NCBI GenBank assembly: GCA_013003215.1
Contig: JABDKD010000134.1
Span: forward strand, 1 to 64,000
Direction: 5' to 3'
DNA: 64,000 bases
Source: Pyrinomonadaceae bacterium
GTDB lineage: Bacteria; Acidobacteriota; Blastocatellia; Pyrinomonadales; Pyrinomonadaceae
Part shown: one piece after another, positions 1 through 64,000 of the stretch
Position numbering within the stretch: the stretch's first letter is position 1
Layout: every line of letters begins with the position of its first letter
The notes under the pieces: model-generated
What the model saw: the letters and a program-made list of their open reading frames with translations, nothing else
What the model was told of the DNA's origin: nothing
Databases searched by the model: none
Position numbers and translations under genes: made by a program

Positions 1-246
1 GATAAAATCTCGCAGTCTCTAGGACGCCAGTCAGCGGTTCTGACTGCAGGCGTATTGATGATTCATAGTTTCTGGTTGGGTACTGGATCTACTGTTAAGC
101 ACGGATTGCATTTTAACAAGTTCTCTATGGAGCGGATTCTTGAATTGTTTGAGCCGCATGGAGACATCCTTGATTTTGCAACTTATGCAGAACTTAATCA
201 GCGGGATTCGGCCTATGTTGCATTGAGAATAGGAGGAGACAGGTAA
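1..246 (+). CDS. 3' fragment of a protein of unknown function
   Basis: The reading frame is open from the first base of the window to a TAA at 244-246, so this is the last 81 residues of a longer protein whose start lies outside. The tail reads as a compact alpha/beta domain ending in an Asp-rich, strand-like stretch (residues DSAYVALR near the end). The pattern resembles the C-terminus of some class I SAM-dependent methyltransferases, but no motif I would trust is visible in this fragment. It ends 91 bases before gcvT with no clear terminator between them. Function is left open. Confidence 0.5.
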   Translation, partial: DKISQSLGRQSAVLTAGVLMIHSFWLGTGSTVKHGLHFNKFSMERILELFEPHGDILDFATYAELNQRDSAYVALRIGGDR

Positions 247-337
247 ATTCAATTTATGCTGCATTCGCGTCATGGCAGTCTTTTCTTGACGCCCTGAAAG
301 GTGAGTGATAATTTCAGCTTTGCTCAAATCAACATTT

Positions 338-1450
338 ATGTCAGAAACGAATTTGAAGAAAACGCCCCTTAACAAAGTTCACAGGGAGCTCGGCGGGAAA
401 ATGGTCGACTTCGGTGGTTGGGAAATGCCGGTCTTGTACAAGGCCGGGACGATTAAAGAACATCTCGCAACCCGAACTTCCAGCGGTCTATTTGACGTGT
501 CACACATGGGAGAAATCCATGTCGACGGCAAAGACGCGATTCCTTTTATCAATCATCTAACAACAAACAACGTCCGGCGTCTGAAAGATGGACAGGCTCA
601 TTACTCGGCCCTGACGTATGAGAACGGTACAGTCGTAGACGATCTTCTTGTTTACAGGTTCAACGAAGAGAAGCTTTTGCTGGTCGTCAACGCCGCAACC
701 CAGGACAAAGACTGGGAGTGGATATCCTCACATCGGGGGGAGTATGACGTCGACCTCCGCCACGCAAGCGTTGAGTATTGCCAGATCGCCATTCAGGGAC
801 CGAAGGCGACCGGTATCCTTCAGTCACTGACTTCGACGCCGCTTGACGATATCAAGTACTACCACTTTACAAATGGTGAGGTAGACGGGGTTGGATCGAT
901 CATCTCGCGAACGGGCTACACCGGCGAAGACGGTTTTGAAGTGTACGCCGATGCCACAAAAGCAGAACAGCTTTGGAACAAGATGCTGGACGCGGGTGGA
1001 TACGGATCGGAAAACGGTATTTTGCCCTGCGGACTTGCGGCGCGAAACACTCTTCGGCTTGAGTCTGCGATGTCGTTGTATGGCCACGAGATCAGTGATG
1101 AGATAACTCCGCTCGAGGCGAATCTCGGCTGGATTTGTAAACTGAAGACTGACTTTATCGGCCGTGACGCGTTGCTTGAACAAAAAAGGGCCGGGCTTAA
1201 GAGAAAACTGGTCGGTTTTGAAATGGTTGACCGGGGTATCGCACGTGATGGATTTGACGTCTATATTAACGAAGAAAAAGTGGGCATTGTAACTTCGGGA
1301 AGCCCTGCTCCGTTTTTGAAAAAGAACATTGGACTCGCCTTTGTTCCTACAGAGTTTGCAAACGAAGGACAGGATATTAAGATTGATATTCGAGGCAAAT
1401 TGAAGAACGCAGAAATTGTGAAAACACCGTTCTACAAAAGGGAGAAATAG
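338..1450 (+). CDS. gcvT: Glycine cleavage system T protein (aminomethyltransferase)
   Basis: This cytoplasmic enzyme takes the aminomethyl group from lipoylated H protein, releases ammonia and passes the one-carbon unit to tetrahydrofolate. The 370-residue length is normal. The N-terminus (KMVDFGGWEMPV), the FDVSHMGE stretch, the SRTGYTGEDGFE block and the C-terminal barrel ending in KTPFYK are all typical of GcvT. The frame extends upstream to a GTG at 305, but the ATG at 338 matches the usual family start; no strong Shine-Dalgarno precedes either. It is first in the gcvT-gcvH-gcvPA-gcvPB order. I found no glycine riboswitch in the short upstream gap. Confidence 0.96.
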   Translation: MSETNLKKTPLNKVHRELGGKMVDFGGWEMPVLYKAGTIKEHLATRTSSGLFDVSHMGEIHVDGKDAIPFINHLTTNNVRRLKDGQAHYSALTYENGTVVDDLLVYRFNEEKLLLVVNAATQDKDWEWISSHRGEYDVDLRHASVEYCQIAIQGPKATGILQSLTSTPLDDIKYYHFTNGEVDGVGSIISRTGYTGEDGFEVYADATKAEQLWNKMLDAGGYGSENGILPCGLAARNTLRLESAMSLYGHEISDEITPLEANLGWICKLKTDFIGRDALLEQKRAGLKRKLVGFEMVDRGIARDGFDVYINEEKVGIVTSGSPAPFLKKNIGLAFVPTEFANEGQDIKIDIRGKLKNAEIVKTPFYKREK

Positions 1451-1527
1451 CAAGCCAGTAACAGGGCATTAACCCTTTGATTCAGCAAGTTGCAAGACTA
1501 GACTAAATTTCCGGGAACTAAAAAAAT

Positions 1528-1920
1528 ATGTCAAACATTCCAGATAATTTGAAGTACAGCAAAGATCACGAGTGGCTCCTGGTGGATGGAGACACCGCTA
1601 CCTTGGGTATTACCGATTATGCGCAGGATTCACTGGGCGATGTCGTCTATGTCGAACTGCCGAACGAGGGCGAGAACTTCAATGCGCATGACGCTTTTGG
1701 CTCGGTCGAATCTGTTAAAGCCGTCTCGGAGATTTTTACGCCGGTCGCGGGGGAAATCGTTTCGTCAAATGAAGACCTCAATGACACGCCGGAAGTGGTT
1801 AATGACGATCCTTACGGCGACGGTTGGATGGTCAAGATCAAGATGGATAATTCGGGCGAGGCCGACGCGCTTCTGAGCGCCGAGGAATACGCCGAGTTTC
1901 TCGAATCTGAAGAAGACTGA
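1528..1920 (+). CDS. gcvH: Glycine cleavage system H protein (lipoyl carrier)
   Basis: This 130-residue lipoyl-domain protein shuttles the methylamine intermediate from the P protein to the T and L proteins. The lipoylation site is Lys64 in the conserved context GSVESVKAVSE, preceded by the family's YSKDHEWL start and the ITDYAQDSLGDVVYVELP block. It lies 77 bases after gcvT. A hairpin plus T-run follows at 1948-1996, before gcvPA, so expression of the carrier and the P subunits may be uncoupled. No L protein (lpd) is present in the window. Confidence 0.97.
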   Translation: MSNIPDNLKYSKDHEWLLVDGDTATLGITDYAQDSLGDVVYVELPNEGENFNAHDAFGSVESVKAVSEIFTPVAGEIVSSNEDLNDTPEVVNDDPYGDGWMVKIKMDNSGEADALLSAEEYAEFLESEED

Positions 1921-1947
1921 TTCGGGGTCAAAATGGAGTTTTAACGG

Positions 1948-1996
1948 CCGCCGTAGCAAAGCACTTCCGAAACGGAGATCTGTACGGCGGTTTTTT
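1948..1996 (+). terminator. Intra-operon terminator or attenuator between gcvH and gcvPA
   Basis: CCGCCGTA at 1948-1955 pairs perfectly with TACGGCGG at 1983-1990, directly followed by six T's at 1991-1996. The 27-base loop contains a second small hairpin (TCCG/CGGA around 1966-1976). This has the form of a Rho-independent terminator and sits in the middle of the glycine cleavage operon. Confidence 0.65.
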
Positions 1997-2016
1997 GAGT
2001 TATTTACAAAGCACTA

Positions 2017-3363
2017 ATGAGATACATACCAAATTCGAAAGAAGAAATGGCGGAGATGTTATCCGACATCGGCCTGTCGTCACCCGAAGATTTGTTCAGA
2101 TCAATCCCGGAAGATGTCCGGCTCAAGAATGAGCTAAATGTGACCCGGCCCTTGGCGGAAAATGAGGTCATCGCGGAGATGGAGGCATTCGCGGCCAATA
2201 ATCCGGCCGCGCAAAAAACATCGTTTCTTGGTGGGGGCGTTTACTCGCATTTTTCTCCGACGATCGTTGATAACCTAATCCAGCGGAGCGAGTTTTTTAC
2301 ATCCTACACACCTTATCAGCCGGAAGTTACACAGGGTACCCTTCAGTACATTTTCGAATTCCAGACACTGGTTTGCCAGTTAACTGGAATGGATGTTGCA
2401 AATGCTTCCATGTACGACGGTTCCACTTCAATGGCAGAAGCGTTTTTGATGGCCCAGCGTGTTACCCGTCGTGACAAGGTACTTGTCGCACGGACCGTTC
2501 ATCCGGAGTATCTACAGGTTGCAGAAACCTACACCCAGCATGGTGATATGGAATTGGACACGGTTGGAATTGATGAAGAATCAGGCCGGATCAATGCTGA
2601 TGAACTTGCGAAGATAGACACCGAGACGGCGGCTCTGGTGGTCCAGTCTCCAAACTTTTTCGGATGCATCGAAGATGTTAATCGCCTTGCAGAAATTGCT
2701 CATGAAGCGGGCGCGCTTCTAATAGTTGTCGTTACTGAGGCGATATCGTTTGGAATGCTGAAGAGCCCGGGAAGCTGCGGCGCGGACATCGTTGTCGCTG
2801 AGGGCCAGTCATTTGGCGTGCCGATGAGTTTTGGAGGTCCACATGTCGGGCTCTTCGCATGCCGACAGAAGTTCGTTCGGCAAATGCCGGGACGTCTCTC
2901 GGGCGTTGCGTACGACAAGAACGGAAATCGCGGCTTTGTCCTTACCCTGGCGACCCGTGAACAGCATATTCGTAGAGACAAAGCCACCTCAAACATCTGT
3001 ACCAATCAGGGACTAATAGCGCTCGCCGCGACCATATATATGGAGACGATGGGACGCAAAGGCCTAAAGGAAGTGGCATCCCAAAACGCTCAAAAAGCGG
3101 CATATGCCAGAAAGCAGATTTCTGCGATCGACGGGTATTCGATCACATTTGACTCTCCGGTATTTAACGAGTTTGTCGTGACCGCACCTTCAAATGCTGC
3201 CGACCTGCTTGAGAAGATTAGTGACCAGGATTCAATCCTGGGCGGAATCGCACTCACGCAGTACTACGACGGGCATGAAAACGATTTTCTGGTATGCGTA
3301 ACGGAAACTAACACCAAGTCCGAAATAGATAGGCTTGTAGTTGCCCTAAAGAGCAATTCTTAG
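2017..3363 (+). CDS. gcvPA: Glycine dehydrogenase (decarboxylating) subunit 1
   Basis: This is the N-terminal half of the P protein in the split, two-gene form of glycine decarboxylase. The 448 residues open with MRYIPNSKEEMAEML, carry the conserved YTPYQPEVTQGTLQ block and the EGQSFGVPMSFGGPHVG region, and end just after the TNTKSEID segment, as in split GcvPA proteins. It pairs with gcvPB to form the PLP enzyme that decarboxylates glycine and loads aminomethyl onto GcvH. The catalytic PLP lysine is on the partner subunit. The two genes are 60 bases apart. Confidence 0.96.
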   Translation: MRYIPNSKEEMAEMLSDIGLSSPEDLFRSIPEDVRLKNELNVTRPLAENEVIAEMEAFAANNPAAQKTSFLGGGVYSHFSPTIVDNLIQRSEFFTSYTPYQPEVTQGTLQYIFEFQTLVCQLTGMDVANASMYDGSTSMAEAFLMAQRVTRRDKVLVARTVHPEYLQVAETYTQHGDMELDTVGIDEESGRINADELAKIDTETAALVVQSPNFFGCIEDVNRLAEIAHEAGALLIVVVTEAISFGMLKSPGSCGADIVVAEGQSFGVPMSFGGPHVGLFACRQKFVRQMPGRLSGVAYDKNGNRGFVLTLATREQHIRRDKATSNICTNQGLIALAATIYMETMGRKGLKEVASQNAQKAAYARKQISAIDGYSITFDSPVFNEFVVTAPSNAADLLEKISDQDSILGGIALTQYYDGHENDFLVCVTETNTKSEIDRLVVALKSNS

Positions 3364-3423
3364 TGTCGCCAATGCCCGCAACCCTAATTGTGAAAGTTTG
3401 TAATTGAGTAGAGAGATTTAGAA

Positions 3424-4947
3424 ATGAGTATTAAGAAAGTTACACAGCATCCAACCCAGAATGAGGCTTTGATCTTTGAACGGTCCCAAACAGGACGTGT
3501 TGGTTACAGACTCCCCGAACTGGATGTCGAAGAAACACCTATTGAAGAAATCGTCCCTTCAGAATTCTTGCGAGATGACGACCTGGAAGGACTTCCCGAG
3601 GTTTCCGAGGTGGACGTAGTGAGACACTTCACCAGAATGTCCACGTGGAATTTCTCCATCGATCTTGGGATGTATCCGCTCGGATCATGCACCATGAAAT
3701 ATAACTCGCGTCTAAATGAGAAGGTCGCAAGAATCGCGGGATTTTTGAACCATCATCCACTTGCTCCGGAGGCTGAGTCCCAAGGTGCGCTCAAGCTGAT
3801 GTATACGCTCCAGGAAGACCTCGCCGAAATTACCGGACTGCCGGGCGTTTCGCTGCAGCCTGCGGCCGGTGCCCATGGCGAAATGACGGGTGTCATGATC
3901 ATCAGGGCAGCGCTTGATAAGCGTGACGGTGAGGCGTCAAAAGAGCGTCGCGTGATGCTGGTTCCGGATTCGGCGCATGGTACCAATCCGGCTTCCGCAA
4001 AACTTGCAGGGTTCACTGTAAAAACCATCAGGTCAACCAAAGACGGATTCACCGACATGGATCACCTGCGGGAGTTATGCGACGAGGGCGGAATCGCCGG
4101 GCTGATGCTCACCAATCCTTCGACCGTTGGCATCTTTGAAAAGAATATCCGCGAGATTTGCGACGCTATTCACGATGCCGGCGGGCTCGTTTATATGGAC
4201 GGTGCAAACATGAACGCTCTTGTTGGAGTCGCAAGGCCGGGTGACATGGGCGTCGATGTAATACACTTGAATCTCCACAAGACGTTTTCCACACCCCACG
4301 GCGGTGGCGGCCCCGGTTGCGGCCCCTGCTGTTGTACGGCCGAACTCGAGCCGTTTCTTCCAGTTCCGCGCGTAGTGAAGGAAGGAGAGTCTTACAGGCT
4401 TGATAGCGACCAGCCTAATACGATCGGCCGCGTCAAAGCTTTCTTCGGGAATTTTGGAATGATGGTACGCGCACTCGCATATATCCAAACGCATGGAGAC
4501 AGCGGCCTGCGTGAAGCCACAGAAACAGCTGTTTTGAATGCTCGGTACATCTCTCACTTCCTGCAGGAGGATTACGAGAAACCCTTCGAGGCTGACCCGA
4601 TGCATGAAGTGATCCTCTCTCATAAGAAACAGGCCCGTAAGGGAGTTCACACCCTGGACATCGGCAAGCGCCTTATCGACTACGGCTTCCATCCAATGAC
4701 CGTCTATTTTCCTTTAATTGTTGACGGAGCAATGCTTATAGAACCAACTGAATCGGTCGGGCGACAGGAACTCGATACATTTGTTGACGCTATGAAGTCG
4801 ATCGCAAAGGAAACGATCGAGGATCCGGATCTCGTGATCAATGCTCCACATACAACTAGGATCGGCAGACTGGATGAAGCAACAGCGGCAAGAAAGCCGG
4901 TTTTACGCTGGAAGCCCGATATGGAAACCAGCGCAAAATCCGCCTGA
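3424..4947 (+). CDS. gcvPB: Glycine dehydrogenase (decarboxylating) subunit 2
   Basis: This PLP-bearing half of the split P protein has 507 residues. The cofactor lysine is Lys286 in HLNLHKTFSTPHGGGGPG. Other family signatures are YPLGSCTMKYN near residue 84, PAAGAHGE near 146, PDSAHGTNPASA near 181 and the YMDGANMNA block near 257. One oddity is the loop after the Gly-rich PLP motif, which reads GCGPCCCTAELEPF and carries four cysteines (299, 302, 303, 304) where most homologues have small or hydrophobic residues (GPVGV type). A strong terminator follows at 4971-5002, closing the operon. Confidence 0.96.
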   Translation: MSIKKVTQHPTQNEALIFERSQTGRVGYRLPELDVEETPIEEIVPSEFLRDDDLEGLPEVSEVDVVRHFTRMSTWNFSIDLGMYPLGSCTMKYNSRLNEKVARIAGFLNHHPLAPEAESQGALKLMYTLQEDLAEITGLPGVSLQPAAGAHGEMTGVMIIRAALDKRDGEASKERRVMLVPDSAHGTNPASAKLAGFTVKTIRSTKDGFTDMDHLRELCDEGGIAGLMLTNPSTVGIFEKNIREICDAIHDAGGLVYMDGANMNALVGVARPGDMGVDVIHLNLHKTFSTPHGGGGPGCGPCCCTAELEPFLPVPRVVKEGESYRLDSDQPNTIGRVKAFFGNFGMMVRALAYIQTHGDSGLREATETAVLNARYISHFLQEDYEKPFEADPMHEVILSHKKQARKGVHTLDIGKRLIDYGFHPMTVYFPLIVDGAMLIEPTESVGRQELDTFVDAMKSIAKETIEDPDLVINAPHTTRIGRLDEATAARKPVLRWKPDMETSAKSA

Positions 4948-4970
4948 CCTGTTTAAGACAGAGATCCAAC

Positions 4971-5002
4971 GACCGGTGCTTTCCGAGTACCGGTCTTTTT
5001 TT
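4971..5002 (+). terminator. Rho-independent terminator after gcvPB
   Basis: GACCGGT at 4971-4977 pairs with ACCGGTC at 4989-4995, followed by seven T's at 4996-5002. It closes the glycine cleavage operon. Confidence 0.9.
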
Positions 5003-5075
5003 GCGAAACAAACGCGCGAGCCCGCCGATAACTCCTTCGTAGTATTCCAAATTCCGTAACTTAGGAGACCCTGAC

Positions 5076-7052
5076 ATGGCAGTTCAGTTAGACGCCGGCA
5101 ATGTAACCAAGAAGACCGCAACGATTTCGAAAACAGCCACCAAAACTGCAACAAGCACCCGCAGTGCCGCGAAAATAGCAACTCCCGGGCCGGAAGCAAA
5201 TGCATCGGTTACAGCCAAACGGGCCGAGTTGAGATCTTCCGCAAACCTTGTAAAACACAATGTTACGAACACCTTTGTTGCCGGCGGATCGACTCCGAAA
5301 GACCGGGCTGACGAACTAATAAGGGTCAACGGCGGCACAGATAATTTGGACACTGATCGCGTAGGCCATGAAATAGCCAACATCGCAACAAACGACCCGG
5401 CAGAGGCTCTCGCGATTTCGGAGCATGTCCTCGCCGACGTCAAAGATTCCGACCGGGACGAGGTTGCTCAGAGTTTCGCGGATGCTTTGACTGACAATCA
5501 AATCCAGAAACTGGGCGCGGGGAAGGAAGGAAATGAGTTGCTGCAACTGCACAAAGACCACCTTCTGGATGGCAAGGTCCATGGAGATGAACGTGCCTCC
5601 GCGGCCAGACTCCAAAACGGCATCCAGGGCTTCCCGACGCCTGAATTAATAGGTGCGCCGGAAACTGATATCCAAACTGTCGCAGATGATCTCGGGGGGC
5701 TTTCCCCAGAGAAACAAGCCGAGTATCTTGCCACAGTGTCAGAGCACCCATTTGGTACCGAAACACTCCAGCATGCAGGAGTGCTCTCTTTTGATGACCA
5801 GGCAGTTTTGGCAGGCGCGCTCAGCAATGCCTATGAAGTGGATCCGGTTGGGACCGGCAGGCTTTTTCAGGAAATCATCTCAGCGGAGAAGAACTTCCCC
5901 GTTCACGACTGGACTGGTTTCGCGAAGGTTGTTTCACAGACCGGAAACGATGCGTTGATAGCGAATTACGCACGGAGAGCGGTCACTCACGCAGCCGCAA
6001 ATCCTGAACACAACGCCGTTTCTGTCGATGCAATGCAAGCCCTTTCGGGGATGAGTCCGGACGCGCTCGCAAACTTTATCAATTTCCGTTCGGCAGGTGC
6101 TCCGACATCGGGCGGTCTCGACAGTATCGCGAGAGCAATGGAATCTAATCGGGCTCAGTTTGACACTGTCCTGAAGGACGCCGTGAACTGGCTTGACGCG
6201 GACGCGAACAGCGCAGGATTCGCAAATCCTTGGGCGTTCAATCCCGCCCTCGGCAACTTGCTTGACACTGCTTCGAAGATGACAACCTCAGACGGGCGTC
6301 CGACCGAAGCGGCTATGAATATCTTTGAGACTGTCGCAACGAATACCGGTCAGAACTTCTTCTCAAAAGAGGCAGCCGGCAGGTTCTTTATTGAGCACTC
6401 ACAGACTGTCGTGGACCGGTACGCCGCACTCCATAAAGCTGATGGAAGCACAAACCGAAATTTCAAACCCGAGATTCTGAAGGATTTCTTTATTAACGTG
6501 GTCTATTCACCGATTTCACATTTACTTGAATATGACGGCAAACCGATGACAGAGGTGATCATGGGCGACGGAGGGGCAAACACGGGTATTATCGGCAATG
6601 TTGCTCAAACGATCATGGACAGGGCCTCAAACGGCGGTGACCCAGAGGCTCTTGGACGCGAAATCGGGTATTTGTTTGGGGCGGTTAGCGGTGGGTTCCT
6701 CGATTCCGTCGAAGCTTATAAGGACAAATTCAATGAGGATAAGGAATTCCGCGAATTCATGTACGGTGTTGTAAACAAGGGACTTGGAGCGTTAGGAAAG
6801 AAGGCGGGCATCCCGCTGGAGAGGATCGCCGCGTTTGGCCAAAAGCTCTACGAAGCCGGCAAATCCCGTGAGAGATCAGAGAAGATCAAGGGTTTTCAGG
6901 AAGCTTTCCTGGATCTAAAAGACCAGATGCGATTCTCTCTTCTGGATTTCGAAAATGCGAATCCGGGTGCAAAAGGAATCGAGGAAAGTTTCACCATCGG
7001 CTGGACCGACTTCATCACGAGTTACCTGGCGACAGACTGGCTCGCCGGCTAG
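5076..7052 (+). CDS. Large protein of unknown function
   Basis: I do not recognise this 658-residue protein. A good Shine-Dalgarno (AGGAG, 5063-5067) supports the ATG at 5076. Residues 11-35 are low-complexity Thr/Ala/Lys, and there is no signal peptide. The rest looks mainly helical and Ala/Asp/Asn-rich, with no repeat I can define and only a few weakly hydrophobic stretches (near 495-530 and 575-600) that do not look like convincing membrane spans. It is a single-gene unit, flanked by terminators at 4971-5002 and 7064-7086. A soluble structural protein or an exported effector using a non-Sec route are both possible; nothing in the sequence decides this. Confidence 0.75.
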   Translation: MAVQLDAGNVTKKTATISKTATKTATSTRSAAKIATPGPEANASVTAKRAELRSSANLVKHNVTNTFVAGGSTPKDRADELIRVNGGTDNLDTDRVGHEIANIATNDPAEALAISEHVLADVKDSDRDEVAQSFADALTDNQIQKLGAGKEGNELLQLHKDHLLDGKVHGDERASAARLQNGIQGFPTPELIGAPETDIQTVADDLGGLSPEKQAEYLATVSEHPFGTETLQHAGVLSFDDQAVLAGALSNAYEVDPVGTGRLFQEIISAEKNFPVHDWTGFAKVVSQTGNDALIANYARRAVTHAAANPEHNAVSVDAMQALSGMSPDALANFINFRSAGAPTSGGLDSIARAMESNRAQFDTVLKDAVNWLDADANSAGFANPWAFNPALGNLLDTASKMTTSDGRPTEAAMNIFETVATNTGQNFFSKEAAGRFFIEHSQTVVDRYAALHKADGSTNRNFKPEILKDFFINVVYSPISHLLEYDGKPMTEVIMGDGGANTGIIGNVAQTIMDRASNGGDPEALGREIGYLFGAVSGGFLDSVEAYKDKFNEDKEFREFMYGVVNKGLGALGKKAGIPLERIAAFGQKLYEAGKSRERSEKIKGFQEAFLDLKDQMRFSLLDFENANPGAKGIEESFTIGWTDFITSYLATDWLAG

Positions 7053-7063
7053 ACAAACAAGAA

Positions 7064-7086
7064 GGACCGCAATTGCGGTCCATTTT
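7064..7086. terminator. Palindromic terminator between convergent genes
   Basis: The 18-base perfect palindrome GGACCGCAATTGCGGTCC (7064-7081) is followed by ATTTTATT on the plus strand and preceded by an A-rich run (T-rich on the minus strand). It lies between convergent genes, so it could serve both. Confidence 0.7.
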
Positions 7087-7489
7087 ATTCCGGTCCGATC
7101 GTTTGAGGTGTTTTTAGGACGAGCCTTTCAACCGGCTCACCTTGAATTAGGTGTTGCTCAATGATTTCCGGAACATCCGAGGCTCTTACCTGCGCATACC
7201 AAACACCCTCCGGATAAACCAAAACCGCGGTACCGATCGAACAAAAACCAACCGAGCCACAATCGGTGAGAAGTATCGGCCCCTCCGGATTTCGGCCCTT
7301 GCTTTCTTTCCCATATCTCAGCTTTCGGGATTCGAGCTCCTTTACAAAGGCTTTCTTAACTTCAGATGCTCCAACCTTCGAGCAGGATTTACCCCCGCAC
7401 ACAAAAACATGATGCCTGATCTCGGCGGCAGCCACCGGCGCGAGCTTATGAAGCCTGTTCTTATCTTTGATTATTTTCGGATCGCTCAT
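7085..7489 (-). CDS. (2Fe-2S) thioredoxin-like ferredoxin
   Basis: The 134 residues from the ATG at 7489 form a thioredoxin-fold [2Fe-2S] ferredoxin domain. HVFVCGGKSCSKVGA starts the fold, and the C-terminal LVYPEGVWYAQV is the family's hallmark. Cysteines are at 31, 36, 77 and 83. The last pair is spaced C-x5-C (DCGSVGFC), while the usual pattern is C-x3-C, so ligand assignment is uncertain. The open frame extends to 7639 with a second ATG at 7555; the N-terminal extension there is Cys/Ser-rich and looks unlike a conserved domain, and the 7489 start fits the family length best. Likely role: electron transfer, partner unknown. Confidence 0.8.
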   Translation of the reverse strand: MSDPKIIKDKNRLHKLAPVAAAEIRHHVFVCGGKSCSKVGASEVKKAFVKELESRKLRYGKESKGRNPEGPILLTDCGSVGFCSIGTAVLVYPEGVWYAQVRASDVPEIIEQHLIQGEPVERLVLKTPQTIGPE

Positions 7490-7811
7490 TTCGAATTGGT
7501 CAACCTTAATCGGCCGGACATCCACGCCGGCGAGAACACTCGAGCCGGAAGACATACACGCACAACTGGAATACTGAAAATAGTACCAAAGTTGGCGTTG
7601 TGTAACACTCGCCGGTGAAGATTCAGCAGCACAAGGCACCCTCCTTCATAAACACGGAATCCCAATTAGGAATCCAAGGGTTGGATTTTCACAAACACCG
7701 GCAAACGAATTCCGCGCAAAAGCAGTCAAATCAGTCGTTCTGTTTATACGGCGGTCGCTCCGTTCTGTGATAAAATTGGACTGACAGTCGTCAGCAAAAC
7801 GATTCGGACAT
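7490..7811. other. Divergent intergenic region
   Basis: This gap lies between two divergently transcribed genes and must hold both promoters, but I cannot assign -35/-10 boxes with confidence. It contains the inverted repeat AATCCAA-GGG-TTGGATT at 7671-7687, a possible operator, and a smaller CTGAC/GTCAG inverted repeat near 7780-7795. The left part (7490-7639) is open in the ferredoxin frame and may belong to that gene if it starts further upstream. Confidence 0.4.
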
Positions 7812-9443
7812 ATGGCAGTAGGAATTATCATTCACGTTTCTGTTGGGAAAGAGAAACGTACCGAGTACTTCGGCGAAGAGTTTCTGAGGATCGGCTCGGA
7901 TGAGATCAGTGAGCTTCAGATTCATACCCCAAACGTACCCAAGGATCGCATTTGGCTGACCTTGGAGCGCGAAGACGGTGTTTATCGAATTATTGATTTC
8001 TATGATGGCCTCGAACTCGAACACAACGATGAGCCAATTAAACGATTTCGCGCAATAGCCGATGGAGACCGTATCACTATCGGAAATTCCGAGATCGAGT
8101 TCTCGTTCTTCTCGCTAACGTCTGAGTCCGCGCTTATTACGACCAACCGCGAGCCTCACCAGGTCCAGTTCATCGAAGAGGCTGCGATCGGTGCCTCCGC
8201 GACCGAAAAGCGGGACGACGCAAAGGCATTCCTCCGCGAGTTTTCGCGAGAGCTGTTTCGGGAAATAAGCTGGCGCACCAAAGCTCTTTGGATTGCTCTT
8301 TTTGTTACGGTGAGTCTTGGTCTGTTCTATGCCGGATACGGCTTCTACCAGGAAACGAAACAGAGTCGAATAAGGATCGAGGATCAAAACCGGGTCATCA
8401 ATGATCTTCGCGAAAAGATTGATAAGACCAATTCGGAACTTGGTGAGTTAAACAAATCAAACGAAATGGTGCGCAACATCGTTTCCCTGGCACCAAACCT
8501 TCGAGTCGAGTATGGGAACGGTGTTTGCCTGATCGTCGGTGTTTATGACCTGGTCGACCGCAAAACGGGACGCCAACTGAGGTATCCCGACCCGGAAGAC
8601 TTTGAAAACGATCCTTACCAGCCTCCGCCGATGGAGGAAGGGATTTATGAAGTACCTGATACACAAGGACTTACGACGGAAGGAAATGGGTCTCCGGTAA
8701 GATACGATTTTATCGGGACGGGTTTTCATGTCGGCAACGGCTTTATTCTGACTAACAAGCATGTTCTTCAACCCTGGACAGAAGATGACCTCGTAAAACA
8801 GCTGATGTCACAGGCGGGCGGGAGGGCAAAGATCCGAAGTCTGACGGTTTATTTCCCGAGCTATACCCGGGCATATCCACTTTCGATAAAACGCCTCGGA
8901 AGCAACCAGGATATTGCCGTTGGGTTCGTAAACGCACCTGACATAATCGAATCCATTCCCGTTTTACCGATCGACGAAGGTGATGATTCGCGGGCAATTG
9001 GAAAGACAGTAGTGACGATGGGCTATCCAAATGGACCTGACCGTTTACTCGCGATGGTCGATGATGCTGAGGCGAAGTCGATCAACAGAAAATTCGGCAG
9101 TTCACGTCAGGCCCTGATCAGTTATCTCGCCCAATCAGGAAAAATTCTGCCGCTAACCACGCAGGGCTCGATAACCGATTTGGACGGCAAGCGAATTGTC
9201 CATGACGCCAAGACTGCCGAGGGTGGTTCGGGTGCGCCGTTATTTGGTCAATCCGGTAAAGTGATCGGAGTCAATTTCGGCGTGTTTACCGAGAACAACG
9301 CCTCCAATCTCGCTGTCCCGATTGAATACGCAAAACGGCTCTTGGATGATGTCGGGTGGAAAACATCTTCCCTTGTGACCAAAGAACCTGAAGCGGCTGC
9401 ATCTCCGGCGAAGTCTTCAGTCGCGTCAAAAGCAGAAAAGTAA
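7812..9443 (+). CDS. FHA domain / membrane-anchored trypsin-like serine protease
   Basis: A 543-residue fusion. Residues 1-105 form an FHA-like phosphothreonine-binding domain (LRIGSDEISELQIHTP near 25-40). A single transmembrane helix lies at about 157-178, followed by a heptad-like coiled coil at about 180-225, then a trypsin-like protease domain from about 295 to 520. The catalytic triad is readable: His317 in TNKHV, Asp367 in NQDIAV and Ser473 in EGGSGAP. Topology should put FHA in the cytoplasm and the protease in the periplasm. This suggests a transducer linking cytoplasmic Ser/Thr phosphorylation to envelope proteolysis, which is inference. A Pro/Glu-rich stretch separates coiled coil and protease. 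Confidence 0.85.
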   Translation: MAVGIIIHVSVGKEKRTEYFGEEFLRIGSDEISELQIHTPNVPKDRIWLTLEREDGVYRIIDFYDGLELEHNDEPIKRFRAIADGDRITIGNSEIEFSFFSLTSESALITTNREPHQVQFIEEAAIGASATEKRDDAKAFLREFSRELFREISWRTKALWIALFVTVSLGLFYAGYGFYQETKQSRIRIEDQNRVINDLREKIDKTNSELGELNKSNEMVRNIVSLAPNLRVEYGNGVCLIVGVYDLVDRKTGRQLRYPDPEDFENDPYQPPPMEEGIYEVPDTQGLTTEGNGSPVRYDFIGTGFHVGNGFILTNKHVLQPWTEDDLVKQLMSQAGGRAKIRSLTVYFPSYTRAYPLSIKRLGSNQDIAVGFVNAPDIIESIPVLPIDEGDDSRAIGKTVVTMGYPNGPDRLLAMVDDAEAKSINRKFGSSRQALISYLAQSGKILPLTTQGSITDLDGKRIVHDAKTAEGGSGAPLFGQSGKVIGVNFGVFTENNASNLAVPIEYAKRLLDDVGWKTSSLVTKEPEAAASPAKSSVASKAEK

Positions 9444-9540
9444 GTTTTTATTCGATTTATAGACTGTAGATTTTGAGGTCTATCGCGTCTTGAACCGTTC
9501 CTACCGCTATGAGAAACTTCCAAATTCCCAAGACGGAATT

Positions 9541-10644
9541 ATGAACAGTCTCGTCCTTTCAAATTTTCTCCACCGACCTGCACGCAGCCTTGTCAGCGTT
9601 TTGGGCATCTCTGTAGGAGTTTTGCTGATCGTCTTTACGGTCGGGCTCGCCGAGGGCTCAATGCGTGAACGGGCTGTCAGGGAAGGCAATGTAAATGCGG
9701 AGATCTTTTTTCGCCCGGGTGGCTCGATCGGAATGGTCGGCAATGAGGCTTTCAGGCTGAAAATCGCGGATGTCGAACACGTAAAGAGGGTCGATGGCGT
9801 AAAAGAGGTCGTGCCTATCGGTCAAACCACGGTTACGGTCAAAGATTCAAAAACCGGTGAGAGACTCATTGATGGTGTCGATTTCAAATCCTATGCTGCC
9901 CTTGTAAGCATTTCGATGATTCAGGGGCGGCCATTCGGAAACAAGACTGATGAGGTCATCGTTGACACGGCCTTTATGGCCCAAAAGAATATTAAGATCG
10001 GTGACAAGATGGATCTTTGGGAGCGTCCGTTTACCGTCGTTGGCAGTTACGAGCCGGCTGCCGGAGCCAGGGTTAAAACTTCCCTGGCAACGATGCAGGA
10101 GCAACTTGGCGGCGAAGACAGGGCGACAGCATTTTTAGTAAAGATCAACAAAGGGCTCGACCCGAGCGATGTGGCGGCCAATATCAACCAGAAATTTCCC
10201 GATAACCAGCTGATCCTCACGCGGGACCTCGAAGAACTCTATATGAATGCGATCCCGGCACTGGGCATTTTCCTAAACGTGATAATTGGTGTTGCCGCGG
10301 TAATTAGTGCTTTGGTTATCCTATTGACGATGTACACGACTGTGACGGAACGAACGCGGCAGATCGGAATCATGAAATCGCTTGGCATGTCGAACGGGGG
10401 GATCGCCTGGACCATAACAAAAGAGGCCTTGTTAATCAGCCTCTTCGGAATTTTTGGCGGCATCCTTCTTACCGTAGCGTTGAAGGCGGTTCTCTCTCTT
10501 GTTACTACCCTTGAAGTTCAAATGAGCGAGTGGGTAATTTCAATCGTGTTTGTGGTCGGCTTGTTAGGGGGAGCCCTCGGAGCGGTCTATCCGGCACTTA
10601 GAGCTGCCCGGATGGATGCTGTCGACGCCCTCAGCTACGAGTAA
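9541..10644 (+). CDS. MacB/FtsX-type ABC transporter permease
   Basis: This 367-residue inner-membrane protein has the MacB/FtsX layout: an N-terminal helix (residues about 12-38), a large periplasmic domain (about 40-245), and three C-terminal helices (about 250-280, 300-335, 335-360). The TERTRQIGIMKSLGMSN motif between helices is the coupling-helix signature that contacts the ATPase. The frame opens at a TTG (9490), but the ATG at 9541 gives the classic start MNSLVLSNFLHRPARS. No ATP-binding subunit is adjacent, so the partner is encoded elsewhere. The substrate is unknown; families of this shape move lipoproteins or drugs, or act as mechanotransmitters. Confidence 0.88.
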   Translation: MNSLVLSNFLHRPARSLVSVLGISVGVLLIVFTVGLAEGSMRERAVREGNVNAEIFFRPGGSIGMVGNEAFRLKIADVEHVKRVDGVKEVVPIGQTTVTVKDSKTGERLIDGVDFKSYAALVSISMIQGRPFGNKTDEVIVDTAFMAQKNIKIGDKMDLWERPFTVVGSYEPAAGARVKTSLATMQEQLGGEDRATAFLVKINKGLDPSDVAANINQKFPDNQLILTRDLEELYMNAIPALGIFLNVIIGVAAVISALVILLTMYTTVTERTRQIGIMKSLGMSNGGIAWTITKEALLISLFGIFGGILLTVALKAVLSLVTTLEVQMSEWVISIVFVVGLLGGALGAVYPALRAARMDAVDALSYE

Positions 10645-10655
10645 TGTCCGTCAAT

Positions 10656-12302
10656 TCAGTGCGAATGGAAAAACACTGACTTCCCGTTCTGACCAATCCC
10701 TTGCTTCACGGTTACTCCGGCAGCTGCTGCCAGGTCGCGCGAGACATCGCCATATTTAACCGCCAACACATTTGATATATCGGCTTTGGAAGAAGGCCTT
10801 TGCAAGGCATACCGCCTCATCTCTTTCCTTGCTCCCTTCATGAATTTCTCAACTTCCTCTATCTGTCTGGGAAGGCCCTTCGACATCCACTCAACACCGT
10901 CCTTTGTGATGAGCATGTCATCTTCGATCCGTACGCCGATACCCTTATACCGTTCAAAAGCAGGTCTGATCTTTGCCTTGAATTCGTTCCATTCGGCCGT
11001 ATCCGGAAGGAAGTCCAAAGCGTTCTCACGTACATAGATGCCCGGCTCGTTGGTCATGACCATTCCTTCTTTCAGCGTTGTTCCGTAATTACCTACGTCA
11101 TGCACATTCATTCCCAGCCAATGTCCCCAGCCATGCATAAACCAAAGGCCTACCTGCATTCTGGATGCTTTGTCCGTGATGAGCCCTAATTCATAAAGAC
11201 CATCGATTATTACGTTTCTTGCGGCTGAGCTGGCCCGGCCAAACGTTGACCCCGGCTTCAGTGTTCTCGCGGCGGCTTCCTGTGCGTCATAAACGATCTG
11301 ATAAATCTCTTTTTGGGGCTTCGAAAATTTTCCGTCTACCGGGAAAGTTCTGGTGATATCGGCAGTGTAGTGATCAAATTCCGCACCAACATCCATCAGA
11401 AGAAGATCATCCTTTCGGATACCACCCTGAGATTCTATGTAATGAAGCGTTGTCGCATTGGGACCGCATCCAACGATTGACGGGAATCCCCAGTATTCGG
11501 CGTTTCGTCTGCGAAATGTGAACTCTAATTCGGCTTGAACCTCATATTCGAAGTTCGCCTTTGAAACCATTCCCATGGAGCGCATGAGAGCTTCTGTGGT
11601 GATGTCGATCGAGTGCTGCAGAATTTTGATCTCGTACGGTGACTTCACAAGACGCATTCTCGCAAAAATCGGGGAGGCATTTCGAAGTCGTCGTTCAGGG
11701 ATCGACTTAACCAACTCATTCTCAAACGCAAATTCGCGAGGATTCCCGGTCAGGAGATACACGTTACCGCTGCCATTTACACGGACACCGTCCAGTCCGA
11801 TGTCGTCTCCGATTCTGATAGCGGAAATTAGAGTCGAACGATTCTTGGCATCTGCGATATTTCTGATTCCCGAGAGCATTGTAGCGTCCTCGTTTGAATA
11901 CATCCGCCCGTTCCAGGTTTCAAACTGCGGATTCCGCTTTGGCAGCAAAATCAGTTCGTTGACGTCACCAGCTATCTTTAAGATCACAAGGGTCACACCG
12001 TTTTGTTTCAGAGCGGTCAGGTAGTAAAGATTATTTTCCTGCCGATAGTGATAATCGACATCGTTTGTGTAGATCTTTGCAGGTGCGCTAAATAGTACGA
12101 GCACGCTGTTGTCTTCCATCGAATCGGCAACTTTCTTTCGCCGCGCGGCCAATTCAGTGTGACGTTCCGCCGTCGTAAAAGCGGGAAATGGTGGAGCGGG
12201 TTTTATATAGCGCTTCTTGGTGGTCTCGACTACATCGGAATACCCAAATACCGAGCCCGTTAAAGCTAACACTATCAACACTATACACAACTTGCTTTTC
12301 AT
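10656..12302 (-). CDS. Exported Xaa-Pro aminopeptidase (M24B family)
   Basis: This 548-residue dimetal aminopeptidase removes N-terminal residues preceding proline. An N-terminal signal peptide (MKSKLCIVLIVLALTGSVFG) sends it to the periplasm. An AMP_N-type domain precedes the pita-bread domain. Metal ligands are visible: Asp304 and Asp315 (MDVGAEF...TADITRTF), His394 in HGWGHWLG, Glu419 in NEPGIY and Glu460 in RIEDD. The start at 12302 has a GGAG Shine-Dalgarno close upstream; the frame runs 15 bases further. After the catalytic domain the protein carries an extra tail of about 75 residues. The gene shares its direction with the upstream NHL/M23-like lipoprotein, 28 bases away, so a two-gene operon is likely. 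Confidence 0.9.
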   Translation of the reverse strand: MKSKLCIVLIVLALTGSVFGYSDVVETTKKRYIKPAPPFPAFTTAERHTELAARRKKVADSMEDNSVLVLFSAPAKIYTNDVDYHYRQENNLYYLTALKQNGVTLVILKIAGDVNELILLPKRNPQFETWNGRMYSNEDATMLSGIRNIADAKNRSTLISAIRIGDDIGLDGVRVNGSGNVYLLTGNPREFAFENELVKSIPERRLRNASPIFARMRLVKSPYEIKILQHSIDITTEALMRSMGMVSKANFEYEVQAELEFTFRRRNAEYWGFPSIVGCGPNATTLHYIESQGGIRKDDLLLMDVGAEFDHYTADITRTFPVDGKFSKPQKEIYQIVYDAQEAAARTLKPGSTFGRASSAARNVIIDGLYELGLITDKASRMQVGLWFMHGWGHWLGMNVHDVGNYGTTLKEGMVMTNEPGIYVRENALDFLPDTAEWNEFKAKIRPAFERYKGIGVRIEDDMLITKDGVEWMSKGLPRQIEEVEKFMKGARKEMRRYALQRPSSKADISNVLAVKYGDVSRDLAAAAGVTVKQGIGQNGKSVFFHSH

Positions 12303-12330
12303 CAGTTTCTCCATCAAATGAGATCTCTAC

Positions 12331-14343
12331 CTATTTTTTGATCGCAATATCTTTTGATGCGACATTTCCGAAAAAATCTGCCGCAAAAACTCGTATCAAA
12401 TACTGACCCGCGTTCAATTCGCGGGTATCCAAAAATCCTTCCGACCGGGAAACTCCCGAAACATTGTTCGAGACTATATAGCGAAACGTGGTTTTACCCG
12501 TCGCACCTGAACGGCTTCCGGGAGCATAGACCAGTTGAACCGCATCATTTGGGGGTGTCATATCAAAGACGATTGACCAATTGGTCTTTTCAAAGCCTCG
12601 AACGGCCTCCCCGTCATTTTTCAAAACTCGGTACCCGAGCTTGTAAAGGCCTAGACGCCGTCGCGCTGCGTTACCGTCCATTTGATCATATGCAGTCGCT
12701 ACAACCCTCAGCTTTCCGTCAACCTTAATGCGGGCATTCGTTGAATTGGTTTCAATCGAGTCCCAGCTTTCATCAAAGAGTTCAACTTGCTCGATCACGG
12801 GCGATCTCGAATCCGACGCGCCGGGGAGCGAAAGGGCGCTGAGTGCGTTCATTTCGCCCCCGGAAGGGCCGGCGATCAGATGGACGTGATTCATCGTATT
12901 TAGGGTCCCAATGACTTCACCTGAGTCAAAACTGCTTCCCCTTGGAATTCGAAGACCCTCGATAGAACCATCCTTACCGGTTTCGAATTTGAAACGCGCG
13001 TCCTTCATCCTCGTGCCGTCTTCAAGCCGTCCTAGTCTTATATGGATATAACCCAAATCCGGAAATCGAACATTCTCCCTCCTCGTCCCGAACTCTGAAA
13101 CCGCATGCGGGCGCAGTATTTTTCCCGGCCTGATGGTGCGCGCCTTTTCGCCGTAGCCGCCGACAATGTCCAATCCGTTATGAAACCAGGCCACGCTCGA
13201 CTCATCCACGATCTCGCCCCTGATTTCTCCCAACGTACCCGCGATTTCTCTCGCCCGTTCCGCGGGGCTGTAAGGCCACTTGCCCCTGTAGCGCTTTTTG
13301 AATTCTTCCGCAGTAGCGCGTGATTCCCGAAACGTTTTGGGAGCGACTATGTTGCCCCTGGCGCTTCCCGTCAGAACCCTCACGATACCGTTTTCAGAAT
13401 CAGCGATTGCAAGGTCACCATTGGCTAAGGCCTGGATACCGCTAACCCTGTTGAAACGGGAGTCCCTCTGAACACCATCCCGAAAACCCCTATCACCTCC
13501 GGCGATCGTTTCCAGGACGGGCACAAACCTTCTGCCAACCGCCCTGACTGAATTTCCGTCTCCGATATAGAGAGTGCCTTTACGATCCACCGAGAGACCG
13601 ACCGGTGAGACGAGCCTTGCGCCACCTGGTATTCCATCCGGATCTGTATCGCCCCCGCCGCCGAGAATAGTGCGTGTTTCTCCCGCTGGGCCGATCGTGC
13701 GCAATCTCCGGTTGCCGGTATCGGCAATGACGAGCGATTCGCCCCAAAACACGAGACCGGTCGGCGAGTCGAATCTTACGCTCGTTGCATTCGGACCATC
13801 CGAAAATCCTCGCTCGCTACCGGCGAGCGTGTTTACGATAGAACCTTCAATAACACGGATCCGGTCGTTGTATGTATCAGCGACGAATATTTTGTCATTC
13901 TTCACCGCAATTCCGATCGGTGCTCGAAAGAGTGCTTGGGAAGCGGGACCGTCTTTTAATCCGGGCTTACCGGCAACCCCGGCCACCACGGTCACCGTGC
14001 CCTCCAGTGATACTCGTTTGACAGTATGGTCACCTGAATCTGCAACAAATAGATTCCCTTTTTTATCAAACGCTATGTGCGACGGCGTCTTGAATCCACT
14101 GGCGAACTTTGAAACTTTGCCTTCATTCAGGAGCCAGATGATTCCATTTGCGCCGTCAGAAACGAAGACATCTCCATTCCGCGCGGCTAAGCCAAATGGT
14201 TCCCCGATCCCGGTACCCGGCATCGTTATAGTTCGAACCTCAGAAAACGCGTGCTCTTTCTCCTCGAAGAAAGAACAAGAGCCCAGAAAAACAACTGAGA
14301 CCAGAATCAGGTATAAAGCCGGGGATTTTGAGAAATTTTCCAT
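12331..14343 (-). CDS. Lipoprotein with NHL beta-propeller and M23-like domain
   Basis: This 670-residue protein starts at the ATG at 14343 with a lipoprotein signal (VVFLGSC, lipidated Cys23). Residues about 45-330 hold six NHL-type repeats (for example PSHIAFDKKGNLFVADSGDH and PIGIAVKNDKIFVADTYNDR). Residues about 383-505 resemble a LytM/M23 peptidase: HNGLD gives His388 and Asp392, YIHI gives His434, and NHVHL gives His486 and His488, matching the HxxxD and HxH metal motifs in correct order. An Ig-like C-terminal region follows. It is probably an outer-membrane-anchored protein that binds or cuts peptidoglycan; whether the domain is catalytic is not certain. It is upstream of the aminopeptidase in the same direction. 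Confidence 0.8.
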   Translation of the reverse strand: MENFSKSPALYLILVSVVFLGSCSFFEEKEHAFSEVRTITMPGTGIGEPFGLAARNGDVFVSDGANGIIWLLNEGKVSKFASGFKTPSHIAFDKKGNLFVADSGDHTVKRVSLEGTVTVVAGVAGKPGLKDGPASQALFRAPIGIAVKNDKIFVADTYNDRIRVIEGSIVNTLAGSERGFSDGPNATSVRFDSPTGLVFWGESLVIADTGNRRLRTIGPAGETRTILGGGGDTDPDGIPGGARLVSPVGLSVDRKGTLYIGDGNSVRAVGRRFVPVLETIAGGDRGFRDGVQRDSRFNRVSGIQALANGDLAIADSENGIVRVLTGSARGNIVAPKTFRESRATAEEFKKRYRGKWPYSPAERAREIAGTLGEIRGEIVDESSVAWFHNGLDIVGGYGEKARTIRPGKILRPHAVSEFGTRRENVRFPDLGYIHIRLGRLEDGTRMKDARFKFETGKDGSIEGLRIPRGSSFDSGEVIGTLNTMNHVHLIAGPSGGEMNALSALSLPGASDSRSPVIEQVELFDESWDSIETNSTNARIKVDGKLRVVATAYDQMDGNAARRRLGLYKLGYRVLKNDGEAVRGFEKTNWSIVFDMTPPNDAVQLVYAPGSRSGATGKTTFRYIVSNNVSGVSRSEGFLDTRELNAGQYLIRVFAADFFGNVASKDIAIKK

Positions 14344-14445
14344 ATCGGAAGGTGTGAAGCGCCGGGGCAATCCGGGCGGGGCAAAGTATTTCAATTTCTG
14401 ATATTATTAACCGTCCCCCGGCAGTAAACAAATAGGAGCATATTT

Positions 14446-15054
14446 ATGTTTTCATTAGAAGATCTTTTGGGCCAACAGACTGGCGGAGAAGCGATTGGAC
14501 AAATCAGTGCGAATCTTGGTGCGGACCAGAGCACGGTTAACAATGCCGTCCAAATGGCATTGCCTGTCATCCTGCAGGGACTGGCGAACAATGTACAAAG
14601 CCCGCAAGGAGCACAGAGCCTCGATAGCGCACTTGCGAACGACCACACAGGTGGATTGCTGAATAACCTGACCGACTTTCTTTCCGGCGGAGTGCCGGCC
14701 CCTGAACAGGCAACTCGAGCAACAAACGGATCGGGCATCCTCGAACATATTTTGGGTACCAACAAGGGTACTGCGGCACAGGAAATTAGCAACAAAACCG
14801 GACTCGACATGGGCCAGGTAGCAAACCTTCTGATTACGCTCGCGCCCATCGTGATGGCCTATCTCGGCAAGCAAAAGCAACAAAACGATCTCGACGCCGG
14901 TGGGGTTTCGGATTTGATCCTTGGGCAGCAAAAACAGGCTCAGTCCACAGGAAATCCGATGATCGACATGGCCTCGCGGATGCTCGACTCAGATGGTGAT
15001 GGCAGCGCGCTCGACGACCTTGCGGCAATGGCTGCGGGATATTTTATGAAATAG
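14446..15054 (+). CDS. DUF937 family protein
   Basis: A 202-residue protein of the DUF937 type: Gly/Ala/Leu-rich, with paired repeats of the form GGEAIGQISANLGADQSTVNNAV and TAAQEISNKTGLDMGQVANLL, each followed by a hydrophobic helix (ALPVILQGL and LAPIVMAYLG). The ending DSDGDGSALDDLAAMAAGYF is also common in this family. The role is unknown; E. coli YidB is a relative. AGGAG lies shortly before the ATG. It is transcribed divergently from the NHL lipoprotein. Confidence 0.85.
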   Translation: MFSLEDLLGQQTGGEAIGQISANLGADQSTVNNAVQMALPVILQGLANNVQSPQGAQSLDSALANDHTGGLLNNLTDFLSGGVPAPEQATRATNGSGILEHILGTNKGTAAQEISNKTGLDMGQVANLLITLAPIVMAYLGKQKQQNDLDAGGVSDLILGQQKQAQSTGNPMIDMASRMLDSDGDGSALDDLAAMAAGYFMK

Positions 15055-15194
15055 TTTCCTGCCTCTACTATTCAAACGTTTATTCCGACGGCGGGTTGCA
15101 GATTCGGCAAAACCCGCTGCCGGTTTACGTCATCTAATAGTATCGATTCAGAGTAATAGGTTTCCACATTTCAAGTTAAGGAGTTTTTTTAGAG

Positions 15195-15887
15195 ATGAAG
15201 CGATTCAAACTGCTAGCGTTAATATCAATGTTTACAGCACTTTCACTCGGTTCGACTGTGTTCGCTCAAGAGGGTGGAGACATTCAAAAGGGCGACCCGG
15301 GTTCAAAAGTAATCCGAGTAGGAGTAGTGCTGCCAAAAGTCGAACTTGTGGACGCGAAGGGTGAGGTCGAACCTGGAGAAGCGCTTAGAAGCACCTATGC
15401 CTCACTCCTTAATTCCGATGTTTTTGAACTGGTTGCATTGAAATCCAGACTCGCATCGCTTGCTCTCGCAGAAGCTGAAAAGCTTGAATGTGACTACATC
15501 CTGAACGTCTCATTAAAGCAGGTCACGAAGAAATCAGGCGGCGGACTGTTTGGACGGGTGTTGCGAGACACCGGAAACCGCGCGACATGGGAAGCTTCGA
15601 CGAAAGTCCCCGGCGCAGGTTCGACGGGTGGCAGAATAGCTCGTACGACCGCGCGTTCGGCAATCATCAACACTGGCTACACCATGTCGAACATGTCGAT
15701 CAAGGTTCGCAAGAATGACAAGTTCACGCTCAACTACGGCCTGATTACCGGAAAAGGAAAGACCGTTGCGGACAAAGAGTTTGAGGCAAAAGCCAAGAAG
15801 AAGAACGATGACACCGTCCTGATGGGCTTAATCGAGGAGTCGGCCAATGATATTGCCGAGGTGCTGCTGGCCGCCCGAGCACAGTAA
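15195..15887 (+). CDS. Secreted protein of unknown function
   Basis: This 230-residue protein has a clear Sec signal peptide (MKRFKLLALISMFTALSLGSTVFAQ). The mature part contains an ALAEAEKLECDYILNVSLKQ segment, a Gly-rich GGGLFGRVLRD stretch and a final helical segment. This layout recalls periplasmic proteins that assess a paralogous-enzyme level by repeating a short alpha/beta unit, but I cannot name a family. It has its own strong terminator (15901-15928) and a Shine-Dalgarno (AAGGAG, about 15177-15182). Confidence 0.75.
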   Translation: MKRFKLLALISMFTALSLGSTVFAQEGGDIQKGDPGSKVIRVGVVLPKVELVDAKGEVEPGEALRSTYASLLNSDVFELVALKSRLASLALAEAEKLECDYILNVSLKQVTKKSGGGLFGRVLRDTGNRATWEASTKVPGAGSTGGRIARTTARSAIINTGYTMSNMSIKVRKNDKFTLNYGLITGKGKTVADKEFEAKAKKKNDDTVLMGLIEESANDIAEVLLAARAQ

Positions 15888-15900
15888 GAACTTTGAGAAA

Positions 15901-15928
15901 GCCGGCGGGATTTTTCGCCGGCTTTTTT
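15901..15928 (+). terminator. Rho-independent terminator
   Basis: GCCGGCG at 15901-15907 pairs with CGCCGGC at 15916-15922, followed by six T's (15923-15928). It closes the unit of the secreted protein at 15195-15887. Confidence 0.92.
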
Positions 15929-16089
15929 CGTTTGACTTGAAAGCCTTGAAAAAGCTAGACTTTCGTTTCGCAAACGTGGTGAGTTATAGCAACTTGCGAC
16001 CACGTAAAATAATCCGCTAAACAGCTGCAACAGTTTTTACCGAAAAGCCTTGTGTTGTTTAGCATGAGGCTTTTTGGTTTGCTCCAAAT

Positions 16090-16608
16090 ATGACCGTTAC
16101 TGCCAAAGGAAAACTGCATGAGAACGATTATGTTCGCGCGATGAGATCCCAGCGAAAGGGATTTCTTTATTTCCTGCCAATAATGTTTGGGCTTTTCTGT
16201 TTCACTAGTCTTGTAATGATCCTTGCCGGTGTATTGGGGACCGACCGGTCAAATATTGAGGCCGGCGCCTTTGCGCTCCTGCCTGCAGGCTTTTTTGGGA
16301 TTTTGTTCTATGTCACACGTAGAAGCATTAGGAGAATGGCCGGTCAACTTGGGGCTCATAGCCAGGACGTGGAAATTGTGTTTTCGCGTGAAGCTATGAC
16401 CTCAAATTGGAAAGACGGTGAATCGAAGACCGAGTGGAACAAGATGCAAAAAATAGTAGAGACCAAAGATGATTTCCTGATTTTTCCGTTAAGTAACATG
16501 ATGTGGCCTGTGCCAAAATCATTTTTTGATTCTGAGTCCGATATTGCTGCACTGCGGGAGTTGCTGGGCGAAGGATTGGTCAAAAAGACGAAACTACAAA
16601 AACAATGA
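16090..16608 (+). CDS. YcxB-like membrane protein
   Basis: This 172-residue protein has two transmembrane helices (about 27-50 and 60-78), followed by a small beta-rich domain of the YcxB C-terminal type. In that domain a conserved Trp (NWKDG...TEWNKMQKIVETKDDFLIF) precedes a PVPKSFF motif and a terminal helix. The function of the family is not established. Its stop overlaps the metH start (ATGA, 16605-16608), so the two are translationally coupled. Confidence 0.75.
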   Translation: MTVTAKGKLHENDYVRAMRSQRKGFLYFLPIMFGLFCFTSLVMILAGVLGTDRSNIEAGAFALLPAGFFGILFYVTRRSIRRMAGQLGAHSQDVEIVFSREAMTSNWKDGESKTEWNKMQKIVETKDDFLIFPLSNMMWPVPKSFFDSESDIAALRELLGEGLVKKTKLQKQ

Positions 16609-19600
16609 AATTTCTCGATTTACTAAAAGAAAAGATTGTCGTCTTTGACGGTGCGATGGGGAGCAGCCTCCAGGCGCAGGAACTCTCGATCGATGACTGG
16701 GGCGGGCCGGAGTTTGAGAACTGCTCAGAAAATCTTCTCTATACAAAGCCTGAGGCAATCGAAAAGGTGCACGTTGGATTCCTGGAGGCCGGGGTCGATG
16801 TCATTGAAACCAATAGTTTTGGCGGCAGCGGTGTAGTGCTTGCAGAGTTCGGAATCGAGGAAAAGACCTACGACGTCAACAAACGAGCCGCCGAAATGGC
16901 AAAACGCATTGCGTTGGACTTTTCGACGAGCGATCAAACGAGATTTGTAGCCGGCTCAATCGGCCCTGGCACGAAACTCCCGACCCTCGGTCATATCACC
17001 TATCGGGACCTCAAGGCAGCCTATGTCGACCAGGTACGCGGCCTCCTTGACGGCGGTTCGGATCTCCTGATCGTCGAGACCTGCCAGGACCTTTTACAAA
17101 CCAAAGCAGCACTGGCCGCGATCTTTGATCAATTCGAGGAACGAAAGACAAGACTACCGGTGATAGCGCAGGTGACGATCGAGACATTCGGCACGATGCT
17201 CAACGGAACTGAGATCGGCGCCGCTCTCGCAGCGCTCGATCCATTCCCGATCGATCTCATAGGTATGAACTGCGGCACCGGTCCGAAGCAAATGGCAGAA
17301 TCGCTCAAGTATCTGTGCGATCATTCCGAGATTCCCGTATCGGTATTGCCAAACGCGGGACTGCCTGAAGTGAAAGATGGCAAACAACACTACGACGAAA
17401 CTCCCGAAAGCTTTACCGACCAGGTAGTTCATTTTGCAGAGGACTACGGTGTGAATGTCGTTGGTGGTTGCTGCGGAACTACCTCCGAACACATCGAGAT
17501 GCTGGTGCGCCGCGTGTCCAGGCTGTCACCAAAACAAAGGGACGCCTCGCTGGAACCTTCGGCATCTTCGATCTATTTCCGACAACCATACACCCAGGAC
17601 GCATCTTTTCTGATCGTCGGCGAGAGGGTCAACGCTTCGGGTTCACGCAAAATGCGCAGGTTACTCGACGCCGAAGACTGGGACGGTCTTGTCGCACTCG
17701 CAAAAGAGCAGGAACGTGAGGGCTCTCATATACTCGATGTAAACGTCGATTTTGTCGGCCGTGACGGCGTTGCGGATATGCACGAACTCGTTTCAAGGCT
17801 TGCCACAAATGTGAAGATCCCGCTCATGCTCGACTCGACAGAGTGGGAAAAGATGGAAGCTGGCCTGGAACACGCCGGCGGAAAGTGCATCCTCAATTCA
17901 ACGAATTACGAGGATGGTGAACCGAGGTTTTATAAGGTTTTGGAGCTTGCCCGGGAGTTCGGGGCCGCAGTTGTGATCGGTCTTATCGACGAGGATGGCA
18001 TGGCGCGGAGTGCCGAAGACAAGCTCAAGATTGCTAGACGGGCTTACAAAGACACGGTCGAATTCGGGATTCCGGCTCACGATATTTTCTTTGATCCCCT
18101 CGCGCTTCCGATTTCTACCGGAATTGAGGAAGACCGGAAGAACGCTGACGAAACGATCAAGGCGATCAAGCAGATAAAGGAGGAAATGCCGGATGCAAAT
18201 GTGATTTTGGGCGTATCAAATATCTCTTTCGGATTGAATCCGGCGGCGCGCGTTGTGCTCAATTCCGTATTCCTGCATGATGCGGTCGAAGCCGGTATGA
18301 ATTCCGCTATCGTCAATGCCATCAAGATCTTACCCTTAACAAGGTTCGACGAACACGAGATTGAAGTAGCGCGGGAACTGATCTACGACAGGCGGAAGTT
18401 TGACGGAGAGATTTGCACCTATGACCCGCTGACGGAATTTACCACTCTTTTCGAAGGTAAGACTCGGAAGACCCTGAAACAGGATATTTCGGATCTGCCG
18501 ATCGAAGAGAAGCTTCAACGGCACATCATCGATGGAGAGAAGATTGGACTGGAAGATTCTCTCGAATCAGCACTCAAGAAATACGAGCCCCTGGAGATCA
18601 TAAACACGCATTTGCTCGACGGTATGAAGGTCGTCGGCGATCTATTTGGTTCAGGGCAAATGCAACTACCCTTTGTGCTTCAGTCTGCGGAGGCAATGAA
18701 GTCGGCGGTGAAATACCTCGAACCCCTAATGGAGAAGGTCGAGGGCTCGACGAAGGGTGTCATGGTCCTGGCGACTGTAAAGGGTGATGTTCACGACATT
18801 GGAAAAAACCTGGTCGACATCATCCTGACGAACAACGGTTACAAGGTGGTGAATCTTGGTATAAAGCAGCACGTGGACGCGATCCTCGATTCTGCAAGCG
18901 AACACAATGCCGATGCCATCGGAATGAGCGGATTGCTCGTGAAATCGACACTCGTCATGCGCGACAACCTGGAGATCATGAATGAGCGCGGGGACAAGAC
19001 CCCCGTGGTCCTTGGGGGCGCGGCCTTAAACAGGCGTTATGTCGACAACGACCTGATCCCGCTCTTCGAGAGTAAACTTTTCTACGCACGCGATGCCTTT
19101 GACGGGCTGAACGCGATGGATGAATTGACGCAAAAGAATGATCTCACCGCGGAGGGCGCGGAGAACGCTGAGGAAGATATTGCCAGGAAAGCCGTTGGAG
19201 CAAATAGTGGCTCTTCGATACGGGCAGCGGTAGCGACCCGCGATGCTTTTAAAGGCGAAAAAGCGGAAGACTTAGAGGATCTCGTCGGCGAAGACGCAAA
19301 GCTGGGTATCGATTCGATGAAAGACTCAGGCCTTAGCACTCGGACTTCAGGCCTCACCTCTCATACTGCAAGGTCTGATATCTCTGAGGACGTTGAAATC
19401 CCGAAAGCCCCGTTCTACGGCTCAAAGGTGGTCGAGATAAAAGATCTGACCAAAGTCTTCGATTTCGTGAATGAGACCGCGCTTTTCAAGGGCCAGTGGC
19501 AATACAAGCAGGGACGGAAAACCCCGGAGGAATACGCTAATATCCTCGAGGAAACCGTTTTTCCCAAGTACGAAGAGATCAAGGCGGATGCGATTCGAGA

Positions 19601-20204
19601 CAAACTCCTCGAAGCCAAGCTCGTATATGGATACTTCCCTTGTCAGTCCGAAGGCAATGATCTGGTTGTTTACGAGGACGATGAAAACACTGAAAAAACA
19701 AGGTTTACGTTCCCAAGACAGCCCGTTGAACAGCGCGGAAGCAAAAACCTCTGCCTCGCCGATTTCTTTGCTTCAAAAGAAAGCGGAAGAATGGATGTAG
19801 TTCCGTTCCATTTAGTTACTATGGGAAGAAAGGCTTCAGAACACTCTGCCAAGCTTTTCAAGAACGACGATTATACGAAGTATCTGCTATTTCACGGTCT
19901 TTCAGTTGAGTCGGCTGAGGCGCTTGCTGAGCTCTGGCACAAACGCATTCGGGAAGAACTGGGAATTGACGGCAATGATGCGCCCGAGATGACCAAACTC
20001 TTCAAACAGGGTTACCAGGGTTCGCGATACAGCTTTGGCTACCCGGCGTGTCCTAACCTGGAGGATCAGACCAAACTATTTGAGCTGATCCGGCCAGATC
20101 GGATTGGCGTCGAGCTTACCGATGAGTTTATGCTAGATCCTGAACAATCGACCTCAGCGATAATCCTCCATCATCCGGAAGCGAGGTATTTCAATATCGG
20201 TTAG
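16605..20204 (+). CDS. metH: Cobalamin-dependent methionine synthase
   Basis: The 1199-residue enzyme methylates homocysteine from methyltetrahydrofolate via methylcobalamin. Domains run in order: homocysteine-binding barrel (about 1-310; zinc ligands Cys223, Cys289 and Cys290), pterin-binding barrel (about 330-600), cobalamin cap and binding domains (about 625-840; His730 in DVHDIGKN is the lower axial cobalt ligand), and the AdoMet reactivation domain (about 945-1199; RYSFGYPACPNLEDQ). The linker between the B12 and activation domains (about 841-930) is unusually long and low-complexity, and includes LTAEGAENAEE, which looks like a repeat that inserted in frame. The ATG overlaps the upstream stop. 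Confidence 0.97.
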   Translation: MKFLDLLKEKIVVFDGAMGSSLQAQELSIDDWGGPEFENCSENLLYTKPEAIEKVHVGFLEAGVDVIETNSFGGSGVVLAEFGIEEKTYDVNKRAAEMAKRIALDFSTSDQTRFVAGSIGPGTKLPTLGHITYRDLKAAYVDQVRGLLDGGSDLLIVETCQDLLQTKAALAAIFDQFEERKTRLPVIAQVTIETFGTMLNGTEIGAALAALDPFPIDLIGMNCGTGPKQMAESLKYLCDHSEIPVSVLPNAGLPEVKDGKQHYDETPESFTDQVVHFAEDYGVNVVGGCCGTTSEHIEMLVRRVSRLSPKQRDASLEPSASSIYFRQPYTQDASFLIVGERVNASGSRKMRRLLDAEDWDGLVALAKEQEREGSHILDVNVDFVGRDGVADMHELVSRLATNVKIPLMLDSTEWEKMEAGLEHAGGKCILNSTNYEDGEPRFYKVLELAREFGAAVVIGLIDEDGMARSAEDKLKIARRAYKDTVEFGIPAHDIFFDPLALPISTGIEEDRKNADETIKAIKQIKEEMPDANVILGVSNISFGLNPAARVVLNSVFLHDAVEAGMNSAIVNAIKILPLTRFDEHEIEVARELIYDRRKFDGEICTYDPLTEFTTLFEGKTRKTLKQDISDLPIEEKLQRHIIDGEKIGLEDSLESALKKYEPLEIINTHLLDGMKVVGDLFGSGQMQLPFVLQSAEAMKSAVKYLEPLMEKVEGSTKGVMVLATVKGDVHDIGKNLVDIILTNNGYKVVNLGIKQHVDAILDSASEHNADAIGMSGLLVKSTLVMRDNLEIMNERGDKTPVVLGGAALNRRYVDNDLIPLFESKLFYARDAFDGLNAMDELTQKNDLTAEGAENAEEDIARKAVGANSGSSIRAAVATRDAFKGEKAEDLEDLVGEDAKLGIDSMKDSGLSTRTSGLTSHTARSDISEDVEIPKAPFYGSKVVEIKDLTKVFDFVNETALFKGQWQYKQGRKTPEEYANILEETVFPKYEEIKADAIRDKLLEAKLVYGYFPCQSEGNDLVVYEDDENTEKTRFTFPRQPVEQRGSKNLCLADFFASKESGRMDVVPFHLVTMGRKASEHSAKLFKNDDYTKYLLFHGLSVESAEALAELWHKRIREELGIDGNDAPEMTKLFKQGYQGSRYSFGYPACPNLEDQTKLFELIRPDRIGVELTDEFMLDPEQSTSAIILHHPEARYFNIG
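19140..19175 (+). repeat. Repeat-like insertion in the metH linker
   Basis: The bases around 19145-19172 repeat the unit GCGGAG with small changes and are translated as LTAEGAENAEE. I recall this 'GCGGAGG' phrase from many environmental bacterial genomes as a short dispersed repeat. Only one copy is visible here, so its dispersed nature cannot be shown from this window. Confidence 0.45.
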
Positions 20205-20258
20205 GAACGAGGTTCGCTTTGAATCGAATATAAAACAAGAGCTGACCGCTATAAGAAT

Positions 20259-21218
20259 ATGAATTTTAGACATTTTCTCTTTGCGTTCAGTCTCGTTCTT
20301 GCGGTTACGTTTTCAGCAATATGCCAGGCCTCACCGGTCCCTGCATTCGAGTCGCTCAAGGACTTCCCAAAAATACGTGATTTCACAATGACCTCCGACG
20401 GCACTGAAGCGTATTTCACGATCCAGAGCCTTTTGGAAGAAGTTACGTATATCGCCACGATGAATAAATGGCGTGGGATGTGGCTCGAGCCAAAAATCGC
20501 TTCTTTTTCGGGCAAGCACCGGGATCTGGAACCTTCACTTTCGCCGGATGGATTGAAGCTCTACTTTGTTTCGACGAGGCCCCTCGATTCCAAGGACGAA
20601 AAACCTGAAGATCACGACATCTGGGTTGTTGAAAGAAAGAAGAAAGGCGGCAAATGGTCTCAGCCCAAAAACTTAGGGACACCTGTAAATTCAAGTAAAG
20701 AGGAGTTTTATCCGTCTGTCGCCGCAAACGGCAACATCTATTTCACGCTCGAAGCAAAGGGCGTCAAGCCCGATATCGTGATGAGCAAATGGAACGGAAA
20801 CTCCTACGAAAAACCTGTTCCGCTGGGCGAAGGTGTTAACAGCGAAGGCCATGAGTACAACGCTTTTGTTGCACCTGACGAATCATTCCTCATATTTGGC
20901 GGTTATCAGCGCGCGGAAGGTTTTGGCAGCGGCGACCTTTATGTCAGCAGACGTCAACAAGGCGGAAAATGGTCGAAAGCCTTGAATTTAGGAAAAGAAA
21001 TCAACTCCGTTTCGATGGACTTCTGTCCCTTTGTCGATTTCAATACCAAAACTCTTTATTTCACTAGCCGGCGCAGCAATGTGAGTTCAAAAACGCTTGA
21101 GACTATCGATGACTTCAAGAATGCTGCCAATAGCTACGAAAATGGACTTAGCCGGCTATATCGTGTCTCGTTTGCGAAGCAGTTGGACCGGCTGATCGTT
21201 TTGGCGATAAATGAGTGA
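20259..21218 (+). CDS. Exported PD40 (WD40-like) beta-propeller protein
   Basis: This 319-residue protein has a signal peptide (residues 1-24, cleaved after ICQA). It contains several PD40/TolB-type repeats: the pattern 'SPDGLKLYFVSTRP', 'AANGNIYFTLEAKG', 'APDESFLIFGGYQ' and 'NTKTLYFTSRRS' recurs with about 50-60 residue spacing. Such propellers are often periplasmic or outer-membrane associated and bind proteins or peptides. Single gene; no partner is evident. Confidence 0.85.
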   Translation: MNFRHFLFAFSLVLAVTFSAICQASPVPAFESLKDFPKIRDFTMTSDGTEAYFTIQSLLEEVTYIATMNKWRGMWLEPKIASFSGKHRDLEPSLSPDGLKLYFVSTRPLDSKDEKPEDHDIWVVERKKKGGKWSQPKNLGTPVNSSKEEFYPSVAANGNIYFTLEAKGVKPDIVMSKWNGNSYEKPVPLGEGVNSEGHEYNAFVAPDESFLIFGGYQRAEGFGSGDLYVSRRQQGGKWSKALNLGKEINSVSMDFCPFVDFNTKTLYFTSRRSNVSSKTLETIDDFKNAANSYENGLSRLYRVSFAKQLDRLIVLAINE

Positions 21219-21434
21219 GCGGATCTGCTCAGGAGCTCTTGTGCTCAGACATCTGTGCAAATCAGTTGGACTTCAAAACACATAAGAACATAGGCTCATA
21301 GGCTTAGCTAAGATTTTTTATTTACGTAACTTTTCAAAACCTGCTTCGGATCCTAAGTATACTATGGTCCGATGTGTTTGAACTTCAGCCGTTTTTGAAA
21401 ACACACATGTCCACCAACGAAGCGCCAGTCTTCA

Positions 21435-22979
21435 TTAGTTCAGTTCCGGCGGCTTTCGGTGTTTCGTATTCTGCTCGTAGGAATACGCAAGTCTTATGAG
21501 CGTTGGCTCCGAATACATACGTCCCAGAAACTGAAGCCCGGCCGGCAAATTCCCTTTTGTGTAACCCATAGGGACAGTGATCGCCGGCTGTCCGGTATGG
21601 GGCGCGACAACCTGGTTGTTGTCGCCCTTGTAGCCCTCCTTGAACTTTTCTATCAGTGCCGGTTTATTGTTCCAGGTCGGATAGATGACTGCGTCAAGCT
21701 TTAGTTCATCCATCCGTTTCTCAATCGCTTCCCGAAATTTAACGCGCTTCTTGTCTGTATAGGGATCCCCACAGGTTTCCGTCCCATTTCTTTCTTCAGA
21801 CTTTGCTGATTCATTGAGGCCTTCCAATGCGAAATCCGATTTGCTCCCAATCTTGATCACATCTTCCAGAGTTGCCGGTGACCCGGCGCTCACGTAGGTC
21901 TTAAAATAGGACTCAACATCCTCGCGGAAAACGTCGCACCACTGGTCCTTTTTAAGCTCATCAAAGTCCGGAACCTCCACCTTTGCAACAACTTTCGCCC
22001 CCATTCCTTTCAAATCTGTTACCGCCTCATCGAATAGCGCTTTTACCTCCGGATCGGGATCAGACTCACTCAATTCGGTCAGCACGCCAATGCGCGCCCC
22101 CTTTAAGCCATCGGCCTGCAGGTATTTCAGATAGTCCTGCTCCACCTTCCCTTCAGAACGCTCTGTGAGAGTATCAAGCGGATCGTAGCCGGCGATAACT
22201 TGAAGAACACGGGTGGCGTCCTCGACGGTGCGGCACATTGGCCCTGCCACGTCATTGCGAAGAAACAGAGGGACAATGCCGCTCCTGCTTGTAAGGCCCA
22301 AAGTTGAACGAATTCCAACCAACGCGTTGTGAGAAGAGGGTCCCCTTATGGAATTTCCGGTATCAGTGCCCAGTCCGAGAACGCCGATGTTAGATGCGAT
22401 CGCGGCGGCTGTTCCCCCGCTCGAACCCGCGGGGACATGGTCTAGGTTGTAAGGATTCCGGGTCGTTCCGTGGGTGGAGCTCTCCGTATGCATAGGACTA
22501 AACGCCCATTCCGCCATATTCGATTTGGCGAGTATAATCGCACCGGCGTCCACCAGCTTTTGCACCATGAACGCGTTCTTTTCAGGTTTGAAGTCCCTAA
22601 GGGCATTTGAACCCGCAGTGGTCGGCATTCCCCCCGTGTTGAAATTGTCTTTCACGATCATCGGAATTCCATGTAAGGCCCTTAGGACTCCCGTTTTTTT
22701 GAATTCCGCATCCAGCGCCCGAGCCTGTTGAAGAGCATTCGGGTTTACATAGGTAATAGCGTTTATCTTCCCGTTGTAATTCTCGATGCGTTCGAGGTAT
22801 TCGGCAACCAACTCTTCCGCGTTGAAATTTCCGGCCTTAAACCCTTCGTGTATTTGAGCAACCGTGAGCTCACTGATTTTGATTTCTGATTCTTCCAAAT
22901 TCGACGGCTCTCCACAACTGTTAACCAAAACCCCGAGCCCGAATAGCGCGATCGTGATCATTCCGGTCGTAATTCGCAT
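21435..22979 (-). CDS. Amidase-signature family lipoprotein
   Basis: The 514-residue protein hydrolyses an amide of unknown identity. Amidase-signature residues are present: Lys110 (PMIVKDN), the Gly/Ser-rich loop AGSSGGTAAA with cis-Ser186/187, and nucleophile Ser210 in DTGNSIRGPS. The N-terminus is a lipoprotein signal (GLGVLVNSC, Cys22), so it is exported, unlike GatA. The frame runs upstream to 23138, but that would overlap the divergent neighbour and remove the signal; the ATG at 22979 is preferred. Similar exported amidases are common in soil bacteria. It is divergent from the hydrolase-OsmC gene. Confidence 0.9.
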   Translation of the reverse strand: MRITTGMITIALFGLGVLVNSCGEPSNLEESEIKISELTVAQIHEGFKAGNFNAEELVAEYLERIENYNGKINAITYVNPNALQQARALDAEFKKTGVLRALHGIPMIVKDNFNTGGMPTTAGSNALRDFKPEKNAFMVQKLVDAGAIILAKSNMAEWAFSPMHTESSTHGTTRNPYNLDHVPAGSSGGTAAAIASNIGVLGLGTDTGNSIRGPSSHNALVGIRSTLGLTSRSGIVPLFLRNDVAGPMCRTVEDATRVLQVIAGYDPLDTLTERSEGKVEQDYLKYLQADGLKGARIGVLTELSESDPDPEVKALFDEAVTDLKGMGAKVVAKVEVPDFDELKKDQWCDVFREDVESYFKTYVSAGSPATLEDVIKIGSKSDFALEGLNESAKSEERNGTETCGDPYTDKKRVKFREAIEKRMDELKLDAVIYPTWNNKPALIEKFKEGYKGDNNQVVAPHTGQPAITVPMGYTKGNLPAGLQFLGRMYSEPTLIRLAYSYEQNTKHRKPPELN

Positions 22980-23079
22980 GCTCGAATAATCGAATACACT
23001 GCATCTGACGTCAAGTTTTGACGGGCGATTGAGATCTGGCCCGGGAATAAATAGACAGGCAAGTGTTATAAATAGCCTT

Positions 23080-24294
23080 ATGCGAAGACAAAATATCAGC
23101 TTCGAGAATTCTGACGGGGAGACGCTTTCAGCTGTCATCGAGATGCCTGTGGACCAGAAACCGCACAGCTATGCCCTTTTTGCCCATTGTTTTACTTGCA
23201 ACAAGAATTTCAGGGCGGTTCGCAGCATCAGCAGGGCACTTTCCTCGGCGGGATTCGGTGTTTTGAGTTTCGATTTCACGGGTCTTGGTACCAGTGAAGG
23301 TGAGTTCGCCGAAACCACGTTCTCGAGCTCGGTCGATGACCTGGTGTGCGCCGCCAACTATCTTTCTACGAACTACAAAGCGCCGAGCCTAATTGTTGGG
23401 CATTCGCTTGGCGGGTCGGCAGTAATCCTCGCGGCCAATGTATTGGAATCGATTCAGGCTGTGGTTACAATCGGAAGCCCGGCGGACCCGGAGCACGTAA
23501 AGCACTTGTTTGCCGGTGGTATCGGCGAGATAAACGAGGCAGGGGCGGCGACGGTGAACATAGGAGGTCGACCATTTACTATCAAGAAAGAGTTCGTAGA
23601 AGACGTTGAATCTCAAAACCTTATCGACATCGTCGGCAGAATGCGAAAGTCATTTCTGTTTATGCACTCACCTCAGGATAGAACCGTCGGGATCGAAAAC
23701 GCGGCAGCCTTGTATGGTGCGGCGAAACATCCAAAGAGTTTTGTTTCTCTCGATGGCGCAGACCATTTGCTCTCAAATGCGGACGATGGAATCTACGCCG
23801 GAGAACTTATCGCATCCTGGGCCCGCAGGTATATTCAACCCGCTGATATTCCGAACCTGTCATCAAAGGGCGATGTTGTGGCCTTTCTCCCATCCGATGA
23901 GAAGTTCACGACTGAGATAATGGCCGGAGGACACAGATTCGTTGCAGACGAGCCGGTCGGGTTCGGAGGCAAAGATTTCGGGCCCTCGCCTTATCATCTC
24001 GTCGCTTCAGGGCTCGCAGCCTGCACAGTGATGACCCTTCGAATGTACGCAGACAGGAAAGGGTGGTTTTTGGGAGATGTTTCGTGTCATGTGTCTCATG
24101 AAAAGACTCATCGCGAGGACTGCGGTGATTGCGACAATCCCAAGGCGAGAATCGATCATTTCAAAAGAGAACTGGAATTCTCCGGTGAATTGTCTGAGGC
24201 GCAGACTACCCGCCTCCTTGAGATCGCTGATAAGTGCCCTGTACACAAGACCTTAGAAAACAGCTCGAGAATCGAAACAAACCTGGTCGCTTAG
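23080..24294 (+). CDS. Alpha/beta hydrolase - OsmC fusion protein
   Basis: This 404-residue protein joins two domains. Residues about 1-255 are an alpha/beta hydrolase with Ser109 (GHSLGG), Asp200 (SPQDRTV) and His229 (GADHLL). Residues about 270-404 are an OsmC/Ohr-type domain with the two redox cysteines Cys315 (GLAACTVMTL) and Cys386 (DKCPVH), which reduce organic hydroperoxides. The fusion could first cleave a lipid or ester and then detoxify the peroxide, but the substrate is not known. The reading frame continues upstream to 23029; the ATG at 23080 is preferred. This architecture is annotated in other genomes as a bifunctional hydrolase/OsmC protein. Confidence 0.9.
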   Translation: MRRQNISFENSDGETLSAVIEMPVDQKPHSYALFAHCFTCNKNFRAVRSISRALSSAGFGVLSFDFTGLGTSEGEFAETTFSSSVDDLVCAANYLSTNYKAPSLIVGHSLGGSAVILAANVLESIQAVVTIGSPADPEHVKHLFAGGIGEINEAGAATVNIGGRPFTIKKEFVEDVESQNLIDIVGRMRKSFLFMHSPQDRTVGIENAAALYGAAKHPKSFVSLDGADHLLSNADDGIYAGELIASWARRYIQPADIPNLSSKGDVVAFLPSDEKFTTEIMAGGHRFVADEPVGFGGKDFGPSPYHLVASGLAACTVMTLRMYADRKGWFLGDVSCHVSHEKTHREDCGDCDNPKARIDHFKRELEFSGELSEAQTTRLLEIADKCPVHKTLENSSRIETNLVA

Positions 24295-24391
24295 GCTCGG
24301 CAATCCGGATATTCTCTGAAAAACAATCCGCGTTTTGTTGCGACTGCAGCAGATTGTGTATCACCGTATTTTGTGATCAAATCTTTTCCTT

Positions 24392-25522
24392 ATGAGTCAC
24401 AAAGTTTTTGTAGCAGGAACCGGTGGAATTGGTGAGGCGGCAGCGCTGCTCTTGCGGGAATGGAGCGGTGGAGAAGTTGATTTGTATCTCGGCGATATTT
24501 CGGAAGCGCGGCTGAAGGAAGCGAAAGCATTCATTACAAACCTTTCGCAGAGAACAAGCCGGGTTGAAAAGGTCATGATGGCCGAAGATGAAGTAACTGA
24601 GGACATGAGATCTGCTTTTGAGGCCTGTGAAGTCTTGCTTGACTGTGCGCCCGGAAAGCAGGCGCCGAGGCTAGCCAGGTTCGCCAGGGATTTCAAAATG
24701 CATTACGCGAACCTCACCGAGTACGTGGCGGAGACAGATGCGGTTATCGAAATTGCGGAAGGTGCCGATACCGGCTTCGTTCTTCAGACAGGTCTCGCGC
24801 CCGGTTTTATCAACGTACTTGCGAATTCGCTTTACAACGAGTTTGTGGAACGGTTCGAGAACGAAAAAGTGGAACGAATAGCGATGAAAGTCGGGGCGCT
24901 GACGACTCATGCTCACGCGCCTCATTTCTATGGTTTCACTTGGTCCCCGATTGGCGTCGCGACCGAATATGTCAAAACGGCAAGGGCGGTGAGAGATTAC
25001 AAAAGGGTTCAGATCCCATCGCTTTCCGAACGTGAAAAGATCATTATCAACGGATTCCCGTATGAAGCCGATCTGACATCCGGCGGAGCGGCGAATCTGC
25101 CAAGAGTTTTTGAAGGACGGGCGAAAGACCTCGAGTATAAAACTCTGAGACACGAAGGCCATTACGACTGGATCGACGAGTTGGTCAAGCACCTGGCCTT
25201 CGACGACGATCTTCCACAAAACCTGGAAAATGAAATGCTCGCTAACGTACCTTTGGTCGAAGACGACTTCGTGATCGCCCATTCTTCGGTTGAAGGATTT
25301 GATCTGCAGGGGCGCAAGAGAATGGTCGAAAAGGCATTTCATATCAAGCCTTTGGAGATAAACGGCCAGCACCTGAGAGCGATCCAAACGACAACCGCAT
25401 CTGCTTTGGTAGAATGTGCGGACATGCTCGCAACCAATAAATACAAGGGCGCGATTATGCAGAGCGATATTGACCCGAACGAGTTCTTGAAAGGAAATTT
25501 TGTTTCCAGGGTCTATCGATAA
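24392..25522 (+). CDS. Saccharopine dehydrogenase-like oxidoreductase
   Basis: This 376-residue protein has an N-terminal Rossmann fold (VFVAGTGGIGEAAALLL, GxGxxG at residues 9-14) and the catalytic-domain features of the saccharopine dehydrogenase/lysine 6-dehydrogenase superfamily, including LLDCAPG near 90, YANLTEYV near 109 and TGLAPGFINVLAN near 132. It probably oxidises an amino-acid-derived imine or ketone with NAD(P). The specific reaction is not evident. A PlsC-like gene follows 21 bases later on the same strand. Confidence 0.78.
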   Translation: MSHKVFVAGTGGIGEAAALLLREWSGGEVDLYLGDISEARLKEAKAFITNLSQRTSRVEKVMMAEDEVTEDMRSAFEACEVLLDCAPGKQAPRLARFARDFKMHYANLTEYVAETDAVIEIAEGADTGFVLQTGLAPGFINVLANSLYNEFVERFENEKVERIAMKVGALTTHAHAPHFYGFTWSPIGVATEYVKTARAVRDYKRVQIPSLSEREKIIINGFPYEADLTSGGAANLPRVFEGRAKDLEYKTLRHEGHYDWIDELVKHLAFDDDLPQNLENEMLANVPLVEDDFVIAHSSVEGFDLQGRKRMVEKAFHIKPLEINGQHLRAIQTTTASALVECADMLATNKYKGAIMQSDIDPNEFLKGNFVSRVYR

Positions 25523-25543
25523 TCCGATTTCCGCACGGTTTTA

Positions 25544-26422
25544 ATGAACGGGGACGACCGAAAAACGGCATTAGAGCAACGTTCCGAGGGAGTGTTGGTA
25601 CCAACGGACGAGCAGATAAATGCGCTTTCCTTAACAGAGCGGATCGGATTTCGCTTGACTCACCGCATGAACCTCGGAAATTGGAAGAGGTTTTGGGGCT
25701 TTTGCCAGCGCCATATCGGCTCACTTTGGATAAAGATCGCAACTTACAACCTGATGAACGTTTTCGGTATTGAGAATGTCGAAAACTCCTCTACCGAACG
25801 ACCGCTCCTGCTAGTTGCAAACCATCGTTCGTTTTTCGACATGTATGTTGTCTCGAGCGTAATCTTCCGGCAAACCACGAGGCCGGTGAATCTCTTCTTC
25901 CCTGTTCGTGGAAAGTTTTTTTATGACAACCCTGTCGGTTGGTATGTAAACCTGGTGATGGGTTGGTGGTCGATGTATCCGCCGTTTTTCAGGGAGGCGA
26001 AAGAGGCGAAAAAACGGGAGTTTGACAAGTTCTCGCTGCAGCGGCTGATCGAGATCTGCTCGGAACCCAAGCCGAACGTGATTGGGTTCCATCCCGAAGG
26101 TAAACGCAACCTGAGCGAAAACCCGTACGAGTTTTTGCGTGCTCAGCCCGGCGTCGGAAAAGTCATCATGGAAGCGAATCCGCAAGTGATCCCCGTGTTT
26201 ATCGCCGGCCTCGGCAATGACCTCCCGAAGCAAATCACCGGGAACTGGACCGGTGGTGAAAAGGTCCGTATCTGGTTTGGCGAACCGATCGAATTTGGCT
26301 CACTCCTCGAAGACCGCAACTCCGTGCGAACACATAAAAAGATCGCCGATTTCATAATGGAGAAAATCGGCGAGCTTGCTGAGAAAGACCGTAAGTCCTT
26401 TTCAAATCAAGGATTATCATAA
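25544..26422 (+). CDS. 1-acylglycerol-3-phosphate O-acyltransferase family protein (PlsC-like)
   Basis: A 292-residue acyltransferase with the PlsC motifs: motif I HX4D in NHRSFFD, the block FFPVRGKFFYD, and the GFHPEGKRNL motif (EG near residue 186). An N-terminal segment with amphipathic character may bring it to the membrane; no long signal peptide is present. It should transfer a fatty acyl group to a lysophospholipid-type acceptor. It lies just after the oxidoreductase gene, and its end overlaps the convergent DUF3857 gene by 16 bases. Confidence 0.88.
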   Translation: MNGDDRKTALEQRSEGVLVPTDEQINALSLTERIGFRLTHRMNLGNWKRFWGFCQRHIGSLWIKIATYNLMNVFGIENVENSSTERPLLLVANHRSFFDMYVVSSVIFRQTTRPVNLFFPVRGKFFYDNPVGWYVNLVMGWWSMYPPFFREAKEAKKREFDKFSLQRLIEICSEPKPNVIGFHPEGKRNLSENPYEFLRAQPGVGKVIMEANPQVIPVFIAGLGNDLPKQITGNWTGGEKVRIWFGEPIEFGSLLEDRNSVRTHKKIADFIMEKIGELAEKDRKSFSNQGLS

Positions 26423-29400
26423 TCGAACGAAGGTGTTTTTCCTTCCTTGATCATGGCAATCCATTTATTTACTGCTTTCAGTGATTCTTTGTCAGGATAG
26501 TCCTCGTCAGTGAATACCTCGAGTTTCAAACATTCCTCAAGGTAGTCCGAAACCACTTGCTTCTTTCCCGCTTCAAAAAGATCTTTGGCCAGATCCATTT
26601 TGGGGTGAACAGAATTCGGTTTTTTCCTCAGCGGCGCGCGAACCGAAATCATGAGATACTCGCCGCTTTTATCCGTATCCCCATCAAGAAGAGCTAGTTT
26701 TCCGAGGAATATGTTCCCAAAATGGGTCGCCTCATCAAATCCGGGCACGGCGGCGCTCGACCCGAACATCAGAATCATTTCCGTAGCTGAACGTTTGACA
26801 GAATCATAAGCACCAAGCTGGAACCCCAGTTCGGTCATTCCGGTCAGGAGTTCCAGATAATCCCTGTCGGCGTCATCCCGGCGTCCCGATCGTAGAATCT
26901 CCAAAGCAGCCCGCCCGATTTCGAATGCGCGTTTTCGTGTATCTGCGGGCAAAGGCTTCTCGTCGAAATCTTCGCCGCCATTGATCCAAGAATAGAGAAT
27001 CTTGAATTTCTCAGCCGAAAACCGGTAGTCATCTTTGAATCTGGCTGCCCCTTCATCGAGAAGCTTAATCGCCAATTCAGTCTCATGGCCACGAAAGAAG
27101 TCCGCAGCGATCAGCCTTAACCCGGGCTTGTCCGGCTGTTCGCCCAAAACACTGAGCCATTCCTGCTTCACTGACTTAGAACCCGGACTGCCTGGTTCCA
27201 CTTCGATACGCCACCAAAAAACCGTCGACCCCCAATCTGTCGGCCTGTTCCGAACGAGCCAGACCAGGTGAGAAACGATCTGACGCCTGTTCTTCGGATC
27301 TTGAAGATTGTTATCGTAATAGGAGATCAACTTTTTTCGTGCCTCAAAGTCCTCCGGATTCGTTGAAACCCGCTTTTCCAACTCGATCGCTTCTTTCTTG
27401 GTAACGGCTATGTTTTCTCCAAGCCCGATCCGTTCAAACAGCTTTTCAAAAGCATTTTTCGCAGGTCCATCTGACTTGTTCTGTGCCGCTGTCTGGGCAA
27501 CCAGTTTGGTTCCCGGGTCGACACTGTAAGAGAAAGTTGAATACCCGTCATCCAGCCAACTCTTCAAGAAATTCCTGAAGGCAGGAAACTCAGATACCGA
27601 AATTAGTGACTTGCAAAAAACAATGGACCTTTTGACTCTCGTTTTCCCTGCTTCAACAAAAATCCTGCGGGAATAGCTTCCCATTTCGTTTTCAAAAGAT
27701 TTCGCCGGATGAGGCAATGTCAGCCGGAAGCCTCCTGGCATCTTAATTTCCAGTACCTCTTCGTAGGAAATCTTCTGGATCATCAAAGGCGTCGTGCGCT
27801 CTTTCATTTCGAGGATCGACCGGAAAGTCTGATCTTCAAAAAGCAGGTTCACAGGCGGCAGTTTCAACTCTCCTTTCCGTGAAAGCTTTGAATACCCCGG
27901 AAACCTTCCGGAGTAATCTATCTCTATTCCAATATCTTCTTTGCTCTCTTCAAAACGAATGACCTTCCCTTCGACGCTCATATTTCTGGCTTCGTATTGC
28001 AGATCGAATGCCGGCCCCAGGAATTTCATGTTTGGACTGCCAAGCAATAACCTCATAGGATTTCCAAGACCACCACCGAGAAATATCTCGGAGCGGAGAT
28101 CAAGATCACCGTTTGGAAGCAGATCGATTATCGCCTCAGCGGATACCTTCACCTCTCCTGCGTCGCCTTTGGGGATGGTTATTGGCTCGAATTTCGAACC
28201 AAGCCTGAATCCAGTCTTCCCTCTAACCTGATCCGCAAGCTCACCGATCTTCGTCCGGGGAACGGTTGCATCTGCAAATACCTCAAGAGACGGAATATAA
28301 AGAATCATGTGGTTATAGAACATGTAGGCCTGTGTTCGCGGATACCACTCCGACCCTCCCGCCCTTAAGACCACGGGCTCGCTTTCGATTCCCTGGGATT
28401 TTAGGAGCGCCTGCATCAAAAGGGTGTAGTCTTTGCAATCACCAAACTTATTCTCAAGAATGTCCTCTGTATCTCGCGGTATCCACCCACCCCTGTCTAG
28501 AAATACAAGCAAATATGTGATGTTCCTGTTAACCCAATCATAAATTAGAGAGGCCTTCTCACTGTCGCTGGACGCTCCTTTGGTTATCTCATCCCCGAGT
28601 GACTTGATTTGCTGAGTTACCCTGGCCTTTTGATCTGTGGCACTTGCGTATTGTTTTCCAAACCTCTCCCAATCGGGCGAATTCGAAACGACGAGTGTTG
28701 GGGCCATGACCGTAATATCAGGCATGCCGACCTCGATTCGCTGCGCTTTGCGGTTTTGGATACTCCACGTCCATTCGACATTACCGTTTTTCTTTTCAAT
28801 TTTCGTAGGCGCGCCAAAGCCCTTCTCCGAAAAATAGAGGTTCATCCCCTTCGGGAGTTCAAATGAATATCGGGCGAGACGATACGCATCAAATGGGCTG
28901 ACATACTCCACGGCATCAAAAGTTCCGGGGAAGAGAGTCTTACCAAACTCGGATATGATCCTGAATTCAACCGACTCACCGGCCTTAAGGCCAGCGAAAT
29001 CGATAAAGATCTCACTCAACGATGAAAACTCGGGAGCCGCTTCAGATTGCGGAGTTTTTTGAATCTTAATATTCTCGGACGGAAAGGACCTTCGATCGCC
29101 GTTCTTTGCGATTATTTCTGCATCTTCGATCTGCATTTGTGTCAAATCCGCGTTGAACGGAACACGCCATTTGTACAACGGCGAGTTAACAGTACCCTTC
29201 GAAAAACTGCGTCTGAGATCCAGCACTCTCTTGAAAGTCCCGTCGGGATTTACGATGTAACGCACTGACAACAGCTCATTCGTCGTGCCAAGTTCAACAG
29301 AATTAGGAGAAGAAAACAGGTTCCCGGTGCCCGATTTCGCAGGCGGCGGCGGAGGCTTAGGGGACTTGTTTCGAACCAAGACCTGTGGTCTCGGCACTTC

Positions 29401-29472
29401 CGATGACTCGGATTGAGTGAACGCCGGAAAAACGAGAATTGCGAGAGTTATAAGTGCGTAAAAAATTCTCAT
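26407..29472 (-). CDS. DUF3857/transglutaminase-like exported protein with helical repeats
   Basis: The 1021-residue protein has a signal peptide (MRIFYALITLAILVFPAFTQ) from the ATG at 29472; the frame extends 17 codons upstream without support. Residues about 60-300 form a DUF3857-type beta-rich domain. A transglutaminase-like domain follows with the full papain-like triad: Cys346 (GDCKDYT), His388 (YNHMIL) and Asp401 (FADAT). The C-terminal third is helical and TPR/SEL1-like. The family is common in Bacteroidota and Acidobacteriota and is often linked to envelope or polysaccharide functions. A proline run (PPPPPAK) lies just after the signal peptide. It overlaps the convergent plsC-like gene. 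Confidence 0.83.
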   Translation of the reverse strand: MRIFYALITLAILVFPAFTQSESSEVPRPQVLVRNKSPKPPPPPAKSGTGNLFSSPNSVELGTTNELLSVRYIVNPDGTFKRVLDLRRSFSKGTVNSPLYKWRVPFNADLTQMQIEDAEIIAKNGDRRSFPSENIKIQKTPQSEAAPEFSSLSEIFIDFAGLKAGESVEFRIISEFGKTLFPGTFDAVEYVSPFDAYRLARYSFELPKGMNLYFSEKGFGAPTKIEKKNGNVEWTWSIQNRKAQRIEVGMPDITVMAPTLVVSNSPDWERFGKQYASATDQKARVTQQIKSLGDEITKGASSDSEKASLIYDWVNRNITYLLVFLDRGGWIPRDTEDILENKFGDCKDYTLLMQALLKSQGIESEPVVLRAGGSEWYPRTQAYMFYNHMILYIPSLEVFADATVPRTKIGELADQVRGKTGFRLGSKFEPITIPKGDAGEVKVSAEAIIDLLPNGDLDLRSEIFLGGGLGNPMRLLLGSPNMKFLGPAFDLQYEARNMSVEGKVIRFEESKEDIGIEIDYSGRFPGYSKLSRKGELKLPPVNLLFEDQTFRSILEMKERTTPLMIQKISYEEVLEIKMPGGFRLTLPHPAKSFENEMGSYSRRIFVEAGKTRVKRSIVFCKSLISVSEFPAFRNFLKSWLDDGYSTFSYSVDPGTKLVAQTAAQNKSDGPAKNAFEKLFERIGLGENIAVTKKEAIELEKRVSTNPEDFEARKKLISYYDNNLQDPKNRRQIVSHLVWLVRNRPTDWGSTVFWWRIEVEPGSPGSKSVKQEWLSVLGEQPDKPGLRLIAADFFRGHETELAIKLLDEGAARFKDDYRFSAEKFKILYSWINGGEDFDEKPLPADTRKRAFEIGRAALEILRSGRRDDADRDYLELLTGMTELGFQLGAYDSVKRSATEMILMFGSSAAVPGFDEATHFGNIFLGKLALLDGDTDKSGEYLMISVRAPLRKKPNSVHPKMDLAKDLFEAGKKQVVSDYLEECLKLEVFTDEDYPDKESLKAVNKWIAMIKEGKTPSFDYDNP

Positions 29473-29611
29473 AGATACCCTGAATGAGCAGTCCATTGTA
29501 AACAAATAAGGACGAATTGGCACCCAACTTTCTCTCCGGTACCCGTAAACCCATGTTTGCGGAGAACTAGACAGTTTTCGAAATCGAGAAAAGATGTAAG
29601 AATATGCGGCA

Positions 29612-30196
29612 ATGGCTTGGATTAAGACAAGAAACCCGAGAGATGCATCTTCCGACTATACCGACTTGTTGCGAAACCTTCGCCGAACATTCCCACCGGA
29701 ATACGGCACTCCTGTCGAATCTGCGAGCGGCAGCGGTGAATCAATCGTTGACTCGCATTCCCTTATCCCCGAAGCGCTGCATCACGCTTTCATGACCATG
29801 AGCGTCCTCATGGACGATGGACTCCCTCTCGAACGAAGGCAGCAAGAGATGATCGCAACAGTGGTGTCGAAAGAAAACGATTGCCATTACTGACTCGAGT
29901 CTCACGCAGAGTTTCTGCGTTTGGTAACGGATGATGACGAACTTGTTAATGCACTGAGATCGGATTATAAAACTGCTCCGATTACTGACGCGGAGCGCGA
30001 AATGTGCGATTATTCAGTGAAACTGACAAGAAATGCAGTTGATATCGAACCGGGACATCATGATCGACTCCGGGCCGCGGGATTTGAAGATACAGCGATT
30101 CTTCAGATAACTTTGATAGCTTCGTGGTTCAACTATATAAACCGCGTTGCCGACGCACTTGGGATAGGGCGAGACGTTATTAAGAGTCCCCAGTAA
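29612..30196 (+). CDS. Probable selenoprotein of the AhpD/carboxymuconolactone-decarboxylase family (UGA at residue 94)
   Basis: Two in-frame ORFs, 29612-29893 and 29921-30196, are one gene split by TGA at 29891-29893. Reading it as selenocysteine gives 194 residues with an AhpD-like thiol-peroxidase fold. The redox motif NDC91-H-Y-U94 replaces the usual CxxC; it sits after the [12 protein letters not shown] helix and before LESHAEFLR, as expected in this family. The C-terminus (YNFxNRxADALG-like: [14 protein letters not shown]) is also typical. The hairpin at 29904-29920 is in the place of a bacterial SECIS. The role is probably peroxide or other thiol-based redox chemistry. It is 7 bases upstream of a lipid-kinase-like gene. 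Alternative: a mutated CxxC pseudogene. SelABCD genes are not in this window. Confidence 0.82.
29904..29920 (+). promoter_or_regulatory. SECIS-like stem-loop after the in-frame UGA
   Basis: ACGCAG (29904-29909) pairs perfectly with CTGCGT (29915-29920), closing a 5-base loop AGTTT. The loop's second base is G (29911) followed by T. Counting the U of UGA as 1, the loop G is at 21 and U at 22; the E. coli fdhF SECIS has G23 U24 in its apical loop. This satisfies what is known of bacterial SECIS spacing and loop composition. The hairpin lies within coding sequence. Confidence 0.72.
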
Positions 30197-30202
30197 AAAA
30201 AT

Positions 30203-31189
30203 TTGCCAAATAATTCAGACAATTCACGTCAATCCTCCGATTTACCATTGATAATCGTTAACCCGAAATCAGCCGGTGGAGCTACAAAGGACCGTTGGTC
30301 CGGCCTGGCGTCCGACTTTCGGTCTCATTTCGGACCTTTCACAGTGGCATTTACAAAAGGTCCGGGTGACGGCGAGAACCTGGCGATGAAATTCGCGAAA
30401 TCCGGCAGAAAACTGATCATTGCCTGTGGTGGCGACGGAACCGTCAATGAAGTCGTGAACGGGATAATGAACAGTGGTGAGGACGTTGAACTCGGGATCC
30501 TCCCCGCAGGCACCGGCGGCGATCTTAGGCGATCGCTTGGGATGTCGAATACCCCCAGAGAGGCAGCGAAGCAGTTACGTGACGGGGTCACAAAACGAAT
30601 TGATCTGGGCCATGTTGCGTTTGTAGATCACGATGGGAATGATTCGGCGAGGTACTTCGTAAACGTTGCCAGCTTTGGTCTAAGCGCCTCGATAAACGAC
30701 CGGGTGAAGAACAAGGGGTCGCTTCAGTGGATTCCCGGCGAAACTGTTCGTGGCAAGACCAAATTTGCGGTTTCGGCGGTTCAGGAAGTAATCGAGCCGA
30801 ACTCGAAGACGGTGGTCGTAGCGTTTGATGACGGTAAACCGGCAAAACTCAACACGATCAATTTTTGTATATGCAATGCACGGTTTTTTGGCGGCGGCAT
30901 GAAGATCGCCCCCGATGCAAAAATGGATGACGGCTTGTTTGATGTTGTAAACATTGGCGATATCAATACGGCGCGGATATTTCTAAACGGTTACCGTCTT
31001 TACAGCGGGACACACACCGAGCTCGAAGAGGTGAAATCAAGACTTACAAAGAAAGTTTCTGTTGCGCCTGCGAACGCAGACGACTTGATCGATATCGAAA
31101 CCGATGGCGAGCTGCCGGGACGGCTTCCAGCTGAGTTTAAAATCGTGCCTTCGGCCCTGAAGATTAGAGTACCCACAAGGTCTGAATAA
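30203..31189 (+). CDS. Diacylglycerol kinase-like lipid kinase (DgkB/YegS family)
   Basis: This 328-residue protein has the DAGK catalytic domain. The nucleotide-binding motif GGDGT is at residues 76-80, the start resembles NPKSAGGA (19-26), and the ILPAGTGGDLRRSLG segment replaces the more usual GTxNDFAR, a notable change from Asn to Gly at the conserved turn. It should phosphorylate a diacylglycerol-like or sphingoid lipid using ATP. The frame has no early ATG; the TTG at 30203, 7 bases after the selenoprotein stop, is the best start. Its stop overlaps the next ATG by one base (TAATG), so the three genes look like an operon. Confidence 0.86.
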   Translation: MPNNSDNSRQSSDLPLIIVNPKSAGGATKDRWSGLASDFRSHFGPFTVAFTKGPGDGENLAMKFAKSGRKLIIACGGDGTVNEVVNGIMNSGEDVELGILPAGTGGDLRRSLGMSNTPREAAKQLRDGVTKRIDLGHVAFVDHDGNDSARYFVNVASFGLSASINDRVKNKGSLQWIPGETVRGKTKFAVSAVQEVIEPNSKTVVVAFDDGKPAKLNTINFCICNARFFGGGMKIAPDAKMDDGLFDVVNIGDINTARIFLNGYRLYSGTHTELEEVKSRLTKKVSVAPANADDLIDIETDGELPGRLPAEFKIVPSALKIRVPTRSE

Positions 31190-33939
31190 TGAGATCCAGT
31201 GCTATCCAACAAGCTAAACCCGGGTTTTGCGGGAGATTCATAGAATCGTGCCAGAAGCACGAGGCCAAGGTCGGAATGCGGATAGTCGGAGTCCCCGGTT
31301 CCGACGTCACGTTTGGTGAATTGCTGCGACAGGTCCGGGCGGTTTCTTACAGGTTAAAGAACACAGGGATCGGAAAAGGTGACAGAATATCCGTGATCGG
31401 CGAAAACCATCCTTCGTGGGCAATTTCATACCTTGCCGCCCTATATTCGGCCGCTGTTTGCGTCCCACTTGATCCGCACGGCGAGACGAGTACGCTCACG
31501 AATTTCATTGTCGATTCTGAAACAAAAGTGATCTTTTGTGATGGCGAAGCCTTTGAGAGGGTCAGGACGATTGTCGACGGGCTCGAATCAGAAATACCCA
31601 TCGTCGTTTGGGAAACTGAAAAGGATACGGAAGCGAGCCTGGCCCGAGGGGCATTGTCATTTTCGGATTGGACAGGCAGCGAGTTCCCGGGGGAATTCGG
31701 TGATGCTCCACCGCCGGCGAAACCGGAAGACGATGCCGTGTTGATCTACACCTCAGGAACCACCGGAAAACCGAAAGGAGTGCTGCTTACTCATTTCAAC
31801 ATCAACGCCGAACTCGATGCCATCGACGGTGTTCTGGAGTTTACGGAGCGCGAATCAGTGCTCAGCCTGCTTCCACTCTTTCATGTATATCTTCAAATCG
31901 TAAATCTGTGGCTAGCTTCAACGAAAGGAGCCATGGTGTTCTATCTAAGGGAGTTATCGCCCGATGAGCTATCACGCGGAATGCTTGAAAGCAAGATGAC
32001 AATCCTTACGAGTGTGCCTCGGCTTTGGTACTTGTTTCACAAAAAGATATTTGACGCGATAGATGAAAAGCCGGCAATCGTTCGTATTTTAGTACGCGGT
32101 TTACTGCGACTGAACGGGTTTACAAGGGATTATCTCAATATCAATCTTGGCCGTAAATTGTTCAAACAAGTCCATGATTCGTTTGGCGGAAACCTCGAAT
32201 TGGCAGTTACGGCCGGTTCGCGATTTGATGAAGCCGTCGCCATAGATTTTCACCGACTGGGCTTTACGATCGTACAAGGTTACGGGCTTAGCGAAACAAG
32301 TGGTGCGGCGACCGGAACCTACGTCGATGATAACCGCGTCGGTTCTGTCGGGAAACCGATGGGCGACGCCGAGGTTAAGATCGACAATCCGGATGAAAAC
32401 GGTGAAGGCGAGGTGCTCATAAGGGGTTCGATGGTCTTCAAAGGCTATGATAAAAACCCGGAAGCCACCTCCGAGGCCTTTACATCGGATGGTTGGTTTA
32501 AGAGTGGCGATCTTGGCAAGTTCGATCAAGACGGCCACCTGTACATTACCGGTCGGAAAAAAGACGTTATCGTTCTTCCATCCGGCAAGAATGTACATCC
32601 TGAAGATCTTGAAGTTCATTATCTGAAGTCTCCCCTGGTTGAGGAAATGTGCGTCATTGGAGTGCCGGATGAAAACTCCGATCACGCCGGAGCCGAGAAA
32701 CTTGTCGGGGTGGTGATTCCCGATTTTGAATATATGGGGAGATCGAGCATCGCCAATTCGGGCGAGGCAATTCGATTCGAGCTGGACAACCTCGGAAGAG
32801 ATCTGCCCGAATACCAGAGAGTCAGGGACTATGTGGTCAGATCGGAACCTCTCCCGCGAACTGCAACTAGAAAAATCAAGAGATTTGAGCTTAAGAAAGA
32901 ACTCGAAACCGGAATAGCAAACGGCCGCGGCGAAACTAAAACGTGGGACTTCTCGGAACAGGACCGTGAGACCCTCGATTCGGGGGCCGGTAAAGCTCTC
33001 GTTTCGCTGATCAACGCTCAGACCAGTGAACCACGCGAAATTCACCCCGACATGAACCTTGAGATCGATCTGAGGTTGGATTCTTTATCGAGAGCGGAGA
33101 TTGTTGCGGGGCTCGAGCAGGCTTTCGGATTTGAGTTTGGTGAGGAAGAAATAACCCGGGCCTACAAGTTCAGGGAGGTCGTGGGGCTGGTCGAGAAGCA
33201 TGTACCTGAAAGCAAGTCACAGGAACTCCTGGATCCGTCGTTCAACTGGAGCGAGATACTCTCCGAGCAGTCGGAACCGATACCGGAAACAAAACGAGTC
33301 CTTCGAAGGAAGCATATTTTCGAACCTTTTGCATTTGTCGGACTCAAGATCGCGAACCTGCTTTACCGCGTTTTCTTTCGACTTGAGGTCACGGGCTCGG
33401 AAAATTTGAAAGAAATTGAAAGTCCATTCCTGATCTGCCCAAACCACCAGAGCTACATTGACCCGCTTGTCGTTTGTTCGACTTACCCATACGCGGTCTT
33501 ACGCGACACATTCCACGTAGGTGCCAGCGAATACTTTCAGAACTTCTTCATGAGGATCATCGGTAGTGTGCTCAAGATCGTCCCGATCGATCCGGACACC
33601 CAACTGATCAAAGCAATGAGGGCCGGAGCGGTGGGACTGAACGCGGGCAAGATACTCAACATTTATCCGGAAGGCGAACGCGCGTTTGACGGAAACCTCC
33701 ACAAATTCAAAAACGGAGCGGCGATTCTTTCAAAAGAATTGGGCTTGCCGATCATTCCTGTTGCGATCGACGGCCTTCATAAAGTGTGGGGCCGGGGGTC
33801 GTTGAAGATTCGGGCGGCAAAGGTAAAAATCGAGTTTTGTGAACCATTGATTCCCTCTGAAAATGATGACTACGAAGAGATAACTGCCAAGCTGAAGGAA
33901 ACCATCAGAACTAGACTTGAGCAGATGCGTGATAACTAA
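31189..33939 (+). CDS. Acyl-activating enzyme / acyl carrier domain / acyltransferase fusion
   Basis: A 916-residue three-domain protein. Residues about 25-575 are an adenylating domain with the YTSGTTGKPKG P-loop (187-197) and GYGLSET. Residues about 605-670 are an acyl-carrier domain with Ser632 in LRLDSLSR as the phosphopantetheine site. Residues about 715-910 are a PlsC-type acyltransferase with motif NHQSYID (His753, Asp758) and YPEGER (828-831). The order suggests a fatty acid is activated, loaded onto the internal carrier, and passed to a lipid acceptor on one chain. The upstream lipid kinase may provide the phosphorylated acceptor. The Aas enzyme of E. coli is a two-domain analogue in reversed order and without the carrier. 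Confidence 0.88.
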   Translation: MRSSAIQQAKPGFCGRFIESCQKHEAKVGMRIVGVPGSDVTFGELLRQVRAVSYRLKNTGIGKGDRISVIGENHPSWAISYLAALYSAAVCVPLDPHGETSTLTNFIVDSETKVIFCDGEAFERVRTIVDGLESEIPIVVWETEKDTEASLARGALSFSDWTGSEFPGEFGDAPPPAKPEDDAVLIYTSGTTGKPKGVLLTHFNINAELDAIDGVLEFTERESVLSLLPLFHVYLQIVNLWLASTKGAMVFYLRELSPDELSRGMLESKMTILTSVPRLWYLFHKKIFDAIDEKPAIVRILVRGLLRLNGFTRDYLNINLGRKLFKQVHDSFGGNLELAVTAGSRFDEAVAIDFHRLGFTIVQGYGLSETSGAATGTYVDDNRVGSVGKPMGDAEVKIDNPDENGEGEVLIRGSMVFKGYDKNPEATSEAFTSDGWFKSGDLGKFDQDGHLYITGRKKDVIVLPSGKNVHPEDLEVHYLKSPLVEEMCVIGVPDENSDHAGAEKLVGVVIPDFEYMGRSSIANSGEAIRFELDNLGRDLPEYQRVRDYVVRSEPLPRTATRKIKRFELKKELETGIANGRGETKTWDFSEQDRETLDSGAGKALVSLINAQTSEPREIHPDMNLEIDLRLDSLSRAEIVAGLEQAFGFEFGEEEITRAYKFREVVGLVEKHVPESKSQELLDPSFNWSEILSEQSEPIPETKRVLRRKHIFEPFAFVGLKIANLLYRVFFRLEVTGSENLKEIESPFLICPNHQSYIDPLVVCSTYPYAVLRDTFHVGASEYFQNFFMRIIGSVLKIVPIDPDTQLIKAMRAGAVGLNAGKILNIYPEGERAFDGNLHKFKNGAAILSKELGLPIIPVAIDGLHKVWGRGSLKIRAAKVKIEFCEPLIPSENDDYEEITAKLKETIRTRLEQMRDN

Positions 33940-34267
33940 TGCTCTCCGGCGTTTGAATTTAAGAATGACAAATTAAGCGTCCCCTCGATTAGTTTATCCG
34001 AGTCCTTTTCGATCTTAAGCCAATTGGATAGATCATTTAGACTGACTTCGCTCTCATAGTTCAGGATCTCAAGTTTGCTCAGTTCAACCGCCAGTTCTCT
34101 AGGTTCAAGGCAGTAACCTCGAAATTGAAACAAAACGCGAGTTCTGAAAATGCCCGTGAGTCCAGGATAAACGCGCCTCCATTTCTGATCGCTTCTTTTG
34201 CTCTCCAGATCATTTCGTTACGATCCGCATGAGTATAACCCTCGAGTTTTATTATAGTTTTGTTCAT
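33936..34267 (-). pseudogene. Small hypothetical gene, apparently frameshifted
   Basis: Two overlapping frames are each conserved in style: the 5' part (34267 to about 34130) starts MNKTIIKLEGYTHADRNEM, and the 3' part (to 33936) reads EPRELAVELSKLEILNYE. They join smoothly if one -1 shift is made near 34100-34115, giving about 105 residues with no stop and a composition like small soluble alpha/beta proteins. Its stop overlaps the upstream neighbour's stop by exactly four bases, as in other convergent pairs here, which argues that it was a real gene. It could be a recent pseudogene, an assembly error, or a programmed frameshift. Function unknown. Confidence 0.5.
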
Positions 34268-34388
34268 AGAGCCGACCCCTCATCCATTCGGATTCGAAAG
34301 TCTAACAGCTGCATACCGAATTAACTGGGCGCATTGCGTTAGCTGTAAGTATTTTGTTAGATTCGATCAAAAGATCTTGGAGAATTTT

Positions 34389-34754
34389 ATGCCTAACACA
34401 GCTATTAGTTTCGGAAGACTGCTGATCCTGGTCGGCGTCATCGGTTATGTCGTCAGCATGATCAACGCGAGATCGAGCGTAACAGCCTTGATTCCCGCTT
34501 TTTTTGGTATCACTTTGCTGATCCTGGGCTATTTTGCACGAATGAAGGAGGGGCTTCGAAAGCACCTTATGCATGCAGCTGTATTGGTAGCGATTCTTGG
34601 TTTCATTGCCGTCGCGGTAAGATTGGTAACGAAGATTAGTGAGATTACATTCTCTGCTGCTTATGTATCCCAGATAGTTACCGCCCTTCTGTTCCTGGCA
34701 TTTATCGTTCTATCCGTTCGGTCATTCTTAGCTGCAAGGAGTGAAGGCTCCTAA
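34389..34754 (+). CDS. Small membrane protein with four predicted helices
   Basis: 121 residues from an ATG with a GGAG Shine-Dalgarno (34378-34381). The frame extends upstream to 34260 but that part is not hydrophobic and has no start signal. Four transmembrane segments are readable at about 6-24, 29-48, 58-80 and 91-112. No motif is recognised. It is alone on this strand, with a terminator immediately downstream. Function unknown. Confidence 0.7.
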   Translation: MPNTAISFGRLLILVGVIGYVVSMINARSSVTALIPAFFGITLLILGYFARMKEGLRKHLMHAAVLVAILGFIAVAVRLVTKISEITFSAAYVSQIVTALLFLAFIVLSVRSFLAARSEGS

Positions 34755-34773
34755 GGTTTCTTCAACCAAGATA

Positions 34774-34805
34774 ATAGGCCCGCCACGTTAGGGTGGCAGG
34801 CCTAT
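34774..34805. terminator. Bidirectional terminator hairpin
   Basis: ATAGGCC (34774-34780) pairs with GGCCTAT (34799-34805), and the inner GCCAC (34782-34786) with GTGGC (34793-34797). It lies between convergent genes and could stop both. Confidence 0.72.
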
Positions 34806-34830
34806 CTTGATTTGTCTTTCCCGACGGAAT

Positions 34831-36186
34831 TCAGGCTGCAACCGGCATTTTGATCGTGACCAGCAACCCTTCGTCCGTGTTCTTTGCGACTATCTCGCCA
34901 TCATGATTGCGAATTGCCTGCTCTGCAATCGCGAGGCCAAGCCCGACTCCACCCGACTTTCGGTCACGCGCCTGCGAGATCCGGTAAAAAGGTTTGAACA
35001 GCTTTTCCAGTTCCTCATCCGGCACGCCCGCTCCGAAATCACGAATCTCTAGTTTAGCCGTATGGAGATCACTGGTTAGCTTCACTTCTACTTTTGTACC
35101 TTTGGCGGTGTACCGGGATGCGTTACGCAGCACATTCTCCACGGCACTTCTGATCAGATTCTCATTACCATAGACAATGGCCATGTCCGGACTCGCCATC
35201 TCAACCCCTCGGTCCATAGACTTCGCTTCAAAATCCGCATCCGCTACGATCTCCGCAACCAGTTTTGTAAGGTCTACTTCGGACTTTTCGAAAGTCGCCG
35301 CCCCCGTTTCCAGTTTAGAAAGCGTAAGCAATTGGGAAATCAGATCATTCAATCGTTCCGATTCCTTCTCCAGACGATCGAGTAGCGGCACTGTTTGCTC
35401 GTTTGATTTTGAGCGCGCAAGTTCCAATGCTACGTTCATTCTTGCTAACGGAGAACGTAGTTCGTGGGAAATATCCTGTGTTAATCTTTTTTCCGAATCG
35501 ATCAGCGATTCGATTTGATCGGCCATGTCATCAAAGTCCTTAGCCAAAGACGCCAGTTCGTCTTTGCGGCCACCGATCTGAGTACCGACTCTTGACTCGA
35601 AATTTCCAACTGACAACGCTTTGGTTGCAGAACGCAGTTTTTCGATAGGTGACGTGAGATACCTGGCAAGCGCGTAACAGACTAGTCCACCGATAAGCAT
35701 TACCGAGAGAATCTGAAGTAATAGACGTGTAGTAAAGAACGGGGGGCCCTGAAATCTTCTGCGCTCCACGACATAAAGATATTTCTTACCATCCGCCGCA
35801 GTTGCCGTTTTCGCTACAAGAACTGACATTTCTAACCTTTTGAATTCCGGGTTACCGCTGGCGAACGCCCTTTCAACCAAATCATCGATATCTTTTATTT
35901 CTGAACCTGCGATCAGCTCGCGATCTTCGTCGTAAAACCCGATCGCGTTAAACCTGCGCCTTCTCTCAACCTGGCGCTGCAAGAATTTCTGAAGACCGGC
36001 AACGCCTTCACCGTTATATATCTGGATCGCTGTTTCGGCGGTATTTGCGGTTGCTTCACCGACAAACGCCCGCCTCTGACGGGCCAAAGATTCGGAACTG
36101 GTCGACCAATTCACGACCATGATCGCTCCTGCAATCAGCCCGATTGCAAGCCAAAACCAAAGAAAGATTTTTAAAAATAGACTCAT
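34831..36186 (-). CDS. cpxA: CpxA-like sensor histidine kinase
   Basis: This 451-residue kinase has two transmembrane helices (about 8-26 and 154-174) flanking a periplasmic domain of roughly 125 residues. HAMP follows at about 175-228, then a HisKA domain with phospho-acceptor His241 (DISHELRSPLA) and a HATPase domain (N-box NVLRNASRYT; G-box GVGLGLAI). The layout and the length of the periplasmic domain match CpxA. It is 2 bases from the response regulator, one operon. The gene's orientation opposite a CpxP/Spy-like gene with a Cpx-type site between them supports assignment to the envelope-stress pathway; sensed signal is inferred. Confidence 0.8.
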   Translation of the reverse strand: MSLFLKIFLWFWLAIGLIAGAIMVVNWSTSSESLARQRRAFVGEATANTAETAIQIYNGEGVAGLQKFLQRQVERRRRFNAIGFYDEDRELIAGSEIKDIDDLVERAFASGNPEFKRLEMSVLVAKTATAADGKKYLYVVERRRFQGPPFFTTRLLLQILSVMLIGGLVCYALARYLTSPIEKLRSATKALSVGNFESRVGTQIGGRKDELASLAKDFDDMADQIESLIDSEKRLTQDISHELRSPLARMNVALELARSKSNEQTVPLLDRLEKESERLNDLISQLLTLSKLETGAATFEKSEVDLTKLVAEIVADADFEAKSMDRGVEMASPDMAIVYGNENLIRSAVENVLRNASRYTAKGTKVEVKLTSDLHTAKLEIRDFGAGVPDEELEKLFKPFYRISQARDRKSGGVGLGLAIAEQAIRNHDGEIVAKNTDEGLLVTIKMPVAA

Positions 36187-36188
36187 CC

Positions 36189-36878
36189 TTAATCCGTAAG
36201 TGCGTAAATATATCCCACAGATCTTACGGTCTTTATCCTGTTCTCGCCGTCAGACCGCTTTCCGAGTTTCTTCCGCAGGTTACTGACGTGCATGTCCAGA
36301 CTCCGGTCGAATGGTGACAATTCCCTTTCAAGCACCTGAAGACTTAACTCTTCCTTTTCTATCACCTTACCTGCGTTTTCAAGTAGATATACCAGGAGTT
36401 CGAACTCAATAGCGGTTAAGGCGATCTTATCTCCGTCAAGCAATACGGTTCTGCCGGACTTCGAAATCTCCAGGTCCTCGACGATAAGTTTCTCGGGAGA
36501 CCCGCTCTCGACAACGGGTTCTGCCCTCCGCAAAATCGCACGGATACGCGCAACCAATTCCCTCGGATTAAAGGGCTTTGGCATATAGTCGTCGGCCCCG
36601 ATCTCAAGGCCCACGATACGCTCCATGTCGTCACCTCTCGCGGTTAACATCAAAACAGGTGTGTTCGATTCGGCTCTCAGATCCCGAAGTACATCAAATC
36701 CGTTTTTGGAAGGAAGCATGACATCCAGAATAACAAGATCCTGCTCTCCCTCGGCGGCTTTTTCAAGCCCTTCGGCCCCATCATGGACCGCTTCAACACT
36801 AAAACCCTCGACTTCAAGGTACTCACCCACAAGTTCGCAAAGGTCCTCATCATCATCAATTATGAGAATTTTCTCCAT
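36189..36878 (-). CDS. cpxR: CpxR-like response regulator (OmpR family)
   Basis: This 229-residue regulator has a receiver domain (Asp9/Asp10, phospho-acceptor Asp52 in VILDVMLP, Lys at MPKPF) and an OmpR-type winged-helix domain (LTAIEFELLVYLLENAGKV...SLDMHVSNLRKKLG). The ATG at 36878 is preferred over the TTG six bases upstream. It sits at the promoter-proximal end of the operon with the kinase. The site at 36924-36938, immediately upstream and facing both genes, has the sequence of the enterobacterial CpxR box, suggesting autoregulation. Confidence 0.83.
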   Translation of the reverse strand: MEKILIIDDDEDLCELVGEYLEVEGFSVEAVHDGAEGLEKAAEGEQDLVILDVMLPSKNGFDVLRDLRAESNTPVLMLTARGDDMERIVGLEIGADDYMPKPFNPRELVARIRAILRRAEPVVESGSPEKLIVEDLEISKSGRTVLLDGDKIALTAIEFELLVYLLENAGKVIEKEELSLQVLERELSPFDRSLDMHVSNLRKKLGKRSDGENRIKTVRSVGYIYALTD

Positions 36879-36923
36879 GTCCAATTATGATTCTAATTCA
36901 TTGCAAACGCTTTTGGTTGAACA

Positions 36924-36948
36924 TTTACACTTCTTTACACAAATTCAC
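36924..36948 (-). promoter_or_regulatory. CpxR-box-like direct repeats
   Basis: On the plus strand TTTAC-N5-TTTAC occurs at 36924-36938, which is GTAAA-N5-GTAAA on the minus strand, the exact E. coli CpxR consensus. A third near-copy (TTCAC, 36944-36948) follows with the same 10-base period. It lies between the divergent regulator and CpxP/Spy-like genes and could control both. Confidence 0.65.
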
Positions 36949-37050
36949 ACTTCCCTGACGCTTTTTCGGGTCGCAAATGCGTCATAATACCGAACGCAAA
37001 AACATTGCGTGAGTATTTTGAAATTATTGTTAACTTTATCAGGAGAAAAA

Positions 37051-37590
37051 ATGATGAAAAAGATTGTTGCTACATTTTCTGTCGTTGCTTTGGTTGCCCT
37101 CGGAACAGTATTTGTTTTCGGTCAAACCGGAGTAGGAAATACCGATGGTAAACGAGGCTTCGGCCACCACGGCAAACGTGCGGGCTTTGGGGGCCGCATG
37201 AAAGGACGTAAACACATGAAACGCATGTTCCGCCAATTGGATCTGACAGATGAGCAAAAGACTCAGATGAAACAGATCGCACAGTCCAGCAGGGAGAAGA
37301 TCAAACCTATACGCCAGCAGGTTCGAGAGAACAAGCAAACGCTGCGCGGACTCACTGATGGCGGAAATTTCGACGAGGCGCAAGTACAGGCAGTCGCCGC
37401 ACAACTCGGTTCCCTGCACGCTCAAATGATCGTCGAGAAAGAACGAACCAAAGCCGCGATGATCGCAATCTTGACCCCTGAGCAGAAGGCAAAAATGGCC
37501 CAGCTCAAGCAGGAATTCAAGGAAAAGCGAGAGGCTCGGAAGGCACGTTTCAAAGAAAGAAAGGAAGCGTCTGAAAAAACCGATAACTAG
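37051..37590 (+). CDS. CpxP/Spy-like periplasmic protein (LTXXQ motif)
   Basis: 179 residues with a signal peptide (KKIVATFSVVALVALGTVFVFGQ) and two LTxxQ motifs: LTDEQK near residue 62 and LTPEQKAKM near 136. It is rich in Gly, His, Lys and Arg, with a strongly charged helical body. CpxP and Spy are periplasmic chaperones or regulators; CpxP inhibits CpxA. AGGAG lies at 37041-37045, and either of the adjacent ATGs (37051, 37054) could start. It is divergent from the cpxRA-like operon, exactly the cpxP/cpxRA arrangement of enterobacteria. Hairpins follow at 37597-37612 and 37627-37655. Confidence 0.85.
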   Translation: MMKKIVATFSVVALVALGTVFVFGQTGVGNTDGKRGFGHHGKRAGFGGRMKGRKHMKRMFRQLDLTDEQKTQMKQIAQSSREKIKPIRQQVRENKQTLRGLTDGGNFDEAQVQAVAAQLGSLHAQMIVEKERTKAAMIAILTPEQKAKMAQLKQEFKEKREARKARFKERKEASEKTDN

Positions 37591-37626
37591 ATGATTCCCG
37601 CAAACATGCGGGCAGAATCAACGAAG

Positions 37627-37655
37627 ACCCGGGTCAGAATTGGCCCGGGTTTTAT
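37627..37655 (+). terminator. Rho-independent terminator after the CpxP/Spy-like gene
   Basis: ACCCGGG (37627-37633) pairs with CCCGGGT (37644-37650), followed by TTTTATT. A smaller hairpin (CCCGCA/TGCGGG, 37597-37612) precedes it. Confidence 0.88.
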
Positions 37656-37745
37656 TAATTAGATTCCCTTGGCATTATTGATGCTTGGAGTAATTATTTA
37701 AAGGTTGCTTTTTGTACCTGATTAGCTGTACATTTTTGGTGTCAT

Positions 37746-38033
37746 ATGCCGACAAACATTACGCAGATGGAAGATGTTGAGCGGGGAAAAACTGTCCTCA
37801 GGGTTTCCGGTGAGCTCATGCATAGCGATGCGGAATTGCTCGAGAGAATCGCTGTCGACCTGCGTAATACGAACGGAAAGAATTTAACCCTTGATCTTGC
37901 AGACCTCAGCTTTATGGACAGTGATGCGGCATCGATCGTGAAACGGATGGAGTCGGAACACGGTTTCGAGATCGAGGGGTTGCAGTTTTTTCTTCAGAAA
38001 GTAGTGGACGACGCGGAGAACCGGCATAAGTAG
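37746..38033 (+). CDS. STAS-domain protein (anti-anti-sigma factor-like)
   Basis: A 95-residue single-domain protein with the STAS pattern: strand-helix-strand, with KNLTLDLADLSFMDSDAASIVKRM (residues about 45-67) around the phospho-acceptor position, where Ser59 and the preceding Asp are in the usual place. Such proteins bind anti-sigma factors or form part of Rsb-type partner switches. No anti-sigma or phosphatase gene is adjacent, so the partner is unknown. ATG at 37746. Confidence 0.7.
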   Translation: MPTNITQMEDVERGKTVLRVSGELMHSDAELLERIAVDLRNTNGKNLTLDLADLSFMDSDAASIVKRMESEHGFEIEGLQFFLQKVVDDAENRHK

Positions 38034-38043
38034 AACGCTTTAT

Positions 38044-38211
38044 ATGGCGAAAACAAACTTAAGCACTCCCTTAAAATCACTGGCTGCCACTCGGCCCAAA
38101 CCGTCACATACCGGCGCATTTTTCGCACCGTATTTCTACTCAAATATACCCCTCATTGAAAGGATCATGATTTCGGAATTCTTCGTACCGGAGGTCGATG
38201 ACGCCGGATGA
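38044..38211 (+). CDS. Possible small ORF overlapping lpxD start
   Basis: An open frame of 55 codons begins at the ATG at 38044 and ends at the TGA at 38209-38211, overlapping the lpxD ATG by four bases (ATGA), which is the arrangement of translationally coupled genes. No clear Shine-Dalgarno is present. The product, starting [16 protein letters not shown], is unfamiliar. It may be a leader peptide or a chance frame. Confidence 0.3.
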
Positions 38212-39206
38212 AGGTCTCTGCTATTGCAAAGATATTGGGTGGCCGCGTAAAAGGGGATGATTCCATTGAAATAGAGTCAATCGCTTCCTTTGACTCGGCG
38301 ACTAAAACCGACATTGCGTTTTGTGAGGGTACGACCTGCAAGAGCACACCCACCAAAGCGGGGTGTGTTATCGCTACGATCGACTCAGGATTTGAATCCG
38401 CACCGGCGATAATTTTTGTAGACAAGCCAAAGTTTTCATTTGCGATAATCGCGAACGAGTTGCGCAACAAGACTAAGCCAACGTCCGGAATTCATTCGAA
38501 CTCAATTATCTCGGACAGCGCCGTAATACATACGTCAGTTTCGGTCGGGAGTTTTTGTACGATTGAAGCCGGCGCGAAGATCGGGGCCGGCACAACCCTT
38601 ATGCCGGGCTCGTATGTCGGGGCCGACGTAACGATCGGTGAAAACTGTCTGGTTTATCCGAATGTGACAGTCGGAGAGAAATGCGTGATCGGAGATGACG
38701 TAGTTCTTTATAGTGGCGTCGTGATCGGGACCGATGGATTTGGATATGTTCGAGACGGCGAGAGAATAATCAAATTTCCCCAAATTGGAAAAGTAGTAAT
38801 CGGAAACCGAGTAGAAATAGGCGCAAATTCCTGCGTTGACCGCGGAGCTCTCAGCGACACTGAAATCGGAGACGATACCAAGATTGATAATCAGGTTCAG
38901 GTAGGGCACAACGTGTCCATAGGACGGAGAGTGTTAATAGCGGCACATGCCGGGATTTCGGGCAGCGTTGTGATTGAGGATGATGTCGTAATTGGCGGCA
39001 AGGCCGGTCTCGGCGACCACGTGACGATCAAACAGGGGGCCGTTTTGGGCGGCGGTTCAGGTGTTTATCCAGGAAAGATCGTACCCGCCGGTTTTTGGGC
39101 GGGCTCACCAATACAGCAGATCAGAGAATTTAAGAAGAAAGAGGCGCTGATTCGCTCCCTTTCAAAACATAATAAAGAAATCAGAACACTATTGAGTAAG
39201 TTTTAA
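38208..39206 (+). CDS. lpxD: UDP-3-O-acylglucosamine N-acyltransferase
   Basis: 332-residue LpxD adds the second acyl chain to UDP-3-O-acylglucosamine in lipid A synthesis. The N-terminal UDP-GlcNAc-binding domain (residues about 1-95) is followed by a left-handed beta-helix of hexapeptide repeats (about 100-290). The catalytic His is His234 in [11 protein letters not shown], and the block [12 protein letters not shown] near 173 is characteristic. The C-terminal helix ends in LSKF. Its presence, with lpxB and lptD in this window, shows a lipid A-bearing outer membrane. A hairpin terminator follows. Confidence 0.96.
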
Positions 39207-39209
39207 CCT

Positions 39210-39242
39210 AACGCCTTTGCGCCAGACAGCGCGGGCGTTTTT
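39210..39242 (+). terminator. Rho-independent terminator after lpxD
   Basis: The hairpin pairs ACGCC (39211-39215) with GGCGT (39234-39238), with an inner GCGC/GCGC pairing, followed by TTTTT. Confidence 0.6.
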
Positions 39243-39251
39243 ATAAGTCTT

Positions 39252-41678
39252 ATGGCAGCAACAATATCAAGGAAACTATCGAATTCATTTGAAGGCGCCT
39301 TGGCTGGCGGTGGCGATCCGGCCACCTCCCCCCTTTATGTCTTTGGTCCCCTTTTGAAACTGATCGTGATCGCCGGAGTGGCAAAAGTCACATTCGGAGC
39401 GACCATCTGGCTGACGGTTTTCACCGTGATCATGGTTTCGGCTATGTATCGCCAGGTGATGAGTTGGATTACGGACGGCTCGGGAGGAAGCGGTCTTGCA
39501 GAAGAAGAGTTTGGCGGCTGGGCTGTAAAAATAAACGCGGGCATCACTGTTATTGAATATACGTTGACGTTTCTTGTTTCGATGGCTGCCCTGGTTACCT
39601 TTGTCGCCGACCGCGCCTACGAATTCGGGATACCGATAAACGGGGCACTGTTTGGCATTCCGAGCGGCTACAAGATTGCGATCGCGATCGGGTTGAGCTT
39701 CTTTACCGGCTGGCTGGTGAATCGCGGGCCAAAGGTTTCGGCGAGGGCCTTTGGTCCAGCCACCGCAGGGGTACTCGGGTTGCTGTGGGTAATGATCTTC
39801 GCAACGATCTATCAGTTTGGAATCAACCTGCCTGTTCTTGATTTACAGGCTTTCTCAACCGAAGCGGTTAGATATGTAAGCGAGGCGGGAGAGCAAATCG
39901 AAACTAGCTTTCTCAATCTGACACTCGGCGGCTACGCGCGGATCCTTGCGCTGATGACCGGTATCGAGATCTTTGCGAACCTTGTAGCAGCGTACGAAGG
40001 AAGAAGAGCGGAGAAGAGTCGAAAGGCGTTCGGAAGTCTGATCATCATCATGGGCACAACCGCGTTGACGATGATCATCGTCGGCCCCGCAATTCTTAGA
40101 GTTTCCGCTGATACCGTCCTTTCGGAGGTTTCCGTTTTCACACAAACGATGAATGCGATCCTGCCGGCCTGGGCTTCTTATCTTGGAACATTGATAGGAA
40201 TCGCCGTTTTGCTTTCAGCGTGTGCAGCCGCGGCTCAAGGAGTCCAGAACTTGGCACTTGGATTAAGGTACCGCCATTACATTGCTGCGGATCTTGGTCA
40301 GCGAAATAAGTATGATGTTGCCGGAAAACCGGTCTGGATCATGATCGCAGTAATCGCTGTATGCTTTGTCCTTTTTGGAACACACGAAGAAACATACCTG
40401 GCGCTCTACGCTGCGGGCGTATTTATCCTTCTGAGCATGACCGGATGGGCAGCATCTAAACGGCTGCTTCGCGAGTTGCGTGAGTCTTTTTCAGTGCTGA
40501 AACTGGCCTCCCTTGTCGGGACCATGATCGCTTCAGCACTTACATCGATCGCTACGGTGATCATATTTGAAGAGCGGTTCTATGAAGGTGCGTGGCTCTA
40601 TTTTGTACTGATTCCCGCACTTTACGTGATATTTAGCTATTATCGCGGCCGCCTTGGCAAACCACCGTCAGTTGAAGAACGACTCGGTGCGATCCTTACA
40701 ATGCAGAAGTACTCGCCAACATCGATGCGCGAGATCAAGCTGGATGAGATTCCGTTTAAGAAGATAGTTGTACCTCTTGATGGTTCATCGCTTGCAGAAC
40801 AGGTAATTCCGACTGCAAGGGCATTTGCCCGCGCTTATGGTGCGGAACTCGAGTTTGTTGCGGTGGAACCTGAAGAATCAGGAGAAGACATCGAAGTTAC
40901 AGAGTCGGAAAAAATGGAACACCGGAGCGAGATCAAAAGGTACATAGGCCTCGTTTCCGATTTGATTACCGGAGACGGGCTGGATGTCGAGGCGCACTAC
41001 CGGTATGGAGATCCGGCTACCGAGATAAACAGCGTCGCGAATGAGACGAATTCGGACCTTATCATCATGTCGACGCGCGGTAAGTTTGATATTTCACAGC
41101 TGGTAAGCGCGAGTATGGCGCAGCGCGTTGTTCAGGGCGCATCCGCACCGACGCTTCTGATTCGGCCTACCAACAACTGGAGAAGCCGAAGATCAGAGTT
41201 CAAGCGAATTCTGATAGCACTCGACGGTTCGGAGGAGGCGGAAATGGTTCTTCCCTACATCCGGGCGTTTGCGATGAAGTTCAACAGTAGGGTGCTCCTG
41301 GTTTCGGTGCCCGAGGGATCCGAATCGGAAGGATATAGCGAAAAACTAAAGAAGTATCTGGATTCGATCGCCGAAAACCTAAAAGAGGAAGGCCTCGAGG
41401 CGTTTACTCACCATACCGGTTCCGGTCCTGCGAGGACTATTCTGGCCGTCAGTGAAGACCAGAGGGTCGACCTGATCATGATGGCTTCGCACGGTCGGGG
41501 CGGTGTTGTCCGGGCTGAGAAGGTTCCCATCGGAAGTGTAGCGGAGAAAGTCGTTAAAGAAACGATGTGTCCCGTATTCCTGCTTCCCCTCCATAAAATC
41601 GGATCGGTTATAAGGGACAGATCGATTGGAGAACCGGTGGAGGCAGTTGAGAACACGTCGGAAGACGCTGACAGTTAA
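39252..41678 (+). CDS. APC-type permease fused to two universal stress protein domains
   Basis: 808 residues. The first 460 residues or so contain about 12 hydrophobic helices in the pattern of APC-superfamily permeases. After a short linker (RGRLGKPPSVEERLG) come two UspA domains: one at about 503-655 and one at about 660-785. The second has a nearly canonical ATP loop GRGG-x8-GS (residues about 735-750); the first is degenerate. The architecture suggests a transporter regulated by nucleotide or stress state. The substrate is unknown; related fusions move amino acids. Its stop overlaps the convergent lpxB stop by four bases. Confidence 0.87.
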   Translation: MAATISRKLSNSFEGALAGGGDPATSPLYVFGPLLKLIVIAGVAKVTFGATIWLTVFTVIMVSAMYRQVMSWITDGSGGSGLAEEEFGGWAVKINAGITVIEYTLTFLVSMAALVTFVADRAYEFGIPINGALFGIPSGYKIAIAIGLSFFTGWLVNRGPKVSARAFGPATAGVLGLLWVMIFATIYQFGINLPVLDLQAFSTEAVRYVSEAGEQIETSFLNLTLGGYARILALMTGIEIFANLVAAYEGRRAEKSRKAFGSLIIIMGTTALTMIIVGPAILRVSADTVLSEVSVFTQTMNAILPAWASYLGTLIGIAVLLSACAAAAQGVQNLALGLRYRHYIAADLGQRNKYDVAGKPVWIMIAVIAVCFVLFGTHEETYLALYAAGVFILLSMTGWAASKRLLRELRESFSVLKLASLVGTMIASALTSIATVIIFEERFYEGAWLYFVLIPALYVIFSYYRGRLGKPPSVEERLGAILTMQKYSPTSMREIKLDEIPFKKIVVPLDGSSLAEQVIPTARAFARAYGAELEFVAVEPEESGEDIEVTESEKMEHRSEIKRYIGLVSDLITGDGLDVEAHYRYGDPATEINSVANETNSDLIIMSTRGKFDISQLVSASMAQRVVQGASAPTLLIRPTNNWRSRRSEFKRILIALDGSEEAEMVLPYIRAFAMKFNSRVLLVSVPEGSESEGYSEKLKKYLDSIAENLKEEGLEAFTHHTGSGPARTILAVSEDQRVDLIMMASHGRGGVVRAEKVPIGSVAEKVVKETMCPVFLLPLHKIGSVIRDRSIGEPVEAVENTSEDADS

Positions 41679-42829
41679 TGGGGGTCTAAAATAGCAGCGA
41701 TTTCGAGTGAAGCATTCTCAGTCGCGTTTTTCGATCCAAGCAAATCGGAGATTTTTGCCGCTGATTTTCTGAGGCGTTGATTGGTTTCAGGCTCCAGGAG
41801 CCTTACCAACTCTTCGCATAAGGAATCGGCGGTAAAGTCGTTTTGAATCAGTTCCTTGAAAACAGGCTCCCCAGCAATCAGGTTCGCCAGGCCAAACTGC
41901 CGTATAGGTACGATTTGCTTAAACATTGCGTAATTCAGCCCAGATGTTTTGTAAACAATAACCTGCGGTGTACCTATGAGCGCAGTTTCAAGGGTTGCTG
42001 TCCCGCTCGCGACCACAGCCACATCAGCGGCGTTGAGCACATCGCAAGTCTTGTCCCGGACTATTCTAAATTTTGAAGTTCCCTCGGGCCACTCGTGCGA
42101 AATCACCTTTTTTACCTCATCGGCTGACCTGCTCCTGGCCAAAGCGACGATGAAATCCACGGAACCGATCCGATCATTCAATAAGCGAACCCCCTTTACC
42201 ATCTCGGGAAAATTTCTCTCGATCTCTTTACGTCTGCTTCCGGGAAGCAATGCGATCACCCGAGAACCTTCGTGAATTCCCTGTGCTTCTAAAAACTCAC
42301 TTTTCGGCTGGGTTGGATTGACCACGCCTGCCAGCGGATGGCCAACATATGACACGTGTGTAACACCGCGCGACGCATACCATTCCTTTTCAAATGGAAG
42401 AATAGTGAGGAGTCTGTCAACATATCGGTCGATCGTCGTCACCCGGTACGATCTCCATGCCCAAAGCTGCGGTGAGATGTAGTAGACAATCTTAAAGCCC
42501 TTTTTTTTCAGTCGTTTAGCAAGCTTCAGATTAAACTCCGGAAAATCGACCAAGACCACAAGATCTGGCTTATTACTCTCCGCCGCTGCAACGAGTTTCT
42601 TCATCACCCCCAGGAACATAGGTACCGATTTGGCAACCTCAATGATTCCGAATATCCCAAAGTCATCCGAATGCACAACAGATTCAACTCCCTCATCGCG
42701 CATCCGCTGTCCCGTAGCGCCAAAGAACCGAAAATCCCCGTGCTTCTTGAGCGATCGCACTAGCTCCGCAGCATGCTTATCGCCCGAATCTTCTCCTGAG
42801 ACAATCAATATGGTTTTGGTTTTGGTCAA
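41675..42829 (-). CDS. lpxB: Lipid-A-disaccharide synthase
   Basis: 384-residue LpxB condenses UDP-2,3-diacylglucosamine with 2,3-diacylglucosamine 1-phosphate to form the lipid A disaccharide. Family blocks are ILIVSGEDSGDKHA, the VDFPEFNLKLAK segment, YYISPQLWAWRSYR and the VGHPLAG motif; the nucleotide-binding segment has LLPGSRRKEIERN. The first codon is TTG, backed by a good AGGAAG Shine-Dalgarno six bases upstream and no in-frame ATG nearby. It is convergent with the permease-Usp gene. Confidence 0.95.
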   Translation of the reverse strand: MTKTKTILIVSGEDSGDKHAAELVRSLKKHGDFRFFGATGQRMRDEGVESVVHSDDFGIFGIIEVAKSVPMFLGVMKKLVAAAESNKPDLVVLVDFPEFNLKLAKRLKKKGFKIVYYISPQLWAWRSYRVTTIDRYVDRLLTILPFEKEWYASRGVTHVSYVGHPLAGVVNPTQPKSEFLEAQGIHEGSRVIALLPGSRRKEIERNFPEMVKGVRLLNDRIGSVDFIVALARSRSADEVKKVISHEWPEGTSKFRIVRDKTCDVLNAADVAVVASGTATLETALIGTPQVIVYKTSGLNYAMFKQIVPIRQFGLANLIAGEPVFKELIQNDFTADSLCEELVRLLEPETNQRLRKSAAKISDLLGSKNATENASLEIAAILDPH

Positions 42830-43084
42830 TTAATACTTCCTTTCGGATTCTGATGGATAAGAATATGCATAAATCCTCTCCATCTAGCAACATGAGTCAA
42901 CCTTTTCCCCGTACATACGCATCTTATGCCTTGATTCCTGTTTGAACCGAAATACGACCTTTTTCGCGCTTGCAAGCGTGCAATATTAGGCATAGAATGA
43001 ATTCTTTTGTCCCCAAGAATCTGGGAAAGACCCCATAAATCGAAGATAGAATTTTCAGTTCGAGATTCGATCGGAGGAGATTTA

Positions 43085-45613
43085 GTGATAAACCGTTTCT
43101 TCATAATATTCATTGCCGTCATGCTATCCGGCTCGTTGTTTCAGTATCCCGCACAGGTTGACGCTGTTGTAGGACAGATAACACGAACAAACAGCAATTC
43201 GTTTGCCGGCGGAATAAGCAGCGACGGACGACTTGTCGTTTTTGAGTCCAACGCAGATGTTGCGACAGAAAACCCTAGGAATGCCGACCGCAATAACGAG
43301 ATCTTTATCTTTGATTACGCGCAGCGGCGGATTTTTCAAATAACGGACACTCAATCCGCATTGCGTGATCCTGACGGGCCGGTCCTACCAAGTAACACCG
43401 TAGTCCAAATAGTCAATGTAAAGCCCGCATTTAGCGCAGACGGCAGATGGATCGCATTCGGTTCGAATGCAACTACTTCTGAATCCGGTTCCCCGGTCGA
43501 CGGTACGAATCCCGGAAGTTTTAACGCGAACGATTTTTCAACCTTCGATCTCGGCGATCCCGATGATCCGGACGACGATGAGGTCGACAACCCGCTTCTC
43601 ATGGACGGCAATACTGAAATGTGGTTGTACCAGGTGCCTGCGGTAACACCGGTCGATATGTCGCTCGGTGACGAAATCCCTCTTGTTGATCTTGCTGCCG
43701 GCACTTTCACACAGGTGACAAATACACCGGCTGATATACCGGCAATGCCGGGCACAACGTTTGTTGCGCCTTTTGTCTCTTCGGATAACAGGATTCCAAG
43801 TATAAGCGACGATGGAAACCTGACAGCATTTATATCGAACAGGAATCTTGTCGGAACAGGAAATGAAGCCCCCGAAGATAACCCTGAAATATTCGTTTAT
43901 TCCCGAACGGGAACCACGATTTCCCAAGTCACCCAAACCCCTCGAGGTGGAATCGGATCACCGATATCGAACAATGTTCCGACTATTGCCGGAGACGGAT
44001 CCCGTGTGATGTTTTCGAGTAACGGTGACAACCCGATAATTGGCATGACTGGTGGCGATAATGCCGATGCAAATAGAGAGGTGTTCTTCACTGACCTCGA
44101 CGCAACAGGTGCCCCAACAGGAACGAAGAAGCAGATTACGGTCACTACACCGACTAATCCGGGTGAAACCGTAAATGCGGTCGGATTTGGACGGCGTATG
44201 AGCAGGGACGGCAATTTGATCGCTTTTGATTCCTACGCAGATTTGACGAATGAGCATTCCGGCTCGAATCAACCCGGATTCGGTACTTTTCTTTATGATG
44301 TAACCGCGGATTCGTTCCGGCGACTTGGCGCGCGGAGCGACGCCGATGATCAGGCTTCGGGTGGGGACATCGAGAGATTTCCCGGTTTTACGGATTACGT
44401 GGCTGGAGTACCACAGTCAATCGTAATGGAAACGCGCATGAATATTGCGCCGGATGGAACAATCCCATCTGATCCTGAAATGGGACTTAACAATGAGATA
44501 AACCGCCCGGCACAACTTTACAGATACCCGCTGAATGTTCCTGAGGAGTCGGCGACATTTACAAGAATTTCGAAGCTTCCGTCCCCACCGTTTCAACTGG
44601 GCACGATACTCGCGTTTCCGAGTGACTCTTCGAAGAGGATCGCTTTCAACCTGCCGGGTTCGGAAATCGGTACCGGAAACTCAGATCTTACGAGTGAGGT
44701 TTATTATTTGCTGCTGCCGAATGTCACCCGCGAATCGCCCGCTTCATTCAGGTATTCATCCGGTGCGACAAAAATCCCGCTCCAGAATGAACCACTTGAA
44801 GAACCGACAAAGTTAAGTAGTAAAGTTTCCAGTGCGAACCCCAAGGGCAAACCTCAATTGGGCGGAACGCCGACCCCGACACCGACACCGACGCCGACTC
44901 CCTTGCCTTCGACACCTCCCGCGAAGCAGGGCCTTTCGAGGGGAATGCTGGCGTTTCTTGACTACACAGCCGGGATCAATACACCAACTGTTTCCAGAAC
45001 TGCGGTTGGTTCGGTAAACCGAAGCTTCCCGCTGCCGATCGAACTTTCGGGTGTAACAATGACGGTTAATGGCGCCGCTGTCGGCCTTAAGCGAGTCGGA
45101 CAGCGCCAGATCGAGTTTGTTGTTCCAAGGGGTCTCGAACCCAATGTGGAAGAACCTTATTACCCGGTCGTTATTAATAACAACGGAACCGTCTATCGCG
45201 GAAGAATGGCAACCGTTGCGCTGCAGCCCGATATTTTCAGAACGGAGTTAAATCCTGAAAATAACCGCGCGAAGGTGTTTAATGTGATCAACCGGCGGTT
45301 TACGACGGAACCATTTGACGTTCAGACCATTCGGAGAAGAGGGCACCTATTGACCCCAACTATACTCCGCATGTATGTAACGGGTGTGAGAGACGCGCCC
45401 TCAGCAAACGGAACGGTCAGGATTGGAGAGATATTGACCAGTGATTTGTCTGACGCAGTCGAGGTGGAACCCGGTGTTTATACCATGGACTTTACTCTGA
45501 CTCCTGAGATGGAAGGTGCCGGAGACGGACCGTTGGTGCTTCAGTTCCTTACGCCCGTCGGCTCATTCTTTAGTCGCCTAGACGCAGATGCACCGCGTAT
45601 CAGAATATTGTGA
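43085..45613 (+). CDS. Exported PD40 beta-propeller protein with TIGR03437-like C-terminal domain
   Basis: 842 residues from a GTG at 43085 backed by GGAGGAG (43074-43080); the frame extends upstream to 43007 without a start signal. A signal peptide (INRFFIIFIAVMLSGSL) is followed by at least six PD40-type blades (for example SDGRLVVFESNAD, SADGRWIAFGSNA, DDGNLTAFISNRN). A Pro-Thr linker, encoded by near-perfect ACCGAC/GCCGAC repeats at about 44870-44906, leads to a TIGR03437-like domain (FPLPIELSGVTMTVNGAAV, RQIEFVVPRG). This domain is strongly associated with Acidobacteriota. Probably a surface protein. Confidence 0.82.
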   Translation: MINRFFIIFIAVMLSGSLFQYPAQVDAVVGQITRTNSNSFAGGISSDGRLVVFESNADVATENPRNADRNNEIFIFDYAQRRIFQITDTQSALRDPDGPVLPSNTVVQIVNVKPAFSADGRWIAFGSNATTSESGSPVDGTNPGSFNANDFSTFDLGDPDDPDDDEVDNPLLMDGNTEMWLYQVPAVTPVDMSLGDEIPLVDLAAGTFTQVTNTPADIPAMPGTTFVAPFVSSDNRIPSISDDGNLTAFISNRNLVGTGNEAPEDNPEIFVYSRTGTTISQVTQTPRGGIGSPISNNVPTIAGDGSRVMFSSNGDNPIIGMTGGDNADANREVFFTDLDATGAPTGTKKQITVTTPTNPGETVNAVGFGRRMSRDGNLIAFDSYADLTNEHSGSNQPGFGTFLYDVTADSFRRLGARSDADDQASGGDIERFPGFTDYVAGVPQSIVMETRMNIAPDGTIPSDPEMGLNNEINRPAQLYRYPLNVPEESATFTRISKLPSPPFQLGTILAFPSDSSKRIAFNLPGSEIGTGNSDLTSEVYYLLLPNVTRESPASFRYSSGATKIPLQNEPLEEPTKLSSKVSSANPKGKPQLGGTPTPTPTPTPTPLPSTPPAKQGLSRGMLAFLDYTAGINTPTVSRTAVGSVNRSFPLPIELSGVTMTVNGAAVGLKRVGQRQIEFVVPRGLEPNVEEPYYPVVINNNGTVYRGRMATVALQPDIFRTELNPENNRAKVFNVINRRFTTEPFDVQTIRRRGHLLTPTILRMYVTGVRDAPSANGTVRIGEILTSDLSDAVEVEPGVYTMDFTLTPEMEGAGDGPLVLQFLTPVGSFFSRLDADAPRIRIL

Positions 45614-45634
45614 CGAATTTAGAGAAATTGGATC

Positions 45635-45673
45635 GAAGAGCCGGGTCATTGCTGATCTCGGCTCTTCTTTTTT
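45635..45673 (+). terminator. Rho-independent terminator
   Basis: GAAGAGCCG (45635-45643) pairs perfectly with CGGCTCTTC (45659-45667), followed by six T's. It closes the upstream propeller gene. Confidence 0.94.
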
Positions 45674-45827
45674 GCACTTAGAGTTAAAGGCGTGATTCTT
45701 GATAATCAGGTGCCCGTGTAATATCCTATGGGTTCGCAAAAATGCCTTTTTACCGCACTTTTTGAGAAGATCTGATCAGATTGCAGCTTAATCATTCAGT
45801 AAAATTATATTTGGAAGAGGAATAATA

Positions 45828-46829
45828 ATGTCCAGTAAAGACGTGAATACAATGAAGATATCCCCGAAAGTTTGGCATAACGGAAAGCTGATCGACTGGG
45901 AAGACGCCCGTGTACACGTGATGACCCACGCGATCCATTACGGCTCGAGCGTATTTGAAGGCATCAGGTGTTATAACACGGACAACGGCCCGGCCGTTTT
46001 TAGACTTGATGAGCACATGCGCAGGCTTATCAACTCAGCAAAGATCTACCGGATGGACATCGATCTTACGGCGGACGACTTCTCGTGCGGAGCTGTCGAA
46101 TTGATTGGTGCAAGCGGTCTTGATGAGTGTTATATAAGGCCGGTGATTTTTCGCGGCCTCGATGAAGAGAATCCGGCGTTTGGCGTGAACCCATTTCCCA
46201 ACCCGCTTGAGGCCTATATCGCGGTATGGCAATGGGGCAAGTATCTTGGTGAAGAGGCTCTGGAAAATGGTATCGATGTTTGTGTTTCGAGTTGGACGCG
46301 TTTTACGTCGAATGCGCTGCCGGCAATGGCCAAGGCCGGTGCGAACTACATGAACTCGCAGCTAATCAAGATGGAAGCGCTTCTGGCCGGCTATTCAGAG
46401 GGCATCGCACTCGATGACCGGGGCTATGTTTCCGAGGGATCGGGCGAGAATTTGTTCCTTGTAAACAATGGAAAGCTTATTACGCCACCGCTGGGAGCTT
46501 CAATACTTCCAGGCATAACCAGGGATTCGGTAATTGAGATTGGCAGAGAGCTCGGAATTGAAGTTGTAGAAACGACGGTTCAACGTGCTGCCTTGTACCT
46601 GGCAGATGAACTGTTCTTTACGGGAACGGCAGCGGAGATCACTCCGATCAGATCTGTTGACAAGATAACCGTCGGCCAAGGGAAACGCGGCCCGATTACG
46701 GAAAAACTGCAGGAAGAGTTTTTCAAGGTAATCCGTGGACAGAGGCCTGCACCCGGTGGAGCCGATTGGCTTACTTATGTGAACGAGGCCGCCGAAAAAA
46801 AGTCGGCAGCCGGGACTAGCTGTAGTTGA
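45828..46829 (+). CDS. ilvE: Branched-chain amino acid aminotransferase
   Basis: This 333-residue PLP enzyme (fold type IV) interconverts valine, leucine and isoleucine with their 2-oxo acids. Signatures are VMTHAIHYGSSVFEGIR (residues 31-47), the PLP lysine Lys169 in PAMAKAGANYMNS and the cofactor-binding segment SEGSGENLFLV near 208. GAGGA precedes the ATG. A terminator at 46859-46884 shows it is transcribed alone. It could supply or consume the branched 2-oxo acids used by pathways encoded nearby. Confidence 0.95.
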   Translation: MSSKDVNTMKISPKVWHNGKLIDWEDARVHVMTHAIHYGSSVFEGIRCYNTDNGPAVFRLDEHMRRLINSAKIYRMDIDLTADDFSCGAVELIGASGLDECYIRPVIFRGLDEENPAFGVNPFPNPLEAYIAVWQWGKYLGEEALENGIDVCVSSWTRFTSNALPAMAKAGANYMNSQLIKMEALLAGYSEGIALDDRGYVSEGSGENLFLVNNGKLITPPLGASILPGITRDSVIEIGRELGIEVVETTVQRAALYLADELFFTGTAAEITPIRSVDKITVGQGKRGPITEKLQEEFFKVIRGQRPAPGGADWLTYVNEAAEKKSAAGTSCS

Positions 46830-46858
46830 GCTTACCCCCGGTGCACGCTAGTTTTGAG

Positions 46859-46884
46859 ACGGGCCTCTGCAGGCCCGTTTTTTT
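46859..46884 (+). terminator. Rho-independent terminator after ilvE
   Basis: ACGGGCCT (46859-46866) pairs with AGGCCCGT (46871-46878), followed by seven T's. Confidence 0.95.
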
Positions 46885-46912
46885 GTCGAAACGAATGGGC
46901 GTAAAACCTTAA

Positions 46913-48424
46913 GTGACATCAATTCGAAAATACGCAATCGGAATAGCCGTCTTCTTTTCTGGAGCGGTTGTAATGATTTACGAAATCGTCGGCTCCCGTG
47001 TCATCGCTCCATATATCGGCACTTCTACCTATACGTGGACAAGTTTGATCGGAATTATTCTCGCTGCACTGAGCCTCGGTTACTGGCTTGGGGGCCGTTG
47101 GGCCGACCGAAACCCAAAAGTTTCCGTATTGGCCAGTGCCATATTTTTTGCCGCCGGTTTGATTTCTCTGACCGTTCTTATCAAAGAACCTGTACTTTCG
47201 GTTATTTCAGGAAGAGGATTGCCGGTTGAGGTTTCCTCATTAATAGCTGCAACACTCCTGTTCGCACCGGCAAGCGTTTTCCTGGGATTCGTTCCCCCTT
47301 ACGCCGTCCGCCTTTCGGTCACAAGTATTGAAACCAGTGGAGTTACGGTTGGGCGCCTTTATGCGCTTTCAACGATCGGAAGCATAGCGGGAACCTTTTC
47401 GGCCGGTTTCTTCCTGATACCGTTCCTGGGAACCGGCAGAACTCTTTACTTATTGGCGGGCGTGCTGTTCCTCTTGTCTGCGTTGCTCGCTCCATTCTCG
47501 GTAAGGCCGTCACGCATTGCTCTGATCGTGGTGTTTTTCCTCGGCGTGGCCCTGACCGAAGGAAGTCGATTTATGATCGGCTCGATGTCCAACTATCATG
47601 ACATCGACACTCAATACAGCAGGGTTCGGGTCTTTGATACGGCAAAGAACGGCCGCCCGTTGCGGGCGATGGCAATTGATCCTTACATCTATCAAACTTC
47701 GATGTATTTGGATACCGGTGAATCCGGCGCAAGGTATCTGCAGTACTACGGTCTCGCTGAGTTGTTCAGAGGGGTTCCCGATAGATCGCTGATGATAGGC
47801 GGGGCCGGATATGGTTACCCTAAGAAGTATCTAGGTGATTATCCCAATGCCAGTATCGATATAGTTGAAATAGATCCCGGCATGACGAGGATAGCCAAAC
47901 TCCACTTCGGTTTGAAAGAGAACACCAGACTCCGAACAATTCACATGGACGGGAGAGCATTTCTCAACCAATCCGGCTCAGCTGTTTATGACGCCGTATA
48001 TCTCGACGCGTTTACCTCGCTGTTCAGTATTCCGTTTCAACTGACTACAGTTGAAGCCGTAATTGAAATCAAGCGGGCTTTGAAGCCCGACGGAATTGTA
48101 CTCGTGAATCTAGGGACCTCGATTAAAGGCAAAGGCAGTTTGTTTTTGAATGCGCAGGTCGCAACCTATAAGAAAGTTTTTCCTTACGTCAAGATATTTC
48201 AAACCGACCCCGCAAAACCTCCCGAAAAGGTCCAGAATGTTGTTCTCGTGGCGTGTTCAAAGCCACTTAAGAGAACTGTGCGCGATAGTTCATATGACCT
48301 GCTTTTGGATAATGAGATTGTCGAACCTAGAATATCTGCTGAGGTATTGACTGACGATTTCGCACCGGTAGAGAGGATGATTTCGTACGCGCAATCTCAG
48401 TATTCGAAGGCAGGAAACGACTAG
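46913..48424 (+). CDS. Membrane protein with spermidine synthase-like domain
   Basis: 503 residues starting at a GTG. Residues 1-220 or so carry about seven transmembrane helices with conserved GAVVMIYEIVGSRVIAPYIG, a motif of the 'fused MFS/spermidine synthase' family. The second half is a spermidine-synthase-like Rossmann domain: LMIGGAGYGYPKKYL (about 295) and DIVEIDPGMTRIAKLHF (about 320). The first Gly-rich motif reads GGAGYG rather than the usual GGGDG, and the substrate-binding residues look changed, so polyamine synthesis is unproven. Its stop overlaps the lptD stop by four bases. Confidence 0.85.
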   Translation: MTSIRKYAIGIAVFFSGAVVMIYEIVGSRVIAPYIGTSTYTWTSLIGIILAALSLGYWLGGRWADRNPKVSVLASAIFFAAGLISLTVLIKEPVLSVISGRGLPVEVSSLIAATLLFAPASVFLGFVPPYAVRLSVTSIETSGVTVGRLYALSTIGSIAGTFSAGFFLIPFLGTGRTLYLLAGVLFLLSALLAPFSVRPSRIALIVVFFLGVALTEGSRFMIGSMSNYHDIDTQYSRVRVFDTAKNGRPLRAMAIDPYIYQTSMYLDTGESGARYLQYYGLAELFRGVPDRSLMIGGAGYGYPKKYLGDYPNASIDIVEIDPGMTRIAKLHFGLKENTRLRTIHMDGRAFLNQSGSAVYDAVYLDAFTSLFSIPFQLTTVEAVIEIKRALKPDGIVLVNLGTSIKGKGSLFLNAQVATYKKVFPYVKIFQTDPAKPPEKVQNVVLVACSKPLKRTVRDSSYDLLLDNEIVEPRISAEVLTDDFAPVERMISYAQSQYSKAGND

Positions 48425-50943
48425 AACAAACCTTGACCAAATTGTTCAGTTCCGAAGGCTCCGATTCCGTTTAGACGGAAGCTGAATGTAAAGCGGTTCT
48501 CATTGCGGGATCCAACATTGAAATTCGAATACTGGAGACTGACTGCACAACAGTCAAAGGCATATCCCAATGTATACAGGGAACTCACCAAGGGTGTTCC
48601 ACCAGGTAATCCACCGGTCCCCCTCCGATTCTGAAAATCAAAGAACAGTGAGGTCCCTCCATAGATTCCTTCGTTTTTGTCGCCAATGAAAATCGCGGGA
48701 CTCCATTGTGCCCCCCTCAAGGTGCCCGGTTCTTTACCAAACCGGTCCGAAAACTGTCTGAGGGATGGAATTAAATTCACCGCACGCGTGTAATAAAAAG
48801 ACTGGAACATCTTAAGCAGTTTGGTGTCATAACCAATGGTCGCGGAAATGTTACGAACCCCGCCGCCTTGAACACCAAGGTCCATCTTCGTACTTAAAAA
48901 CACGGTGTTTTGGGGACGGTAGATTGCCTCAATGTTAATAGGCGAAAACCGACGCGGCACACCTCCAAAAGTATAGAAAGTCAGGTCGGTGATCGGAGCT
49001 ATCTGATTTCTCTGTCCCGGTACCAAGGCACCTCCGAAATAGGGATCAAAAAAATATTTCCCTCTAACCGTCAGCGTAAAGAGTTCATAGGGCTGGATCG
49101 ATGTGTCATCTGACTGATCCTCACCGTCTTTTGCAAGCTTTTCCTTTGCCTCTTTGGTTACCGCTTCCGAATACCTCCGGGTGAAAATTCGATTCGTAAA
49201 TCCGTATTCGATCTCGTTCGTGTCGGTCTGTGTTTCCGTTTGGTCAAACCGGACAAAACGATGGAAGTTGTTTATTCCCTTCACATAGCGATATTTCAGA
49301 AACGGTTCGATGACGTGCCTAAACTTGAATTTGTCATCTTTCCCGTAGAAATTCCGCGCCAAGCCAACCGGTCGAATATCTAGTTCGAATTCTCCATACT
49401 TGCGAACAACATCTGTTCCAACAACCCTGCGCATATCATCAAAGCTATCGGAATAGTAAGTCACCCTCCCACCTATAGTCGCAGTGGCTGTCAGGTACTT
49501 GGTACTGAAAGGGATGATCACCTGAGGGTGGACGTCGAACCGCTGCCCAAGTGCCGGCGTGACTACCGGATCCGACCCGGTCGCGTCCCTGTACAGCTGG
49601 ACCGAATCCACATCTTCACGCCTTGCAACTCCTTCTGCGGTTGTCTTAAACGTAAAATATGCGTCCTTGAAGAAAGATAGGATTGCCGGTCGCTTTTCGA
49701 ATGAGACTCCAGGCAAATTTCGGGTTTTTACACGGACGTTCGGAATTGAGATGACGCTGCTTTTTACCCTGGCGTTCAGCGAATAATTGCCCCAACTTTT
49801 ATTTACGAATGCGTCGGATACCTCGATTGGCGAAATGACCTGCTGGATTCCATCAAGGAACACCTGTCTAAATGCGAGGTTTGAAGTAAGGCGAACGTCA
49901 GCAACACCAACGAATCCATTTGAGAAATAGTGAATTCCTTCCGCGTAGACCATCGTACCGCCCTGATCCGGTGTGTCCGGTCCTTCGCTTGCACCAAGCA
50001 CCCTGTCGATAACGCCATAGACACCAAAATCAAAATACGAGCGGGAATTTGCGCGAGTCCGCACGTCGATACCGTACCCAAACCCTCTCGAAGAGAACAG
50101 GTCGCCCCTTATGGTTGCGTCAGCCGAACGTCCAAGGGTCTTGTAATACGCTCCCGAGATTCGGGCTCCTTTTTGTGGCGAGAACCCAAAGGTAGGTGTT
50201 AAGAACCCTGAGCTTCGAGCCCTCTTTCTAATGGGAATTGATAGAAAAGGGAGGGGCAGGATAGGAAAGTTTTTTATCCTGAACTTGGGGTTCTTTAATT
50301 TAACTTTGTCGTCCTGGACGATCGTTGCTGAAGCGGCGGTAAAACTCCATTTCGGCACCGCATCTTCACAGGCAGTAAACTCAGCATTTTCGACAACAAC
50401 TTCTTTCAGCCCGGTCCTCTCGACCTTATCGGCCGTGAAATATAGTACGGTACCGTCATCGGTTTGATTTGTATAACCGGTTGAGTTTTCAAACTTCCCT
50501 AGTTTCGTCCTATAGTTCCAGACCCCTTTCGTACCGGTTATCCGCTGATCCTCACCCTGGTCAAAAACCACGTTACCCTCTGCCACAAGATTGTTGGTCT
50601 CCTCATAAAGCGTAATCTTATCTGCCTGGAGCCGGTAAACACCATAACGGACGTCGACATTACCTTCATGAGTTACGACCCGTTTTCCGTCCTCTCCCTC
50701 AGCCTTCTGGGTGTCGGAGTACACGACCAGTTCATCCCCACCACCTTCGGGTTTGAGGCCGGAATCGGCCTTCTTTAAAACAGTCGTAATTTTTTGTTCC
50801 GGAGCAACCGGGTTCACATTCGGTGTGTCTGAAATCGGATTAGCAACCTCTTTTTCAACAGGATTTGTATCTTGTGCGAACGAGATCTGCGCAATCAAAA
50901 ATGCGAGAATTGAGAAGGTAATTAGGCGGGACAAAACGCGCAT
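48421..50943 (-). CDS. lptD: LPS-assembly protein LptD (outer membrane)
   Basis: 840 residues with a signal peptide (LSRLITFSILAFLIAQISFA). The N-terminal OstA/LptA-like jellyroll domain spans about 55-215 (DKITLYEETNNLVAEGNVVFD). The rest is a large beta-barrel with many alternating strands, typical of LptD. It forms the outer-membrane pore that places LPS at the cell surface; the partner LptE is not identified here. A Cys-Cys pair near the C-terminus (FDCCAVSLQY) matches the position of LptD's conserved disulfide cysteines, although the N-terminal partners are less clear. Confidence 0.92.
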   Translation of the reverse strand: MRVLSRLITFSILAFLIAQISFAQDTNPVEKEVANPISDTPNVNPVAPEQKITTVLKKADSGLKPEGGGDELVVYSDTQKAEGEDGKRVVTHEGNVDVRYGVYRLQADKITLYEETNNLVAEGNVVFDQGEDQRITGTKGVWNYRTKLGKFENSTGYTNQTDDGTVLYFTADKVERTGLKEVVVENAEFTACEDAVPKWSFTAASATIVQDDKVKLKNPKFRIKNFPILPLPFLSIPIRKRARSSGFLTPTFGFSPQKGARISGAYYKTLGRSADATIRGDLFSSRGFGYGIDVRTRANSRSYFDFGVYGVIDRVLGASEGPDTPDQGGTMVYAEGIHYFSNGFVGVADVRLTSNLAFRQVFLDGIQQVISPIEVSDAFVNKSWGNYSLNARVKSSVISIPNVRVKTRNLPGVSFEKRPAILSFFKDAYFTFKTTAEGVARREDVDSVQLYRDATGSDPVVTPALGQRFDVHPQVIIPFSTKYLTATATIGGRVTYYSDSFDDMRRVVGTDVVRKYGEFELDIRPVGLARNFYGKDDKFKFRHVIEPFLKYRYVKGINNFHRFVRFDQTETQTDTNEIEYGFTNRIFTRRYSEAVTKEAKEKLAKDGEDQSDDTSIQPYELFTLTVRGKYFFDPYFGGALVPGQRNQIAPITDLTFYTFGGVPRRFSPINIEAIYRPQNTVFLSTKMDLGVQGGGVRNISATIGYDTKLLKMFQSFYYTRAVNLIPSLRQFSDRFGKEPGTLRGAQWSPAIFIGDKNEGIYGGTSLFFDFQNRRGTGGLPGGTPLVSSLYTLGYAFDCCAVSLQYSNFNVGSRNENRFTFSFRLNGIGAFGTEQFGQGLF

Positions 50944-51102
50944 AATCAGTATTTTCGCTGGCGGAATAGAATGATGCTAACACGAAACGCAGATATTGAG
51001 AAAGCCGTGTGTTAGACTCTAAATTTAAGCGGCTAAACGATTTTCCGGCATTAGGATTTGCTTGCTGACAAGGGTCAAATCCGCGTTTCTGGTCGAGAAC
51101 TT

Positions 51103-52467
51103 ATGCCATCAGATGACAAAAACAATGTGCTGGTTGTAGAAGACGAGGAATTGATGCGACGCATACTTCGTGAGCTTCTCGAGAAGGAGGGTTACGAGGT
51201 CCTTTCAGCAGATTCGGCGGAAAGCGCACTTGAGGTATTTGCCGAAAACCGGGTCGACGCCACCCTTACGGATATCAAGATGTCCGGAATGGATGGTCTC
51301 CAGCTTCTGGACAGCATCAAGGCTATAGACGAGAATGCGATCGTTATAATCATGACTGCGTACTCATCTGTGGATTCCGCGGTGGCCGCGCTGAGAAAAG
51401 GGGCTTATGACTACGTCACCAAGCCTTTTGTAAACGAGGATCTTATCCAAACCGTACGAAACGCTCTGAGAACAAAGCAGCTCTTCAATGAGAACCGGGC
51501 TTTGAAGCGCGAACTCGGAAAGCGGTTTAGTTTTAGCGAAATAATCGGTAAGAGCGACGCGCTGCAATCAGTTTTCAGAATCGTCGAGAAGGTAGCTGCG
51601 ACGGATGCAAGCGTCTTGATTCAAGGGGAAAGTGGTACCGGCAAGGAACTTGTCGCACGTTCGATTCATCACCACAGCCCGCGCTCGGACTCTCCTTTCC
51701 TTGCAGTCAATTGTGGCGCTCTTCCGGCGGAATTGCTCGAGAGTGAGCTGTTTGGCCATCTAAAGGGCTCGTTCACGGGTGCCCAGTCAGACAGGAAAGG
51801 GCTCTTCAGATCCGCGGGAAATGGATCGTTGTTACTCGACGAAGTAGGAGAAATGCCGCTCCCTCTTCAAGTTAAACTGTTGCGGGCTTTGCAGGAACAA
51901 GAGATACGTCCGGTCGGCTCGAGTCGGAGCTTTCCTTTTGATGCGAGGGTTATCGCAGCTACGAATAAAGACCTTGAAAAAGAAGTTCAGGAAGACAATT
52001 TTCGTGAGGATTTGTATTACAGGCTCAATGTTATTGAAGTGAACATCCCACCTTTACGCCAGCGAAGGGAGGATATTCCGCTTTTGATACGCCACTTCCT
52101 CGCAAAAGCCGCAGGAGCTCAGGATGGACGGGAAAAGCCGATCTCGGATCGCGCGATGGCTGCCCTTGCAAACTACTCCTGGCCCGGCAATGTACGTGAG
52201 CTGCAAAATGCTGTCGAAAGGGCCTTTATTCTTAGCGATGAGGAGATAGATTTAGATCACTTGACCAACCGGATCAAGAGCGATTCGGGGCCTGGTTATA
52301 GATCTAATGACCCGGAAACCTACAGGCCGACACTAGAAGAGACGGAGAGAAGATATATTCAGGAAGTGCTAGCGGCGGTCAATAATGACAAGGCCGGGGC
52401 AGCTCGTATTCTTGGGATTGACCTTTCGACCTTATATCGTAAACTAAAGAAATACAATGAGTTATGA
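51103..52467 (+). CDS. Sigma-54-dependent response regulator (NtrC family)
   Basis: 454 residues from the ATG at 51103 (the upstream TTG at 51058 is not needed). Domains: receiver with phospho-acceptor Asp57 (TLTDIKMSG), AAA+ domain with Walker A GESGTGKE (175-182) and Walker B LLLDEVGE (243-250), and a Fis-type helix-turn-helix at the end. The sigma-54-contacting loop reads GSFTGA (222-227) where GAFTGA is classical; the Ser form is known in functional regulators. No histidine kinase is adjacent, so it is orphan in this window. Activates transcription at sigma-54 promoters. Confidence 0.93.
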   Translation: MPSDDKNNVLVVEDEELMRRILRELLEKEGYEVLSADSAESALEVFAENRVDATLTDIKMSGMDGLQLLDSIKAIDENAIVIIMTAYSSVDSAVAALRKGAYDYVTKPFVNEDLIQTVRNALRTKQLFNENRALKRELGKRFSFSEIIGKSDALQSVFRIVEKVAATDASVLIQGESGTGKELVARSIHHHSPRSDSPFLAVNCGALPAELLESELFGHLKGSFTGAQSDRKGLFRSAGNGSLLLDEVGEMPLPLQVKLLRALQEQEIRPVGSSRSFPFDARVIAATNKDLEKEVQEDNFREDLYYRLNVIEVNIPPLRQRREDIPLLIRHFLAKAAGAQDGREKPISDRAMAALANYSWPGNVRELQNAVERAFILSDEEIDLDHLTNRIKSDSGPGYRSNDPETYRPTLEETERRYIQEVLAAVNNDKAGAARILGIDLSTLYRKLKKYNEL

Positions 52468-52477
52468 GTTCACCGGT

Positions 52478-53020
52478 TTACGAAGTCTGGAGTGTGAGAA
52501 CAAAATAATCGGTTTCATCGACTCTAACGATTGAGCCGTTCAGCCACGGTGATTTGGTAAAAGGTTTGGCTCCGTATCCCTTGCCTTTCAACTGTTGATC
52601 TCCGGCGGCGTCGCCTTTTGCCCGTAGCTCGGCCGGAAACCATGTTTCGGGTTCGACAACAGCATCAAATGGAGCCTTTTCTCCTTTGATCTTTCCCATG
52701 ACCTTGATCGTGTCTTCTTCGGAAAACCTAAGAACGACTGTCAATCTACGATCTGTTGGTCCCGGAACTCGATCAGAGTCTGACGCAGCCGAAACCTCGT
52801 TTTCACGAAAAACACTCTCAACGGGCTTGAAAGGAAGGTTTATGAGTTCATCGAGAGCGACCTGTTCATCTTCGGCAACGTTTCCGTCTGTATTCACTGA
52901 AACGTTTCGATTGATGTCTGGCCTTAGGTTGTTGGCTTCGCCATAATCCTTATCTTCGACACAGGATAAAGAAACAACCGTTACCAGGAGAAAAAGGGGT
53001 AACATTCTAGAAAACGACAT
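52478..53020 (-). CDS. Lipoprotein of unknown function
   Basis: This 180-residue protein has a lipoprotein signal (LVTVVSLSC, lipidated Cys20). The mature part is acidic and Asn-rich at the N-terminus (residues 28-50), followed by a compact beta-rich domain (RRLTVVLRFSEEDTIKVMG). No family is recognised. It is convergent with the sigma-54 regulator and divergent from the ABC-2 permease. Confidence 0.72.
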   Translation of the reverse strand: MSFSRMLPLFLLVTVVSLSCVEDKDYGEANNLRPDINRNVSVNTDGNVAEDEQVALDELINLPFKPVESVFRENEVSAASDSDRVPGPTDRRLTVVLRFSEEDTIKVMGKIKGEKAPFDAVVEPETWFPAELRAKGDAAGDQQLKGKGYGAKPFTKSPWLNGSIVRVDETDYFVLTLQTS

Positions 53021-53098
53021 TAAATCAGTGTAAATTCAATGTTCGCCGTTTGCAAAGGAGATGTTTCCGCAAACATCACTAAAACGCGACTAGCAGAA

Positions 53099-53920
53099 AT
53101 GAAACTTCTCAGAAAAATAAGAGCTTTTATCGTTCGCGATTTCCAGCTCGCAGTATCTTACAGATTCGAGTTTGCCATCAAGATCCTTTGGATTCTTGGC
53201 ATGTGCACCACGTTTTACTTCATCTCGCGATTAGCTGCATCCGGGATGATGCAATTCCAGTATCCAAATTGGCAACAGCTTCTTCCAGCCTGGCTCACGG
53301 GCCTCGCAATGCTCAATTACTTCCTAGTCGGGTTTTCGGCGCTCGCAAACGTAATCCGGCAGGAACAAATGCAGGGGACCCTTGAGAGCGTGCTTCTGAC
53401 CCCGATCAGCGTCCCGACCGTGATCGTTTCATCTTCTGCCTGGGCCTACGTGGAGGCGACCTTCTATTCGTTCCTGTATCTTTTTTTCGGGTGGCTTTTC
53501 TTTAACGTCCAGTACAAGGGAAACTTTCTGCTTGCATTTGTGTTCCTGATACTAACGACTATGAGTCTTGCATGTATTGGGATCCTCTCGGCAAGCTTTG
53601 CGATGGTTTTCAAGCGAGGAGATCCGTTTGCGGTCCTGCTTGGAGCCGGAACTGCCTTGTTTTCAGGGGTCTTTTATCCGAAAGAGATGTTGGCAGAGGA
53701 GCTCGGCACGGCCGGAAGTGCGATTACGGCCATCAATCCTTCAACACATGGTCTCGATGGGATCAGAAGCATTCTGATTCAGGGAAAGTCCTTTGTTGAT
53801 GTCCAACCACAGTTGCTTGTCTTGCTTGGATTCCTTGCTGTTCTGCTTCCTTTTTCGCTTTGGATATTTTCGCTTGCGGTTAAGAAAGCTAAGCGGGATG
53901 GAAGTCTCATACAATACTGA
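53099..53920 (+). CDS. ABC-2 type transporter permease
   Basis: 273 residues from the ATG at 53099 with six predicted helices, starting at RAFIVRDFQLAVSYRFEFAIKI. The QEQMQGTLESVLLTPIS segment (about 105-121) is the ABC-2 coupling motif. The frame continues to 53039, and a strong Shine-Dalgarno plus ATG near 53055-53063 is out of frame, so the start is not certain. No ATPase is adjacent. The substrate is unknown; related permeases move polysaccharides, lipids or drugs. The stop codon abuts the tandem-repeat island. Confidence 0.82.
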   Translation: MKLLRKIRAFIVRDFQLAVSYRFEFAIKILWILGMCTTFYFISRLAASGMMQFQYPNWQQLLPAWLTGLAMLNYFLVGFSALANVIRQEQMQGTLESVLLTPISVPTVIVSSSAWAYVEATFYSFLYLFFGWLFFNVQYKGNFLLAFVFLILTTMSLACIGILSASFAMVFKRGDPFAVLLGAGTALFSGVFYPKEMLAEELGTAGSAITAINPSTHGLDGIRSILIQGKSFVDVQPQLLVLLGFLAVLLPFSLWIFSLAVKKAKRDGSLIQY

Positions 53921-54053
53921 GTTCCAAGTTCCAAGTTCCAAATTTCAAGTTCCAAGTTCCATGCTTTACGTTCCAAGTATCATTTTCCATGCTTAAAGTT
54001 CCAAGTTTCATTTTCCATGCTTTAAGTTCCAAGTTCCAAGTTCCAAAGTTCAA
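53921..54053. repeat. Heptamer tandem repeat (GTTCCAA unit)
   Basis: Multiple copies of GTTCCAA/AAGTTCC run from 53921 to 54053, interrupted by two copies of a longer unit containing ATTTTCCATGCTT. It starts directly after the permease stop. I recall this motif as a common intergenic minisatellite of environmental bacteria (antisense reading: Leu-Glu-Leu-Gly-Thr-Trp-Asn). No gene function is suggested. Confidence 0.85.
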
Positions 54054-54091
54054 ATCTCGATTCCCGATGATTGGACTTTGTCCATTTTCCA

Positions 54092-54216
54092 TCGCCTCTC
54101 GCCCTTCGCTCCTTTTGTCCTTCTCTCCTTCTCTCCTTTTGTCCTTCTCGCCTTCTCGCCCTCTCGCCCTCTCGCCCTCTCGCCTTCTCTCCCTCTCGCC
54201 CTCTCGCCCTCTGGCC
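54092..54216. repeat. Pyrimidine-rich octamer-type repeat (CTCGCCCT unit)
   Basis: CTCGCCCT and CTTCTCTC-type units repeat almost without purine interruption from about 54092 to 54216. It is a strongly strand-asymmetric tract that could form an unusual structure. The open frame of the next gene passes through it as Ser/Leu/Pro-rich sequence, which I treat as artefact. Together with the GTTCCAA island this explains the 346-base gap before the mutase gene. Confidence 0.85.
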
Positions 54217-54266
54217 TCGCCGATGATAGAATTAAGCCAATAGAATCAAGTATTACGAAGCATGTT

Positions 54267-55949
54267 ATGGCTGAAATAAAAGAAGAATTGTCAGAAGCGA
54301 AGAAGGATCTCGAGCGTTGGGAAAAAGAGACCCTGGAACCCGTCCTCGAGCGACATCCGGAAAGGAAGGAATCATTTGAAGGAATTTCACTTGAACCTGT
54401 CGAACGTCTATATACTCAAGCCGATGTGGACGACATCATCGCTGATCACGGAAGCGATTTGCCGGGCGAATACCCGTATAAACGCGGAATTCATCCGACC
54501 GGCTACCGGGGCAAACTGTGGACAATGCGTCAGTTTGCGGGGTTTTCATCACCAGAGAAGACAAACGCCCGTTTCAAGTATTTGATGGGACAGGGGCAAA
54601 CAGGGCTTTCAGTAGCCTACGACTTGCCTGCATTGATGGGGCTTGACGCAGACTCACCACTTTCAGAGGGTGAGGTGGGCAAATGTGGCGTGGCCGTTTC
54701 TTCATTGGCGGATTTTGAAGCGCTGTTTGACGGGATTTCACTCGAGGACGTAACCGTTTCTCAGACAATAAACGCTCCCGCATGGATATTTCTGGCGTTC
54801 TATATTGTCGTCGCGGAAAAACAGGGGGCGGACTTCAGGAAAATCTCAGGCACCCTTCAAAACGATATTCTAAAAGAGTACATCGCTCAAAAGGAATGGG
54901 TTTATCCGATCCGGCCCGCGATGAAGCTTGTAATTGACACGTTTGAGTATTGTTCCGAGCATCTCCCGCGTTACAATCCGATCTCGGTTTCCGGATACCA
55001 CATCCGGGAGGCCGGTGCGACCGCACTTCAGGAACTGGCATTCACGCTCCGGGACGGGGTTGAATACGTTGAGTACGGCGTCGACCGGGGAATGGACGTC
55101 GACAGTTTTGTTCCAAGAATCTCTTTTTTCTTCAATGCACATAACGACTTTTTTGAGGAAATAGCCAAATACAGGGCAGCACGAATTGTCTGGGCGGAGA
55201 CCATGAGAAAGCGATTCGGAGCGAAAAACCCGCGGACATTGAAGATGCGGTTTCACACCCAGACGGCAGGCGTTTCGCTTACGGTTCAGCAGCCGCTGAA
55301 CAATATTGCCAGGGTGGCGATACAGGCACTTGCCGGTGTTTTGGGGGGAACCCAGAGCCTGCATACGGATTCGTACGACGAGGCGCTGGCATTACCAACC
55401 GACAAGGCAGCACTAATCGCGCTCAGAACGCAGCAGATCATTGCGGAAGAAACAGGTGTCGCTAACACGGTCGATCCGCTGGGCGGCAGTTATTTTGTTG
55501 AATCGCTGACTCAAAAAATGGTTGACGGCTGCTATGACTACTTCGACAAGATCGATGGGTTTGGCGGAATGGTTGAAGCCGTAGAGGCTGGTTTCCCACA
55601 ACGTGAGATCCAGGAATCGGCTTACCAGTATCAGCGTGCGGTCGAGAGAAATGAACAGACTATCGTTGGAGTGAATAAGTACTCGATGGATGAGAAGATA
55701 CACAAGGTTGATATCCTCCAAATCGACGAAAAGGTTCGAGATCATCAGCTCGAACGTCTCGAACAGACGAAAACCAAGCGCGATAGCGGGGCCGTCGAAA
55801 CTGCACTCGAGAAACTAAAGAAAGCTTCCGTCGCAAATGAGAATTTGATGCCTGCGACGATTGAAGCAGTCAGGCAATACGCAACCGTGGAGGAAATCTG
55901 CACCGCTCTCAGGGATGTTTACGGGGTATATGAGGAACCTGCATTCTAA
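54267..55949 (+). CDS. Cobalamin-dependent acyl-CoA mutase, large subunit (isobutyryl-CoA mutase-type residues)
   Basis: This 560-residue catalytic subunit belongs to the methylmalonyl-CoA mutase family. The ATG at 54267 follows the repeat island; His245 ([10 protein letters not shown]) corresponds to the catalytic His244 of P. shermanii MutB. Two substrate-determining residues differ from MutB: Phe90 (MRQFAGF) replaces Tyr89, and Gln208 (KEYIAQKE) replaces Arg207, which binds the methylmalonyl carboxylate. Phe/Gln is the isobutyryl-CoA mutase (IcmA) combination. The likely substrate is therefore isobutyryl- or n-butyryl-CoA or a relative, although automatic annotation will say methylmalonyl-CoA. 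Length fits stand-alone IcmA; the cobalamin-binding partner is at 57614-58012. Confidence 0.88.
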
Positions 55950-56007
55950 AGAGTGCCATTTGTAAAAGGCGTCAGACAGTTGAGTCACCGACGCTTTGAA
56001 TTGGATC

Positions 56008-56874
56008 ATGCTCAAACCGCAATATATAGCAATACCGTTGTTCGCGGTTTTTATCGCTATCGAGGCGTTTCTTATCCTGCGTTCGGGGCGCGACGAGTAC
56101 GACTCCAAAGATGCCTGGACCAATATCCTCATAGGCCTCATCAGTGCAATATTTGGCACGCTCCTCGCACTTGCCACAAGTATTGTTTACATAACGATTT
56201 ATGAGCTTTCACCATTCAAGATGCCGATGAATTCGGTCTGGCCATGGCTCATACTGATAATTGCCGATGACCTCCTTTACTATTGGTTTCATAGAATCAG
56301 CCATGAGAGCAGGTTGTTTTGGAATTTCCACGTCGTTCATCATTCGTCATACCGCTATAACCTGAGTGTCGCGGTCAGGCAAAGCTGGTTCTCAGGAGTC
56401 CTTCACTGGATCTTTTACCTGCCCGCTGCCTTCGTCGGGTTCCCCTTCTGGGCATTCGCGCTTGTGCATGGTTTCAATCTCATATATCAGTTCTGGATCC
56501 ACACCGAGTTAGTTGACAGATTGGGGCCGCTCGAATGGATATTGAACACGCCCTCGCACCATCGCGTACATCACGGAATCAATCCGCAGTACCTGGACAA
56601 GAACTACGCGGGTATCTTTATTGTTTGGGACCGGATGTTTGGGACGTTCGAGCCTGAAGATGAACCCGTTGAGTATGGGATTACAACGGGCATGGATTCC
56701 TACAATCCGCTTTGGATCAACACTCACGCCTGGTTTGAGATGTTAGAGAAACTCAGGAGCCGGTCCGGATTTCTAGAAAAACTGCGTTGTATTTTCCTAT
56801 CCCCGGACATGAATTTAGAACGAGTTTCAGCTTTGACCGACCAGGAAGCGATGGTAACGGGGGCGAGAAGATAG
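56008..56874 (+). CDS. Sterol desaturase / fatty acid hydroxylase family protein
   Basis: 288 residues with four to five transmembrane helices and the di-iron His clusters of this superfamily: HRISH (HX3H), HVVHH (HX2HH) and HHRVHH, in correct order and spacing. Such enzymes hydroxylate or desaturate lipids at the membrane. Start: the frame begins at a TTG (55996), but the ATG at 56008 gives MLKPQYIAIPLF. It sits between the two mutase subunit genes and ends overlapping the next GTG by one base. Substrate unknown. Confidence 0.9.
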   Translation: MLKPQYIAIPLFAVFIAIEAFLILRSGRDEYDSKDAWTNILIGLISAIFGTLLALATSIVYITIYELSPFKMPMNSVWPWLILIIADDLLYYWFHRISHESRLFWNFHVVHHSSYRYNLSVAVRQSWFSGVLHWIFYLPAAFVGFPFWAFALVHGFNLIYQFWIHTELVDRLGPLEWILNTPSHHRVHHGINPQYLDKNYAGIFIVWDRMFGTFEPEDEPVEYGITTGMDSYNPLWINTHAWFEMLEKLRSRSGFLEKLRCIFLSPDMNLERVSALTDQEAMVTGARR

Positions 56875-57440
56875 TGAAACGAAGATTAGTCACTTACGGC
56901 ATTCTGCTATTTTTGGTTCTCAGTTCGTTCGAAATCGGATTCGGGCAGACGGATATCGAGAATGAAGTGATTTCGACTACATTCAATGAAGAAACCGATC
57001 TGACGGTTGTCATGCTCAACGGGATTGAAATCCCCAAAAACAAAGATAAATTCTCGGTCGGCGCTCTGTTCTTCTATGCAGGCAAAGAGTATTCTGACCC
57101 CGCATGTTGTATACAGTTATTCTTCACGTCGCTAAGCCAGAAGAACTTCAAATACAAGGAAAAACGTGACCTAACCGTCTGGGTCGATGCTCAGGCAATA
57201 GAATTTGGCGAGATGAACTGGCAGGAATCCCCTCATGCTACAGCATTCATTATCGCGGAGATTTTTTGGGCGGAAGAAATGTTTGTCTCGATCGATAAAG
57301 AAGAATTGCTGAAGATCGCTAGAGCGGGTGAAATACGGGTAAGGATCGGTGACTTTAAGTTCAATGTGACGGACAAACAGATTTCCGGGTTGAGAGAGTT
57401 GGCGGATAAGCTTGAGGCCGGGCCGGTAACACAGAATTAG
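56874..57440 (+). CDS. Secreted protein of unknown function
   Basis: 188 residues beginning at a GTG that overlaps the upstream stop by one base (TAGTG), which implies translational coupling. An N-terminal signal peptide (LVTYGILLFLVLSSFEIGFGQ) is present; the frame extends to 56787 but within the neighbour. The mature domain is beta-rich with a CC pair (DPACCIQLFF) and no known motif. Coupled to the fatty acid hydroxylase-like gene; it may be an accessory of that enzyme. Confidence 0.72.
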   Translation: MKRRLVTYGILLFLVLSSFEIGFGQTDIENEVISTTFNEETDLTVVMLNGIEIPKNKDKFSVGALFFYAGKEYSDPACCIQLFFTSLSQKNFKYKEKRDLTVWVDAQAIEFGEMNWQESPHATAFIIAEIFWAEEMFVSIDKEELLKIARAGEIRVRIGDFKFNVTDKQISGLRELADKLEAGPVTQN

Positions 57441-57613
57441 TTTGTTCGAATTTAATTAGGTTTTCACGCCGGTCAACACGGCGCCATTCTCGACGATAAT
57501 TAGGTAGTGCATCGGTGATCCGGGATGAACTCGCTCGTCGGCATGTTTGTAAATTATCTCGCTTGAGCTTAGAATTTTCGTGTAATAAACAAAACTAATT
57601 TGGTTATAAACAC

Positions 57614-58012
57614 ATGAGCGAAAGAAAGATACGGGTGCTGGTTGCAAAGCCCGGACTCGACGGACATGACCGTGGGGCGAAAGTGATTGCTAGAGCATTG
57701 CGAGACGCAGGTATGGAAGTAATTTATACCGGTCTCAGACAAACACCCGAGATGATAGCTGCCGCCGCATTGCAAGAGGATGTTGATGCGGTAGGGATCT
57801 CTATTTTGAGCGGGGCCCACAACACGCTCTGTCCAAGGATCGTGGACTTGCTGGCAGAAAATGGCATGACGGACACCCTTGTTCTTGTGGGCGGCATCGT
57901 ACCGGAAGAAGATATTGACGAGTTGAAAAAGAAAGGTGTCGCAGAAGTATTTCTCCCCGGAACTTCCACACAGGACATCGTCAGCTTTTTGAATTCGAAT
58001 GTCAGAAACTGA
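57614..58012 (+). CDS. Cobalamin-binding small subunit of the acyl-CoA mutase
   Basis: 132 residues forming a stand-alone B12-binding domain. The cobalt-ligating motif is DGHDRG (His18), followed by [10 protein letters not shown] and [10 protein letters not shown] near 77 and 97, exactly like the C-terminal domain of MCM and like IcmB. It complements the large subunit at 54267. Two unrelated lipid-type genes separate them. The DxHxxG motif distinguishes it from corrinoid proteins of methyltransferases. Confidence 0.92.
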
Positions 58013-58027
58013 TTCTGAGAGGTTGTT

Positions 58028-58465
58028 ATGAAGAAATTATTGGGAATTTTTCTGTTTGTCGGTTTGATATCATTCTCATCGGCGTACGCATTCATCGGGG
58101 GAGCGGCAAAGTCAACAGGAAACGCGGTTGGAAAGGCCGGTTATGTGACGGGCAAAGCAGTTTCAAAGGGGTCCGTTATCGCGGCCAGGTCCACCTCCAG
58201 TGCGGTTGTGAAAGCTTCAAAAGCAACAGCCAGTGGTGTTAAGAAAGGCTCCAAAGCTACAGCGAGCGGAGTGAAGAAGGGCAGCAAGGCAACGGCAAGC
58301 GGTGTTAAGAAAGGGTCGAAAGGAACCGCTAGTGGTGTTAAGAAAGCTTCGAAGGCGACCGCGTCCTTCGCGAAGAAGGTCGGCAAAGGTACCGCGAAAG
58401 TGACAAAAAAGGGTGCCAAGATGACGGCAAGCAGGACCAAAAAGATATTTAAAAAGATTTTCTAG
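58028..58465 (+). CDS. Secreted basic protein built of 11-residue repeats
   Basis: 145 residues with a signal peptide (MKKLLGIFLFVGLISFSSAYA). Residues 63-139 are seven consecutive 11-residue units of the type [A/G]SKATASGVKK, the middle ones nearly identical. The protein is very rich in Lys, Ala, Ser and Gly with almost no acidic residues. Eleven-residue periodicity is seen in LEA proteins and synuclein-type amphipathic helices, so it could bind membranes, DNA or anionic polymers; this is inference. A second basic secreted protein follows at 58555-58896. No homologue is recognised. Confidence 0.82.
   Translation: MKKLLGIFLFVGLISFSSAYAFIGGAAKSTGNAVGKAGYVTGKAVSKGSVIAARSTSSAVVKASKATASGVKKGSKATASGVKKGSKATASGVKKGSKGTASGVKKASKATASFAKKVGKGTAKVTKKGAKMTASRTKKIFKKIF
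58214..58444 (+). repeat. 33-base coding tandem repeat
   Basis: Seven units of 33 bases encode the 11-residue repeats. The central units are highly alike in DNA as well as protein, so they probably expanded recently by slippage or recombination; the outer units are more diverged. Confidence 0.8.
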
Positions 58466-58554
58466 ATCATTCCGAACTGGTAGAATAGGTGAGTGTCTTC
58501 CAAAAGGTTGGCACTTGCCTTTTTTCGTTTCTCAATCCCTCCCGAACCTGCAAA

Positions 58555-58896
58555 ATGAAAAATCATCTAATTAAACTCGCGCTGGCGTGCGCCTTTACTG
58601 CCCTGTTCGCTCTTACGGCGAATGGGCAATCCAACGACTCGACCCAGAGCGGAACCGCAAGAAAAGTCTTAAACGGAACTGCAAAAACGTCGGTGATTGT
58701 TGTCGGGCAGACCGCAAAGTATACGTGGAAAGCGACCAAATTCACGGCCGGAAAAGTCGCGAAACCAATAGTGGTTAAGGCTGCTCCCGCGACCGGGAAA
58801 TTTATGCTGAAGCAATCTGGTAGAGCGGTAAAAAAGAGCGTTCCGATTGTCAAAAAATTCGCCGTCACCTACCTAAAGTTCAGGATCGGACTTTGA
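58555..58896 (+). CDS. Small secreted basic protein
   Basis: 113 residues from the ATG at 58555, with a signal peptide (LIKLALACAFTALFALTANGQ). The mature part is rich in Lys, Thr, Ala and Val with loose repeats such as GTAKTSVIVVGQTAK and YTWKATKFTAGK that recall the preceding 11-residue units, but it is more diverged. It is probably a distant paralogue. The frame extends upstream to 58489 without a signal. A strong terminator follows at 58966-58996. Confidence 0.75.
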   Translation: MKNHLIKLALACAFTALFALTANGQSNDSTQSGTARKVLNGTAKTSVIVVGQTAKYTWKATKFTAGKVAKPIVVKAAPATGKFMLKQSGRAVKKSVPIVKKFAVTYLKFRIGL

Positions 58897-58965
58897 AAGA
58901 AATATTGCCGTTTACGGTTGATCCGTTGATCGTCAGCTAACAGAATATCGCATTGCAAATATTGA

Positions 58966-58996
58966 GGGAGCGGGACTTTGACCGCTCCCTTTTTTT
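58966..58996 (+). terminator. Rho-independent terminator
   Basis: GGGAGCGG (58966-58973) pairs with CCGCTCCC (58982-58989), followed by seven T's. It separates the basic secreted proteins from the catabolic operon. Confidence 0.95.
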
Positions 58997-59013
58997 GTTC
59001 TTTAATTGAAGCA

Positions 59014-60375
59014 ATGAAAAAAGTAAGAGTTGCAAGCGGGCAGGGCTTTTGGGGCGACCTGTTATCCGCACCTGTTGACCAAGTCCGAAAAGGACCGATT
59101 GATTATCTGATGCTCGATTACCTCGCCGAGGTAACGATGTCTATCATGCAGAAACAGCACGCCAGGAATCCTGAAGCCGGGTTTGCGAGAGATTTTGTGT
59201 CTTTGGTTGCTGAAATTCTTCCGGATTTGGTTGAAAAGAATATCAAGATACTTTCCAACGCCGGCGGCGTGAATGTAGAGGGTTGCGCTGAAGCGATCAG
59301 AAAGGTCGCCGAAGATGCAGGTCGAAAGGGAGTTAAGATAGGAGTTGTCACGGGTGACGACATCCTGGACAGGCTTCCTTCCTTTTTGGAGCAAGGCATT
59401 GAGATTAATAATATGGATACCGGTGAACCTCTTGCTGAGATCCTTGACCGTGTTCAGGCCGCGAATGTTTATCTAGGGGCAAGACCTCTTGTCGAGGCAC
59501 TGGACAAGGGTGCACAAATCATTGTCGGAGGACGACTTACAGATACGGGCCTAACGCTTGCTCCAATGATGCATGAATTCGGTTGGAGCTTTGATAACTG
59601 GGACCAGGTAGCTACCGGAACGATTGCCGGACATATTATCGAATGCGGCGGCCAGTGCTCCGGCGGCAACTGCCAATACGACTGGCAGAATATTCCCGAT
59701 CTTGACGATATCGGATTTCCCATCATTGAGGCTTATGAGAACGGCGAATTCGTGGTAACGAAGCACGAGGGAACCGGCGGCCGAATTAACATCCCTTCGG
59801 TCAAAGAGCAGCTTCTTTATGAAATGGGAGACCCGCACGAGTACATTACGCCGGATGTCGTAGCAGACTTTACAACCATTCAGTTGGCAGATGACGGCGT
59901 TGACCGCGTCCGCGTATCTGGGATCGGTGGTAAGGAGAATACGGATTTCTATAAGGTCTCAATCGCATATTCAGACGGATGGAAATCTGTGGGAACTCTC
60001 GTTTATTCCTATCCGGACGCATATGAAAAGGCCAAAGCCGCCGATAAGATCTTGAGAAAACGGCTGGATGCCTTGGGGCTTGAATTTGATGTGATCCTAA
60101 CTGAGTTTGTCGGCGTAAATGCCGCCCATGGACACCTGGCTGGTGATCCTCCAAAGGATATTCCCGAGGTCCAACTCCGGATCGGTGTCCGCGGCAAGAA
60201 CCGCGACCATGTAACCAGGTTTACAAAAGAAATAGCTCCCTTGATTCTGACCGGACCGCCAGCGGTGACCGGATTCGCAGGAGGGCGGCCCAAGGTTGAA
60301 GAAATCATGGCATACTTCCCGGCTTTGATCCCGAAAAATCTGATAGAAACAAAAGTTGAGATAATCGAATCGTGA
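59014..60375 (+). CDS. AtuA-like protein (DUF1446)
   Basis: 453 residues beginning [16 protein letters not shown]. Conserved blocks include [28 protein letters not shown], the [11 protein letters not shown] Cys/Gly segment and [13 protein letters not shown]. The family (acyclic terpene utilization AtuA) acts in citronellol/geraniol and related branched acyl-CoA degradation, but its chemistry is not settled. The C-terminal domain usually fused to AtuA is missing here and appears as a separate gene at 60931-61278. The five genes from here to 62913 overlap or abut, so they form one operon. Confidence 0.9.
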
Positions 60376-60941
60376 GTGTTGAAACATGGCGACGCGAAGA
60401 TTCGGAGAAAATGGCATCGTGCAGGGTATTTGATGTCCAAAGATACAGGTGTACGAATGAATCGACCGGAGCCCAAGCTGATTTTTTTGTCATCGAGAAC
60501 CCCGATTGGGTAAACATCATTCCCGTGACCGAAGACGGGAAGATAGTTTTGATAAGACAATTCCGTCATGGAACAGAATCAGTGACACTGGAAATACCCG
60601 GCGGACTCATCGATGAAAATGAGACTCCGGAAGAGTGTGCATTTAGGGAACTTGAAGAAGAAACCGGTTACAGGCCTTTTAAAATGGTCTATCTTGGGCG
60701 ATCTCATCCGAATCCGGCACTTCAGGAGAACTGGATTTACCATTTTGCCGCCCTGGGATGTGAAAAGTCGGGAAAGGAAGCGTTCGATGAGCACGAAAGC
60801 ATTGAGAACCACCTTGTGGATGAGGACTCCATTGAGGACTTGATCTCCAACGAGGTAATAACTCATTCGCTTGTGATTGCAGGATTTAGCCGCTTTGCTG
60901 CTTATAAGCGAAGGGCAACAGGATATTCATATGAAAGTTGA
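60372..60941 (+). CDS. Nudix hydrolase
   Basis: 189 residues starting at a GTG within GTGA, overlapping the AtuA-like stop by four bases. The Nudix box G-x5-E-x7-REUxEExGU is complete: [20 protein letters not shown] followed by ETGY. The flanking fold ([26 protein letters not shown]) resembles ADP-ribose/nucleotide-sugar pyrophosphatases; a CoA-derivative substrate is possible given the operon. Inserted between the two parts of AtuA, unusual for this family. Confidence 0.9.
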
Positions 60942-61278
60942 ACTGACAAAGATTGCCCACGCCCGCTCGGGCGATAAGGGCGATACAGCAAATGTCGGAG
61001 TGATCGCCTTTGCTAAAGAGGGTTACGATGTTCTTGTACGAGAAGTCACTCAGGAAAAGGTAAAGTCACATTTTGGCGACCTCGTAAAAGGAGATGTTGA
61101 GAGATTCGAACTGCCGAACCTTGGTGCTCTAAACTTTCTGTTGCACGGAGCGCTTGGCGGTGGCGGCACGCTTTCCCTCATGACCGACGCGCAGGGCAAG
61201 ACCTTTTCAACTGCACTTTTGAGAATGCAGGTTGAGATTTCCGACGAGGAAGCAGGAAAACTGGGCCTTAGTGAGTAA
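60931..61278 (+). CDS. AtuA C-terminal-like domain protein
   Basis: 115 residues from the ATG at 60931 that overlaps the Nudix gene by 11 bases. It has the pattern IAHARSGDKGDTANVGVIA and NLGALNFLLHGALGGGGT, characteristic of the C-terminal domain of fused AtuA proteins. It likely assembles with the 59014-60375 product to rebuild the complete enzyme. The Gly-rich loop GGGGT may contact a phosphate or CoA. Next gene overlaps by eight bases. Confidence 0.86.
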   Translation: MKVELTKIAHARSGDKGDTANVGVIAFAKEGYDVLVREVTQEKVKSHFGDLVKGDVERFELPNLGALNFLLHGALGGGGTLSLMTDAQGKTFSTALLRMQVEISDEEAGKLGLSE

Positions 61279-62149
61279 AGACAACAACAACTTCGACCTA
61301 AATTATGCGCAAATGGAGCGGATCACGCTTCACTATGCTGAAGCCGGCACAGGCGATCAGCTGGTGGTGCTCCTGCATGGCTTCCCGGAGTTTTGGTACT
61401 CATGGAGGCATCAACTCAAAGACCTTGCTGCTGCTGGATACACAGTCGTTGCCCCTGACATGCGTGGCTATAATCTCAGTGATAAACCCGCTGATGTAAG
61501 CGCCTATGAGATTGAAGAACTTGTTCAGGACGTTTCAGACCTGATCGAACACCTGGGATTCGAAAAAGCAGTAGTCATAGGCCATGACTGGGGAGCCGGC
61601 GTGGCATGGGCATTTTCCCAGAGAAAGCCTGAGATGCTGACGAAATTGGCTTCCCTCCAGGTCCCTCCGCCATCGATTTGGAAGAAGAACCAAACTGTTA
61701 GTCAATTCCTGGCGAGTTGGTACATGTTCTTTTTTCAGCTTCCCTGGCTTCCAGAACTAATGTTAACGTCCTCTGATTTTCGAAAGCTTGCGATTGCTCT
61801 CAAGACCACCACCGCCGAAAAAGGGGTCTTTTCCGACGAGGATGTTGCTCTTTACAAAAAGGCCTGGAGCCAAGAAGGTGCGATCACCGGTGGGCTCAAC
61901 TATTACAGAGCAAATATTTTGAAGCGAATGTTTGGAAAGGGGATACCGCCAAAGAAGATTGACGTGCCGACGCTTTTTATTTACGGGGAGCAAGACCATG
62001 CAGTATTACCCCAAACCGTTGCAAACACGGGGGATATCGTTTCAGGCGAGTACCGGGAACTCCGAATTCCTGAATCGGGACACTGGGTCCAGAACGAAGC
62101 CAGAGAAACGGTTTCGGCAACTTTGATCGAGTTTTTGTCAGACGGATAA
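61271..62149 (+). CDS. Alpha/beta hydrolase, epoxide hydrolase-like
   Basis: 292 residues from a GTG at 61271 overlapping the upstream stop by eight bases. The motif HGFPEFWYSWRHQL is typical of epoxide hydrolases; the nucleophile is Asp in GHDWGAG, the acid Asp in GEQDHAV and the base His in SGHWVQ. It probably opens an epoxide or cleaves a haloacid-type substrate. The operon context (AtuA, enoyl-CoA hydratase) fits degradation of unsaturated or isoprenoid-derived carbon chains. Confidence 0.9.
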   Translation: MSKDNNNFDLNYAQMERITLHYAEAGTGDQLVVLLHGFPEFWYSWRHQLKDLAAAGYTVVAPDMRGYNLSDKPADVSAYEIEELVQDVSDLIEHLGFEKAVVIGHDWGAGVAWAFSQRKPEMLTKLASLQVPPPSIWKKNQTVSQFLASWYMFFFQLPWLPELMLTSSDFRKLAIALKTTTAEKGVFSDEDVALYKKAWSQEGAITGGLNYYRANILKRMFGKGIPPKKIDVPTLFIYGEQDHAVLPQTVANTGDIVSGEYRELRIPESGHWVQNEARETVSATLIEFLSDG

Positions 62150-62151
62150 AT

Positions 62152-62913
62152 ATGAGCGAATTACTTTCAAGCACTGAAGATGGAATCCTTACACTTACGT
62201 TAAACAGGCCCGAGAAACGTAATGCCCTGAATGATTCACTGATCGGCGGTCTGAAAGAAGCAATTCGGGACTCAGATGCAAAACCCGGGCTGCGTTCGAT
62301 CATTATTCGAGGGGCCGGGAAGGACTTCTGCTCCGGTGCCGATTTGTCGGCTTTAAGAAAAATCGCCGATAACGGAATACTTGAGAACCTTGAAGATGCC
62401 GAATCCTTGATGGAGCTGTTTCAGCTGATGCGGCGTTGCCGCGTTCCGGTGATAGCGGCGGTCCATGGTCGCGCTCTTGCGGGCGGTTGCGGATTGGCGA
62501 CGGCCTGTGATTTGGTCCTTGCATCAGAAACAGCGAGGTTTGGCTACCCCGAGGTAAAAATCGGGTTTGTACCCGCGATGGTCATGGCGATTCTGCGTAG
62601 GAACATCAGTGAAAAACAGGCATTCGAGCTAATAACGCAGGGATTCGATTTCTCTGCCGGATATGCAAAAGAGATCGGTTTGATCAACGAGGTATACCCG
62701 GACGAGGGTTTTGACGAGGATGTGGCGGCATACGTAGGAAGATACATGAAGTTAAGCGCCTCCGCAGTCGCCCTTTCCAAGAAACTGCTTTATCAGATGG
62801 ACTCAATGACCTTCGACAATGCTTTAAGTATCGGTGCCGAAATTAATGCGATAGCACGACTTACCGATGATTGCCAGAATGGAATTTCTAGGTTTTTGGA
62901 CAAATCCGATTAA
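62152..62913 (+). CDS. Enoyl-CoA hydratase/isomerase family protein
   Basis: 253 residues of the crotonase superfamily: LNRPEKRNALND near 18, the oxyanion-hole segments FCSGADLSAL (59-68) and AAVHGRALAGGCGLATACD (about 100-118), and a C-terminal helix bundle. The usual hydratase Glu pair is not evident: the position after AGGCG is Leu and the second segment reads FGYPEVKIGFVPAM, which retains Glu/Pro of the family. It could be a hydratase, isomerase or lyase in the operon's catabolic route. Its stop overlaps the convergent TPR gene by four bases. Confidence 0.9.
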   Translation: MSELLSSTEDGILTLTLNRPEKRNALNDSLIGGLKEAIRDSDAKPGLRSIIIRGAGKDFCSGADLSALRKIADNGILENLEDAESLMELFQLMRRCRVPVIAAVHGRALAGGCGLATACDLVLASETARFGYPEVKIGFVPAMVMAILRRNISEKQAFELITQGFDFSAGYAKEIGLINEVYPDEGFDEDVAAYVGRYMKLSASAVALSKKLLYQMDSMTFDNALSIGAEINAIARLTDDCQNGISRFLDKSD

Positions 62914-64000
62914 TTTATTTTCTGAAGAGTTTCAGATGCTGCTTTCCGGTATTCGAGGGTGGTCTTTCCGGTCGCGTTAGCAGTTAACTTCAAAAAAGTC
63001 CTTAGAGCTTCGATGCCTTTTTCTTTCTCGCCAAGTTCCAGATATACAAGACCTAGGCGGAAAAAGATATGTTTTGACTCCGGAAGCATTTCCCGTAACG
63101 CCTGCTCCCGGACTGATTCAAGTTCGTTTCTGACCTTTTCCCTTTCTCCCGACTGATATAGCACGATCGCGAGTTTCTCTGTAAGCGCCGCCCTGTAAAT
63201 CGGGAGTCTGATAATTGCCTTGCGTAATACCTCAATCGCTTTTTCTGGTTCTTTGTTCCCCACATACGAAATCGCCAGCGATTCATACACCTGATACAGT
63301 TCATACGCCTCGATCTCGACAACGGGCATCTCAGCAACCGTTTTTAAATCCTTTATCGCCTCCTCGAACTTCCCTTTGGAGATAAATCCCCTAGCTCTTC
63401 CCAAATATCCACGCGGAGTCGTTTTTATATTCAAGGACTCGTTATAGGCATCAATCGATTCCTCGATCCTTCCGTTGTCATACAAGATCGAGCCAAGCTG
63501 CATGTAATTGAAGGCGGAGGATTGATCGACAGTTACGCTGTGCTGCCAAAGAGACAACTCATTAGCCCACACGCGGTTATAGTTCGCCGTCTTTAAACTA
63601 AATAGACCCAACAACACGATCGATATCCAGATGAAGAGCGGTTTATCGTGGGAAGGAGCCAACTTGCGGAGCAATTTGCGCAATTCCGGCAGCAAGATCA
63701 TCAGTAACCCAAGGACAGGAAGATAGAGATACCGGTCGTGCACTATCTGTTCCGGAATAAACGAAGTAATGAGAAATGCCGGTATCAGAGGAAGTACGAA
63801 CAAAGCGAGACCAATTCGCTGTACCTTGGTTTTCTTTGCCAGTAAAAATAATCCTGCCATCGCGGCTACCGCAATAAGAAAAGCCGCAAAAACCCACAAA
63901 GACAGCGCCTCAATCGGCCTCAAAGGGTAATTCGGACCCAATACTAATGGGAATAATGACTGTTTCAGATAGAAAAGCAACACAGTAGGCGCAGTAAGCG
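62910..64000 (-). CDS. TPR-containing membrane protein, 5' end outside window
   Basis: The frame is open to the window edge, so the start is not included; the GTG at 63983 is internal. At least 363 residues are seen. The N-terminal part has four or so transmembrane segments with the loop VHDRYLYLPVLGLL, a pattern seen in TMTC/GT39-like polytopic proteins. Residues after about 150 are TPR-type repeats (AFNYMQLGSILYDNGRIEES, IKDLKTVAE). It may be a glycosyltransferase-type protein truncated at its catalytic end here, or a membrane scaffold. Convergent with the enoyl-CoA hydratase. Confidence 0.75.
   Translation of the reverse strand, partial: LTAPTVLLFYLKQSLFPLVLGPNYPLRPIEALSLWVFAAFLIAVAAMAGLFLLAKKTKVQRIGLALFVLPLIPAFLITSFIPEQIVHDRYLYLPVLGLLMILLPELRKLLRKLAPSHDKPLFIWISIVLLGLFSLKTANYNRVWANELSLWQHSVTVDQSSAFNYMQLGSILYDNGRIEESIDAYNESLNIKTTPRGYLGRARGFISKGKFEEAIKDLKTVAEMPVVEIEAYELYQVYESLAISYVGNKEPEKAIEVLRKAIIRLPIYRAALTEKLAIVLYQSGEREKVRNELESVREQALREMLPESKHIFFRLGLVYLELGEKEKGIEALRTFLKLTANATGKTTLEYRKAASETLQKIN

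Follow-up and report, generated by a model that had tools for sequence, protein, structure and literature searches.

The gene at 29,612–30,196 on the forward strand of the window (the whole 64,000-nucleotide stretch analysed here) almost certainly encodes, as judged from its sequence, a single AhpD-like selenoprotein of 194 residues (COG2128/TIGR01926, CMD fold) with selenocysteine inserted at UGA codon 94. The sequence-only reading had described two open reading frames in the same phase with one TGA, at 29,891–29,893 (+), between them. This proves correct. The TGA is the sole internal stop across the 585 bases and is in phase with both the ATG start at 29,612 and the terminal TAA at 30,194–30,196. 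Codon 94 occupies the second position of the CxxC motif (C91-H92-Y93-U94) and, as had also been stated, family sequence lies on both flanks. Read through, the protein scores 105.2 bits against the NCBIfam model TIGR01926, ‘peroxidase-related enzyme’ (cut-off 81.8), and 35.4 bits against the Pfam CMD model PF02627 (cut-off 23), the matched segments lying on both sides of the TGA. At the N-terminus, M1 and W3-I4 are invariant in an alignment of 22 sequences that includes a Cys orthologue and a paralogue. An apparently split gene would then be a single selenoenzyme, and ordinary gene callers would break such genes.

How does TGA behave elsewhere in the window? Among the 43 open stretches that run for 200 codons or more it closes 12, as an ordinary stop codon does, which rules out a genome-wide recoding of UGA. 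Seven other single TGAs have an open stretch of 80 or more codons on either side. A DUF3857 gene truly ends at one of them; the remaining six, judged by eye, gave no family sequence on translation. Beyond the UGA of the selenoprotein gene the coding sequence is constrained: between random pairs of orthologues pN/pS comes to 0.24 in the part that follows the hairpin codons (see below) and to 0.33 in the part before the UGA, and among closer pairs the values are 0.17 and 0.28, respectively. Because purifying selection acts there, we conclude that the segment 3′ of the UGA is translated and useful.

Relatives were sought in 195 related genomes and in genome_contigs, where 227 loci encode a relative and 80 were kept. 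The genome_contigs loci were located with peptide patterns that also covered a Cys version of the active site, which kept the search free of a bias towards TGA. In the homologous loci first fetched, the aligned codon is TGA in 110 of 110, and conservation of this kind excludes a chance origin of the in-frame TGA. The close set comprises 113 loci, representing 88 distinct coding sequences, of which 87 have TGA and one has TGC; in a sampled alignment the orthologues are 55–69% identical.

Could the TGA be a nonsense mutation in a pseudogene, or a miscalled base? The source genome is a fragmented draft assembly (4.2 Mb, 274 contigs, 91.75% complete), and this, besides the single stop itself, is what speaks for such an explanation. 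Against it stand the recurrence of the TGA in independently assembled genomes (87 of 88 distinct orthologues), the purifying selection 3′ of the UGA and a SECIS hairpin with frozen synonymous sites. Unrelated stops or frameshifts scattered through the gene, the pattern named beforehand as pointing to decay, are absent from the close relatives read. A TGA conserved across independent genomes refutes the explanation by mutation or miscall, to which we assign next to no probability.

If the gene encodes a selenoprotein, a bacterial SECIS element is to be looked for immediately 3′ of the UGA. A hairpin that the sequence-only reading had not described is present there and adds to the case for selenocysteine. 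It begins 10 nt past the UGA, at 29,904–29,920 (+), and pairs ACGCAGA with TCTGCGT in a 7-bp stem around the loop GTT (29,911–29,913), 17 nt separating the UGA from the loop; as RNA it reads ACGCAGA-GUU-UCUGCGU, the 3-nt loop starting with GU. Bacterial SECIS elements have a loop of 3–9 nt, a stem of 4–16 bp, a spacing of 16–37 nt and a minimum free energy of −7.5 kcal/mol or lower; a G stands at loop position 1 or 2, and G or U frequently comes next (PMC13188914). The present hairpin, with its GUU loop, 7 bp, 17 nt and −9.6 kcal/mol (for a 37-nt segment), lies within every one of these limits. Its stability by itself is not unusual: the z-scores of the folding energy, −0.4 and −1.1, are weak and not significant. 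We therefore dropped folding energy as evidence and based the structure on conservation and covariation. A scan of the window with Rfam gave no match at the gathering thresholds.

The conservation is most evident at silent sites. The hairpin falls within codons 98–103 (H-A-E-F-L-R), whose normalised synonymous entropies, 0–0.16, are the six lowest of the 104 well-conserved codons that were scored (mean 0.75, s.d. 0.21); the synonymous sites of the codons directly flanking them on either side vary freely. All seven pairs are kept in 83 of 87 sequences. In a paralogous TGA-bearing group a hairpin, mostly ACGGxGA-GGN-UCUCCGU, stands at an equal distance from the codon. Its fourth pair is G–C where that of the orthologues is C–G, a compensatory swap that entails an exchange of Ala and Gly codons in one arm of the stem and a synonymous change of a Leu codon in the opposite arm; one further sequence (L170) has an additional double change, from C–G to U–A. 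Across orthologues and paralogues together (36 distinct sequences), 91.7% of cells are paired versus 84.3% after shuffling, and 20 cells are changed on both sides versus 9.1. Neither value was reached in 500 shuffles, and the signal is lost when the partners are slid. Since the count covers two related groups of sequences, part of it is one inherited change, and the case for a SECIS element is therefore better made by the frozen silent sites.

Is the machinery for selenocysteine available? A search of the genome for selA, selB, selC and selD had been proposed, and all four are present: selA at 523.6 bits (cut-off 268), selB at 398.6 bits (cut-off 242), selD at 356.8 bits (cut-off 125) and tRNA-Sec at 70 bits with the Rfam model (gathering score 47), the last confirmed by ARAGORN with anticodon tca. 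The selD gene (G000:C103:12225-13142) carries an in-frame TGA of its own, in the motif SCAGU-VAKL, so that SelD too is apparently a selenoprotein. From these trans factors and the hairpin, both read directly from the sequence, we infer that Sec is inserted at UGA 94. SelD and SelA would supply selenocysteinyl-tRNA(Sec); SelB-GTP would bind the hairpin just 3′ of the UGA and bring Sec to codon 94; and the ribosome would read through to the TAA at 30,194.

Where the codon is not TGA, the genome differs as well. Strong-match relatives were tallied in 61 genomes: an internal TGA is listed for 59, and the remaining two, G113 and G174, have TGC. Among the 59, selB was found in 49. In each of the ten others, whose assemblies are mostly incomplete, selA is matched at least in part (over the cut-off in eight), and nine of them have tRNA-Sec above the gathering score, the exception (G155) reaching 46.8 against 47. 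Neither selA nor selB was found in G113 (86% complete) or in G174 (99% complete), whose best tRNA-Sec scores, 43.4 and 47.1, equal or barely exceed what ordinary tRNAs score. Thus selA or selB was found in 59 of 59 genomes with the Sec form and in neither of the two with Cys (Fisher p = 0.0005), an association that is supportive rather than proof, the genomes being related and only two having Cys. In the proposed alignment, residue 94 accordingly faces a TGA codon in almost every close relative, and Cys (TGC) in the relatives for which neither selA nor selB turned up. In the tree, G113 is nested among Sec sequences, and its gene (L132, G113:C131) retains a hairpin-like remnant with one pair broken, likely a fossil SECIS, as expected after a recent change from Sec to Cys. 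G174 also falls among Sec sequences, but its branch is long and weakly supported. A near-invariant hairpin, together with Cys forms that accompany the absence of selA and selB, makes this a clean experiment of nature on how the Sec trait is lost.

These observations bear on another explanation, that the UGA is read as some other residue, by suppression or by genome-wide reassignment, and that the hairpin serves another purpose. It draws on the fact that the inserted residue cannot be told from sequence alone. We regard it as very improbable: the Sec machinery is complete in the genome, TGA ends other reading frames of the window in the ordinary way, the only genomes with close Cys forms are ones in which neither selA nor selB was detected, and the hairpin obeys the bacterial SECIS rules. 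The proposal of a functional selenoprotein is supported by the Sec genes, the conserved TGA, the Cys relatives and the SECIS hairpin.

By the titles of their records, the TGA-bearing orthologues come mainly from Acidobacteriota, an abundant and little-cultured group of soil bacteria among which this selenoenzyme is common. Some are from Gemmatimonadota, Planctomycetota and Abditibacteriota, and one is from a Betaproteobacterium; this spread suggests some transfer, though the labels of metagenome-assembled genomes may be wrong. A draw of 396 genomes from the phylum gave 40 matching places, 39 with a listed internal TGA and one, in G174, without, the TGA positions having been read individually for part of them. 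The plasmid collection gave no match. One relative has two TGA-bearing copies (G071:C14 and G071:C41), which share 64% and 57% identity with the window protein. The chances seem to us evenly balanced that this is an essentially obligate-Sec branch in soil bacteria, belonging to Acidobacteriota and a small number of further phyla, where HAEFLR and the SECIS are locked together and Cys appears only upon loss of the Sec trait, as in G113 with its decayed hairpin.

What chemistry might the protein perform? Four residues are invariant in the 22-sequence alignment: E79 (29,846–29,848), C91 (TGC, 29,882–29,884), position 94 (Sec or Cys) and H98 (29,903–29,905), all encoded on the forward strand. They form the AhpD constellation E-x11-C-x2-C/U-x3-H, E79 lying 12 residues before C91 and H98 four residues after U94. 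This is also the spacing of Glu118, Cys130, Cys133 and His137 in Mycobacterium tuberculosis AhpD, where Cys133, the second Cys of CxxC, is the peroxidatic residue. On the strength of that correspondence, Sec is presumed to occupy the attacking position of an AhpD-type site. U94 would replace the peroxidatic Cys, C91 would be the resolving thiol, and H98 and E79 would act as a proton relay, H98 being the presumed catalytic His.

The fold agrees with this assignment. By phmmer the solved relatives are 2pfx, 2oyo, 6k40, 3c1l and 2prr. The AlphaFold2 model (pLDDT 74 overall, which is moderate, and about 84–98 in blocks within residues 71 to 170) matches the same five, followed by the AhpDs of Pseudomonas aeruginosa and M. 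tuberculosis, including the H137F mutant structure of the latter; the rmsd values are large, the N-terminal part of the model being poor. By analogy with its family, the protein probably works as a thiol/selenol peroxidase or hands electrons to a peroxiredoxin or OsmC-type peroxidase.

The same selenoprotein might instead be a thiol/selenol oxidoreductase with a substrate other than peroxides, one that carries out, for instance, a Bmp8-like reductive dehalogenation. The Bmp8 debrominase is a fold relative among the matches (E 3e-4 to 6e-4), and the functions of COG2128 are mostly untested. Nor do the neighbours (an amino acid permease, an AMP-ligase and DAGK) point to peroxides. The permease lies upstream of the selenoprotein gene at 27 loci, and relatives of the AMP-ligase/acyltransferase lie near it, mostly downstream, at 18 loci, the window and 17 others; no peroxidase or reductase gene that would fix a biochemical partner is among the conserved neighbours. 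Since the conserved permease and AMP-ligase/acyltransferase offer no redox partner, we rejected the neighbourhood as a clue to function. In the window, the region directly downstream (30,203–33,939) encodes, on the same strand, a DAGK/YegS-type lipid kinase and an AMP-ligase/acyltransferase fusion. What weighs against a different substrate is that the nearer structural and sequence matches are AhpD-like and antioxidant proteins, and that a Deinococcus radiodurans mutant without its AhpD-like protein is more sensitive to H2O2, variants in the CxxC cysteines complementing poorly (PMC8945050). We consider such other chemistry unlikely, though to be taken seriously, and prefer the peroxidase-type role. 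The D. radiodurans protein of 6k40, which belongs to the same matching group, may or may not be the product of the gene mutated in that study.

The source genome and its relatives contain further candidates. A second AhpD-like gene in the same genome (L131, G000:C28:4333-4776; 150 bits with TIGR01926) has a UGA at the equivalent position, in the motif C-V-Y-U, and a hairpin of its own; it belongs to the paralogous TGA-bearing group, whose members are mostly 34–43% identical. In a genome of the same genus, a more distant CMD-family gene (L147, G006:C301:13631-13993) has an aligned TGA, lacks the first Cys (GGAPU) and is followed by a hairpin-like GGCGGC-AGTTC-GCCGCC. To go by its sequence, it is possibly a Sec enzyme without a partner Cys. 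A distant CMD-family gene with the motif CPFU (L144, G012:C157:39385-39789) is possibly another selenoprotein branch of the fold.

How does the protein compare with known systems? It had been called a probable new selenoprotein, and the word ‘new’ does not stand, since AhpD-like CxxU selenoproteins of COG2128/TIGR01926 are already on record: 27 Sargasso Sea sequences (2005; PMC1088965), entries in bacterial genomes, that of Alkaliphilus among them (2006; PMC1794560), 299 occurrences in GOS (2008; PMC2398784) and a listing of TIGR01926 as CxxU in a 2026 review (PMC13188914). A literature search of incomplete coverage returned no description of the acidobacterial branch, and likewise nothing specific for the AhpD selenoproteins described in NCBIfam. 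Two other NCBIfam families are related in sequence, but the window protein falls well below their equivalog cut-offs: NF041238 (AhpD_rel_CFYUT, listed as a CxxU selenoprotein family; PMC13188914) with 56.6 bits against 175, and NF053654 (YciW-related (seleno)proteins) with 31 against 310. It is likewise below the cut-off of the bona fide AhpD subfamily TIGR00777 (20 bits against 191.95). With M. tuberculosis AhpD (1knc, 1gu9) it shares the CMD/AhpD fold and the Glu-Cys-x-x-Cys/Sec-x3-His spacing, but identity is 10–13% over the structural match, and that enzyme has Cys where the window protein has Sec. The AhpD-like protein of D. radiodurans (6k40) is the best structural match and matches in sequence over residues 70 to 185 at about 25% identity, with CxxC in place of CxxU. 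The known AhpD-like 1 selenoproteins (PMC1088965, PMC1794560, PMC2398784, PMC13188914) are alike in family model, in the position of Sec and in the immediate 3′ SECIS, and here too UGA stands at the second CxxC position, with Cys homologues. We conclude that the gene belongs to this known family and not to a new one. Whereas AhpD-like 1 is known mainly from marine metagenomes and a few genomes such as that of Alkaliphilus, the present branch, an addition to the family, is mostly acidobacterial, near-uniform in its use of Sec and nearly invariant in its SECIS hairpin.
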